Shown here: positions 1-40,517 of the stretch, in pieces
Layout: each line of letters opens with the position of its first letter
Numbering within the stretch: position 1 is the first letter of the stretch
Assembly: GCA_030834415.1 (NCBI GenBank)
Contig: JAURFH010000007.1
Coordinates: 1-40,517 of the forward strand
From: Verrucomicrobiota bacterium
Lineage (GTDB): Bacteria > Verrucomicrobiota > Verrucomicrobiia > Limisphaerales > JAEYXS01
Length of the DNA: 40,517 nt
Reading direction: 5' to 3'
Translations under genes and position numbers: made by a program
Notes under the pieces: generated by a model
Seen by the model: only the letters and a program-made list of their open reading frames with translations
Database searches by the model: none
What the model was told of the DNA's origin: nothing

Positions 1-2
1 AT

Positions 3-3000
3 CGTGATACGGTTTATGCGGATTATACGCTCACTGCGGAACTGACCTATGACTTGGCATCAACTGCGCAGAACACGACTGAACAACGCAGTCTGGCCAA
101 CTTGCGGGATGATACCCAGACATCTACCAACCTGGCCGAGATCAATGTGACTTCGGCAGGGGAGGTGGCGGGCGTGCGGGTGGGGGTGCGGATAGCGCAT
201 CCGCGTCCATCCGATCTCATATTGCGACTGACGAATCCGTATCGCTCCGTGCTGCTGTCGGAGAACCGTGGTGGAACGGTGAATACAAATGGCTACGGCA
301 TGGGCACGAATGCCAACGAGATCATTTATACGCACTTCAGTGAGGATACGAACAACGCGACCAAGCTGATCAAGTTCGCGGACCCGGCGGTGGAAAAGGC
401 ATTCGTGCCGTTTGTGACCCCGAGTCTGGTGGCAGAGAACTATCTGGAGGATGTCCAGAGCACCTTGCTCACAAATGTGAGTGGTGGTCTGGGGGATGCA
501 GCTGGTAGGCTTTTAGATACCGCCCAAACAGTGGGGCAGGTACGCATCCGCTACATGTTTTATGAAATCGCCGATTGGATGGATATTTATGACTCCACGG
601 GTATCATTGGATCGCTGGTGAATGAGGCCAATGCGCGTACTGATATTAACGATGTCGATGTCTATCCAGTGGGAGATACCTTTACCGTGGCCGCCAATCC
701 TTATGTGGATGGTGACGAAGTCTCCTTCCTGGAAGAAGGGGCAACGGCGGCAGATGTGCTACCTTACGGTATCACCAGACGCGTGCGTTATTTTATTGTC
801 AACAGCACGCCCACAACTTTCCAAGTCTCGCTGACCGCTGGCGGCACGCCGGTGGACATTTTGGATACCGGTGTTGGGACGCATCGCTCCTACCTGTGGG
901 AAGTCTCGCCGACGTTCAACTATACGAGCCCGGATGAACTGCTCTACATCACAGTTTATCAAATTCCTCCTGCCCCTACTACGGGATGGGATTACGTCGT
1001 CGAGTTGTTTGATGCTGGCGGCACACCGGTGCCGATCGCGAGCACGTTACAGCCATTGACCGACCAGATTGCGAACCGCGTGGCCTTTGCGGGGACGAAT
1101 CTCTATATTGCCGGTAGTACGCTAGCGAAAGCTACTAACGGTATCTATGGCCGCTACGGTCTGCCGATGCAGACGGGGCAGATACCTTTTGAAACGGTGA
1201 ACTGGCCCGACAATTCCGGGGCGACACGTTTCCGGGATGTGACCTACTCGGCCAATGGAGCGGTCTATGTGGCTGGTGATACCTATACCCGGTCCACCGA
1301 CGGCACCGGGACCAAAGAGACCAAAGGAACGATTGTACGGTTCCCGCGGGCTGGTTTGGCCAATCTGGGTGACAACTTGGGCTCCTCTTGGGATACAGCT
1401 ATTGCTGGTGTGACCGGCGTGGAAGGCATCGAAGAGATGCATGCTGTGCTCTCTACCGTGGAATTGGGTAACGAGTATGTGTATGCGGCGGGCAATGCCG
1501 AGGATGGCACGAGCACCAGCCGTTTGAAAGTGGTGAAGCTGGATGATACGGGCGCGACGGCGGCCACGGCATTTGAGGATGTGAGCGGTGGGACCACAGT
1601 TTCAGCCGGTCGGGCATTGGCGGCCTTGAATGGAAACATCTTTGTGGCCGGTTTCAGCGACGATGGCGGCACGATGAACCCGGAGATGTTCAAGTTCGAT
1701 TCCGACCTGAATGAGATCGACCGGCAGCCGCTGGCGGTTACCGGTCAGTTCTACGGCTTGGTGGCTTACGACGGTTATCTGTATGCGGTGGGTGTGCAGG
1801 ATGCGGTGAGCGGTGCCTCGGCGAACTTCCTGGTGGTGAAGTATGACGAGAACCTGAACGTGATCTGGTCTACGGTGGGGAATCCGAATTACGATTTGGG
1901 AGGTGAGGATATCCTCTACGGACTAACGGCGGCGGGTGATCGCTTGTATGCGGTAGGCTCCACCGACAGTGGCGCTACCGGGCTGGATGGTGTGTTGCTG
2001 GAGATCGATCTCGAGACCGGCGCCCTAATCACACGACCGGCCACCAGTTATACGGGCGTCACGGTGTATGATGGAGGAGCATCTGGCACGGATACCTTCC
2101 GGGATGTAGTGATGGAGGGCTCGGATGTCTATATCGTCGGCGAGACGACCCGTGCCACTCGCACTGATAAGGACGCGCTGGTCCTGCGCTATCATGTGAA
2201 GGATGACTATCTGCCGGAGGAATCACTGGATAACTTCGTGGGAGATGTGGCGGCTGGTGCCTGGCGTTTGGAGGTCATTGACGCGCGCACCAACTATACG
2301 GTGGTCACCAACTACACACCGATCATCGTGGATTGGGAATTGAAGCTGTATCTGGCGGATACAAACGTGACCACGTTCCGTCTGGATAATGGCATTGACT
2401 TCTTAGGCACGATCGCCGGTGGCACAGTGCAGTATTTCGTGATCAACGCGCCGATGACGGCATCGAGTGCAGATAACACCTTGACGGTCACCTCTGGTGC
2501 GGGCGCGGCGGGCTTGAGCCTGTTCTACGATCCCTCGGCACCGCCGAGTGCTTTGTCAGGTGCTGCCTTGCTGAACAATATCACGACCACGGGATTGAAG
2601 ACGCTGGACCTGACCTCATCACCCCAACTGGTGCCGGGTCAGCGTTATTTCCTGGCCGTGAGCAATGGCAATCCGGCGACGGTGGTGAGTGAATATACCC
2701 TAAATGTGACGTTTGACAGCAGTGCGACGACCTACCTTGCCTCTGGAGCGACCAAGGGGGCCAACTTCGCGAGTTCACCGAACATCTATCAGGCTTACCA
2801 GTTCGTCATCCCGGCGGCGGATAATTATGCCACGTTCGAGCTGCTGAACCTCACGGGGGATGTGAAGGTGCGTTTGCGGCGTGGTCAGCCGGTGCAGGAA
2901 GGTGCCTACGATGTGGAAGCGGTGTTCACCGGTACTGATCACGGTATCATCCCGCTGGAACCGACTGTTGCGATGCCGAATGTGTCGGGCTTCTGGTATG

Positions 3001-5384
3001 CGTTGGTGGAATCGTTGAGCGGGCCGGATACGAGCTATCAAGTGCGGGTACGACCGATCAATAAGGCACCCGTATTGGCGCCGATACCGAGCGGTTCCGT
3101 GCTGGAGGGCAACTTGTTCTCAGTGCAGGCCAGCGCCACCGATGTCGATGAACCGGCGAATGTGCTGACCTATTCCTTCAGCTCGGCCGTGCCAGCGGGC
3201 ATGACGATCGATTCCTTGACCGGAGCTATCAGTTGGGTGCCGACGGAGGCGCAAGGGCCGGGTATCTATGATATCACGGTCCGGGTGACTGATGATGGTT
3301 ACCCGGTCTTCTATGCGGAACAGAGTTTCCAAGTCTCCGTAATGGAAGTGAATTCGGCACCAATTCTGGCCGATGCGACCTTCTTCACAAGTGAGGGGGC
3401 ATTGTTTGCGCCGGTGATCCAAGCGAGCGATTCCGACCTGCCGGCCAACACGCTGACCTTCTCGCTGGTGAGCGGACCAGCGGGGATGACCATCAATGCC
3501 AACTCGGGCCAGATCAACTGGACGCCGGATGAGAGCATGGGCGGTCAGTCGGTGCCATTCACCGTGCGGGTTTCCGATGGTGTGGTGGCAGTGAACCGGG
3601 CCTATAGCGTGCAGGTGAGCGAATCCAATACCGCTCCTGTGTTCGGCAACATTCCTGCGCAGTCGGTCAATGAGTTGTCGGCATTGGTGCTGACGGTCCA
3701 GGCCACGGATGCGGATACACCGGCCAACACCCTGACTTATAGTCTGGTTGGTGAGGTGCCGTCCGGGGTGCAAATCAACCCAGCTACCGGCCTGATCACT
3801 TGGACACCGACCGAAGCACAAGGTCCGGGCAATTATGAAGTGACGGTGGAAGCCAAAGATAACGGGGTGCCGTCCTTGACGGCGCAGAAGACCATCAGCA
3901 TCACGGTGTTGGAGGTGAACGAAGCGCCGACCATCACCTCGATTCCGGCGCAGACGGCGGTGGAGATGGCGTTGTGGAGCTATCAAGTGCAAGCCGCAGA
4001 TGTGGATCTGCCGGCGAATACGCTGGCTTACAGCCTGCCCACCAAGCCGACGGGCATGACCATCTCGGCGACCGGCCTGATCGAGTGGACGCCCACGGAA
4101 AGTCAAGGGCCCGGAACCTACGCGGTGACGGTGGTGGTGACGGATAATGGCAGCCCGGCGCGGGGTGCCTCCCGGAGTTTCAATATCACGGTGAATGAGG
4201 CGAATACGCCGCCGACATTGAATGCCATCGCAGATGTGTCTGTGGATGAGCAGACATCACTGGCGTTGCAAGCTGTGGGCGCGGATAGCGATGTGCCGGC
4301 CCAGACATTGAGCTATCGTTTCACTGGAACTGTTCCGGCCGGTCTGGCGATCAATGCCACCTCGGGAGCGATCAGTTGGAGCCCATCCGAGGCGCAAGGC
4401 CCGGCGAGCTATCCGGTGACGGTGGAAGTGAGCGACGGGGTGGCGACGGCCAGCCGCAGCTTCACCATCACGGTGAACGAGGTGAATTTGGCACCGACCT
4501 TGGGCATCGTGCCGAATGTGACGGTGACTGAGGGCCAGACAGTGCGCTTCGTGGTCACTGGTTCGGATGCCGATGTGCCGGCGCAGACGCTGACGTACAG
4601 CCTGGACGCCGGAGCTCCAGCCGGAGCGACGATTGATGGCAGCACGGGTGCGTTTGAGTGGGCGACCACAGAAGATTCCCCGAACAACAACAGCCTCACC
4701 GTGCGTGTCACGGACAACGGCGAGCCGCCGCTGAGTGCTACCCGCACCTTCACCATCACGGTGAATGAGGTGGTGACGAATGTGGTGGATCTGGTTTCCG
4801 GTGTAGCGGTGACGAATACGACGCGTTACGCGGACAGCATCGTGGCCGATATCTACCGGATCAATGTCAGCAGCCAGCCAGCGAAACTGCTGTTCGAGGC
4901 GTTCAACCTGAGCGGTAATGGTGACCTCTTGGTGCGGCGTGGGGCGCATCCTACGGTCACTGAGTTCGATTACAGCAGCGCGCTGGCTGGAACGGCACGC
5001 GAGCAGGTGGTGGTGGTGACCAACGAGACCTTGGTAGATCTGACGGGTGAGTGGTTCGCCACGGTCGTGAACCGCGAGAGCACGAACATCGTTTACAGCA
5101 TCTCGGGCACGATCCCGGTGGCGGTGACTGGCGGGGCGATCCTCGTGAGTGCGGAAGGCATCATGGTGCAGCCGCCGGCCATCAATACCGAGGGTGGATC
5201 CCCCGAGTTCTCCTGGACGGGGGTGCAGGGCGAGCAGTATCAGGTGGAAGTCTCCACCAATCTGGTGGACTGGACGCCGCTGACCAGTGTGGTGGTGAAT
5301 GGTACCACGGCGACCTTCACCGACCCGACACCTTACACGGATTCGTTGCAGCGGTTCTACCGGATCCGACAATTGCCGCAGTAG
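3..5384 (+). CDS. Giant secreted multidomain protein (P-domain, propeller-like repeats, six Ig/cadherin-like repeats), 5' end missing
   Basis: The frame is open from the first codons of the window (position 3), so the true start and any signal peptide lie upstream; the TTG at 54 is only an internal codon. About 1790 residues are visible. Order by nucleotide: a P-domain-like N-terminal half (about 120-450, with 'RIAHPRPSDLILRLTNP'), a mixed beta region, six or seven propeller-like repeats of the 'LYAVGSTD/VYVAGDT' type (about 1060-2215), the apparent second half of the P-domain (about 2215-2360, 'FVGDVAAGAWRLEVID'), a PPC-like beta region, six tandem Ig/cadherin-like repeats of about 95 residues (3060-4776, each with 'N-x-A/P-P' at the start and 'P(T/S)EAQGPG' or a variant), a second PPC-like domain, and a C-terminal 'YQVEVSTNLVDWTPL...RFYRIR' module. 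It is probably a cell-surface or secreted adhesin or scaffold. No catalytic residues are recognised. An intrinsic terminator follows. Confidence 0.85.
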   Translation, partial: RDTVYADYTLTAELTYDLASTAQNTTEQRSLANLRDDTQTSTNLAEINVTSAGEVAGVRVGVRIAHPRPSDLILRLTNPYRSVLLSENRGGTVNTNGYGMGTNANEIIYTHFSEDTNNATKLIKFADPAVEKAFVPFVTPSLVAENYLEDVQSTLLTNVSGGLGDAAGRLLDTAQTVGQVRIRYMFYEIADWMDIYDSTGIIGSLVNEANARTDINDVDVYPVGDTFTVAANPYVDGDEVSFLEEGATAADVLPYGITRRVRYFIVNSTPTTFQVSLTAGGTPVDILDTGVGTHRSYLWEVSPTFNYTSPDELLYITVYQIPPAPTTGWDYVVELFDAGGTPVPIASTLQPLTDQIANRVAFAGTNLYIAGSTLAKATNGIYGRYGLPMQTGQIPFETVNWPDNSGATRFRDVTYSANGAVYVAGDTYTRSTDGTGTKETKGTIVRFPRAGLANLGDNLGSSWDTAIAGVTGVEGIEEMHAVLSTVELGNEYVYAAGNAEDGTSTSRLKVVKLDDTGATAATAFEDVSGGTTVSAGRALAALNGNIFVAGFSDDGGTMNPEMFKFDSDLNEIDRQPLAVTGQFYGLVAYDGYLYAVGVQDAVSGASANFLVVKYDENLNVIWSTVGNPNYDLGGEDILYGLTAAGDRLYAVGSTDSGATGLDGVLLEIDLETGALITRPATSYTGVTVYDGGASGTDTFRDVVMEGSDVYIVGETTRATRTDKDALVLRYHVKDDYLPEESLDNFVGDVAAGAWRLEVIDARTNYTVVTNYTPIIVDWELKLYLADTNVTTFRLDNGIDFLGTIAGGTVQYFVINAPMTASSADNTLTVTSGAGAAGLSLFYDPSAPPSALSGAALLNNITTTGLKTLDLTSSPQLVPGQRYFLAVSNGNPATVVSEYTLNVTFDSSATTYLASGATKGANFASSPNIYQAYQFVIPAADNYATFELLNLTGDVKVRLRRGQPVQEGAYDVEAVFTGTDHGIIPLEPTVAMPNVSGFWYALVESLSGPDTSYQVRVRPINKAPVLAPIPSGSVLEGNLFSVQASATDVDEPANVLTYSFSSAVPAGMTIDSLTGAISWVPTEAQGPGIYDITVRVTDDGYPVFYAEQSFQVSVMEVNSAPILADATFFTSEGALFAPVIQASDSDLPANTLTFSLVSGPAGMTINANSGQINWTPDESMGGQSVPFTVRVSDGVVAVNRAYSVQVSESNTAPVFGNIPAQSVNELSALVLTVQATDADTPANTLTYSLVGEVPSGVQINPATGLITWTPTEAQGPGNYEVTVEAKDNGVPSLTAQKTISITVLEVNEAPTITSIPAQTAVEMALWSYQVQAADVDLPANTLAYSLPTKPTGMTISATGLIEWTPTESQGPGTYAVTVVVTDNGSPARGASRSFNITVNEANTPPTLNAIADVSVDEQTSLALQAVGADSDVPAQTLSYRFTGTVPAGLAINATSGAISWSPSEAQGPASYPVTVEVSDGVATASRSFTITVNEVNLAPTLGIVPNVTVTEGQTVRFVVTGSDADVPAQTLTYSLDAGAPAGATIDGSTGAFEWATTEDSPNNNSLTVRVTDNGEPPLSATRTFTITVNEVVTNVVDLVSGVAVTNTTRYADSIVADIYRINVSSQPAKLLFEAFNLSGNGDLLVRRGAHPTVTEFDYSSALAGTAREQVVVVTNETLVDLTGEWFATVVNRESTNIVYSISGTIPVAVTGGAILVSAEGIMVQPPAINTEGGSPEFSWTGVQGEQYQVEVSTNLVDWTPLTSVVVNGTTATFTDPTPYTDSLQRFYRIRQLPQ

Positions 5385-5405
5385 GATTTCCTCCTGTGTG
5401 TTCAG

Positions 5406-5436
5406 GGGCGTTCCCGGTTGGGAACGCCCTTTTTTA
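5406..5436 (+). terminator. Rho-independent terminator of the giant gene
   Basis: A perfect 10-bp stem, GGGCGTTCCC (5406-5415) with GGGAACGCCC (5420-5429), encloses the loop GGTT and is followed by six T (5430-5435). It lies 22 nt after the stop codon of the giant secreted-protein gene, so that gene ends its own transcript here. Confidence 0.93.
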
Positions 5437-5606
5437 TTGGTTTCATGAAGGCAGGAGATGCCAAGGTGGAGAACATTGACAACTTAGACTGTAAGCGTGA
5501 GGCTAGGGGCGGTAAACGTGCGCTTCTTTTTGACCGCCACTATCACTGGGCGGAAATCCCCAAGCACCAGTATCGCTGTCGGAAATGCCCCCGTTGCCCC
5601 TGATAC

Positions 5607-7163
5607 ATGAAAAGCGGTCCGAAGAATCCAAATAAAGAGCTCTACAACCAGTTGCGTCGGCTCTCGTGCGAGCAATTGTGGGTCGAGGAAGTGCCGCGCT
5701 TTGATCAAGGCACGCCGGCGGAGCGTCTGGCCCAGGTGGCGTTGATCCGTGCGGTGGGGGTGGTGTTTTCCGAGCAGGGAACGAAGGCGCAGAAGGAGCA
5801 GATACGCCCCTGGCTGCGCGGGTTGTTGCAGGACCCGGAAGAAAAAATCCGGCGCTATGCCATGACGGCCTTGCCCAAGATCGGAGCCGGGGCTGGGGAA
5901 GAGACTGAGTTGCTCGCTTTGTTGCGTCAGACCACGACGGAACGCGAAAAGAAGTTTCTCGGCCAGACTCTCGCCAAGATCGGCGGAGAGGCGACGCTGG
6001 AAGTCGTGGGTTCAGAAGAAAGCGGTGCGCTCTCGCAAGCAGCCCTGAAGATCAAGGCCGGGCTTGCCCGGAGCCAAAGCCCCAGCCGCATCCGGTTGGA
6101 CCATACACTGACTTCGTTCCAAGGATTGCTCATCCATCTGCATGGAAGGCGGGGACTGGAGCAGTTCATGCGGGCGGAAGTGGAGAAGTATCTGAAGCGG
6201 AATACGAAGTTTCGCCTCACCGATGTCCGCAGCGGTTTGGTGGCGCTGGCGGCCAGGGCACCGTTCGCGTTGAAGGACATCTATGCGCTGCGTTGCTTTG
6301 GTACGGTGGGTTTTGTGCTGGGCACCGAGAATGAGCCGGAAGAGGCGGATTCACTGGAAGCTTTGGCACGGATCATCGCTTCACCTCAGGCACAAAAGAT
6401 ATTCAAGACTTTCACCGAAGGCTCATTGCGTTACCGGTTGGATTTTGTAGCGCATGGACATCAGCGAGGAACGGTGAAGGCGCTGGCCAACCGGGTCTTT
6501 GAGCTATGCCCCGAGATATTGAACGATCCCAATGAAGCGCCGTGGACGGTGGCCATTCATCCGCGTGGCCGTGGGCGATTGGTGGAACTGAGCCCGAAAC
6601 TTTCACCAGACCCGCGCTTTGTGTATCGGCAGCAGGATGTGCCGGCAGCCTCGCATCTGCCTCTGGCTGCGTGCATGGCTTTGCTGGCCGGACCGAAAGA
6701 TGGTGATGTCATCTGGGATCCTTTTTGCGGTTCCGGCATCGAACTGGTGGAACGCTCATTGAAAGGGGGCGTGAGCGCGGTGCACGGCACGGATTTGAGC
6801 GAGATGGCGATCGGTATCGCCGAGCGCAACCTCGCGGCGGCAAATCTTAAGGGAATCACTACGAGGCTCGTCTGCTCAGACTTCCGGGATTATGCGAAAG
6901 AGGAGCTGGGAGCGGACAGTGTGGATCTGATTATCTCGAATCCACCCTTGGGCAAACGCGTGCCGGTTCCGAATCTGCGCGGGCTTATCTATGATCTGGT
7001 CGATGTGGCGGCCATGGTTTTGCGACCGGGCGGGCGATTGGTTTTTGCGAATCCCCTGTATCTGGATAATCCGAACCGGGCATTGAGATTGGAGACGCGG
7101 CAGGTCGTGGATTTCGGTGGGTTCAATTGCCGGTTGGAGAAGTATGTGAAGGTGGGAGGATGA
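5607..7163 (+). CDS. THUMP/UPF0020-type RNA methyltransferase with N-terminal HEAT-like region
   Basis: A 518-residue, probably cytoplasmic, SAM-dependent methyltransferase. The N-terminal 130 residues contain HEAT-like helical pairs ('EEKIRRYAMTALPKIG', 'KKFLGQTLAKIG'). The middle (about 160-280) resembles the THUMP-like part of Trm11/RlmL-type enzymes. The C-terminal Rossmann domain has motif I DPFCGSG at 371-377, 'HGTDLSEMAI' for the acidic ribose-binding loop, and the catalytic NPPLG motif at 445, the (N/D)PP(F/Y/L) signature of base-amino methyltransferases. The likely product is an N2-methylguanosine in rRNA or tRNA; the substrate is inferred from family only. ATG 5607 is the first start after an in-frame TGA at 5601-5603, and no clear Shine-Dalgarno precedes it. 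The HEAT-like extension is unusual for the family. Confidence 0.8.
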   Translation: MKSGPKNPNKELYNQLRRLSCEQLWVEEVPRFDQGTPAERLAQVALIRAVGVVFSEQGTKAQKEQIRPWLRGLLQDPEEKIRRYAMTALPKIGAGAGEETELLALLRQTTTEREKKFLGQTLAKIGGEATLEVVGSEESGALSQAALKIKAGLARSQSPSRIRLDHTLTSFQGLLIHLHGRRGLEQFMRAEVEKYLKRNTKFRLTDVRSGLVALAARAPFALKDIYALRCFGTVGFVLGTENEPEEADSLEALARIIASPQAQKIFKTFTEGSLRYRLDFVAHGHQRGTVKALANRVFELCPEILNDPNEAPWTVAIHPRGRGRLVELSPKLSPDPRFVYRQQDVPAASHLPLAACMALLAGPKDGDVIWDPFCGSGIELVERSLKGGVSAVHGTDLSEMAIGIAERNLAAANLKGITTRLVCSDFRDYAKEELGADSVDLIISNPPLGKRVPVPNLRGLIYDLVDVAAMVLRPGGRLVFANPLYLDNPNRALRLETRQVVDFGGFNCRLEKYVKVGG

Positions 7164-7514
7164 ATGACAAAATCCCAATGACGAAGGAAGCAACAATGAC
7201 CAAGCGCAAAGAATCATTCGTGATCGGTATGGGGGAGCGGGTTTCATGGTGGATAAATGAATAATTTGCGGGTTGGGTTGGCAGGAAACGGCGCACTATA
7301 GAAAATTTTTATAGTGGGCATAAAAAAGTAATATTTTTCCGATAAACGGTTTTTGGGTAGCTTTTGAGCAGAAAGAAGGAGGAAGGAATGAGGAGGCCGG
7401 GAGACAGTTCAATTGGTGAGTCATCCAAATTTTCTGGCGGCATTTCCCGCTTTGCGTGGACGAGGTTTGGCCATAAGCTGGCGAATCCGTTAAACAGCAA
7501 AATCGGACGATAGT
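7164..7514. other. 351-bp intergenic region before uvrA
   Basis: No credible gene lies here. The first 40 bp carry three AATGAC words (7163-7168, 7177-7182, 7195-7200). An AT-rich stretch follows, holding the inverted repeat CACTATA (7294-7300) / TATAGTG (7310-7316) around a 9-nt centre. A weak promoter-like pair, TTGGGT (7273-7278) with TATAGA (7297-7302) at 18 bp, overlaps it. The uvrA promoter must lie in this region, but I cannot point to a strong sigma-70 site or an SOS box. Confidence 0.6.
7294..7316. repeat. Inverted repeat in the uvrA upstream region
   Basis: Seven-base arms CACTATA and TATAGTG flank GAAAATTTT, whose AAAATTTT is itself self-complementary. No T-tract follows on either strand, so it is not a standard terminator. 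It could be an operator or simply AT-rich symmetry. Confidence 0.4.
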
Positions 7515-10451
7515 ATGGCGAAGGATTTCATACGGATCGGCGGGGCGCGTGAGCACAATCTGAAAGACCTCACGCTGGCGATTCCGCGCGATAAACTGGT
7601 GGTCATCACGGGGCTTTCCGGCTCCGGGAAATCCTCGTTGGCGTTTGATACCATCTATGCCGAGGGGCAACGCAAGTATGTGGAATCCCTCTCGGCGTAT
7701 GCCCGGCAGTTCTTGGGGCAGTTGAGCAAGCCGGACCTGGATTACATCGAGGGATTGTCCCCGACGATCGCCATCGAACAGCGCGGTTCCGGGAGCAGCC
7801 CGCGCTCCATCATCGCGACGACCACAGAGATCTACGATTATCTACGTTTGCTCTATGCGCATGTCGGCCAGCCGCATTGTCCGGAGACGGGTGAACCCAT
7901 CCGGTCCCAGAGCAGTACAGAAATCATCGATCGCATCATGGAACTACCCGCGCGGACGCGGCTGATGTTGTTGGCGCCGGTGGTGCAGTCCGCCAAGGGA
8001 GAATACCGCGATGTGCTGGAGAGGCTATCGCGGGAGGGCTTTGTTCGGGCCCGGGTTGATGGCGAGATCATCGACTTGAGTGCGACGACCAAACCGCGAT
8101 TGGAGGCGGCCAAGCGGCACAATATCGAAGTGGTGGTGGACCGCTTGGTGATGGATGACAAAGTGCGGGTGCGTCTGGGTGATTCCGTGGAGACGGCGTT
8201 GCGTTGGGGCGAGGGGCAGATGCTGGTGCTACATCAGCAGTCTACGGATGCGCCGGACAAGTGGGAGGAAGTGCTGCACTCCACCCGCATGTTCAGCCAG
8301 GCCACGGGTAAGAGTTACGAAAGCCTTACGCCGAAACATTTTTCCTTCAATGCACCGTTCGGGGCGTGTCCGGTCTGTCATGGTCTGGGACAGAAGATGG
8401 TTTTTGATGAAGGGTTGGTGATCCCTGACGGCGACAAATCACTGGAAGGCGGTGCGGTCTTGCCGTGGCGGCGTGGGGGCAAGCGCATGGTGGTGTATTA
8501 CAAGGCTTTGTTGAAAGGGCTGGCGGCTCAGTTTGGCGTGGAGATGGAGACACCTTACAAGAACCTGCCGGATACCTTCAAACAGGCTCTGTTGCACGGT
8601 ACGGGTGAGACGGAAGTGCATTTCCAATTCTGGCGTGCCGGCAAGGCGAGTCACGTGAACAAGCCGTTTGAAGGGGTGCTCAAGAACATGGAGCGGCTCT
8701 ATCAAGAGAGCGAGAGCGAGTTCACGCGGAATCGGCTGAAAGCTTTCATGAGTCCGCAGCATTGCGATGCTTGTGCCGCGCGGCGATTGAAGCCGGAGAT
8801 TTTGGCGGTGACTTTGGGTGGAGAGAAGGCTTCCAAGAAATTCAAGCATCACAAGCTGCCGCCGCCGGCACCGGGCCTTTCCATAATGGATGTGTGCGCC
8901 TTGTCGGTAGATGATGCGGAAGAATTTTTCTCCGGATTGAAACTCACAGAGTTCCAACAGCAGATCGCCGATGATGTCATTCGGGAGATTCGTGCGCGGT
9001 TGGGTTTTCTGCGGAATGTGGGGTTGGGCTATCTCACGCTGGACCGTGAGAGCGGGACTTTGAGCGGTGGTGAAGCCCAACGTATTCGATTGGCCACGCA
9101 GATCGGAGCAGGACTGGTTGGCGTTTTGTATATCTTGGATGAGCCGAGTATCGGGCTGCATCAACGGGACAATGAGCGCTTGCTCAATACCTTGATCGGG
9201 CTGCGTGATCTGGGCAATTCTGTCATCGTAGTGGAGCATGATGAGGATACCATCCGGCAGGCGGATTTCGTGCTGGATCTCGGTCCGGGTGCTGGAGTGC
9301 ATGGTGGTGAAGTGGTTGCGCAAGGGACGCCTGAGGAAGTGATGGCCAACAGCAAATCGCTGACAGGCCGTTACCTGAAAGGAGATATCACTATTCCGGT
9401 GCCCAAGAAACGCTTGGGTGCATCGCTAAATCGCGGTTGGCTGGAGATCTTTGGCGCGACGGAGAACAATTTAAAGAATGTGGATGCGCGCATCCCGTAT
9501 GGCACTTTGACCTGTGTCACGGGCGTGTCCGGTTCCGGCAAGAGTACCTTGGTGGACGATATCTTGCGGCGGGCGTTGTTCCGCAAGCTGCATGGTTCCA
9601 AGGAACGGCCGGGGGCGCATCGTGAACTGCGCGGCGTGGAGCAGATCGATAAGGTCATCGTTATCGACCAGGCACCTATCGGGCGTACGCCTCGTAGTAA
9701 TCCGGCGACCTATACCGGGATGTTCAATCATATCCGGGATCTGTTCGCCAAACTGCCATCCTCAAAAATACGCGGATACAATGCCGGGCGGTTTAGCTTC
9801 AATGTGAAGGGTGGGCGTTGCGAGAAATGCCAGGGTGACGGCTTGCTGGAGATCGAGATGCACTTCTTGCCAGCGGTGTACGTGACCTGTGAAGCGTGTG
9901 CGGGCAAGCGCTACAATCGCGAGACGCTGGAGATCACTTACAAGGGGCTGAACATCGCGGATGTGCTGAACCTGACGGTGGATGAGGGCGTGAACTTTTT
10001 CCGGGCGGTGCCGCAGTTGCTGGATATCTGCCAGACGTTGGCGGAGGTGGGGTTGGGCTATGTGCGATTGGGTCAACAAGCAACGACCTTGAGCGGTGGC
10101 GAGGCGCAACGCATCAAGCTGGCGGCGGAACTGAGTCGCAAGGCGACCGGACGCACGCTGTATATCTTAGATGAGCCGACGACGGGTTTGCACTTCCATG
10201 ATGTGGCGAAGTTGCTTGAGGTATTGTTCAAACTGCGCGCCACGGGCAATACCTTGCTGGTGATCGAACATAACCTGGACGTGATCAAATGCGCGGACTG
10301 GTTGATCGATATGGGACCGGAAGGCGGCAAGGGCGGGGGCACCATCGTGGCCGAGGGGCCGCCGGAAGTGATCGCTGCCTGTGAAGCCAGCCAGACGGGA
10401 CGGTTTCTTAAGAGACTGTTGCCGGAGGCGGCAAAATTGACGGCGGACTGA
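7515..10451 (+). CDS. uvrA: Excinuclease ABC subunit A
   Basis: UvrA recognises bulky DNA damage as a dimer and loads UvrB in nucleotide excision repair. At 978 residues it is slightly longer than the usual 940. Both ABC ATPase modules are intact: Walker A GLSGSGKS at 33-40 and GVSGSGKST near 670, signature LSGGEAQRIRL near 516 and LSGGEAQRIKL near 859, each followed by the 'YILDEP' Walker B. Zinc-binding cysteines are seen as CPVC near 285 and CDAC near 416, and CEKC/CEAC at 769-795. A short lysine-rich insertion ('GGEKASKKFKHHKLPPP') follows the first zinc module and may explain the extra length. ATG 7515 gives the standard UvrA N-terminus. The TPR gene begins 13 nt after the stop, suggesting co-transcription. 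Confidence 0.97.
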   Translation: MAKDFIRIGGAREHNLKDLTLAIPRDKLVVITGLSGSGKSSLAFDTIYAEGQRKYVESLSAYARQFLGQLSKPDLDYIEGLSPTIAIEQRGSGSSPRSIIATTTEIYDYLRLLYAHVGQPHCPETGEPIRSQSSTEIIDRIMELPARTRLMLLAPVVQSAKGEYRDVLERLSREGFVRARVDGEIIDLSATTKPRLEAAKRHNIEVVVDRLVMDDKVRVRLGDSVETALRWGEGQMLVLHQQSTDAPDKWEEVLHSTRMFSQATGKSYESLTPKHFSFNAPFGACPVCHGLGQKMVFDEGLVIPDGDKSLEGGAVLPWRRGGKRMVVYYKALLKGLAAQFGVEMETPYKNLPDTFKQALLHGTGETEVHFQFWRAGKASHVNKPFEGVLKNMERLYQESESEFTRNRLKAFMSPQHCDACAARRLKPEILAVTLGGEKASKKFKHHKLPPPAPGLSIMDVCALSVDDAEEFFSGLKLTEFQQQIADDVIREIRARLGFLRNVGLGYLTLDRESGTLSGGEAQRIRLATQIGAGLVGVLYILDEPSIGLHQRDNERLLNTLIGLRDLGNSVIVVEHDEDTIRQADFVLDLGPGAGVHGGEVVAQGTPEEVMANSKSLTGRYLKGDITIPVPKKRLGASLNRGWLEIFGATENNLKNVDARIPYGTLTCVTGVSGSGKSTLVDDILRRALFRKLHGSKERPGAHRELRGVEQIDKVIVIDQAPIGRTPRSNPATYTGMFNHIRDLFAKLPSSKIRGYNAGRFSFNVKGGRCEKCQGDGLLEIEMHFLPAVYVTCEACAGKRYNRETLEITYKGLNIADVLNLTVDEGVNFFRAVPQLLDICQTLAEVGLGYVRLGQQATTLSGGEAQRIKLAAELSRKATGRTLYILDEPTTGLHFHDVAKLLEVLFKLRATGNTLLVIEHNLDVIKCADWLIDMGPEGGKGGGTIVAEGPPEVIAACEASQTGRFLKRLLPEAAKLTAD

Positions 10452-10464
10452 GGAAGAAACTCAC

Positions 10465-13197
10465 TTGAATTCGCAAGATTCCAGACGAATGCTGAATCAG
10501 ATGTCTGAAGTATGGAAAGGCAAGTTGCGCTGGCTGGTTTACGGCCTGCTGGGCTGGATGCTGCTGACGTTTCAAGCCAAGGCGGCGGACTCGGCGGAGG
10601 CGCGCAATCTTTTCCGGGCGGCGAGCGAGGCATTGCAGGACAAGGCCTACGAACGGGCGGCGGGAGAATTCAGCTTCTATCTGCAAAAATTTCCCAACTC
10701 AACGCGTTTGGCTGAGGCGGCGGTGAGTTTGAGCGAGGCATTATATGAGCTGAAACGATTTGCCGAGGTGGTGCAAACGGTGGACACGTATAAAGCCCGG
10801 GCGCTTACTTCGGCTGACCAGCTGAGCTACCTGAAGGCTCGCGCCCAGTGGGAACTGGGGCAATTTGCGGAATCTGCCAAAAGCTGGCAGGCCTTGGCGA
10901 AGGAGCATCCCAAGTCCGCCTTTTTGGCTGAGGCCTTGTATTGGGAGGCCTTGGCTCATTTCAAGGAGAAGGACTGGAACGGGTTGGTGGAAGCTTTGAA
11001 CGGCAGCAATCGTCCTTTTCCGGCACTCGCTGAGAAACAGCCGGCCAACCCATTCGTGGTGCGGAGCCGGTTATTGTTGGTGGAGGCATTATTGGAGAAG
11101 AAGGATCTGGCGACGGCGGAGAAAACCTTGGCCATCCTCGCGGAGCAGACTTTACCTCCGGAACAGAACTGGCAGCGGGCACAGTTGCTGGTGCGGGTGC
11201 AGCGGCAGGAAGGGCATCTCGAGGAGGCTGCTCAGACGGCCACTGGTCTCTTGGCGCAGGCGCGGACATTGGGACGGGCTGAACTGATCGCTGAGTCCGT
11301 GGCTTTGCGCGCGGAGTTGTTGCAGGACTTGCAACAGCTCGATGCGGCGCTGGAGGTCTGGCAAACGAATCTCTCCGAAAGCACACCGCCTGCCCGTCGT
11401 CGGCAGGCTTTGTTTGCGGTCATCTCACTGGCGACGGCGAAGGGGAATACGGAACAGGCACGGACGCAGTTGACGGAGTTTTTGCGGACGAATCCGAACG
11501 ACCCTGCGCAAGGTCTAGTGCGGCTGACTTTGGGTGAGTTGAATCTCAAAGATTTCTACCGGCTGAAGTCTGCCCAACCACCAACGGTAGATACGAATCT
11601 GCTGCAGTCGGCCAAGGTGCAGTTTGATGCTGCGCTGACTAACACCGCCATCAGCAACATCACTGGTCGGGCCTATCTCGGGCGTGGCTGGTATGGCTGG
11701 GAGATGGGAATGACGGAAGCAGCCCAGGGTGATTTCAAGCTGGCGGCAGATACTTTGCCGGAAGGGAATGACCAAGCGATCGCACTCTTCAAATTGGCGG
11801 ATACGCAGTTCCAACGCGATGACTTGGAGAGTGCGGTGGCTAATTACAGCGCATTGGTGGAGCAATACCGGGGCGTGCCTAAGGTGCGGGATGGATTGCT
11901 TGATCAGGCCTTGTATCAACTGGTGCGGGCAGGAGTGCGGTTGGATCGGCTCGAGGTGGCCACGTTTGCCTTGGAGCGTTTGCTGGAGTGGTTTCCGGAC
12001 CGTTATTACAGCGAGAACAGTTTGCTGCTGGTGGGGCAATCGCTGGGGAAGGCGGGTCAGGTCGAGGATGCGCGGCGGTTGCTGGATGATTTCCTTCGCC
12101 GGTTTCCAAATTCACCCAAGGCATCCGAGATCCAGCTTGCCCGGGCCCGTATCAGTGTGCGGGAGCAAAACTGGTCTGAGGCGATCGGCATCTATTCGAA
12201 CTGGCTGGAGCGCTTCACCAATGACGTGGCCCGGCCGCGGGCTGTTTTTGATCTTGGATGGCTGCACTTCAAGGCTGGAGACGAGACGACGGCTTTCAAT
12301 ACTTATATCAATTTTGTGGGCGAATATGCGACCAACGCACTGGTGCCACAGGCGCACTTCTGGTTGGCGGAGCATTTCGAGCGGCAGAAGGATTTTCAGA
12401 AGGCAGACATCCATTACCAGTTGGTGTTTCAAAACACGAATCAGCCGCCGGGAGAGTTGAGTCATCGGGCCCGGTTGATGGCAGGGCGTGCGGCTTTTTC
12501 CAGCCAGTTGTACAACCAGGCAGAGGGATATTTCCGATGGCTCATCACCAATGGCCCACCGCAGATGGTCAATTCCACCATCTCCACCCAACTGGTGGCT
12601 CAGGCTTATTTCGCGCTAGGTGATACTTTCCTGGCTGATCCGACTTCGGATCCGGTGAAGTCCATGGACCGTTTTGGCGAAGCCATCAATGCTTTCGAAC
12701 TGATACCCAAGTTCTTCAAGGAAAGCCCGCTAGTGCCGTTGGCTTGGAGCAAGATTGCCAACTGCCATCTACAATACGCGACGCAAGACCCGAGCCGCTA
12801 CAACGATGCTTTGGAGTGTTACAGCAAAGCGATCGAATCGCCGCTGGCATCTGTCGAAACGCGAGCTTTGGCCGAGATCGGCATGGCTAAGGTGAACGAA
12901 CAGATGGCGAAGCAAGCGCAGTTGACGGAAGAAGAGAGAAACAACCTATGGCTCGCCGCACTCGGACATTATGAGAATGTGATGTATGGCACGGGCTTGC
13001 GGGAAGGGGAGGAACTGTCGCCGTTTGTCACGGAACAGGCGGGGTTGGATGGGGCGACCTTGCTGCTCAAACTCAACCGGCGGGAACAGGCGATCAAGTT
13101 TTACGAGCGGCTTATCGAGAAGGTGCCGGCATTGAAGGCTAGTGTGGAGAAGCGGATCGCGGAACTGCCGCCGGAAGCATCGGTCAAAGTGAACTGA
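10465..13197 (+). CDS. Exported tetratricopeptide-repeat protein
   Basis: A 910-residue protein made largely of TPR-type helical pairs from about residue 45 to the end ('AAGEFSFYLQKFPNSTRLAEAAVSLSEALYEL', described here by its parts, is the first clear unit near 65-95; others recur near 140, 280, 440, 540, 610 and 790). The N-terminus has a basic stretch, a hydrophobic segment (LRWLVYGLLGWMLLTF) and an 'AKAA' cleavage site, so it is probably periplasmic. The TTG start at 10465 has AGGA 10 nt upstream, while the ATG at 10501 has no ribosome site. It resembles the TPR proteins that work with BamD/YbgF-type envelope complexes, with no enzyme motif. It follows uvrA by 13 nt, but a repair role is not implied. 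Confidence 0.82.
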   Translation: MNSQDSRRMLNQMSEVWKGKLRWLVYGLLGWMLLTFQAKAADSAEARNLFRAASEALQDKAYERAAGEFSFYLQKFPNSTRLAEAAVSLSEALYELKRFAEVVQTVDTYKARALTSADQLSYLKARAQWELGQFAESAKSWQALAKEHPKSAFLAEALYWEALAHFKEKDWNGLVEALNGSNRPFPALAEKQPANPFVVRSRLLLVEALLEKKDLATAEKTLAILAEQTLPPEQNWQRAQLLVRVQRQEGHLEEAAQTATGLLAQARTLGRAELIAESVALRAELLQDLQQLDAALEVWQTNLSESTPPARRRQALFAVISLATAKGNTEQARTQLTEFLRTNPNDPAQGLVRLTLGELNLKDFYRLKSAQPPTVDTNLLQSAKVQFDAALTNTAISNITGRAYLGRGWYGWEMGMTEAAQGDFKLAADTLPEGNDQAIALFKLADTQFQRDDLESAVANYSALVEQYRGVPKVRDGLLDQALYQLVRAGVRLDRLEVATFALERLLEWFPDRYYSENSLLLVGQSLGKAGQVEDARRLLDDFLRRFPNSPKASEIQLARARISVREQNWSEAIGIYSNWLERFTNDVARPRAVFDLGWLHFKAGDETTAFNTYINFVGEYATNALVPQAHFWLAEHFERQKDFQKADIHYQLVFQNTNQPPGELSHRARLMAGRAAFSSQLYNQAEGYFRWLITNGPPQMVNSTISTQLVAQAYFALGDTFLADPTSDPVKSMDRFGEAINAFELIPKFFKESPLVPLAWSKIANCHLQYATQDPSRYNDALECYSKAIESPLASVETRALAEIGMAKVNEQMAKQAQLTEEERNNLWLAALGHYENVMYGTGLREGEELSPFVTEQAGLDGATLLLKLNRREQAIKFYERLIEKVPALKASVEKRIAELPPEASVKVN

Positions 13198-13205
13198 CCT
13201 TTCGG

Positions 13206-13940
13206 CTATTCGGTCTCGAGGTCAAATTCCAGCCGGGACTTCAAGCCGGTTTGCTCATTGCGCATCTCCACTTCCTTGATCTGATAGTGGCCATCCACTT
13301 TCTTCACCTTGGTAGGCAGGAAGATCTTCATCAGCTTGCCTTGCTGGTCGTAGGCTTCAGCGCGGACGATTCCCAAGGTGTCCTTATCGATCCAAGAGAT
13401 GACCTTGGCATAAGTGCCGGGCTGGGGATTCGTGTTTTTGCTCTCCAACACAAAACAAGCCTGACTGCGTCGCAGTTCGTGCTTGGTCACGCGTTGATCC
13501 TTCCAGCGGAAAAATTCCAAACCGAGATCGCTGATCCAGAAATCTGACCCGGCAAAAGGAATGCCCGTGGTGTTGTGAGTAATTTCCCGGGGCTTCTCAT
13601 TTGTGCCGCTGAGCAGTTCATAGCTGTTCATACTGCCGGGTGACTGATTGATGGTGAGGGCGACCATCTCGGCGGAATTGGTGCTTCGCGTCTGGTAGAT
13701 GCTTTTCCAGCCATGCTCACCTTTGATCAGTTTCATCGCGATCGGCACGCTGACTTCGGTTTTGCGGTCACGACGGATATAGAGGGTCGCCGTCATGGAT
13801 GAATCACGGATGGGAGCCAGGGCGCAAAGTTCTTCCGCCAAAGCACGGCCTTCCAGCACCGTTTTATCCGGCTCCGCCTGGGCGGTTATCACGACGAGAC
13901 AACAGAGCAGGGCGAAGATATATGAACGAAATATCTTCAT
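13206..13940 (-). CDS. Outer-membrane lipoprotein-sorting (LolA-like) protein
   Basis: A 244-residue exported protein with a clear signal peptide (MKIFRSYIFALLCCLVVITAQA, cleaved after AQA). The mature part matches the 'outer membrane lipoprotein-sorting protein' family (PF17131-type, LolA/LolB-like fold): an N-terminal 'SSMTATLYIRRDRKTEV' strand pair, a central 'FAGSDFWISDLGLEFFRW' motif and a C-terminal 'LGIVRAEAYDQQGKLMKIF' hairpin. The family is expected to bind acyl chains in the periplasm; its exact cargo is unknown. Its ATG overlaps the lon stop codon by four bases (ATGA), so translation is probably coupled to lon, an odd pairing. It converges with the TPR gene with 8 bp between stop codons. 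Confidence 0.82.
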   Translation of the reverse strand: MKIFRSYIFALLCCLVVITAQAEPDKTVLEGRALAEELCALAPIRDSSMTATLYIRRDRKTEVSVPIAMKLIKGEHGWKSIYQTRSTNSAEMVALTINQSPGSMNSYELLSGTNEKPREITHNTTGIPFAGSDFWISDLGLEFFRWKDQRVTKHELRRSQACFVLESKNTNPQPGTYAKVISWIDKDTLGIVRAEAYDQQGKLMKIFLPTKVKKVDGHYQIKEVEMRNEQTGLKSRLEFDLETE

Positions 13941-16342
13941 TTGTTGCGCAGGGCGAAGGGCAGGGCATCAGCGATATGGCGGACGAAGTGAACCTTCATG
14001 CGTTCACGTACTTCTTCCGGCACTTCAGTCCAGTCCTTCTGGTTCAGTTCAGGCAAAATCAGCTCTTTGATACGAGAGCGGGAGGCGGCCAGCACCTTCT
14101 CTTTGATGCCGCCCACGGGTAACACCCGGCCACGCAAGCTGATCTCCCCGGTCATCGCGACATCCGAGCGGACCCGACGTCCAGTGAAGAGAGAGGCAAG
14201 GGCCATGGTCATGGTGATGCCGGCACTGGGGCCGTCTTTGGGGGTGGCTCCGGCCGGGACGTGGATATGGATGTCGGTCTTCTCCAATTCCGTCAGGGGG
14301 ATCCCCAATGATTTAGATTGGCTGCGGAGATAGCTGAGCGCGGTCTGGGCGCTTTCCTTCATCACATCACCCAGCGAACCGGTGAGGATGAGCGCCCCTT
14401 TGCCGGGCATTTTGGTGGCTTCAATGAAAAGGATGCTGCCGCCCACAGGCGTCCAAGCCAGACCAGTGGCGATGCCGCATTCGGAAATATTCTCCGCCGT
14501 TTCCTGATGGAACCTTGCGATACCCAGGTAGTCGTGCAAGTCAGCGGCCTTGATGACGAGCGGAGGATGCTTCACCTGTTCCTCGGCATACTTGCGTGCG
14601 GCCTTGCGGACGAGGGCGGCAATCTCGCGTTCCAATTGGCGCAGACCAGCCTCACGGGTGTAATCCTGAATCAACCTAGCGATGGTGGTGTCCGGTATCT
14701 TCACCAGCTTGGGCTTCACCCCATGTTCTTCCAACTGGCGGGGAATGAGGTGGCGCCGGGTAATCTGGATCTTCTCAGAGAGCGTGTAGCTGGGTAGTTC
14801 GATGATCTCCAAGCGATCACGCAAAGCTGGATGCACCGGGTCCATCCAGTTCGCGGTGGTGATGAACATCACCTTGGAGAGATCGAACGGCAGGTCGAGA
14901 TAATGATCGGTGAACGTGCTGTTCTGCTGCGGGTCCAGCACTTCGAGCAAGGCGGATGCAGGGTCGCCGCGGAAGTCGGAGCCGACCTTGTCTATCTCAT
15001 CCAACAAAATGACCGGGTTGTTCGACTCTACGCGCCGGATAGCCTGCAAGATACGACCGGGCAGGGCGCCGACATAAGTGCGACGATGACCGCGGATCTC
15101 TGCTTCATCACGCATGCCGCCGAGAGCGATCCGGATGAATTTGCGACCCAGAGCTTCCGCCACGCTGCGGCCCAATGAAGTCTTACCGACACCCGGCGGA
15201 CCGACGAGGCAGAGGATGGGGCCCTTCAGCGAGTGCTTGAGTTTGATGACCGCCAAGAACTCAAGTAGCCGCTCCTTCACCTTGTCGAGACCATGGTGAT
15301 GCTCATCTAAAAGTTTTCGCGCGGTGGCCAGATTGATCTGGTCTTCGGTGCCTTTGTTCCAAGGCAGGTTGACGATCCAATCCAAGTAATTGCGCGTGAC
15401 CGTGTACTCAGCCGCCGCTGGAGGGATGGCCTGCAGCCGGTCGAGTTCCTTGAGGGCGACCTTCTTCGGTTCCTCAGGCAGGTTGTTCTCTTCCACCTGC
15501 TGACGCAGGTTTTCAATCTCCACCTGATTGGGGTCGGTTTCCCCCAGCTCTTTTTGGATGACGCGGATCTGCTCGCGCAGGAAATAATCACGTTGCGATT
15601 TGGACATCGATTCCGCGACCTCTTTCTGGATCTTGGAACCGATGCTGAGCACTTCGAGTTCGCGGCTGAGCAGGGGAGATAGTTTTTTGAAACGCTCCTG
15701 CACCGAAGTAGTGCTGAGCAAGTCTTGCCGTTCAGCCAGTGAGATGTTCAGGTTGGCAGCGATGAGGTCGGAGAGTTTGGACGGCTTCTCCGTGTTCAAG
15801 ACCGCGATCTTGACCTGATCTGAGATGGCGGGCGAAAGATTGATGATCTCTTGGAACTGCTGATGCGCGTGACGGGTGAGCGCGGTGAGTTCCAAGCTTT
15901 CCTCTTCCAGATCTTTGAGATGAGTGGTCTTGGCCTTCAGGTAGGGCTCTGAGCTTTCCACCTTGTCGATCTCTACGCGGCGTAGACCTTCCACCAATAC
16001 CCGGACCGTGTTGTCCGGGAATTTGAGCATTTTCAGCACGCGGGCGGCACAACCGACCTTGTGCAGATCATCCAATACGGGATTTTCCGTCTCGGGTTTA
16101 TGCTGGAGAAACAGGCCGAGGAAGCGATCCCCACCGACGACATCATCGATCAACCGGATGCTCTGGGCGGTGTCCACCAACAGGGGAGCGACCATTCCCG
16201 GGAAGAAGACAATATCGGAGAGACCCAAGATAGGCAGCGTCTCCGGGAGAGATTTGGCCCCTTGTTTCTGCATCGTCGCCGTATCGGAGCCGGAGTCCGA
16301 GGCGTCGAGGATGCTGATTAATTCCGTTTCAGATGACGTCAT
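13937..16342 (-). CDS. lon: ATP-dependent Lon protease
   Basis: Cytoplasmic AAA+ protease that degrades misfolded and regulatory proteins. About 801 residues from ATG 16342; a GTG at 16357 would add five. ATG is preferred because AGGG sits 6 nt upstream of it. Domains: N-terminal LON substrate-binding domain (about 30-230, 'LPILGLSDIVFFPGMV'), coiled-coil linker, AAA+ ATPase with Walker A GPPGVGKT near 378-385 and Walker B 'VILLDEIDK', and the C-terminal serine-lysine protease with the catalytic Ser in PKDGPSAG (about residue 706) and Lys in GGIKEKVLAA (about 749), spaced like S679/K722 of E. coli. It lies after hsp20 with 56 bp between, so the two form a proteostasis pair. Confidence 0.97.
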   Translation of the reverse strand: MTSSETELISILDASDSGSDTATMQKQGAKSLPETLPILGLSDIVFFPGMVAPLLVDTAQSIRLIDDVVGGDRFLGLFLQHKPETENPVLDDLHKVGCAARVLKMLKFPDNTVRVLVEGLRRVEIDKVESSEPYLKAKTTHLKDLEEESLELTALTRHAHQQFQEIINLSPAISDQVKIAVLNTEKPSKLSDLIAANLNISLAERQDLLSTTSVQERFKKLSPLLSRELEVLSIGSKIQKEVAESMSKSQRDYFLREQIRVIQKELGETDPNQVEIENLRQQVEENNLPEEPKKVALKELDRLQAIPPAAAEYTVTRNYLDWIVNLPWNKGTEDQINLATARKLLDEHHHGLDKVKERLLEFLAVIKLKHSLKGPILCLVGPPGVGKTSLGRSVAEALGRKFIRIALGGMRDEAEIRGHRRTYVGALPGRILQAIRRVESNNPVILLDEIDKVGSDFRGDPASALLEVLDPQQNSTFTDHYLDLPFDLSKVMFITTANWMDPVHPALRDRLEIIELPSYTLSEKIQITRRHLIPRQLEEHGVKPKLVKIPDTTIARLIQDYTREAGLRQLEREIAALVRKAARKYAEEQVKHPPLVIKAADLHDYLGIARFHQETAENISECGIATGLAWTPVGGSILFIEATKMPGKGALILTGSLGDVMKESAQTALSYLRSQSKSLGIPLTELEKTDIHIHVPAGATPKDGPSAGITMTMALASLFTGRRVRSDVAMTGEISLRGRVLPVGGIKEKVLAASRSRIKELILPELNQKDWTEVPEEVRERMKVHFVRHIADALPFALRNK

Positions 16343-16398
16343 GCCGTGCCCTAACACTGGGTTAGATGCCGGAACTGCGGAATCAGTTCAGAAATAAC

Positions 16399-16872
16399 TC
16401 AGTCGTGATTTTTCGACGAGATGATGATGGTGGTCTTTTTGCGTTCCGCCGAAACTGTGGTCGTCGGGACATCGATGCGCAAAAAGCCGTTCTGATAGGT
16501 GGCCTTGGCCTTGGAAAGATCGTAGCCCGGAGGCAGCTCGATGACCGTTTCGAAGGCCCCGTAATTGATCTCCATCACTAAAAAATTACATTTGCCACTG
16601 CGGCAACCATCCGGACGTTGCCCGCTGATCCTGAGCCGGTTGGCCTCCACGCTCAGTTCCAGATCCTCGCGGCGCATGCCGGCGAGTTCCACCTTGATGA
16701 CCAAGCCCTCTTCCGAGATGTAAACATCGGTATTAGGCGTCCAGTTAGCCTCGGACGAGGTGTCCGACATGGGCCGGTTGGTGTTCTTGATGAACTGTAC
16801 GGCGGAGGTGATCTTATACATGGCGTTTGTTGCGTTTAAGCTAACGTTTTTTGGGTCCGGACGCAAGGGCAT
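16399..16872 (-). CDS. Hsp20/alpha-crystallin small heat-shock protein
   Basis: Small ATP-independent chaperone that holds unfolding proteins; up to 157 residues. The alpha-crystallin domain runs from 'WTPNTDVYISEEGLVIKVEL' to the family motif A-x-x-x-N-G-x-L ('ATYQNGFLRIDVP'), with the typical 'GMRREDLELSVEANRLRISG' strand-turn in between. The C-terminal 'KKTTIIISS' carries an I-x-I-type tail. The start is uncertain: ATG 16872 lies 3 nt after the stop of the upstream small gene, ATG 16821 ('MYKITSAV') would shorten it by 17 residues, and none has a good ribosome site. No CIRCE element was found. Confidence 0.92.
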   Translation of the reverse strand: MPLRPDPKNVSLNATNAMYKITSAVQFIKNTNRPMSDTSSEANWTPNTDVYISEEGLVIKVELAGMRREDLELSVEANRLRISGQRPDGCRSGKCNFLVMEINYGAFETVIELPPGYDLSKAKATYQNGFLRIDVPTTTVSAERKKTTIIISSKNHD

Positions 16873-16875
16873 GAT

Positions 16876-17082
16876 TCAATTCATTTTGACTGTTATCTGC
16901 GGGCGTTCACCTTTCCGCACATGATAGATGACACTGGGCTTGGGACCGGAGGAAGCCTTGGTGGAACAGCCGCAGACTGAGCCTTTCTTACCGCCCAACT
17001 GCTTGGGGCGCAGCCACTGCCAGAGAAACGCTCCGGCGGTGACGGCGACAATCAGTAAAGCTGTCAGTTGCTGCCAATCCAT
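16876..17082 (-). CDS. Small Cys-rich single-span membrane protein (FeoB-associated-like)
   Basis: A 68-residue protein with one N-terminal membrane span (about 5-23, 'QLTALLIVAVTAGAFLWQWL') followed by a lysine/glycine turn and a 'CGCSTK' cysteine motif near 38-43, then a basic soluble tail. The span-then-C-x-C layout resembles the FeoB-associated Cys-rich membrane protein family, but no feoA or feoB is present here, so an iron role is only a suggestion. It lies between the isomerase-like gene (56 bp upstream) and hsp20 (3 bp downstream), probably in one transcript. Confidence 0.65.
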   Translation of the reverse strand: MDWQQLTALLIVAVTAGAFLWQWLRPKQLGGKKGSVCGCSTKASSGPKPSVIYHVRKGERPQITVKMN

Positions 17083-17138
17083 ATATGTAACTTACTGCCG
17101 GTGGCCCAAAGCGCAAACGCGGATTTCCCCGCCTGTGT

Positions 17139-18035
17139 TTAGACGTCACAGATCTGCACTCCCTGTTTCAGGGAGGCCAACACATCGGAACGTTTGGGAA
17201 TGAATTCCTGCGCCACAAATCCTTTGAAGCCGGTATCTACGATGGCCTTGATGATGGCTGGGTAATACAGCTCTTGGGATTCATCGATCTCCGCCCGGCC
17301 CGGCACACCGCCAGTGTGGTAGTGAGCGTAGTATTGCTGGTTTTTCTTGATCGTGGCGATGACGTCCCCCTCCATGATCTGCATGTGGTAGATATCATAG
17401 AGGAGTTTGAAATGCTCGGAGCCGATTTCCTTGCACAAGGCGACGCCCCATTCGGAGAGATCACACATGTAGTCCTTATGGTTCACCTTGGAGTTCAGCA
17501 GTTCCATCACCAAAACGACCTTGTGCTTCTCGGCGATGGACATCAAACGCTTGAGACCCTTGGCAGAATTCTTCAAGCCCTCTTCATCGCTCATGCCGTC
17601 ACGGTTGCCGGAGAAGCAGATGAGGTTGGTAAAACCGGCGGCGGCGACGGCCTTGATCTGCGCCTCATAGGCTTCCACCAAGGCGTCGTGGTATTCGATC
17701 CGATTGAAGGCCTTGGTGATGCCGCCCACCTTCACCTTGCCGACCGTGGTCGTGGGATTGCTGACCATGGCACAGGAGAGATCGTATTTCTTCAGGGTGG
17801 GGAAATCCTCCGGTTGCAAGAGTTCAACCGACTGGATGCCCATGCCCTTGGCTGCTTTGCAAAAGTCATCCAACGCAATGTCTTTGTAGCACCATTTGCA
17901 GACCGAGTGATGGACGCGGCCTTTCAAGGAGTCAGCGGCTTGGAGTCCAGGTTGCAACAAGGTCATGGCGGCCAGGGCGGTGGTGGCTCCGGCGGCTTTG
18001 CGTAAGGCTTCGCGACGTGAAATGGGCGTGCTCAT
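17139..18035 (-). CDS. Exported hydroxypyruvate isomerase-like TIM-barrel protein
   Basis: A 298-residue protein with a twin-arginine-like leader ('SRREALRKAAGATTALAAM', cleaved near LQAAD), so it is probably periplasmic. The rest is an AP-endonuclease-2/xylose-isomerase-like TIM barrel closest to hydroxypyruvate isomerase (Hyi): 'ICFSGNRDG', 'LVMELLNSK' with a metal-binding Glu, 'LLYDIYHMQIMEGD' with metal-binding Asp/His, 'HYHTGGVPGRAEI' and the terminal 'VAQEFIPK' Glu. It is expected to isomerise a small keto/aldehyde acid or sugar. The substrate is uncertain because many Tat-exported homologues in Planctomycetes and Verrucomicrobia are uncharacterised. ATG 18035 has no clear ribosome site. 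It may head the downstream five-gene run. Confidence 0.82.
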   Translation of the reverse strand: MSTPISRREALRKAAGATTALAAMTLLQPGLQAADSLKGRVHHSVCKWCYKDIALDDFCKAAKGMGIQSVELLQPEDFPTLKKYDLSCAMVSNPTTTVGKVKVGGITKAFNRIEYHDALVEAYEAQIKAVAAAGFTNLICFSGNRDGMSDEEGLKNSAKGLKRLMSIAEKHKVVLVMELLNSKVNHKDYMCDLSEWGVALCKEIGSEHFKLLYDIYHMQIMEGDVIATIKKNQQYYAHYHTGGVPGRAEIDESQELYYPAIIKAIVDTGFKGFVAQEFIPKRSDVLASLKQGVQICDV

Positions 18036-18060
18036 GTTTGGTGAAATTTAGGTTGGCCTT

Positions 18061-18089
18061 ATTGTGGGGCAGCCCGGTCCAAGCGTCAA
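18061..18089 (-). promoter_or_regulatory. Sigma-70-type promoter for the isomerase-like gene
   Basis: On the minus strand TTGACG (18089-18084) and CACAAT (18066-18061) are separated by exactly 17 bp. Transcription would start near 18054 and give a leader of about 19 nt to the ATG at 18035. It lies downstream of the pilin terminator, so the isomerase-hsp20-lon run would have its own start. Confidence 0.5.
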
Positions 18090-18145
18090 ATGCCAAGGTG
18101 AAGATAGAACCACCGATAGCGAATCGGCAGCAGTCCGTGTTGTAG

Positions 18146-18179
18146 AAAAAAAGCGGCCCGTGATCGGAATCACGGGCCG
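18146..18179 (-). terminator. Rho-independent terminator of the prepilin gene
   Basis: An 11-bp perfect stem (18154-18164 with 18169-18179, CGGCCCGTGAT / ATCACGGGCCG) with a 4-nt loop is followed on the minus strand by seven T (plus-strand A run 18146-18152). It lies 29 nt after the prepilin stop codon and separates the pilin unit from the isomerase-like gene. Confidence 0.93.
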
Positions 18180-18207
18180 GAGTGCATTGGTTCGGTTGAA
18201 GCTTAGC

Positions 18208-19128
18208 TTAGTCCTTCGGGTTCAACGTCCATCCACCCGAGACCACCGTCAGGGATGTGTTCGTATTGCCGAGCAGCGAATAACGGCTCACTTGCTCTAC
18301 ATGACCGTCGATCATGAGATAAGTGAACATCTCTTTGCCGTGGACAGAAGCCGTATCCACTGTTGATGGCAGATGATCGTTTGGTGTCGGGATGGTGGGC
18401 AGGGTTTCGGCACTGGCCCAGTTGCACGAAGCGTTGTGGTACTCCGTGACCTGAACTGTCTCGGTGGCTGCCAAGATGGCCCCTTCACGCAGGGCAGGGA
18501 TATTCTTGGGGACTTTCAAGAAGTTCGAGGGGGGACCCGAATTGTCCGCACCAGCGGGCCAGCCGTTGGTGGTGGTGGAACCGATCTGCCAAGATGCCCA
18601 TGTCCAGTGCAGTCCGGAACCGGTCCGCGCGTTTGGATTCACGGGCGTATTGGTGGTGGACATGACGTACTTCGGGGGGGCGTAACTGCGGCGGATGCCA
18701 CTGGGCGAGAGTCCGACCCAGCCGGTAGTCAGCGGAATCTTATCCGCCGGGCAGAGAAGTATCTTGGGAAACTTGTTCCAAGTCTTCAAACCGTGACTGG
18801 ACATCTCCGTGATGGTTTGGGAGCCGCCGATGTAACCATCGATCAGGTCATCCCAAGCGAAACCGCCCGATTTATAGTGCACGGAGCCGTAAGGCATTTT
18901 GTCCGAGTTATCACTCTGATAGATTTTGTAGCCCGTGCCGACCTGCTTGAGGTTGTTCACGCACTGAGTGGACAAGGCTTTCTGTTTGGCCTTGGCAAGC
19001 GCTGGCAAGAGCATGCCGGCCAGAATGGCGATAATCGCGATGACGACCAGCAGTTCGATCAACGTGAATGCCTTGACGGCGGGCTTTTCGAGCATGCCGG
19101 TCAGGCGGTAGAGGAATTTAGATTTCAT
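18208..19128 (-). CDS. Type II secretion/pilin-like prepilin (DUF1559-type)
   Basis: A 306-residue prepilin with a basic leader and the class III cleavage/methylation motif '[18 protein letters not shown]': cleavage is expected between Ala and Phe, with Glu at +5. The hydrophobic helix is followed by the conserved '[19 protein letters not shown]' segment, and the C-terminus carries '[15 protein letters not shown]', an H-x10-DG variant of the H-X9-DG motif of PVC-group pseudopilins. Family members assemble as minor or major pseudopilins in the inner membrane. ATG 19128 is chosen over the adjacent TTG at 19131. It follows the lipoprotein gene by 17 nt, shares its sigma-54 promoter and ends at an intrinsic terminator. 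Many paralogues are usual in this phylum, so a specific role cannot be given. Confidence 0.9.
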
Positions 19129-19145
19129 CAATGATAGCCTTTTTC

Positions 19146-19583
19146 TCAGAGGTTTTCCAACCGTACTTCAAGTTTGGAGAGGTCGATGACGTACTTCTTG
19201 CCAGCCGGGGCCACAGGGACCTTGGCCAGGATTTGCCGATCCACCAGCGGCTGGAAGTCGCTGATGGCTGGTGCGCTGGAGTCACCATAGAAAAGCTGGA
19301 GCGCATAGGTGAGCTTCTGCTCTTCGTTCAGGTGGCTGACGCCATTATCCAATGCCGAACCGGTGTTGGCCACTGGTTGAGGCACAGCCGCTGACATGGA
19401 AGTGCCGGGAGGAGCCATGACAGGCATGGCCGCCGGGGGCAGGGTTTGAACTCCGCTGGTGGCATCAAATGCAGCCTGAGGAGCCGGTGCGGCAGGGGTT
19501 GCCGTGAATGGTGCTTCTTCTTCAGATGAGCAGGCGGTCAGCACCAAGGCCACCATGCCGAGCAGTTTCAGTGAGGTTTTCAT
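19146..19583 (-). CDS. Small lipoprotein in the prepilin operon
   Basis: A 145-residue protein with a lipoprotein signal peptide ([18 protein letters not shown]; lipobox LTAC, lipidated Cys near 18). A low-complexity Ala/Pro/Met-rich linker (about 25-85) follows, then a compact C-terminal domain ('[35 protein letters not shown]' by its parts, and '[16 protein letters not shown]'). No enzyme motif is seen. The C-terminal half resembles the small unknown proteins that sit next to DUF1559 prepilins in Verrucomicrobia. The stop lies 17 nt before the prepilin ATG, so the two are co-transcribed; it may anchor or plug the pseudopilus at the membrane (inference). Confidence 0.72.
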
Positions 19584-19660
19584 AGCGTGATCAAATTGCG
19601 ACCACGAGGTTACGACTTTTTTTGGTCACGGCCTTTGCGACCGCAACCAGTTGTGGCTCT

Positions 19661-19676
19661 AGCAAGGGTGATGCCA
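19661..19676 (-). promoter_or_regulatory. Sigma-54 (-24/-12) promoter of the lipoprotein-prepilin operon
   Basis: Read on the minus strand the site is TGGCATCACCCTTGCT, matching the consensus TGGCAC-N5-TTGC(A/T) with correct GG-to-GC spacing. Transcription would begin near 19650, leaving a leader of about 67 nt before ATG 19583. Sigma-54 control of pilin genes is well established in other bacteria. The palindrome TAGGGGCCCCTA starts only 7 bp upstream. Confidence 0.75.
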
Positions 19677-19738
19677 GCTACGTAGGGGCCCCTATTTCTG
19701 GCTGCTTCTGTACGGTTTTATTCAAGGAAGTGGCTTCG

Positions 19739-19799
19739 CGACAGGCTTGAGCTGCGCAAAGCTGAACACTTTGAAAGAAATTGATGCTTCGACCTGTCG
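19739..19799. repeat. Inverted repeat pair between two sigma-54 promoters (candidate enhancer)
   Basis: CGACAGG (19739-19745) and its complement CCTGTCG (19793-19799) are 47 bp apart, each near a GCTTCG word (19733, 19786). They lie 63-117 bp upstream of the leftward -24 element and 44-98 bp upstream of the rightward one, within the range used by sigma-54 enhancer-binding proteins. Regulator unknown. Confidence 0.4.
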
Positions 19800-19842
19800 G
19801 ATTTCAATCAGCGGACAAAAATCAAAATGTGCGCTTTGCAAT

Positions 19843-19858
19843 TGGCAGCAAACTTGCA
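19843..19858 (+). promoter_or_regulatory. Sigma-54 (-24/-12) promoter facing tex
   Basis: TGGCAGCAAACTTGCA fits the -24/-12 consensus with correct spacing. The start site would be near 19869. No plus-strand gene lies downstream, only the hairpin at 19887-19926 followed by six T, so the predicted product is a short RNA. Confidence 0.6.
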
Positions 19859-19868
19859 TCGCAGAGTG

Positions 19869-19935
19869 TTGTCAGAAGAAACAGAAACGCAGGATGGGCG
19901 GAGGGGAGATGCCGCGCATCCTGCGTATATTTTTT
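19869..19935 (+). ncRNA. Candidate sigma-54-dependent small RNA
   Basis: The transcript predicted from the 19843-19858 promoter is about 66 nt: an unpaired A/G-rich 5' part of about 18 nt, then a 10-bp stem with a 20-nt purine-rich loop (GGCGGAGGGGAGATGCC core) and a T-tail. The exposed GGAGGGGAG loop resembles a Shine-Dalgarno sequence. No known RNA family is recognised. Existence depends entirely on the promoter being real. Confidence 0.3.
19887..19935 (+). terminator. Intrinsic terminator hairpin, possibly bidirectional
   Basis: ACGCAGGATG (19887-19896) pairs perfectly with CATCCTGCGT (19917-19926) and is followed on the plus strand by ATATTTTTT (to 19935). On the minus strand it lies 25 nt after the tex stop with a weaker T-rich tail, so it may also end tex transcripts. 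The T-tract is clearly better on the plus strand. Confidence 0.65.
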
Positions 19936-19951
19936 GAGGATAGTATGCTGG

Positions 19952-22249
19952 TCAGTTTTTCTGACCACGCTGACTTGCTTTGTCCAAGGCGGCGGAAAAC
20001 CAGTCGTTTCCTTTTGAAAACGAGGGTTTTTGCGGTGGACTTTGTTGGCCTTGTGTCCGTGGGGCAGCAGGTGAAGTGCGGTTGTTCTGACTAGCACCAC
20101 CGATCTCCGGATTTGCTTTCATGGAGAGGGCGATGCGTTTGCGCGCGAGATCCACTTCGGTCACGGTCACCATCACCTTCTGTTGCACCTTCACGATCTC
20201 GGCCGGGTCTTTCACGAATTTATCGGCGAGCTGGCTGACATGCACCAAGCCGTCTTGATGTACTCCAATGTCCACAAATGCCCCGAAAGCAGTCACATTT
20301 GTCACCAAGCCGGGCAGTTTCATGCCGGGGCGCAAGTCTTCCATCTTCTCCACGCCCTCTTGAAAGGCGAAGACTTCGAACTGCTGACGTGGATCCCGTC
20401 CCGGCTTCGCCAGCTCATCCATGATGTCTTTCAAGGTCGGAATGCCGACCATCTCCGTGACATACTTCTCAAGCTTGATGCGGGATCGCAGGGCGCTGTC
20501 GCGCATGAGTGCGTTCACGTCGGCCTGGGCATCCTTGGCCATGGCATCGACGATGGGATAACTCTCGGGATGCACGGCGCTGGCATCCAAGGGATGCGCG
20601 CCATCACGGACGCGCAAGAAACCAGCGGCCTGTTCGAACGACTTCGCTCCGAGACGCGGCACCTTTTGCAGATCCGCACGTGATTTGAAGGGACCATGCT
20701 CATTGCGATAAGCTACGATGCTGGCGGCGAGGGCAGGGCCAAGACCGGAGACGTAGCTGAGCAATTGTTTGCTGGCGGTGTTCAGTTCTACGCCAACACC
20801 GTTCACGCAACTCATCACCACATCATCAAGACCGCGCTTCAAGGCGGGTTGATCCACGTCGTGTTGATATTGGCCCACGCCGATGGATTTCGGGTCCAGC
20901 TTCACCAATTCGGCCAAGGGGTCCATGAGCCGGCGACCGATGGAGACGGAGCCGCGCACGGTCACGTCTTCATTCGGGAACTCTTCCCGCGCGACATCGG
21001 AAGCGGAGTAGATAGAGGCGCCGCTTTCATTCACCATCACGATGGGGATGGATGCGGGCAGGCCGAGCTTGCGGATGAAGGTTTCGGTTTCACGACCAGC
21101 GGTGCCGTTGCCGATGGCGATGGCCTCGATCTGGTATTGTTTCACCAAGGCGAGTATGGCTGTGGCCGCTTCGCGGATCTGATTAGAAGAGGCGGCCGTG
21201 GGATAGATGACATCGTGATGGAGCAACTTGCCCTGGCGGTCTAGCACCACGACTTTGCAACCAGTGCGGAAGCCGGGATCGATGGCGAGGGTGTTCCTGC
21301 GACCGAGCGGGGCGGCCAGCAGCAGCTCGCGGAGGTTCTCGGCGAAGACGCGGATGGCTTCGATGTCGGCCTTCTTCTTTGACTCGATGCGCATCTCCGC
21401 TTCGATGGCGAAACCGAGCAGGCGCTTGTAGCACTCTTGCACGGCGAGGCGGATTTGTTCGCCTGCGGGTTTGCCGGGGGCTTTCACGAAGAGCGGCTCG
21501 AGCAGGTTCAACGCTTCTTCGTCGGGCGGATTGATACGGACGATGAGAAAACCCTCCGTCTCACCGCGGCGGATGGCGAGCAGTCGATGGCTGGGAATGG
21601 TGGCGATGGGCTCCCTCCAGTCGAAGTAATCTTTGAACTTGGCCCCGGCCTCCTGCTTGTCAGACATGACCTTGGAGCGGATGGTGGCCTGGCTTTGATA
21701 GAGCGCGCGCAGTTTGGCACGGGCTTCGGAATCATCACTGATGCGTTCAGCGATAATATCCCGGGCACCTGCCAGTGCGGCGGCGACGTCTTTGATCTCT
21801 TTGGCGGGATCGATGAATGGTTCGGCGGCCTTGAGCGGGTCGAGGGTGGATTGCTCATTGAACAACTGGTCGGCGAGTGGTTCCAGACCGGCTTCCTTGG
21901 CGATGGTGGCACGGGTGCGGCGCTTGGGGCGGTAGGGCAGGTAGATGTCTTCCAGGGAGCTCAGCGTCTCGGCGCGGAGCACGGCCGCCTTGAGATCATC
22001 AGAGAGGAGGTTGCGTTCGGTGAGGGACTTAAGGATGGCGTCGCGGCGTTGGTCGAGTTCCACAAGGCTGTTCATGCGCTCGCGGATGTTCATGATGGCG
22101 ACTTCATCCAATGAACCGGTGGCTTCCTTGCGATAGCGGGAGATGAAAGGGACGGTGCCGCCTTCAGCCAGCAGTTTGGCGGTGGCGGCGACTTGGCGCG
22201 GCTGGAGCTTCAGCTCGGACGCGATCTGGGCAACATACTTCTCGTTCAT
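19952..22249 (-). CDS. tex: Tex family S1 RNA-binding transcription accessory protein
   Basis: A 765-residue cytoplasmic protein typical of Tex in length and order: an N-terminal helical domain ('GGTVPFISRYRKEATGSLDE'), a YqgF/RNase-H-like domain ('LAIDPGFRTGCKVVVLD', about 325-430), a helix-hairpin-helix region ('LLSYVSGLGPALAASIV' and 'KVPRLGAKSFEQAAGFLR', about 495-560), and a C-terminal S1 domain ('GLVTNVTAFGAFVDIGVHQDGLVHVSQL', about 640-715 in parts). Tex binds nucleic acid and affects transcription and ribosome-associated events. A Gln/Pro/Ser-rich tail of about 45 residues follows S1. ATG 22249 gives the standard MNEKYVAQIA-type start. Confidence 0.96.
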   Translation of the reverse strand: MNEKYVAQIASELKLQPRQVAATAKLLAEGGTVPFISRYRKEATGSLDEVAIMNIRERMNSLVELDQRRDAILKSLTERNLLSDDLKAAVLRAETLSSLEDIYLPYRPKRRTRATIAKEAGLEPLADQLFNEQSTLDPLKAAEPFIDPAKEIKDVAAALAGARDIIAERISDDSEARAKLRALYQSQATIRSKVMSDKQEAGAKFKDYFDWREPIATIPSHRLLAIRRGETEGFLIVRINPPDEEALNLLEPLFVKAPGKPAGEQIRLAVQECYKRLLGFAIEAEMRIESKKKADIEAIRVFAENLRELLLAAPLGRRNTLAIDPGFRTGCKVVVLDRQGKLLHHDVIYPTAASSNQIREAATAILALVKQYQIEAIAIGNGTAGRETETFIRKLGLPASIPIVMVNESGASIYSASDVAREEFPNEDVTVRGSVSIGRRLMDPLAELVKLDPKSIGVGQYQHDVDQPALKRGLDDVVMSCVNGVGVELNTASKQLLSYVSGLGPALAASIVAYRNEHGPFKSRADLQKVPRLGAKSFEQAAGFLRVRDGAHPLDASAVHPESYPIVDAMAKDAQADVNALMRDSALRSRIKLEKYVTEMVGIPTLKDIMDELAKPGRDPRQQFEVFAFQEGVEKMEDLRPGMKLPGLVTNVTAFGAFVDIGVHQDGLVHVSQLADKFVKDPAEIVKVQQKVMVTVTEVDLARKRIALSMKANPEIGGASQNNRTSPAAPRTQGQQSPPQKPSFSKGNDWFSAALDKASQRGQKN

Positions 22250-22293
22250 GAAAAGCGGCTGGTGTAACGGAGGAAGGCGCGGGTGTAAAACTC

Positions 22294-22307
22294 ATTCCGT
22301 GAGGAAT
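22294..22307 (-). terminator. Weak terminator-like hairpin after the ZIP gene
   Basis: ATTCC / GGAAT arms with a 4-nt loop lie just after the ZIP stop codon (22311-22313), with A-rich sequence before and TTTT shortly after on the minus strand. The stem is only 5 bp, so the call is tentative. Confidence 0.3.
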
Positions 22308-22310
22308 TTT

Positions 22311-23021
22311 TTAACCACACAATTGCTTGCCGATCGCGCCGATGAGGAAGCCAAGCACGGCACCAAGCGTGGGTGTCCAGTGGCGGCGGAGTTTTGCTTG
22401 GGGGGCGATGTCTTGGAAGACGAGGTAGAGGATGCCACCACTGGCAAAAGTCATGATGCCGGCGGTGAGTTCAGGCTGGTCTTGCAGGAGAAAATAACCG
22501 GCTGCAGCGGCGATCGGTCCACAGAGGCTCACGATGAGAAGTTTCAATAGGGCAGAGCGGGGCTTGGTGCCTGACTTCACGAGTTCACGAAAGGAGTTGA
22601 ATCCTTCGGGCAAGTTCTGTGCGCCGATAAAGGCGGCGAGCAAGAAGCCAAGGCGACGGTCGTGACTGAATACGGCACCGAGGGAAATGGCTTCCGGGAT
22701 GAAATCCACAAGCATGGCCATGAATTGGGCCTTGGTGCCGCCGGTTTTCGCGAAAGTCACATCCAGATAGCAAAAGCATATGCCCCCAGCGAGGAACGCG
22801 AGTTAGAGGAGCCAAGGGTTAAGGAGTTCGATGCCAGTGGGCATGAGGGCAAAGGCGACGGCGGCGAGGAGCACACCGCCGCCCATGGCGGTCATGAAGT
22901 GGATGAATTCCTGTTTGGCTTCGGAACGGGGGGAACGTTCGAGTTGGGCGAGGGCTCCGCCGAGGAAGGACGCGAGCCCGGCGAGCCAAGAGGCGATGAG
23001 GATGATTACAAGGGGACTCAT
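22311..23021 (-). pseudogene. ZIP-family metal transporter interrupted by an in-frame TAA
   Basis: Two halves lie in the same frame, separated only by TAA at 22803-22805. The N-terminal part from ATG 23021 ('MSPLVIILIASWLAGLASFLGG' to 'NPWLL') and the C-terminal part ('LAFLAGGICFCYLDVTFAK' to 'GAIGKQLCG') join without a gap into a GufA-like ZIP protein of about 235 residues. TM segments are evident, and the ZIP metal-site helices appear as 'MLVDFIPEAISLG' and 'AFIGAQNLPEG'. ZIP proteins import zinc, iron or manganese across the inner membrane. An ATG at 22760 could restart a non-functional fragment. One substitution (for example TTA to TAA) or a sequencing error would explain the break; a readthrough codon is less likely. 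A 91-codon frame from 23078 would add 19 N-terminal residues. Confidence 0.82.
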
Positions 23022-23097
23022 TTCTACACGCTGCGGCCTTTGCGCGTCATAGTACCCAAACGCTAGGTTGATGTCCAACTACGGCTTGGCAGTTTCC

Positions 23098-23120
23098 TGG
23101 TCAACCAAGTTGGCTGACCA
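23098..23120. repeat. 23-bp imperfect palindrome upstream of the ZIP gene
   Basis: TGGTCA-A-CCA-AGT-TGG-C-TGACCA reads nearly the same on both strands. It lies 77 bp upstream of the ZIP ATG and just after the mannosyltransferase stop (23132). No T-tract follows, so an operator for a metal regulator is more plausible than a terminator; it matches no Fur/Zur/MntR box that I recall. Confidence 0.4.
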
Positions 23121-23131
23121 ATGCCCACCAG

Positions 23132-23866
23132 TTAAGAGCGTGCTTTGGGCCAGCGGCGGAGGCCGTTTTGGGCGAGGAGGCGCCAGACCATGAAGACGGC
23201 TTCGTAGACGATCTTACGGGAGATCTTGGAGGTGCCTTGAAAGCGGTCGGTGAAAATAATTGGGACTTCGACGACGCGCATGCCTTGTCGCCAGAGTTTA
23301 TGGGTGAGCTCGATCTGGAAGCTATAGCCGTTGGAGCGGACGCCGTCGAGGTCGATGGATTTAAGGGCGTGGCGCCGGAAGCATTTGAACCCGCCAGTCG
23401 GGTCGCTGAAGGGCATGCCAGTGATGATGCGGACGTAGAGGCCGGCGCTCATGCTGAGCATGAGGCGCGTGAGGGGCCAATTGATGACGCGGATGCCGTT
23501 GCAGTAGCGGGAGCCGATGACGAGGTCGGCGTCTTTGGCTGCTTCAAGAAATTTGGCGATGTCGTCGGGGTTATGGGAGAAATCGCCGTCCATCTCCATG
23601 ATGTATTCGTAGTCGCGCTCGAGAGCCCAGGCGAATCCGGCGCAATAGGCGCGGCCGAGGCCGTTCTTTTCGGCGCGATGGAGGACGTGGACTTGGGGAT
23701 GTTTCGCGGCGAGGTCATCGGCGATCTTTCCGGTTCCATCAGGGGAGTTGTCATCGACGACGAGGAGGTCAATGGCCACGGGCAGGGAAAGGAGTTTGGC
23801 AACGAGCGGGGGGAGGTTATCCCGTTCGTTGTAGGTCGGCACAATGACTAAAGCCTTTTGATCCAT
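23132..23866 (-). CDS. Polyprenol (dolichol-phosphate-type) monophosphomannose synthase, GT2
   Basis: A 244-residue glycosyltransferase family 2 enzyme of the DPM1/Ppm1 type, which transfers mannose (or a related sugar) from GDP-mannose to a polyprenyl phosphate at the inner face of the membrane. Visible motifs: VPTYNERDNL at 9-18, 'VVDDNSPDGTG' near 36-46, the metal-binding 'MEMDGDFSHNP' (D-x-D) near 90-100, 'SDPTGGFKCFRR' and 'DRFQGTSKIS'. It lacks the C-terminal membrane spans found in some homologues. The product would donate sugar to glycans or glycoproteins in the periplasm. ATG 23866 is the natural start. The neighbouring genes give no pathway context. Confidence 0.9.
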   Translation of the reverse strand: MDQKALVIVPTYNERDNLPPLVAKLLSLPVAIDLLVVDDNSPDGTGKIADDLAAKHPQVHVLHRAEKNGLGRAYCAGFAWALERDYEYIMEMDGDFSHNPDDIAKFLEAAKDADLVIGSRYCNGIRVINWPLTRLMLSMSAGLYVRIITGMPFSDPTGGFKCFRRHALKSIDLDGVRSNGYSFQIELTHKLWRQGMRVVEVPIIFTDRFQGTSKISRKIVYEAVFMVWRLLAQNGLRRWPKARS

Positions 23867-24086
23867 GTGGAATGAACGTGCTTCTTGCTATCTGACTGGC
23901 GGGCAGGGGGCAAGCCGATTGCATCGGCAGGCCTCCATAGGAAAGGATTTGAGAGGCTCAGTATCGAGCATAAAGTGTGCAAGAAATTCAAAGCTAAATG
24001 CGAAATAAGAAGGGAGGCTGATAAGATGTTAAGGGGAGTTGTAATGTGTGGGGAGGTTATTGCGTGAAGGAAGATGTGGAGGTAGG

Positions 24087-24581
24087 ATGTTCAAAATGAG
24101 TGCAAATTCTGCGTCGGATTTCATGAAGCTGGTGCGGTTCTCGATCGCATTAAGCTTTGCGGGGTTGTCCGGTTTCATGTCGTCCATCCGCCAGATCAAT
24201 CCGCATGCGCGGTTTGCGTTTGACTGGATCGTGATCCTGGCATTGGTGTTTGGGTGGTTTTTTGGTGCCTGGTTCACCAAGGCGTTCTTGCCGCAGGATG
24301 AAAAGGCTGTGAGTGATGAGGATGAGAAATTGCGCCGGGGGCGGTTGGCTAAGCTGGGCTTCTTTGGGTTGTTGCCGAGCGGGGCGATCTTGATGGGGTT
24401 GGTGTTTTTGGTGGGGGATGCTTCGAGCAAGAAGCAGTATGATTACTTTCTGGGGTTTGCCGGTGCGGTAGTTTTTCTGACCGTGCTGGGGTGGTTATTG
24501 CACAAGGTGGTGAATTTTTTTGAAGGGATGTCGGATGGGGAAGCGCCAGAGGAGAAAAAGGATGGAGGCGGGCGGAACTAG
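24087..24581 (+). CDS. Small four-span membrane protein of unknown function
   Basis: A 164-residue protein that I do not recognise. Four hydrophobic segments are seen: near 10-30 ('LVRFSIALSFAGLSGFM'), 40-60 ('FDWIVILALVFGWFFGAWF'), 90-110 ('KLGFFGLLPSGAILMGLVFLV') and 120-145 ('YDYFLGFAGAVVFLTVLGWLL'). A charged loop (KAFLPQDEKAVSDEDEKLRRGR) lies between spans two and three, and the C-terminus is acidic/lysine-rich. ATG 24087 is chosen because GGAGG lies 4 nt upstream (24078-24082); an in-frame ATG at 24096 is also possible and a GTG at 24048 is not supported. It is not obviously linked to the signalling operon downstream. Confidence 0.7.
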   Translation: MFKMSANSASDFMKLVRFSIALSFAGLSGFMSSIRQINPHARFAFDWIVILALVFGWFFGAWFTKAFLPQDEKAVSDEDEKLRRGRLAKLGFFGLLPSGAILMGLVFLVGDASSKKQYDYFLGFAGAVVFLTVLGWLLHKVVNFFEGMSDGEAPEEKKDGGGRN

Positions 24582-24880
24582 ATCCGGGAGGGATTAACCA
24601 CTCGTTTTAAAGTGGGATTTTATAGAGGGAGGTGGTGTGGTGTCGGATTTGTGTATGGAAAAAACACAGGATCTGTTTTAGGGTGAGCTTAGCTTTTTGA
24701 TTGTTCAACGCTTAGGCCACCGCAATTGACTAGCCGTAAATTGCCATTATCAGGTGAGAGGCCTAGCGTCTGGCAATATCGAGATTCAGCGTCATAATTG
24801 CTGCTAAAATAAGGATTTAAGGCACGTCTTGCCACGGGTTGGCATAGTGGCATATAGTTTAAGCACGGGTCGGGTAATTG
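24582..24880. other. Intergenic region with nested inverted repeats before the response regulator
   Basis: A weak hairpin (CCACT 24598-24602 / AGTGG 24611-24615) follows the membrane-protein gene. Two overlapping inverted repeats lie further on: ACGCTTAGGCC (24708-24718) with GGCCTAGCGT (24760-24769), and ATTGCCA (24740-24746) with TGGCAAT (24771-24777). A promoter-like pair TTGACT (24726-24731) / TATCAG (24749-24754) lies inside them. No gene is visible. Confidence 0.5.
24829..24858 (+). promoter_or_regulatory. Sigma-70-type promoter for the response-regulator operon
   Basis: TTGCCA (24829-24834) and TATAGT (24853-24858) are 18 bp apart. Transcription would start near 24865, about 16 nt before ATG 24881. 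A direct GGCATA repeat (24841 and 24849) lies in the spacer and -10 area. Confidence 0.5.
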
Positions 24881-25312
24881 ATGAATCCAAATATACAGCA
24901 GACAGCAAATGGAGCTTCCGACCGGTCGGCTTTGATCGTCGTGGTGGATGATGAGCCGATGGTTGGAGAATTGGTGCATACCATATTTTCCTTGGAAGGC
25001 TGGGATGCTCAAGTGTTTCAAGATCCCACTGAAGCGTTGCAGGAGTTGCGTGGGTGGCCTGGACCGCCCGCCCTACTGTTGACAGATTTTCGTATGCCGG
25101 GCATGAACGGCATGGAGTTGATTCAGGGAGTGAAGCGAAAATTTCCTCAGCTTAAGACGGTGCTTTTTAGCGGTAATGTGGATGAATCCATCCAGAACCA
25201 GTATGCGCAACGGGCGGATGCTTTTATCCGCAAGCCGTTTTATCCTCAGCTTTTGCTGGACACAGTACGCAAGGTCATCAAGGAGGGGGGGGCTCCCAAT
25301 GGCATTGTTTGA
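24881..25312 (+). CDS. Stand-alone response regulator receiver (CheY-like)
   Basis: A 143-residue single receiver domain without an output domain. Acidic pocket D23-D24, phosphoacceptor D69 in 'LLTDFRMPGMNG', switch Ser97 ('LFSGN') and conserved Lys118 ('IRKPF') are all present, so it should be phosphorylatable. It would work by protein-protein contact or as a phosphate relay. It starts a tight plus-strand series: 18 nt to the DsrE-like gene, then 3 nt, 1 nt, and about 90 nt to the hybrid kinase that is the obvious phosphate donor. ATG 24881 is preferred to the adjacent TTG at 24878. The first 15 residues form a disordered N-terminal extension. Confidence 0.9.
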   Translation: MNPNIQQTANGASDRSALIVVVDDEPMVGELVHTIFSLEGWDAQVFQDPTEALQELRGWPGPPALLLTDFRMPGMNGMELIQGVKRKFPQLKTVLFSGNVDESIQNQYAQRADAFIRKPFYPQLLLDTVRKVIKEGGAPNGIV

Positions 25313-25330
25313 CGGCAACGTTTTGACGCG

Positions 25331-25648
25331 ATGAATTTGCGCGGAAAAAAACTCGGTCTGCTTCTTTCCATATCCCCTGACCACGTAAATTTTTCCCATG
25401 GTGTCGGCTTGGCGGAAACTGCCCTGGCCAGCGGCGTGGAAGTCTATCTCTATTGTATCGATGAGGCTGTGCCGGGCATTCAAGATCCGCGCATCATCCG
25501 GTTGAAGGAAAATGGGGTGCGCCTTTTCGCCTGCGCTTATGGCGCGCACAAACGCAACCTGACCATGAACGATACCGCATTGTTCGCGGGATTGACCGTC
25601 GTAGCAGATCTGATGGCGGATACGGACCGGTTCATCAGTTTTAACTAG
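25331..25648 (+). CDS. DsrE/TusD-like sulfur-relay protein
   Basis: A 105-residue single-domain DsrE/DsrF-like protein. The alternating beta-alpha pattern ('KKLGLLLSI', 'VEVYLYCID', 'NGVRLFACAYGAHKRN') fits the family, and Cys68 sits in the 'GVxLxxCxxxAxKR' context equivalent to the persulfide-carrying cysteine of TusD and DsrE. A second cysteine lies at 42. Such proteins pass sulfane sulfur between partners, usually in a heterohexamer with F- and H-type subunits. The next two genes look like those partners. No dsrAB, tusA or tusE is visible here, so a role in sulfur oxidation or tRNA thiolation is unproven. Confidence 0.72.
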   Translation: MNLRGKKLGLLLSISPDHVNFSHGVGLAETALASGVEVYLYCIDEAVPGIQDPRIIRLKENGVRLFACAYGAHKRNLTMNDTALFAGLTVVADLMADTDRFISFN

Positions 25649-25651
25649 ATC

Positions 25652-26002
25652 ATGAGCGAGTTGGTCAAAAATGTTTTGCTGGTGGTGACGGCGGACCCAC
25701 GCGTGAGTGGACGCGCCGCCGAGGCAATCCGCATCGCGGCCGGGATTGGCGGGTGGGAAAAAGTAGCAGTGAAGCTTTGCCTTTGCGGCGAGGCCCGGCG
25801 GGTGCTGGCCGAGACGACGGACGATCTGATCAACGGGGATGTCTGTGAGTCATACTTGCCTTTGCTTTTGGAGTCAGAAAAAAAAGTGCATGTGCTAACG
25901 GTAGAAGATGAGTCTGGCGTGTTATTTCCTAATGTGACGATGGTGACGGTTTCCCAATTGGCTGCCATGGGGCGGGAGTCAGATAGCGTCCTGCGTTTTT
26001 GA
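25652..26002 (+). CDS. DsrF/TusC-like sulfur-relay protein
   Basis: A 116-residue protein whose start ('KNVLLVVTADPRVSGRAAEAIRIAAGI') and overall alpha/beta layout resemble DsrE/DsrF-like subunits. Cysteines at 43, 45 and 65 are not at the canonical TusC positions, so catalytic activity is uncertain; DsrF-type subunits often lack the active cysteine. The gene begins 3 nt after the DsrE-like stop and ends 1 nt before the next start. Its identity rests on fold pattern and neighbours more than on strong motifs. Confidence 0.6.
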   Translation: MSELVKNVLLVVTADPRVSGRAAEAIRIAAGIGGWEKVAVKLCLCGEARRVLAETTDDLINGDVCESYLPLLLESEKKVHVLTVEDESGVLFPNVTMVTVSQLAAMGRESDSVLRF

Positions 26003-26003
26003 G

Positions 26004-26180
26004 ATGAAGAAGATACTTCATGTATTGACCCGGGATGGAGATGAACTGGCCGAGGCCATAGTGGCGGCAGATCAAGCATCCGATGTGTCCGTCATTGTGA
26101 TGCGGCTACCACCATCTAAGGTTGAATATCAGCAACTTTTGGAAGCAGTTTTCGAAGCCGATTCAGTGCAATCTTGGTAG
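26004..26180 (+). CDS. DsrH/TusB-like small protein
   Basis: A 58-residue protein easily missed because of its size. It reads MKKILHVLTRDGDELAEAIV at the start and ends 'LLEAVFEADSVQSW', the beta-strand start and C-terminal 'I/V-x-x-W' ending typical of DsrH/TusB subunits, although shorter than the usual 90-100 residues and without any cysteine. ATG 26004 is one base after the upstream TGA, so translation is probably coupled. With the two preceding genes it completes a DsrE-F-H-like triad. The shortness suggests a reduced, possibly structural or sensory subunit. Confidence 0.6.
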   Translation: MKKILHVLTRDGDELAEAIVAADQASDVSVIVMRLPPSKVEYQQLLEAVFEADSVQSW

Positions 26181-26271
26181 GATTGACTCAGCGACTGCCA
26201 GGAATCAGGATGTTTGATAATCCTTATCGCAGCGGTATGCGAACATCTGGTCTTGGTTGATATCGCGAAAG

Positions 26272-26556
26272 ATGAAAACGAGCACTGAAAGCAGCCCCAG
26301 TCTGTCTTTTGCCCGCATCTGCAGCCTGTTGCTGCTCTTGCTGGGGGGAGGGGTGTTTGTGGGGTGGCTCGTTGAGAGCATCCCGATGGTGGCCGTGGTG
26401 CCGGGATTTGCGCCGATGCAGCCCAATGCCGCGCTGTGCTTTATCCTCTGTGGTGCAGCTTTGCTGGCCGGGATATCCGGCCGGGAGCAATGGACGACTG
26501 CTCTTGGAGCACTGGTCGGAGCGATTGGCTGGCAACTTTTTCCGAGCATTCATTAG
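26272..26556 (+). CDS. Hybrid kinase, N-terminal membrane segment (frame 1 of 3, before frameshift)
   Basis: First piece of the kinase that continues in the next two entries. From ATG 26272 it encodes three hydrophobic segments ('ICSLLLLLLGGGVFVGWLV', 'ALCFILCGAALLAGI', 'ALGALVGAIGWQLF') and then stops at 26554-26556. Its end 'GWQLF' continues as 'SEHSLGRDLHIDQLLVKPF' in another frame if one base is restored in the T5 run at 26537-26541. An upstream in-frame TTG (26257) is possible but ATG is preferred. The gap to the DsrH-like gene is 91 nt, with no terminator seen. Confidence 0.6.
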   Translation: MKTSTESSPSLSFARICSLLLLLLGGGVFVGWLVESIPMVAVVPGFAPMQPNAALCFILCGAALLAGISGREQWTTALGALVGAIGWQLFPSIH

Positions 26557-27692
26557 GCAGGGATCTGCATATCGACCAGTTGCTGGTTAAACCGTTCTAT
26601 GCCGAGCGGGCGGTATCTCCCGGCCGGATGCCGGTCCTTTCTTCTTTGTGTTTCGCCTTGGTCGGGATGGTGCTGGTGTTAAAGACGCGGACTACCCGGG
26701 TGAAACAATGGCGGGTGGTGCTGGCAGTTTGCACCAGTATCGTGATGGGGTTGGCGACCACGGCCTTGTTCGCCTATGCATTGGATGTGGAAGCTCTGCA
26801 AGGCTGGCAGCGTCAGATCGGCCAGATGGCTTTGCACACTTCGGTGGGTTTGCTTTTGTTGGGTTCCGGCCTCTTTGCTTTGAGTTGGCACCGCACCAGA
26901 AGGGAACAAATGGGTTTGCCCATATGGCTGCCTTTGCCGGTCGGTATCGGTGCGGTGTCTGCCACGGTTTGTGTTTACCTGATGGTGCTGGCCTCGCAGA
27001 GCATACAGACGGACCGGTTGACCGTGCATCAATTGGATAGCATCCGGGTCTTGGTGAAGAACGCCATCGATGAACGGATGGGGGCCCTCGACCGGATGGC
27101 CCGCCGTTGGGAAGCCACGGGAGGAATACCGGAATACGAATGGAAGATCGATGCAGCGAATTACATTCGCGACCTGAAAGGATTTCAAGCGTTGCAATGG
27201 GTGGATGCGGATCTGACCGTCCGGCGTTGCGTGCCGATAGCCGGGAATGAATCGGTTGTCGGTGTCAAGCTGGGCGATAATCCGGCTCGCCGGCAGATCT
27301 ATGAACGATCTCGGTCTCTTGGCAAGCTGACCTTTACCCCGGCCATCAATCTTATCCAAGGCGGGCGCGGTTTTTTGGTCCATGTTCCGCTGACGGTCAA
27401 CGGACGTCCGGATGGTTTCATCGTGGGGGTGTTCCGTTCCCAAGATTTTTTGAGCAGCGTGATCCGCCCGGAGTTGGTGAGCGATTACTCGCTCTTTATC
27501 TATGAGGCGGATAGGGAGCTTTACCGTTCGGACCAAACTCGCTTTGGGCCGAATCATGATTTGGTCAAGGAAGCAGACTTAAAGATCCCGGTATCGAGTG
27601 GCAGATGTTGCTGGAGCCTCTTGGTAGTGTTGTCGATTCCAAGCTGGCTGTGGCAGTCCTTTGGATCGGTGGGGTCATTTCATTACTGCTGA
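26541..27692 (+). CDS. Hybrid kinase, membrane and CHASE sensor segment (frame 2 of 3)
   Basis: Middle piece of the same kinase. It holds four more membrane spans ('VLSSLCFALVGMVLVL', 'VVLAVCTSIVMGLATTALFAYAL', 'SVGLLLLGSGLFALSW', 'VGIGAVSATVCVYLMVLA') and then a periplasmic CHASE1-type sensor (nt about 27040-27560; 'FQALQWVDADLTVRRCVPI', 'FTPAINLIQGGRGFLVHVPL', 'GFIVGVFRSQDFLSS'). The useful frame ends near 27581; beyond that it reads nonsense to 27692. Adding one A at the AAA of 27581-27583 gives 'DLKDPGIEWQMLLEP' and enters the third frame. No natural start lies within this piece. Confidence 0.6.
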   Translation, partial: SEHSLGRDLHIDQLLVKPFYAERAVSPGRMPVLSSLCFALVGMVLVLKTRTTRVKQWRVVLAVCTSIVMGLATTALFAYALDVEALQGWQRQIGQMALHTSVGLLLLGSGLFALSWHRTRREQMGLPIWLPLPVGIGAVSATVCVYLMVLASQSIQTDRLTVHQLDSIRVLVKNAIDERMGALDRMARRWEATGGIPEYEWKIDAANYIRDLKGFQALQWVDADLTVRRCVPIAGNESVVGVKLGDNPARRQIYERSRSLGKLTFTPAINLIQGGRGFLVHVPLTVNGRPDGFIVGVFRSQDFLSSVIRPELVSDYSLFIYEADRELYRSDQTRFGPNHDLVKEADLKIPVSSGRCCWSLLVVLSIPSWLWQSFGSVGSFHYC

Positions 27693-30613
27693 CGGGAATG
27701 ACTTTTCTGGCCCAGACCGCGTATCGCCGGACGGCAGAATTGCAGGCGGGTAATGAAATGCTTTCCGAAGAGGTGATGGAGCGGCACCGGGTGGAGCAGG
27801 AGTTGCGGAAATTGGGCATCGCCCAACGGGCCATCCTGAGCAGTGAGAATTACTCCGTGATCGCCACCGGCATGGACGGCACCATCACGGCCTTCAATGC
27901 GGCGGCGGAACGGATGCTCGGTTATAAGGCGGAGGAGATGATCGGCAAGTCTTCGCCAGCCATCATCCATGTCAAAGCGGAGTTGGAAGCCCGTGCGCTG
28001 GAACTGGAGCAAGAACTGAACCGCCGGATCGATCCGGGCTTTGAAGTGTTTGTGGCGCTGGCCCGGCAAGGGAAGACAGATGAGCGGGAGTGGACTTATG
28101 TGCGGAAGGACGGCACGACCTTTCCCGTGCTGCTTTCCGTGACAGCCATCCGGGATGAACATCAGGACACCATTGGATTCTTGGGCATCGCCAGTGACAT
28201 CTCTGAGCGGAAACGGGCGGAAAAAAATCTGGCCGATGAGAAAGCCCGTCTGTTCGCCTTTATCGAGCATGCTCCGGCAGCCGTCGCGATGTTTGACCGC
28301 GAGATGAGGTATATCGCCGCGAGTCAACGTTGGTATCAGGACTATGGGCTTACGGATGAGAACATCATCGGACGAAGCCATTACGACGTTTTTCCGAACA
28401 TCACCGAACATTGGAAAGGCATTCACCAGCGTTGTCTGGAGGGGGCGGTGGAAAGAGCGGAGGATGATATTTGGGTGCCTCCCGGGTGGGATCATGAGCA
28501 ACACCTTCGCTGGGAGATCCGGCCTTGGTATGACAGCACAGGCACGATTGGTGGCATCATGATGTTCACGCAGGAAATCACCGTCGACCGTATGCGGGAA
28601 ATCGAGCTGGCCAAGACAAGGGATGAGGCGGATGCTGCCAATCAGGCCAAGAGCGAGTTCCTGGCGAATATGAGCCATGAGATCCGCACGCCGATGAATG
28701 GTGTCATCGGCATGACCGGGTTGTTGTTGGACACCCCGCTTACCCCGGAACAGCGTAACTTTGCGGAGACTATCCAATTCAGTGCCGAGTCCTTGTTGAC
28801 CATCATCAATGACATTCTGGATTTCTCCAAGATCGAGGCAGGCAAGCTGATCTTTGAAACCTTGGATTTCAACCTGCGGGAGACGGTGGAAGGTTCTTTG
28901 GATATCTTGGCGCAACGGGCGCAGGCGAAAGGTATCGAACTGCTGGCGTGGCTGGCTCCGGAAGTGCCGGTGGATCTGCGGGGTGATCCGGGGCGCATCC
29001 GGCAAGTGCTGAACAACCTCCTGAGCAATGCCGTGAAGTTCACGGAACAGGGCGAGGTGGTTTTGAATGTCAGTTTGGCGAGCGAGACCGCCAGCCAGGC
29101 CGTGTTGCGTTTCGAGGTGAAAGACAGTGGTATAGGTATTCCTGAGGAGACACAAAAACGCCTGTTCACGGCCTTCACCCAAGCGGATGGTTCCACGACG
29201 CGCAAGTATGGCGGCACCGGACTGGGGTTGGCCATCTGCCGTCAATTGGTGGAGCTAATGAAAGGCGAGATCGGCGTTGTCAGCGAGGCGGGCAAAGGTT
29301 CCACTTTCTGGTTTACCGCCTGTCTGGAGAAGCAGCCACAGGTGGCCACCCGGATCGTGCCGGTGGCTCCCGGCCTGCAGGCAGGGGACAAGGTGCTGGT
29401 CGCCTTGGAGAACCAGGCCAACCGCGATTATATGTGTCAGCAGTTGGTGGCCTGGAAAATGAATGCGGTGGCGGTCGGTACGGCCGAAGAATCCTTGCAG
29501 GCGTTGCGCGATCTGACCCGCACGCAGGGACGTTTCAAACTGGCGGTGCTGGATCGCAAGCTACCTGGTATCGATGGGCTGGCTTTGGCTCGCATCATCC
29601 GGCAGGAGACGTCTTACAGCAGCTTGAAGCTGGTCTTGTTGGATTCGGCCACCCAGCCAGCCCACGCTCAGGAACTTGCTGCCGCCGGGATAGATGGCTG
29701 CCTGCAACGTCCTTTGACGCAATCGCACATTTTGGACTGCCTGATGGAGGTCAGCAACAAGGCTTCGAAATTGCGTCCGACCCGGGCCTTGCCCGAAGAC
29801 ATGGAAGATGTATCTGCCGGCATGCAAGTCCGGCGGAAAGTAAAACTGCTGCTCGCGGAAGATAACATGGTCAACCAGAAGGTGACCTTGGGGCAGTTGC
29901 GGAAGCTGGGTTGCCAGGCAGATTGTGTGGCAAACGGCCTGGAAGCCTTACAGGCATTGGCCACCATCCCTTATGATGTGGTGCTGATGGATTGCCAGAT
30001 GCCGGAGATGGATGGCTTTGAGGCGACCCGTGAAATCCGCCGCCGGGAAAGACTGCAGCCGTCCCGTAAACCGGTATATATTGTAGCCTTGACGGCTAAC
30101 GCGATGCAGGGGGATCGGGAACTTTGCCTGAATGCAGGCATGGATGACTATGTGACCAAACCGTTGAAGCTGGCCGATCTAAAGGCAGTCATCGACCGGT
30201 GGGCGGGAGAACCAGATGCTGATGTCGTAACACCCAAGGGGCAGCGCCTAGAAATGTCTGGAAAGGCGTTTTTTGATGTGGAGGTGCTGCGCGCAGCCAC
30301 ACTGGATGAACTGGAGCTCGCGACCAGCCTGGTGGAGATCTATCTGGAAGACGCCAGTCCGGCCCTGGCCAGACTGGAGACCGCCTGTGCCGCCAAGGCT
30401 TACGAGGATATCAAGAAATTGGCGCATCGTCTGCGCGGATCCAGTTCGACGATGGGGCTAGTGGGCATGGCAGAACTTTTGGACCGGCTGGAGAGCAAGG
30501 CCGCAGCCGGTGAGCCTGATTTGATGCCTACTATGATGGTTGAGTTGCGCCGGCAATTTGACCGGGGTAAGGCCGCTTTGCAGGATTATTGCAATTCACT
30601 GCCGCAGCCTTGA
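27605..30613 (+). CDS. Hybrid histidine kinase, PAS-PAS-HisKA-HATPase-REC-REC-HPt segment (frame 3 of 3)
   Basis: Cytoplasmic part of the membrane hybrid kinase, 1002 residues from ATG 27605, though the real frame extends upstream to about 27584. Order: a last TM span (about 15-37), coiled linker, PAS 1 (about 75-205, 'SVIATGMDGTITAFNAAAERMLGY'), PAS 2 (about 215-325), HisKA with His358 in 'NMSHEIRTPMNG', HATPase with the N box near 473 and G box 'DSGIGIP' near 510 and 'GGTGLGLAI', a degenerate-looking first receiver (Asp650, 'LDRKLPG'), a canonical second receiver (Asp796, 'MDCQMPEMDGF') and a C-terminal HPt domain with His941 ('AHRLRGSSSTMG'). Repairing the two frameshifts gives 1447 residues from 26272. 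A phosphorelay His-Asp-His to the stand-alone receiver is likely. Confidence 0.9.
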   Translation: MLLEPLGSVVDSKLAVAVLWIGGVISLLLTGMTFLAQTAYRRTAELQAGNEMLSEEVMERHRVEQELRKLGIAQRAILSSENYSVIATGMDGTITAFNAAAERMLGYKAEEMIGKSSPAIIHVKAELEARALELEQELNRRIDPGFEVFVALARQGKTDEREWTYVRKDGTTFPVLLSVTAIRDEHQDTIGFLGIASDISERKRAEKNLADEKARLFAFIEHAPAAVAMFDREMRYIAASQRWYQDYGLTDENIIGRSHYDVFPNITEHWKGIHQRCLEGAVERAEDDIWVPPGWDHEQHLRWEIRPWYDSTGTIGGIMMFTQEITVDRMREIELAKTRDEADAANQAKSEFLANMSHEIRTPMNGVIGMTGLLLDTPLTPEQRNFAETIQFSAESLLTIINDILDFSKIEAGKLIFETLDFNLRETVEGSLDILAQRAQAKGIELLAWLAPEVPVDLRGDPGRIRQVLNNLLSNAVKFTEQGEVVLNVSLASETASQAVLRFEVKDSGIGIPEETQKRLFTAFTQADGSTTRKYGGTGLGLAICRQLVELMKGEIGVVSEAGKGSTFWFTACLEKQPQVATRIVPVAPGLQAGDKVLVALENQANRDYMCQQLVAWKMNAVAVGTAEESLQALRDLTRTQGRFKLAVLDRKLPGIDGLALARIIRQETSYSSLKLVLLDSATQPAHAQELAAAGIDGCLQRPLTQSHILDCLMEVSNKASKLRPTRALPEDMEDVSAGMQVRRKVKLLLAEDNMVNQKVTLGQLRKLGCQADCVANGLEALQALATIPYDVVLMDCQMPEMDGFEATREIRRRERLQPSRKPVYIVALTANAMQGDRELCLNAGMDDYVTKPLKLADLKAVIDRWAGEPDADVVTPKGQRLEMSGKAFFDVEVLRAATLDELELATSLVEIYLEDASPALARLETACAAKAYEDIKKLAHRLRGSSSTMGLVGMAELLDRLESKAAAGEPDLMPTMMVELRRQFDRGKAALQDYCNSLPQP

Positions 30614-30634
30614 TGCAACCCAGCGGTGAACCGC

Positions 30635-31342
30635 TCAGGTGTTGATCAATTTGAGGATGTCTTCGGCTGCCTGTCGGGGATTCTCTGCTTGATAGATGGG
30701 GCGACCGATGACGAGCCAGTTGGCCCCGGCGTCCATCGCTTCTTTGGGGCCCAATACGCGTTTCTGATCGCCCAAGGCATGGCCAGCGGCCCTTACCCCG
30801 GGGGTGACGAGCTTGATCTCAGAGGGGAGTATTTGGCGCAGGGCGGTGATCTCCAAGGGGGAACAGACCAATCCGCGCAAACCGCTCTGGGCGGCGAGGG
30901 TGGCCAGACGTTCCACCTGTTTGCCGATGTCGGAGCCGACACCGATCTCCGAGAGGGCCTGTTGATCCATGCTGGTAAGCACGGTCACGCCCAGAACCAG
31001 CGGAGCTTCCACGCCGGCTTGCAAGGCGGTCTTCTGGGCGGATTCCTCGGCGGCCTTCATCATCTCGCTGCCCCCGCAGGTATGGATGGTGAGCATGTCC
31101 ACGCCCATGCGGGTGGCCGCGGCGACGGACTTGGCGACGGTGTTCGGGATGTCGTGAAATTTGAGGTCAAGGAACACACCGGCACCGGTGGCTTTCAGTT
31201 CTTTGACGATGGAGGGACCGGCGGAAGTGAAAAGCTCGCTGCCGATCTTGAGCGCGCCCACGGCTCCGCGCAGGCTATTGGCCAACTGCACAGCCTGTTC
31301 AGCGGTGGGGACATCCAAAGCGACGATGATCGGATTCTGCAT
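30635..31342 (-). CDS. pyrF: Orotidine 5'-phosphate decarboxylase
   Basis: Converts OMP to UMP, the last step of de novo pyrimidine synthesis. A 235-residue TIM barrel of the bacterial subtype: 'IIVALDVPTAEQA' at the start, the catalytic 'FLDLKFHDIPNTV' (Asp-x-Lys-x-x-Asp) near 58-70, 'VCSPLEITALR' and the phosphate-binding 'LVIGRPIYQAENP' at the end. ATG 31342 gives the standard N-terminus, with GGAG very close upstream. It stands alone, converging with the kinase (21 bp between stops, with a small AGCGG/CCGCT hairpin but no T-tract) and divergent from hisD. Confidence 0.96.
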   Translation of the reverse strand: MQNPIIVALDVPTAEQAVQLANSLRGAVGALKIGSELFTSAGPSIVKELKATGAGVFLDLKFHDIPNTVAKSVAAATRMGVDMLTIHTCGGSEMMKAAEESAQKTALQAGVEAPLVLGVTVLTSMDQQALSEIGVGSDIGKQVERLATLAAQSGLRGLVCSPLEITALRQILPSEIKLVTPGVRAAGHALGDQKRVLGPKEAMDAGANWLVIGRPIYQAENPRQAAEDILKLINT

Positions 31343-31433
31343 GGCTCCAGCCTAGCAAAGGGAGGGCCGGACCGTCACGCAGCAAATGGTCAGTTTAGGC
31401 AAAACTGGACCCAAAAGACTTCTGTTCAGCGTT

Positions 31434-31462
31434 TTGACATCCACCCCGGCATCCCGTAGGTT
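31434..31462 (+). promoter_or_regulatory. Sigma-70-type promoter of hisD
   Basis: Perfect -35 TTGACA (31434-31439), 17-bp spacer, -10 TAGGTT (31457-31462). The start site would fall near 31469, only about 3 nt before the hisD ATG, implying a leaderless or almost leaderless mRNA. This fits the absence of a Shine-Dalgarno site there. Confidence 0.6.
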
Positions 31463-31471
31463 CGCCGCCGC

Positions 31472-32773
31472 ATGAATGTGATTCGCCTTACAGCGACTAA
31501 TTTTGCCGAGCAGATGCGGCAGTTGACCGGTCACTCCAGCTTGTTTGACCCAGCGATCGAGGCGCGTACGCGTGAGATCGTCGAGGGGGTTTACCTGCGG
31601 GGTGATGCGGCGGTCTTGGAATACACCGAGAAGTTCAACGGGGCGCATCTGAACGTGGAAGATCTGGCGGTGGGGCAGGCTGAACTCTTTAACGCCTCGG
31701 TGACGGCGGACGAGGGGTTGCGGCAGGCGGTGGATATCGCCAGCAGCAACATCGAACTCTTCGCCCGCAAATCCTTGCGGAAAAAATGGTCGGCCAAGAA
31801 CCGGCAGGGCGCGAATGTGGGGGAGAAGTTCGATCCCTTCCAGCGCGTGGGTATCTACATCCCGGGCGGCACGGCGCCATTGGTTTCGACGGCCCTGATG
31901 ACGGTTACGCTGGCACGGGTGGCGGGTTGCCGGGAGATCGTGGTTTGCACGCCTTGTAATGCCAAGGGCGAGATCAATCCGGCGTTGCTCTTTGCGGCGC
32001 GTCATGCAGGAGCAACAGAGATCTATCGCGTGGGCGGGGCGCAGGCCATCGCGGCGATGTCTTACGGCACGCCGACGATCAAGCATGTGCAAAAAGTTTT
32101 TGGTCCGGGCAACGCGTATGTCGTCGCGGCCAAGCGGCTGCTCTTTGGTCATGTGGCCATCGACCTGTTGCCGGGGCCCAGCGAGGTGATGGTGATCGCA
32201 GATGATTCCGCGAATCCCAAGTTTGTGGCGGCGGATTTGCTCGCCCAGGCAGAGCATGGCTCCGGTCATGAGCGCATGTGGATGGTGACGACCTCCATCA
32301 AGTTGCTGCATGCCGTGGAGCGGGAGATCAACAAGCAATTGCCCAAGCTCTCGCGGCATGAATTCATTGCCAAAGCCTTGCACAATCATGGGCATCTCAT
32401 CCTGGTGAAGTCGCTCGACATGGCCGCCGAGGTGGCGAATGCACTGGCCCCCGAGCACTGCGAAGTGATGGTGAAAGATGGGGAGGAGTTCTCCGCGAAG
32501 ATCACGACGGCCGGGGCTATTTTCTTGGGCGGTTATTCACCGACTGTCATGGGTGATTACATGGCCGGGCCGAGTCACACCTTGCCGACGGGCGGGGCGG
32601 GCTTGTCCTTTGCCGGTCTGACGGTGGATCAATTCCAACGCCGGACCAGCGTGGTGCAGTACAGCAAGACCGCGCTGCAAAAGTCCCTCTCCACAATATT
32701 GAAGTTCGCCGAGATGGAAGGCTTGGACGCGCATGGGCGCTCCGCAAGCATCCGGCTGGAGGGTGGCAAGTGA
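31472..32773 (+). CDS. hisD: Histidinol dehydrogenase
   Basis: Catalyses the last two oxidations of histidine synthesis, histidinol to histidine, using NAD and zinc. At 433 residues it has the usual length. Motifs: 'VGIYIPGGTAPLVSTALM', 'VFGPGNAYVVAAKRLL', the signature 'GPSEVMVIADDSANPKFVAADLLAQAEHG', 'PEHCEVMVKD' and 'GDYMAGPSHTLPTGG', which together supply the zinc and catalytic His/Glu residues. ATG 31472 gives the expected start. It overlaps hisC by four bases (GTGA). Confidence 0.97.
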   Translation: MNVIRLTATNFAEQMRQLTGHSSLFDPAIEARTREIVEGVYLRGDAAVLEYTEKFNGAHLNVEDLAVGQAELFNASVTADEGLRQAVDIASSNIELFARKSLRKKWSAKNRQGANVGEKFDPFQRVGIYIPGGTAPLVSTALMTVTLARVAGCREIVVCTPCNAKGEINPALLFAARHAGATEIYRVGGAQAIAAMSYGTPTIKHVQKVFGPGNAYVVAAKRLLFGHVAIDLLPGPSEVMVIADDSANPKFVAADLLAQAEHGSGHERMWMVTTSIKLLHAVEREINKQLPKLSRHEFIAKALHNHGHLILVKSLDMAAEVANALAPEHCEVMVKDGEEFSAKITTAGAIFLGGYSPTVMGDYMAGPSHTLPTGGAGLSFAGLTVDQFQRRTSVVQYSKTALQKSLSTILKFAEMEGLDAHGRSASIRLEGGK

Positions 32774-33897
32774 GCGCTGGCAAGGTGTCGAAAACCGGAA
32801 AGTCGCCGGCAAAATTGATCCGGCCCATGGTGCATAAGCTGCATCCTTATGTGCCGGGTGAGCAGCCACGCATCCGTGGTCTCATCAAGCTGAACACGAA
32901 CGAGAACCCGTATCCGCCCTCGCCGAAAGTGCTCGAAGCGACGAAGGCGGCGGTGGATGGGCGGTTGCGCCTGTACCCGAATCCCACGGCGCAGCCTTTG
33001 CGGGAGAAACTCGCCAAGCTGCACAAGTGTGCGCCGGAGAACATCATCATCGGTAACGGCTCGGACGAACTGCTCATCATGGCCGTACGGGCTTTCACCG
33101 AACCGGTGGCGACGGGAGCTCCGGCAGATAAATGCACGGTGCAGTATTTCACCCCGAGTTATTCGCTCTACCCGGTGCTGGCTGATATCCATGGGGCCCG
33201 CGCGAATGGCGTGCCGCTGAAAGCGGACTTCGGTTTGCCGACAGTGGCGGAACTTAAGAAGGGGAAGCAGTGGCGGTTCCGTGCGGCCTTGACCTTTGTC
33301 ACCACACCGAACGCTCCCAGCGGGCGGGGCTATACCGTAGCTGAATTGGATGCCCTCTGTGCCGCTCAAAAGGGAATCGTGGTGCTGGACGAAGCCTATG
33401 TGGACTTCGCCCGGGAACATGCCGTGGAGCTGGTGCGCAAATATCCACACGTGATCGTCTCCCGCACCTTCTCCAAAGCTTACTCACTCTGTTTCCAACG
33501 GGTGGGGTATTTCATCGCCCATCCGGAGGTGGTGGGGGCCTTGGACCGGGTCCGGGACAGTTACAATGTGAACGGGCTGGGGCAGGTGGCTGCTTTGGCC
33601 ACTTTGGGTGACCTGCCTTACTACCGGGCTAACTTTAAGAAAATCATCGCTACCCGGGCACGGCTTACGGAGGAACTGACCAAGCTTGGCTTCAGCGTCT
33701 TGCCGAGTCAGACGAACTTCATCCTGGCCAAACCGCCGCAGTTTCCGGCGGAGGAGTGGTTGGGCAAATTGCGCGATCGCAAGGTGTTAGTGCGGTGGTT
33801 CAAGTATCCGGAAGTGCGGGATTACCTGCGCATCACTATCGGATCAGACAAAGAAACTGACTTTCTGCTCAAAGCAGTGAAGACCATATTGGCCTGA
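32770..33897 (+). CDS. hisC: Histidinol-phosphate aminotransferase
   Basis: PLP-dependent transaminase forming histidinol phosphate from imidazole acetol-phosphate and glutamate. A 375-residue fold-type I enzyme: 'IKLNTNENPYPPSP' at the start, 'IIGNGSDELL', 'PNAPSGRGY', 'VLDEAYVDFA' and the PLP-binding Lys236 in 'SRTFSKAYSL', with 'YLRITIGSDKETDFLL' at the end. The GTG start at 32770 overlaps the hisD stop, indicating translational coupling; GTG fits better than any later ATG because it preserves the overlap. The other his genes are not in this window. Confidence 0.96.
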   Translation: MSAGKVSKTGKSPAKLIRPMVHKLHPYVPGEQPRIRGLIKLNTNENPYPPSPKVLEATKAAVDGRLRLYPNPTAQPLREKLAKLHKCAPENIIIGNGSDELLIMAVRAFTEPVATGAPADKCTVQYFTPSYSLYPVLADIHGARANGVPLKADFGLPTVAELKKGKQWRFRAALTFVTTPNAPSGRGYTVAELDALCAAQKGIVVLDEAYVDFAREHAVELVRKYPHVIVSRTFSKAYSLCFQRVGYFIAHPEVVGALDRVRDSYNVNGLGQVAALATLGDLPYYRANFKKIIATRARLTEELTKLGFSVLPSQTNFILAKPPQFPAEEWLGKLRDRKVLVRWFKYPEVRDYLRITIGSDKETDFLLKAVKTILA

Positions 33898-33945
33898 GGA
33901 GATTCAGGTGGTTGGCGATTTTTGCGCAGGGCAGGACCATCATTG

Positions 33946-34078
33946 CTAATTTAATGATTAGGCTTGGTATCGGGAAAGACGAGTGGTAATACTAATTTAA
34001 CGATGGTTGTCGGTAAGAATCGTTTCGGGTGCTGACAAGCGTGCCGGGCAATTGACGCTTGACGCTCCCTTTAACGAT
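33946..34078 (+). repeat. Three spaced TTTAAyGAT direct repeats upstream of nusA
   Basis: CTAATTTAATGAT (33946-33958) and CTAATTTAACGAT (33992-34004) are 13-mers differing at one base; CTTTAACGAT (34069-34078) shares the core and lies within the putative promoter spacer. Spacings are 46 and 74 bp. Candidate regulator sites; AT-rich chance similarity is possible. Confidence 0.4.
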
Positions 34079-34087
34079 TTTTACCTT
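34059..34087 (+). promoter_or_regulatory. Candidate promoter of the nusA-infB operon
   Basis: TTGACG (34059-34064), itself the second of two overlapping TTGACG copies (first at 34052), is followed at 17 bp by TACCTT (34082-34087). The leader would be about 100 nt and would include the hairpin at 34129-34154. The -10 element is weak. Confidence 0.35.
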
Positions 34088-34128
34088 ATACAAAACGATT
34101 TATTGCTGGATCGGCCAGCAGCGAGCGT

Positions 34129-34158
34129 AAGTCGGAGATAAATTCTGCCGACTTTTTT
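34129..34158 (+). terminator. Terminator-like hairpin in the nusA leader
   Basis: AAGTCGG (34129-34135) pairs with CCGACTT (34148-34154) over a 12-nt loop, followed by a T-run (34153-34158). It ends 34 nt before the nusA ATG, so it either stops hisDC readthrough or attenuates the nusA operon. The loop contains no obvious ligand-binding fold. Confidence 0.55.
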
Positions 34159-34192
34159 ATTCCCCTGATGGGGAGAGTACTGACAGCAGCAT

Positions 34193-35467
34193 ATGAACGC
34201 CGAATTTTTAGCCAGTCTGGAGTTTTGGGAGAAAGAAAAGGGCATCAGCAAGCAGACTCTGGTCACTGCGGTGGAAGAAGCGCTGGTTTCAGCGGCCAAG
34301 AAGGCCGTGGGGCCGGCGCGTGAGTTGCGTTGCAGCATCAACCCGAAAACGGGTGATATTCAAGCATTTGCGCGTCTGATTGTCTCTGACAAGGTCATCT
34401 CCAAACATGACCAGATTTCCCTCTTGGATGCCCGCCGGATCAATCCGGATGTCCAGATCGGTGAAGAGGTGGAAGTGGAAGTGACTCCGACGGGTTTCGG
34501 CCGCATCGCCGCCCAATATGCCAAGCAGGCACTGCTCCAGCAGGTTCGCCGGGCGGAGAAGGATTTGATTTATGCCGAGTTCAAGGACCGTACAGGCGAC
34601 ATCGTGAGTGGTGTCGTCCGCCGGTTTGAGCGCTCGGATGTGATTGTGGATTTGGGCCGTTACGAGGCTTTGATGCCGAACCGTGAGCGGGTTCCGATTG
34701 AGGAATATCAGGTGGGTGAACGCATTCGTTGCTTCGTGAAGGCGGTGGAGCATACCAACCATGGTCCTGAGATCATCCTGTCCCGGGCTGACCCCCAATT
34801 CGTGGTGAAGCTGTTCCAATTGGAAGTGTCCGAGATCAGTGATGGCACAGTGGAGATCAAATCCGTTGCGCGTGAGCCCGGTTTCCGCACCAAGCTGGCG
34901 GTTTACTCCCGTGATTCCAAAGTGGATCCCGTGGGTGCCTGTGTCGGCCTCCGTGGTCAGCGCGTGAAGAATATCGTCCGCGAACTCAACAATGAGAAGG
35001 TGGACATCATTAAGTGGGATTCGAATGTCCGCACGTTCATCACGAACGCGCTGGCGCCGGCCCAGTTGAAAAACTTTGAGATCGATGAGCAGAGCCGCCG
35101 CGTCCGTATCTTGGTGAGCGAAGACCAGTTGTCTTTGGCCATCGGCAAGCGCGGTCAGAATGCCCGTTTGACCTCCAAACTGACTGGTTGGCACGTGGAC
35201 ATCCAGCAGGAGCAGGTGACGACGGTCGGTTTCGAGGAAAAGGTTGCCTTGGCCGTGCGGGAAGTGGCGACAATTCCGGGTATCAGCAGTGCCGATGCCG
35301 ATGTGTTGGTGCATCATGGATTCCTGGGTTTGGATGCGCTAATGCAAGCGGAGTTGGGCGATTTGGAAGAGATTCCGGAGCTGGCCGCCCGGGCGCAGTC
35401 GATTTTTGATGCTGTGCAGGCCGAGTCGTTGCGCCGCCGCCTGTTGGCGGATGGCGAGCAAGGTTAA
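34193..35467 (+). CDS. nusA: Transcription termination/antitermination factor NusA
   Basis: Binds RNA polymerase and nascent RNA to control pausing, termination and antitermination. 424 residues: N-terminal RNAP-binding domain (1-130, 'FWEKEKGISKQTLVTAVEEALV'), S1 domain (about 135-200, 'GDIVSGVVRRFERSDVIVDLG'), KH1 (about 235-285, 'DPVGACVGLRGQRVKNIVREL') and KH2 (about 300-350, 'LAIGKRGQNARLTSKLTGW'), then one helix-hairpin-helix unit ('VATIPGISSADADVLVHHGF') instead of the two acidic repeats of E. coli. It heads the translation operon, and its leader hairpin could be a target for its own activity. No good ribosome site is seen at ATG 34193. Confidence 0.96.
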   Translation: MNAEFLASLEFWEKEKGISKQTLVTAVEEALVSAAKKAVGPARELRCSINPKTGDIQAFARLIVSDKVISKHDQISLLDARRINPDVQIGEEVEVEVTPTGFGRIAAQYAKQALLQQVRRAEKDLIYAEFKDRTGDIVSGVVRRFERSDVIVDLGRYEALMPNRERVPIEEYQVGERIRCFVKAVEHTNHGPEIILSRADPQFVVKLFQLEVSEISDGTVEIKSVAREPGFRTKLAVYSRDSKVDPVGACVGLRGQRVKNIVRELNNEKVDIIKWDSNVRTFITNALAPAQLKNFEIDEQSRRVRILVSEDQLSLAIGKRGQNARLTSKLTGWHVDIQQEQVTTVGFEEKVALAVREVATIPGISSADADVLVHHGFLGLDALMQAELGDLEEIPELAARAQSIFDAVQAESLRRRLLADGEQG

Positions 35468-35474
35468 ATTAATG

Positions 35475-35495
35475 CGGCCATCCTGCCGATGGCCG
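35475..35495 (+). other. Hairpin between nusA and infB
   Basis: CGGCCATC (35475-35482) pairs perfectly with GATGGCCG (35488-35495) over a 5-nt loop, 8 nt after the nusA stop. No T-run follows, so readthrough into infB is expected; it may be an RNA-processing or stability element. Confidence 0.5.
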
Positions 35496-35547
35496 GTGTG
35501 ATCATGAACACGACGACGGTGGCAGAAGAGACGAGAGATTTTATTAT

Positions 35548-38112
35548 ATGCCGGTTCGTATTTACGATATTGCAAAGAAGCTGGGGATTGAGAGCAAGGA
35601 CGTCCTTGCCAAGGCGAAAGAACTCGGCATCAACGAGGCGCGCGTAGCGTCCAGTTCCCTCGACAAGATCACCGCGGAATATTTGGAAGAGCAGATGGGG
35701 GGCAGCGCCCCGCCGCCATCTGATACGCCCGCACCGGTGCAGGAAGCGGAGCCGGTCATCATCATTTCAGCCCCACCTGAGCCCGAGCCAGAACCGGAGC
35801 CGGAACCTGCTCCCCAAGCCCAGGAAGTCGCTGAGGCACCCGCCCCGGAAGCTACTCAGGCAGCGCCTTCTGCTGAACCTGTCACTGGATCCGCCCCTGA
35901 GGCATCCAAGAGTGAAGCTCCCGCAGCGGAATCTGCTGCGGAGCCTGAAGCCGCCAGCGAGGATTCTGCTAAGGCCGATACGGCTGAGGCAGGGAAGCAG
36001 GCTGATGCTGGTCCGAAAATCGGTGAGAAGATTGGGTTCATCCAATTGCCCAAGAAGTCTACTCCGCCACCGGCACCTGCACCGCAACAGCAAAGCCCCC
36101 GACAAGGCAATGCCCCCGGCCAGCAACGTCAACAAGGGCAGTATGGCCAGCGGCCCGGCCAGCAGGGACGCCCGGGTCAGCAGCAAGGTCGCGGTCAGGA
36201 CTCACGTTTTGGTGGTCGCCAGCAGTTTGGTCGTGGTGGTCAGCAGCCATTTAACCAGCAACGTTCTCAAGCACCCGCAGCCCCGGCCAAGCCGACGGGT
36301 CCGATTTTGCCGAGTAATGCGCCGGTGATCACGATGAAGGCACCGGTGGTCGTCCGTGAACTGGCCGACCAGCTTAAGCGCAAACCTTTCCAATTGATCG
36401 CCGACCTGATGGAGTTGGGCGTTTTTGCGAACGTCAATCAGGCCATCGAAGAAGATGTCGCCAAGCGCCTTTGCGCCAAGCATGGCGTGAAGTTCGAGCT
36501 CGAGAAGCGCGAACGAGGCGGCGGTGTCGTCCATGCCCCGATCAAGAAGATCGAGGATGATGAAGACGACAAGCCGGAGCAACTCAAGCCGCGTCCGCCA
36601 GTGGTCACCATCATGGGCCATGTTGACCATGGCAAGACCACCTTGCTTGACAGCATCCGCAAGGCCAATGTCGTTGCCGGTGAAGCCGGTGGCATCACCC
36701 AGCACATCGGTGCTTACACGATTTCCTTCCCGCATCCCGAGCGGAAGGGCGAGGTCCAGCAAATCACGTTCTTGGATACTCCGGGCCATGCGGCGTTCAG
36801 TGCGATGCGTGCCCGTGGTGCCAATGTCACCGACATCGTTGTGCTCGTGGTGGCCGCGAATGACGGCGTGATGCCGCAGACGATGGAAGCCCTCAATCAC
36901 GCCCAGGCGGCCAATGTGAAAATCATTGTGGCTGTCAACAAGTGTGACCATCCGAACGCCAATGCCCTTAAGGTGCGTCAGCAGTTGCAGGAAAAGGGAC
37001 TGGTGCCAGACGACTGGGGTGGTGAAACGATTTACGTGGATTGCTCCGGCCTCACGAAGCTGGGCGTCGACAAGCTGCTGGAGATGATCTTGCTTCAGGC
37101 GGACATGATGGAACTCAAAGCGAACCCTGACCGGAACGCCAAGGGCAACGTCATCGAATCCGGTCTGCAGCCTGGTGGTCCTACGGCCACGGTGCTGGTG
37201 CGCAAGGGCACGCTCAAGGTGGGCGATGTCATTTTGTGCGGTGAGAATTACGGCAAGGTGCGCGCTTTGATCAATGAAGATGACAAGCGTATGCAGTCTG
37301 CCGGTCCTTCTCACGCCGTCAAGGTGTTGGGTCTGAACGGCGTGCCGGATGCTGGTGCTGAGTTCGTCGTCCTGAGCAACGAGAAGCAGGCACGCGAAGA
37401 GGCTGCCAAGCGCATCCAGGAAGCCCGCGAAGCTGCTGCGCAAGAGAGCCGTCCCAAAGTCAGCCTCGAGAACCTTTTCTCCACGCTCGCGGAGAATTCG
37501 GCCAAGGTGCTCAAAGTGGTGGTCAAGGCGGATACGCAAGGATCGCTGGAAGCCATCGTTGACGCGCTCAACAAGATCGAATCCGACAAGGTTTCGCTGG
37601 AGGTCATCCACAACGCCGTCGGTACCGTCACGGAATCAGATGTGCTCCTGTGCTCGGCCTCGAAAGCCATTATCCTTGGTTTCCATACGCGCATCGACAA
37701 CGGGGTTGCCGACGTGGCCAAGCGTGAAGGCATCCAGATCAAGCTTTACTCCATCATCTACGAGTTGGTGGATGAGATCAAAGCCGCGATGGCCGGCCTG
37801 CTTGACCCGTTGGTCAAGGATGTTGTCGTGGGTTCGGCGGAAGTCCGCCAGATATTCGAACTCTCCAAGGGTGGCAATGTGGCCGGTTGTGCGGTCTCCA
37901 CGGGCCGCCTGGTCAAAGGCAAGGTCCGCGTCATGCGCCGCAAGAACCTCATTTTCGAAGGCAACATGTCTTCGCTGCGCCGCTTCCAGGACGAAGTCAA
38001 CGAAGTGCGCACCGGCATGGAATGCGGTATCCGTCTGGATGGTTTCAACGACTTCCAGGTGGGCGATTCCATCGAATGTTTCACGCAGGAGAAGGTGGCG
38101 CAACAGCTGTAA
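35548..38112 (+). CDS. infB: Translation initiation factor IF-2
   Basis: GTPase that brings fMet-tRNA to the 30S subunit and promotes subunit joining. 854 residues: the N-terminal IF2N helix domain ('[26 protein letters not shown]'), a linker of about 200 residues that is Pro/Glu/Ala-rich and then Gln/Gly/Arg-rich, a second IF2N-like domain ('[20 protein letters not shown]'), the G domain with GHVDHGKT at 357-364, DTPGH at 410 and NKCD at 464, and the domains II-IV ending '[13 protein letters not shown]'. ATG 35548 gives the standard N-terminus. It lies 80 nt after nusA and 22 nt before rbfA. Confidence 0.98.
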
Positions 38113-38134
38113 CGGGTGTAATCTGGATTCCGAT

Positions 38135-38491
38135 ATGCCATCAGTACGGGCAGCGCGCGTGCGCGAACTTTTGAAGCGCACACTGGGTGAGATCATCCGC
38201 CGGGAATTCTCGACGAATGATTGCGGCATCATTTCTGTCAATGATGTGCAGGTGGCCGGCGACTTCCAGTCGGCCACGGTCTTCCTCAGCATCATCGGCT
38301 CCAAGGCCCAGAAAAAACTGGGTGAGGAGAAGCTTCAATCCGAGCGTAAACGTATCCAGGGCTTGTTGGGCCAGGAAGTGGTTCTCCGTTATACCCCGGT
38401 CCTGAAACTGGTGATTGATGACTCCATTGAACGGGGTGACCGCGTCCTCCAGATCATCCAGGAGCTGGAAAAGTCCGACCCTGCTTCATGA
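38135..38491 (+). CDS. rbfA: Ribosome-binding factor A
   Basis: Small KH-type protein that matures the 30S subunit by binding the 5' helix of 16S rRNA. 118 residues from ATG 38135: 'RAARVRELLKRTLGEIIRREF' N-terminal helix, 'GIISVNDVQVAGDFQSATVFLS', and 'LRYTPVLKLVIDDSIERGDRVLQII' at the end, all diagnostic for RbfA. Longer upstream frame extensions overlap infB and are not used. Its TGA overlaps the nrnA ATG (ATGA). Confidence 0.95.
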   Translation: MPSVRAARVRELLKRTLGEIIRREFSTNDCGIISVNDVQVAGDFQSATVFLSIIGSKAQKKLGEEKLQSERKRIQGLLGQEVVLRYTPVLKLVIDDSIERGDRVLQIIQELEKSDPAS

Positions 38492-39474
38492 AATCCGTTC
38501 CGAAAATCCTGCAGCGCATCATCGATACAATGCGCAAGGCGCAAACTTTTTGCGTGGTCGGCCATATCCGGCCGGATGGTGATTGCATCGGCTCCCAACT
38601 CGGATTGACGCTGGCCTTGCGCGGTCTGGGCAAGGATGCCGTCTGCTGGAATCAGGATGTGGTCCCGCAGAAGCTTTCTTTTCTGGACCCGGACAAGGTC
38701 GTTTCCAAGCCGGTCAAGGGCAAGCATTTCGACTGTGTCATCGCTACGGATTGCGCGAGTTTTGAGCGTTTGGGAACGGTTGGGGAACATATTCAGAACC
38801 GGGATATCTTCATCAATATCGACCACCACGGGAGCAATACGCGGTATGCCGATATCAACTGGATTTCCCCCAAGGAGCCTTCCTCCGGTGAACTGATTTT
38901 CCGGTTGTTGAAAGCAGCGAAGTTGCCGGTTACCCCGACGATCGCGAACTGTCTTTTCACTGCGGTCAGTACGGACACGGGTTCGTTCCAATACGCCTCG
39001 ACGCGTCCATCCACTTATCACACGGCTGCTGAGTTGGTGAAGCACGGTGCGGAGTTGGGGCGCATCTGCCACGAGGTCTATCAGTCATATCCGCTTTCCC
39101 GGGTCCGCTTGTTGCGGCACGTATATAATTCCTTCCGTTTGGTCCATGATGAGCAGATCGCCTATTTCTGGCTTAAGCCGGTGGATTTCGCCCGTACAGG
39201 GGCGACCACGGCGGACAGCGAGGGTTTGATCGATCATGTCCGTGATATCGAGCCCGTGGTGGTGGCCTGTGTTTTTGAAGAGATGGAGCCGGAGGTGACC
39301 CGAGTGAGTCTGCGGTCCAAGACCAAGGATGTGAATGTCAGTGCCATTGCCCAGGAATTTGGTGGCGGTGGACATCCGGCAGCCGCCGGGGCGCGGATTG
39401 AAGGGCGGCCTCTGACGGTGCAGCGGCGGGTGCTGGCGGCCGTGCGTAAAGCTTTGGATGCGGTAAAATCATGA
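38488..39474 (+). CDS. nrnA: DHH-family oligoribonuclease/PAP phosphatase (NrnA-like)
   Basis: A 328-residue DHH/DHHA1 phosphoesterase that degrades short RNA and/or 3'-phosphoadenosine 5'-phosphate with Mn. Metal-site motifs: 'GHIRPDGDCIGS' at 25-36, 'IATDCAS' near 89, 'NIDHHGSNTRYA' near 110-121, 'TAVSTDTGSFQYA', and the C-terminal DHHA1 motif 'FGGGGHPAAAGARI' near 290-303. NrnA-type genes between rbfA and truB are common in several phyla. It overlaps both neighbours by four bases (ATGA), so translation is coupled on both sides. Confidence 0.93.
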   Translation: MKSVPKILQRIIDTMRKAQTFCVVGHIRPDGDCIGSQLGLTLALRGLGKDAVCWNQDVVPQKLSFLDPDKVVSKPVKGKHFDCVIATDCASFERLGTVGEHIQNRDIFINIDHHGSNTRYADINWISPKEPSSGELIFRLLKAAKLPVTPTIANCLFTAVSTDTGSFQYASTRPSTYHTAAELVKHGAELGRICHEVYQSYPLSRVRLLRHVYNSFRLVHDEQIAYFWLKPVDFARTGATTADSEGLIDHVRDIEPVVVACVFEEMEPEVTRVSLRSKTKDVNVSAIAQEFGGGGHPAAAGARIEGRPLTVQRRVLAAVRKALDAVKS

Positions 39475-40184
39475 GTTTGCAGAATTTTGACGCGCTGGAT
39501 GGCGCCCTGCTGGTGGACAAACCAAAGGGGATGACTTCGCACGATGTGGTGGATGAGATTCGCCGCTATTTCAATATCAAGAAAGTGGGGCATTGCGGCA
39601 CCTTGGATCCCAATGCCACCGGTCTGCTGATCTTGGTTTTGGGCAAGGCTACCAAACTTTCCGAGCGATTGATGTCCGATGACAAGGTGTATGAGGGCAC
39701 AGCCAAATTCGGTGAGACAACAGATAGCTACGATATCGATGGTGAACTGGTGAGTTCCCTGCCGGTGCCGCCGTTGACCTTGGACATCTTGAACCAGGAG
39801 GCAGATACCTTTGTCGGTGATATCTTGCAAACTCCGCCCATGGCCTCAGCCATCAAGAAAGACGGGGTGCCGCTCTACAAGTTGGCCCGCAAAGGCGTGG
39901 AAGTGGAGCGTAAGCAACGGCTTATCCATATCTACACCTATCGGTTCCTGACCTATGAGGAGCCGCTGGCTACTTTCCGTGTCGCCTGCACCAAGGGCAC
40001 CTATGTGCGCAGCTTGGTGCATGATTTGGGGCAAAAGATTGGGTGTGGCGCACATCTCACGGCGTTGCGTCGGACGGTCTCCGGCAAGTTTGATGTGGCT
40101 GATGCGATGTATCTCGACAATCTTCTGGCTTTGAAGCCAGCGGAACTTGCTGCGCGGGTCATCCCGTTCCTCAAACTCACCTGA
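39471..40184 (+). CDS. truB: tRNA pseudouridine(55) synthase
   Basis: Makes pseudouridine 55 in the T-loop of tRNA. 237 residues with catalytic Asp46 in 'HCGTLDPNATGLLIL', 'KPKGMTSHDVV', 'YEGTAKFGETTDSYDIDG', 'QTPPMASAIKKDGVPLYKLARKG' in parts and 'GTYVRSLVHDLGQKIGCGAHLTALRRT' in parts. It is shorter than E. coli TruB (314) and ends where the PUA domain would begin, so it appears to lack that domain. The start overlaps the nrnA stop. Confidence 0.95.
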   Translation: MSLQNFDALDGALLVDKPKGMTSHDVVDEIRRYFNIKKVGHCGTLDPNATGLLILVLGKATKLSERLMSDDKVYEGTAKFGETTDSYDIDGELVSSLPVPPLTLDILNQEADTFVGDILQTPPMASAIKKDGVPLYKLARKGVEVERKQRLIHIYTYRFLTYEEPLATFRVACTKGTYVRSLVHDLGQKIGCGAHLTALRRTVSGKFDVADAMYLDNLLALKPAELAARVIPFLKLT

Positions 40185-40196
40185 TTCTTTACTGCC

Positions 40197-40517
40197 ATGA
40201 AGATCATTCGCTCCGCCCGAGAACTGGAGACTGGGGTGCGAAAAGTGTCTTTGGCCATCGGCTTTTTTGACGGTGTCCATCTCGGTCATCAGCAGGTCAT
40301 CCGGCAGACTATTCTGGACGCCCGCCAGCAGGAGGGGATTTCCTTGGTTGTCACCTTTGACCGCCATCCGGCTGAAGTGATCGCTCCAGATCGTGTGCCT
40401 CCGCTCATCTATGACCAGCAGCAAAGGGTGGAAGCCATCCGCGCGCTGGGGGCCGACGCCTTGCTATTGCTGCCTTTCGATGAAGCCTTCAGCCAGATGG
40501 ATGGCGAGAGCTTCATC
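40197..40517 (+). CDS. ribF: Bifunctional riboflavin kinase/FAD synthetase, N-terminal part
   Basis: Makes FMN and FAD. Only the first 107 residues are in the window; the gene runs off the right edge with no stop. The FAD synthetase nucleotidyltransferase motif 'GFFDGVHLGHQQVI' (about 22-35) and 'VVTFDRHPAEV' are clear, and 'LLLLPFDEAFSQMDGESFI' matches the family. ATG 40197 lies 12 nt after the truB stop, in the usual truB-ribF order. Confidence 0.93.
   Translation, partial: MKIIRSARELETGVRKVSLAIGFFDGVHLGHQQVIRQTILDARQQEGISLVVTFDRHPAEVIAPDRVPPLIYDQQQRVEAIRALGADALLLLPFDEAFSQMDGESFI

Follow-up and report, generated by a model that had tools for sequence, protein, structure and literature searches.

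In a Verrucomicrobiota genome, two sigma-54-like 16-mers lie in the 368 bp that separate tex from a two-gene lipoprotein-prepilin operon, and raise the question of whether both are working promoters governed by a single enhancer-binding protein, as an earlier note had proposed, or whether one of them is a promoter and the other a look-alike. The analysis covered the window, that is, the whole 40,517-nt stretch of DNA to which the coordinates below refer, and all conservation was assessed through one comparison, between this genome and that of its sister species G002. The tex, lipoprotein and prepilin genes are all encoded on the minus strand, with 14 bp between the lipoprotein and prepilin genes, and their order is the same in G002. 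The features of the region are as follows.

18208 to 19131, minus strand: prepilin-like gene, second gene of the operon, with an N_methyl match, a weak DUF1559 match and an IV_pilin_GFxxxE domain.
19146 to 19583, minus strand: lipoprotein-like gene, first gene of the operon, an ORF of 145 aa with a lipobox-like LTACSS, 76% identical in G002.
19584 to 19650, minus strand: predicted 67-nt leader with two hairpins, conserved and folding in both species (z -3.8 and -2.6).
19661 to 19676, minus strand: very probable sigma-54 (-24/-12) promoter of the lipoprotein-prepilin operon, TGGCATCACCCTTGCT, with the top score in the window, kept in G002; predicted start 19650.
19747 to 19776, minus strand: candidate enhancer (upstream activating sequence) at ~-97 to -126, 24/30 identical in G002 (local E 4e-4).
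19843 to 19858, plus strand: second, divergent sigma-54-like site, TGGCAGCAAACTTGCA, with the second-best score in the window and no counterpart in G002; predicted start 19869.
19879 to 19936, bidirectional: tex terminator hairpin, with a T-run also on the plus strand.
19952 to 22249, minus strand: tex, upstream of the promoter region, with Tex domains, 89% identical in G002.

A check of the window sequence placed both 16-mers at these positions (the minus site reading from 19676 to 19661), in divergent orientation and with 166 bp between them, and TGGCA-N6-TTGCW fits each. Their sequence, strand, spacing, divergence and separation agree with the earlier description, as do the predicted starts at 19650 and 19869, counted from the C of the -12 element. 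When the window was scored with an approximate sigma-54 matrix modelled on the published consensus, the two sites ranked first and second, with scores of 15.2 and 14.9, followed by a third site at 12.6. Across the 4.5-Mb genome, the strict pattern TGGCA-N6-TTGCW is matched 28 times, and spacers of 2-10 together give 256 matches, equivalent to 28.5 per other spacer length. Hence, the strict pattern shows no genome-wide enrichment over other spacer lengths, which implies that most of its matches arise by chance. At the density of 28 matches, arithmetic gives an expectation of ~0.002 matches per intergenic region of this length and, for the genome as a whole, of ~0.03 pairs lying no more than 200 bp apart. 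If the minus site is taken as real, the probability that the region contains another strict match by chance is likewise ~0.002, for a finding that was selected from many windows. The presence of two strict matches in one intergenic region is therefore unusual, and to that extent the argument that they are unlikely by chance stands, but selection over many windows makes it weaker than had been claimed.

The genome encodes a complete RpoN, with its three domains, and six full sigma-54 enhancer-binding proteins, of which five carry a receiver domain and one a PAS domain, so that the sigma factor and the AAA+ activators expected of a host of sigma-54 promoters are both present. The placement of correct-spacing matches was compared with that of wrong-spacing controls, using simple ORF-based gene calling, with the controls drawn from the contigs listed first. 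Correct-spacing matches were intergenic in 10 of 28 cases, as opposed to 1 of 42 controls, and seven of the 28 were located <=200 bp upstream of a co-oriented gene, a placement seen in none of the 42 controls (7/28 vs 0/42, Fisher p = 0.001). In G002, strict sites precede flgB and flgF. The presence of RpoN and its activators, the placement bias and the flgB and flgF sites indicate that classical sigma-54 promoters are very probably used in this genus, and that a minority of the strict matches are real.

Strict sigma-54-like sites were also noted before a Ser/Thr protein kinase gene in this genome (L004:1501-1516), before an OsmY-like gene in G002 (L087:1501-1516) and 51 bp upstream of dnaK (TGGCACCTTCGTTGCT, L008:1087-1102), the G002 ortholog of which (locus L165) presents TGGCACCCCGTCTGCT at the aligned place. 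In both genomes, conserved repeats (GGTGTGACAC, GTGNGACA and TGTCTCAC) lie ~100-150 bp further up from dnaK and look like activator sites, and control of dnaK by sigma-54 is possible on the basis of these sequences.

The minus site presents GG and GC with 10 bp between them in a TGGCA-N6-TTGCW context, as is characteristic of sigma-54 promoters, and departs from the CG consensus at positions 6/7. It is located 93 bp before the ATG of a co-oriented gene, and its G002 counterpart, TGGCATCACGGTTGCT, sits at the corresponding position, 89 bp ahead of the ATG there. Fourteen of the 16 bases are kept in this one relative, all -24/-12 bases are intact, and both changes (CC to GG) fall in the spacer. 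The local alignment extending from just upstream of the site through the ATG is identical at 93 of 120 positions. Since the site is embedded in a 120-bp stretch with 78% identity, retention of its ten key bases is weak evidence when taken alone (0.78^10 ~0.08).

Further upstream, identity with G002 is 45% at 19690-19745, 24/30 at 19747-19776 and 48% beyond. The conserved block contains an imperfect palindrome, TTGNGCWGCNCAA (19747-19759 here; L049:5650-5662 in the G002 comparison), and in each genome 91 bp separate the centre of this palindrome (~-103) from the -12 C, without a gap in the alignment of the interval. A constant distance maintained across diverged DNA is the pattern expected of a looping enhancer-promoter pair, and a position of ~-103 is typical for an enhancer. 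The conserved block with its palindrome is thus a candidate activator site in the -80 to -150 range. The palindrome has two other copies in each genome, roughly the number expected by chance; no sigma-54-like site was found beside these copies, and the palindrome was therefore discarded as a motif common to sigma-54 promoters. Compensatory change within it was also considered and discarded, as the copies in the two genomes are imperfect at the identical pair of positions.

With RpoN and activators in the genome, the -24/-12 bases kept and the upstream block at constant spacing, the proposal that the minus site drives the lipoprotein-prepilin operon has good support, and 19661-19676 (minus strand) very probably constitutes a genuine sigma-54 promoter for these genes. 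The reading that we favour, and regard as probable, is that the gap harbors one genuine sigma-54 promoter, with the conserved upstream block as its enhancer, and that the plus 16-mer is in all likelihood a chance occurrence or a recent, lineage-specific one. The site, the genes, the sigma factor, the activators, the conservation and the spacing are observed; binding, activation, the choice of activator and the start site are inferred. RpoN-RNA polymerase would sit closed at 19661-19676, and one of the six enhancer-binding proteins, positioned on 19747-19776 ~100 bp upstream, would loop over and open the promoter. Transcription from near 19650 would then proceed through the structured 67-nt leader, leading to expression of the lipoprotein and the prepilin. 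The second leader hairpin ends just before the start codon, and the hairpins may tune translation; a search of the leader and of the plus transcript for known RNA families returned no Rfam match. The sequence GGTCGCAA is common to both conserved leader hairpins (19584-19650, minus strand).

Among 320 genomes of the order, the operon was found only in this genome and in G002, with no orthologs outside the genus at E <= 1e-40; two contig scans likewise revealed no operon orthologs outside the genus. G001, the third member of the genus, is 76% complete and presents neither the operon nor a full tex match. The prepilin-like gene is 80% identical in G002 outside its N-terminus. The lipoprotein family, which has no Pfam or NCBIfam match, comprises 6 matches in this genome (G000) and 12 in G002 (loci L020-L048). 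A sigma-54 regulon encompassing all lipoprotein-prepilin pairs was considered and rejected, as only 1 of 27 paralogous genes presents a site scoring at least 10 within 200 bp upstream (L032 in G002, TGGCATGGGGGGTGCT at -57).

The pilA promoter of Pseudomonas aeruginosa is transcribed by sigma-54 with PilR. The operon promoter resembles it in that a sigma-54 promoter stands before a pilin-type gene and has an activator site, here a candidate, upstream of it, and departs from it in that the first gene encodes a lipoprotein and the prepilin is DUF1559-like. An envelope- or surface-related target is also in line with a survey of sigma-54 as a controller of the bacterial exterior (PMC3162934), in the text of which the words pilus, prepilin and Verrucomicrobi are absent.

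The alternative that survives best is that both sites are working divergent sigma-54 promoters, served by one activator at the shared central site, with a plus RNA that is ~70 nt long or antisense to the tex 3' end. The two sites outscore every other position in the window, on the plus strand a strong hairpin accompanied by a T-run stands just downstream, and the palindrome centre is roughly equidistant from the predicted starts (103 bp from the minus and 116 bp from the plus start), making a shared enhancer geometrically possible. Comparable layouts exist, such as the divergent sigma-54 operons orp1 and orp2 of Desulfovibrio vulgaris, with the activator DVU2106 and IHF (PMC3897727), in which two sigma-54 promoters face outward with palindromic activator sites between them, where the present region has a candidate palindrome. 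Both orp promoters, however, have been shown by experiment to drive operons, whereas the plus site here faces no gene and is not conserved. G002 keeps the minus site and the central block without the plus site: no counterpart was found in its region, where the best divergent-strand score is 5.8, inside the leader, and none exceeds 2.0 elsewhere. Conservation of the -24/-12 bases in relatives, on which the earlier note had made its proposal depend, consequently holds in this one relative for the minus site and fails for the plus site, so that the two promoters are not conserved together. Nor is there a transcription unit downstream of each, since the plus site faces the tex 3' end, as the earlier note had observed, with no plausible plus-strand gene beyond it, and a transcript from 19869 would reach the tex terminator and end after ~70 nt, consisting almost only of terminator. 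The claim that one enhancer-binding protein controls both promoters is therefore not supported, though such control might exist as a lineage-specific feature, and a working pair with a shared activator is unlikely.

Were the plus site to make an RNA, its model would be sigma-54-dependent small RNA genes, such as glmY/glmZ and similar (PMC3844500), but the product here would be ~70 nt, mostly tex terminator, and is not conserved. That the site is an active lineage-specific sigma-54 promoter, yielding a ~70-nt RNA with the tex terminator borrowed and co-activated with the prepilin operon from the central enhancer, appears marginally less likely than the pair just discussed. Function of any kind for the plus site is somewhat easier to envisage, while still improbable, and the most probable view of the 16-mer is that it matches by chance or arose recently in this lineage, without a conserved product.

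It is about equally doubtful that both matches are due to chance, with the operon on an ordinary promoter and the conserved stretch maintained on account of the leader or of a different regulator. The strict pattern is indeed no commoner than those with other spacers, and the leader is conserved and structured, so nearby conservation need not mean sigma-54. Nonetheless, correct-spacing matches are enriched at promoter positions over controls, the site, the upstream block and the distance between them are conserved together, and no sigma-70-like promoter was found in the region. Small-RNA promoters and non-productive RpoN binding sites have both been discussed for Salmonella, where RpoN sites outnumber transcripts and interference and promoter search are considered (PMC3844500), but for the plus site to bind RpoN-polymerase without useful RNA, as a decoy or as a block to read-through at the tex end, is very unlikely, given its lack of conservation in G002.

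The minus promoter fits known kinds, namely sigma-54 control of pilin genes as in pilA, and the finding is mostly ordinary; no paper was found on the RpoN regulon of this bacterial group. Comparison with a single relative separates the conserved promoter from the adjacent look-alike. The divergent half, if true, would amount to a very small RNA gene that relies on a terminator borrowed from tex, and the region as a whole offers a lipoprotein-pilin operon whose sigma-54 promoter and enhancer can be put to the test.
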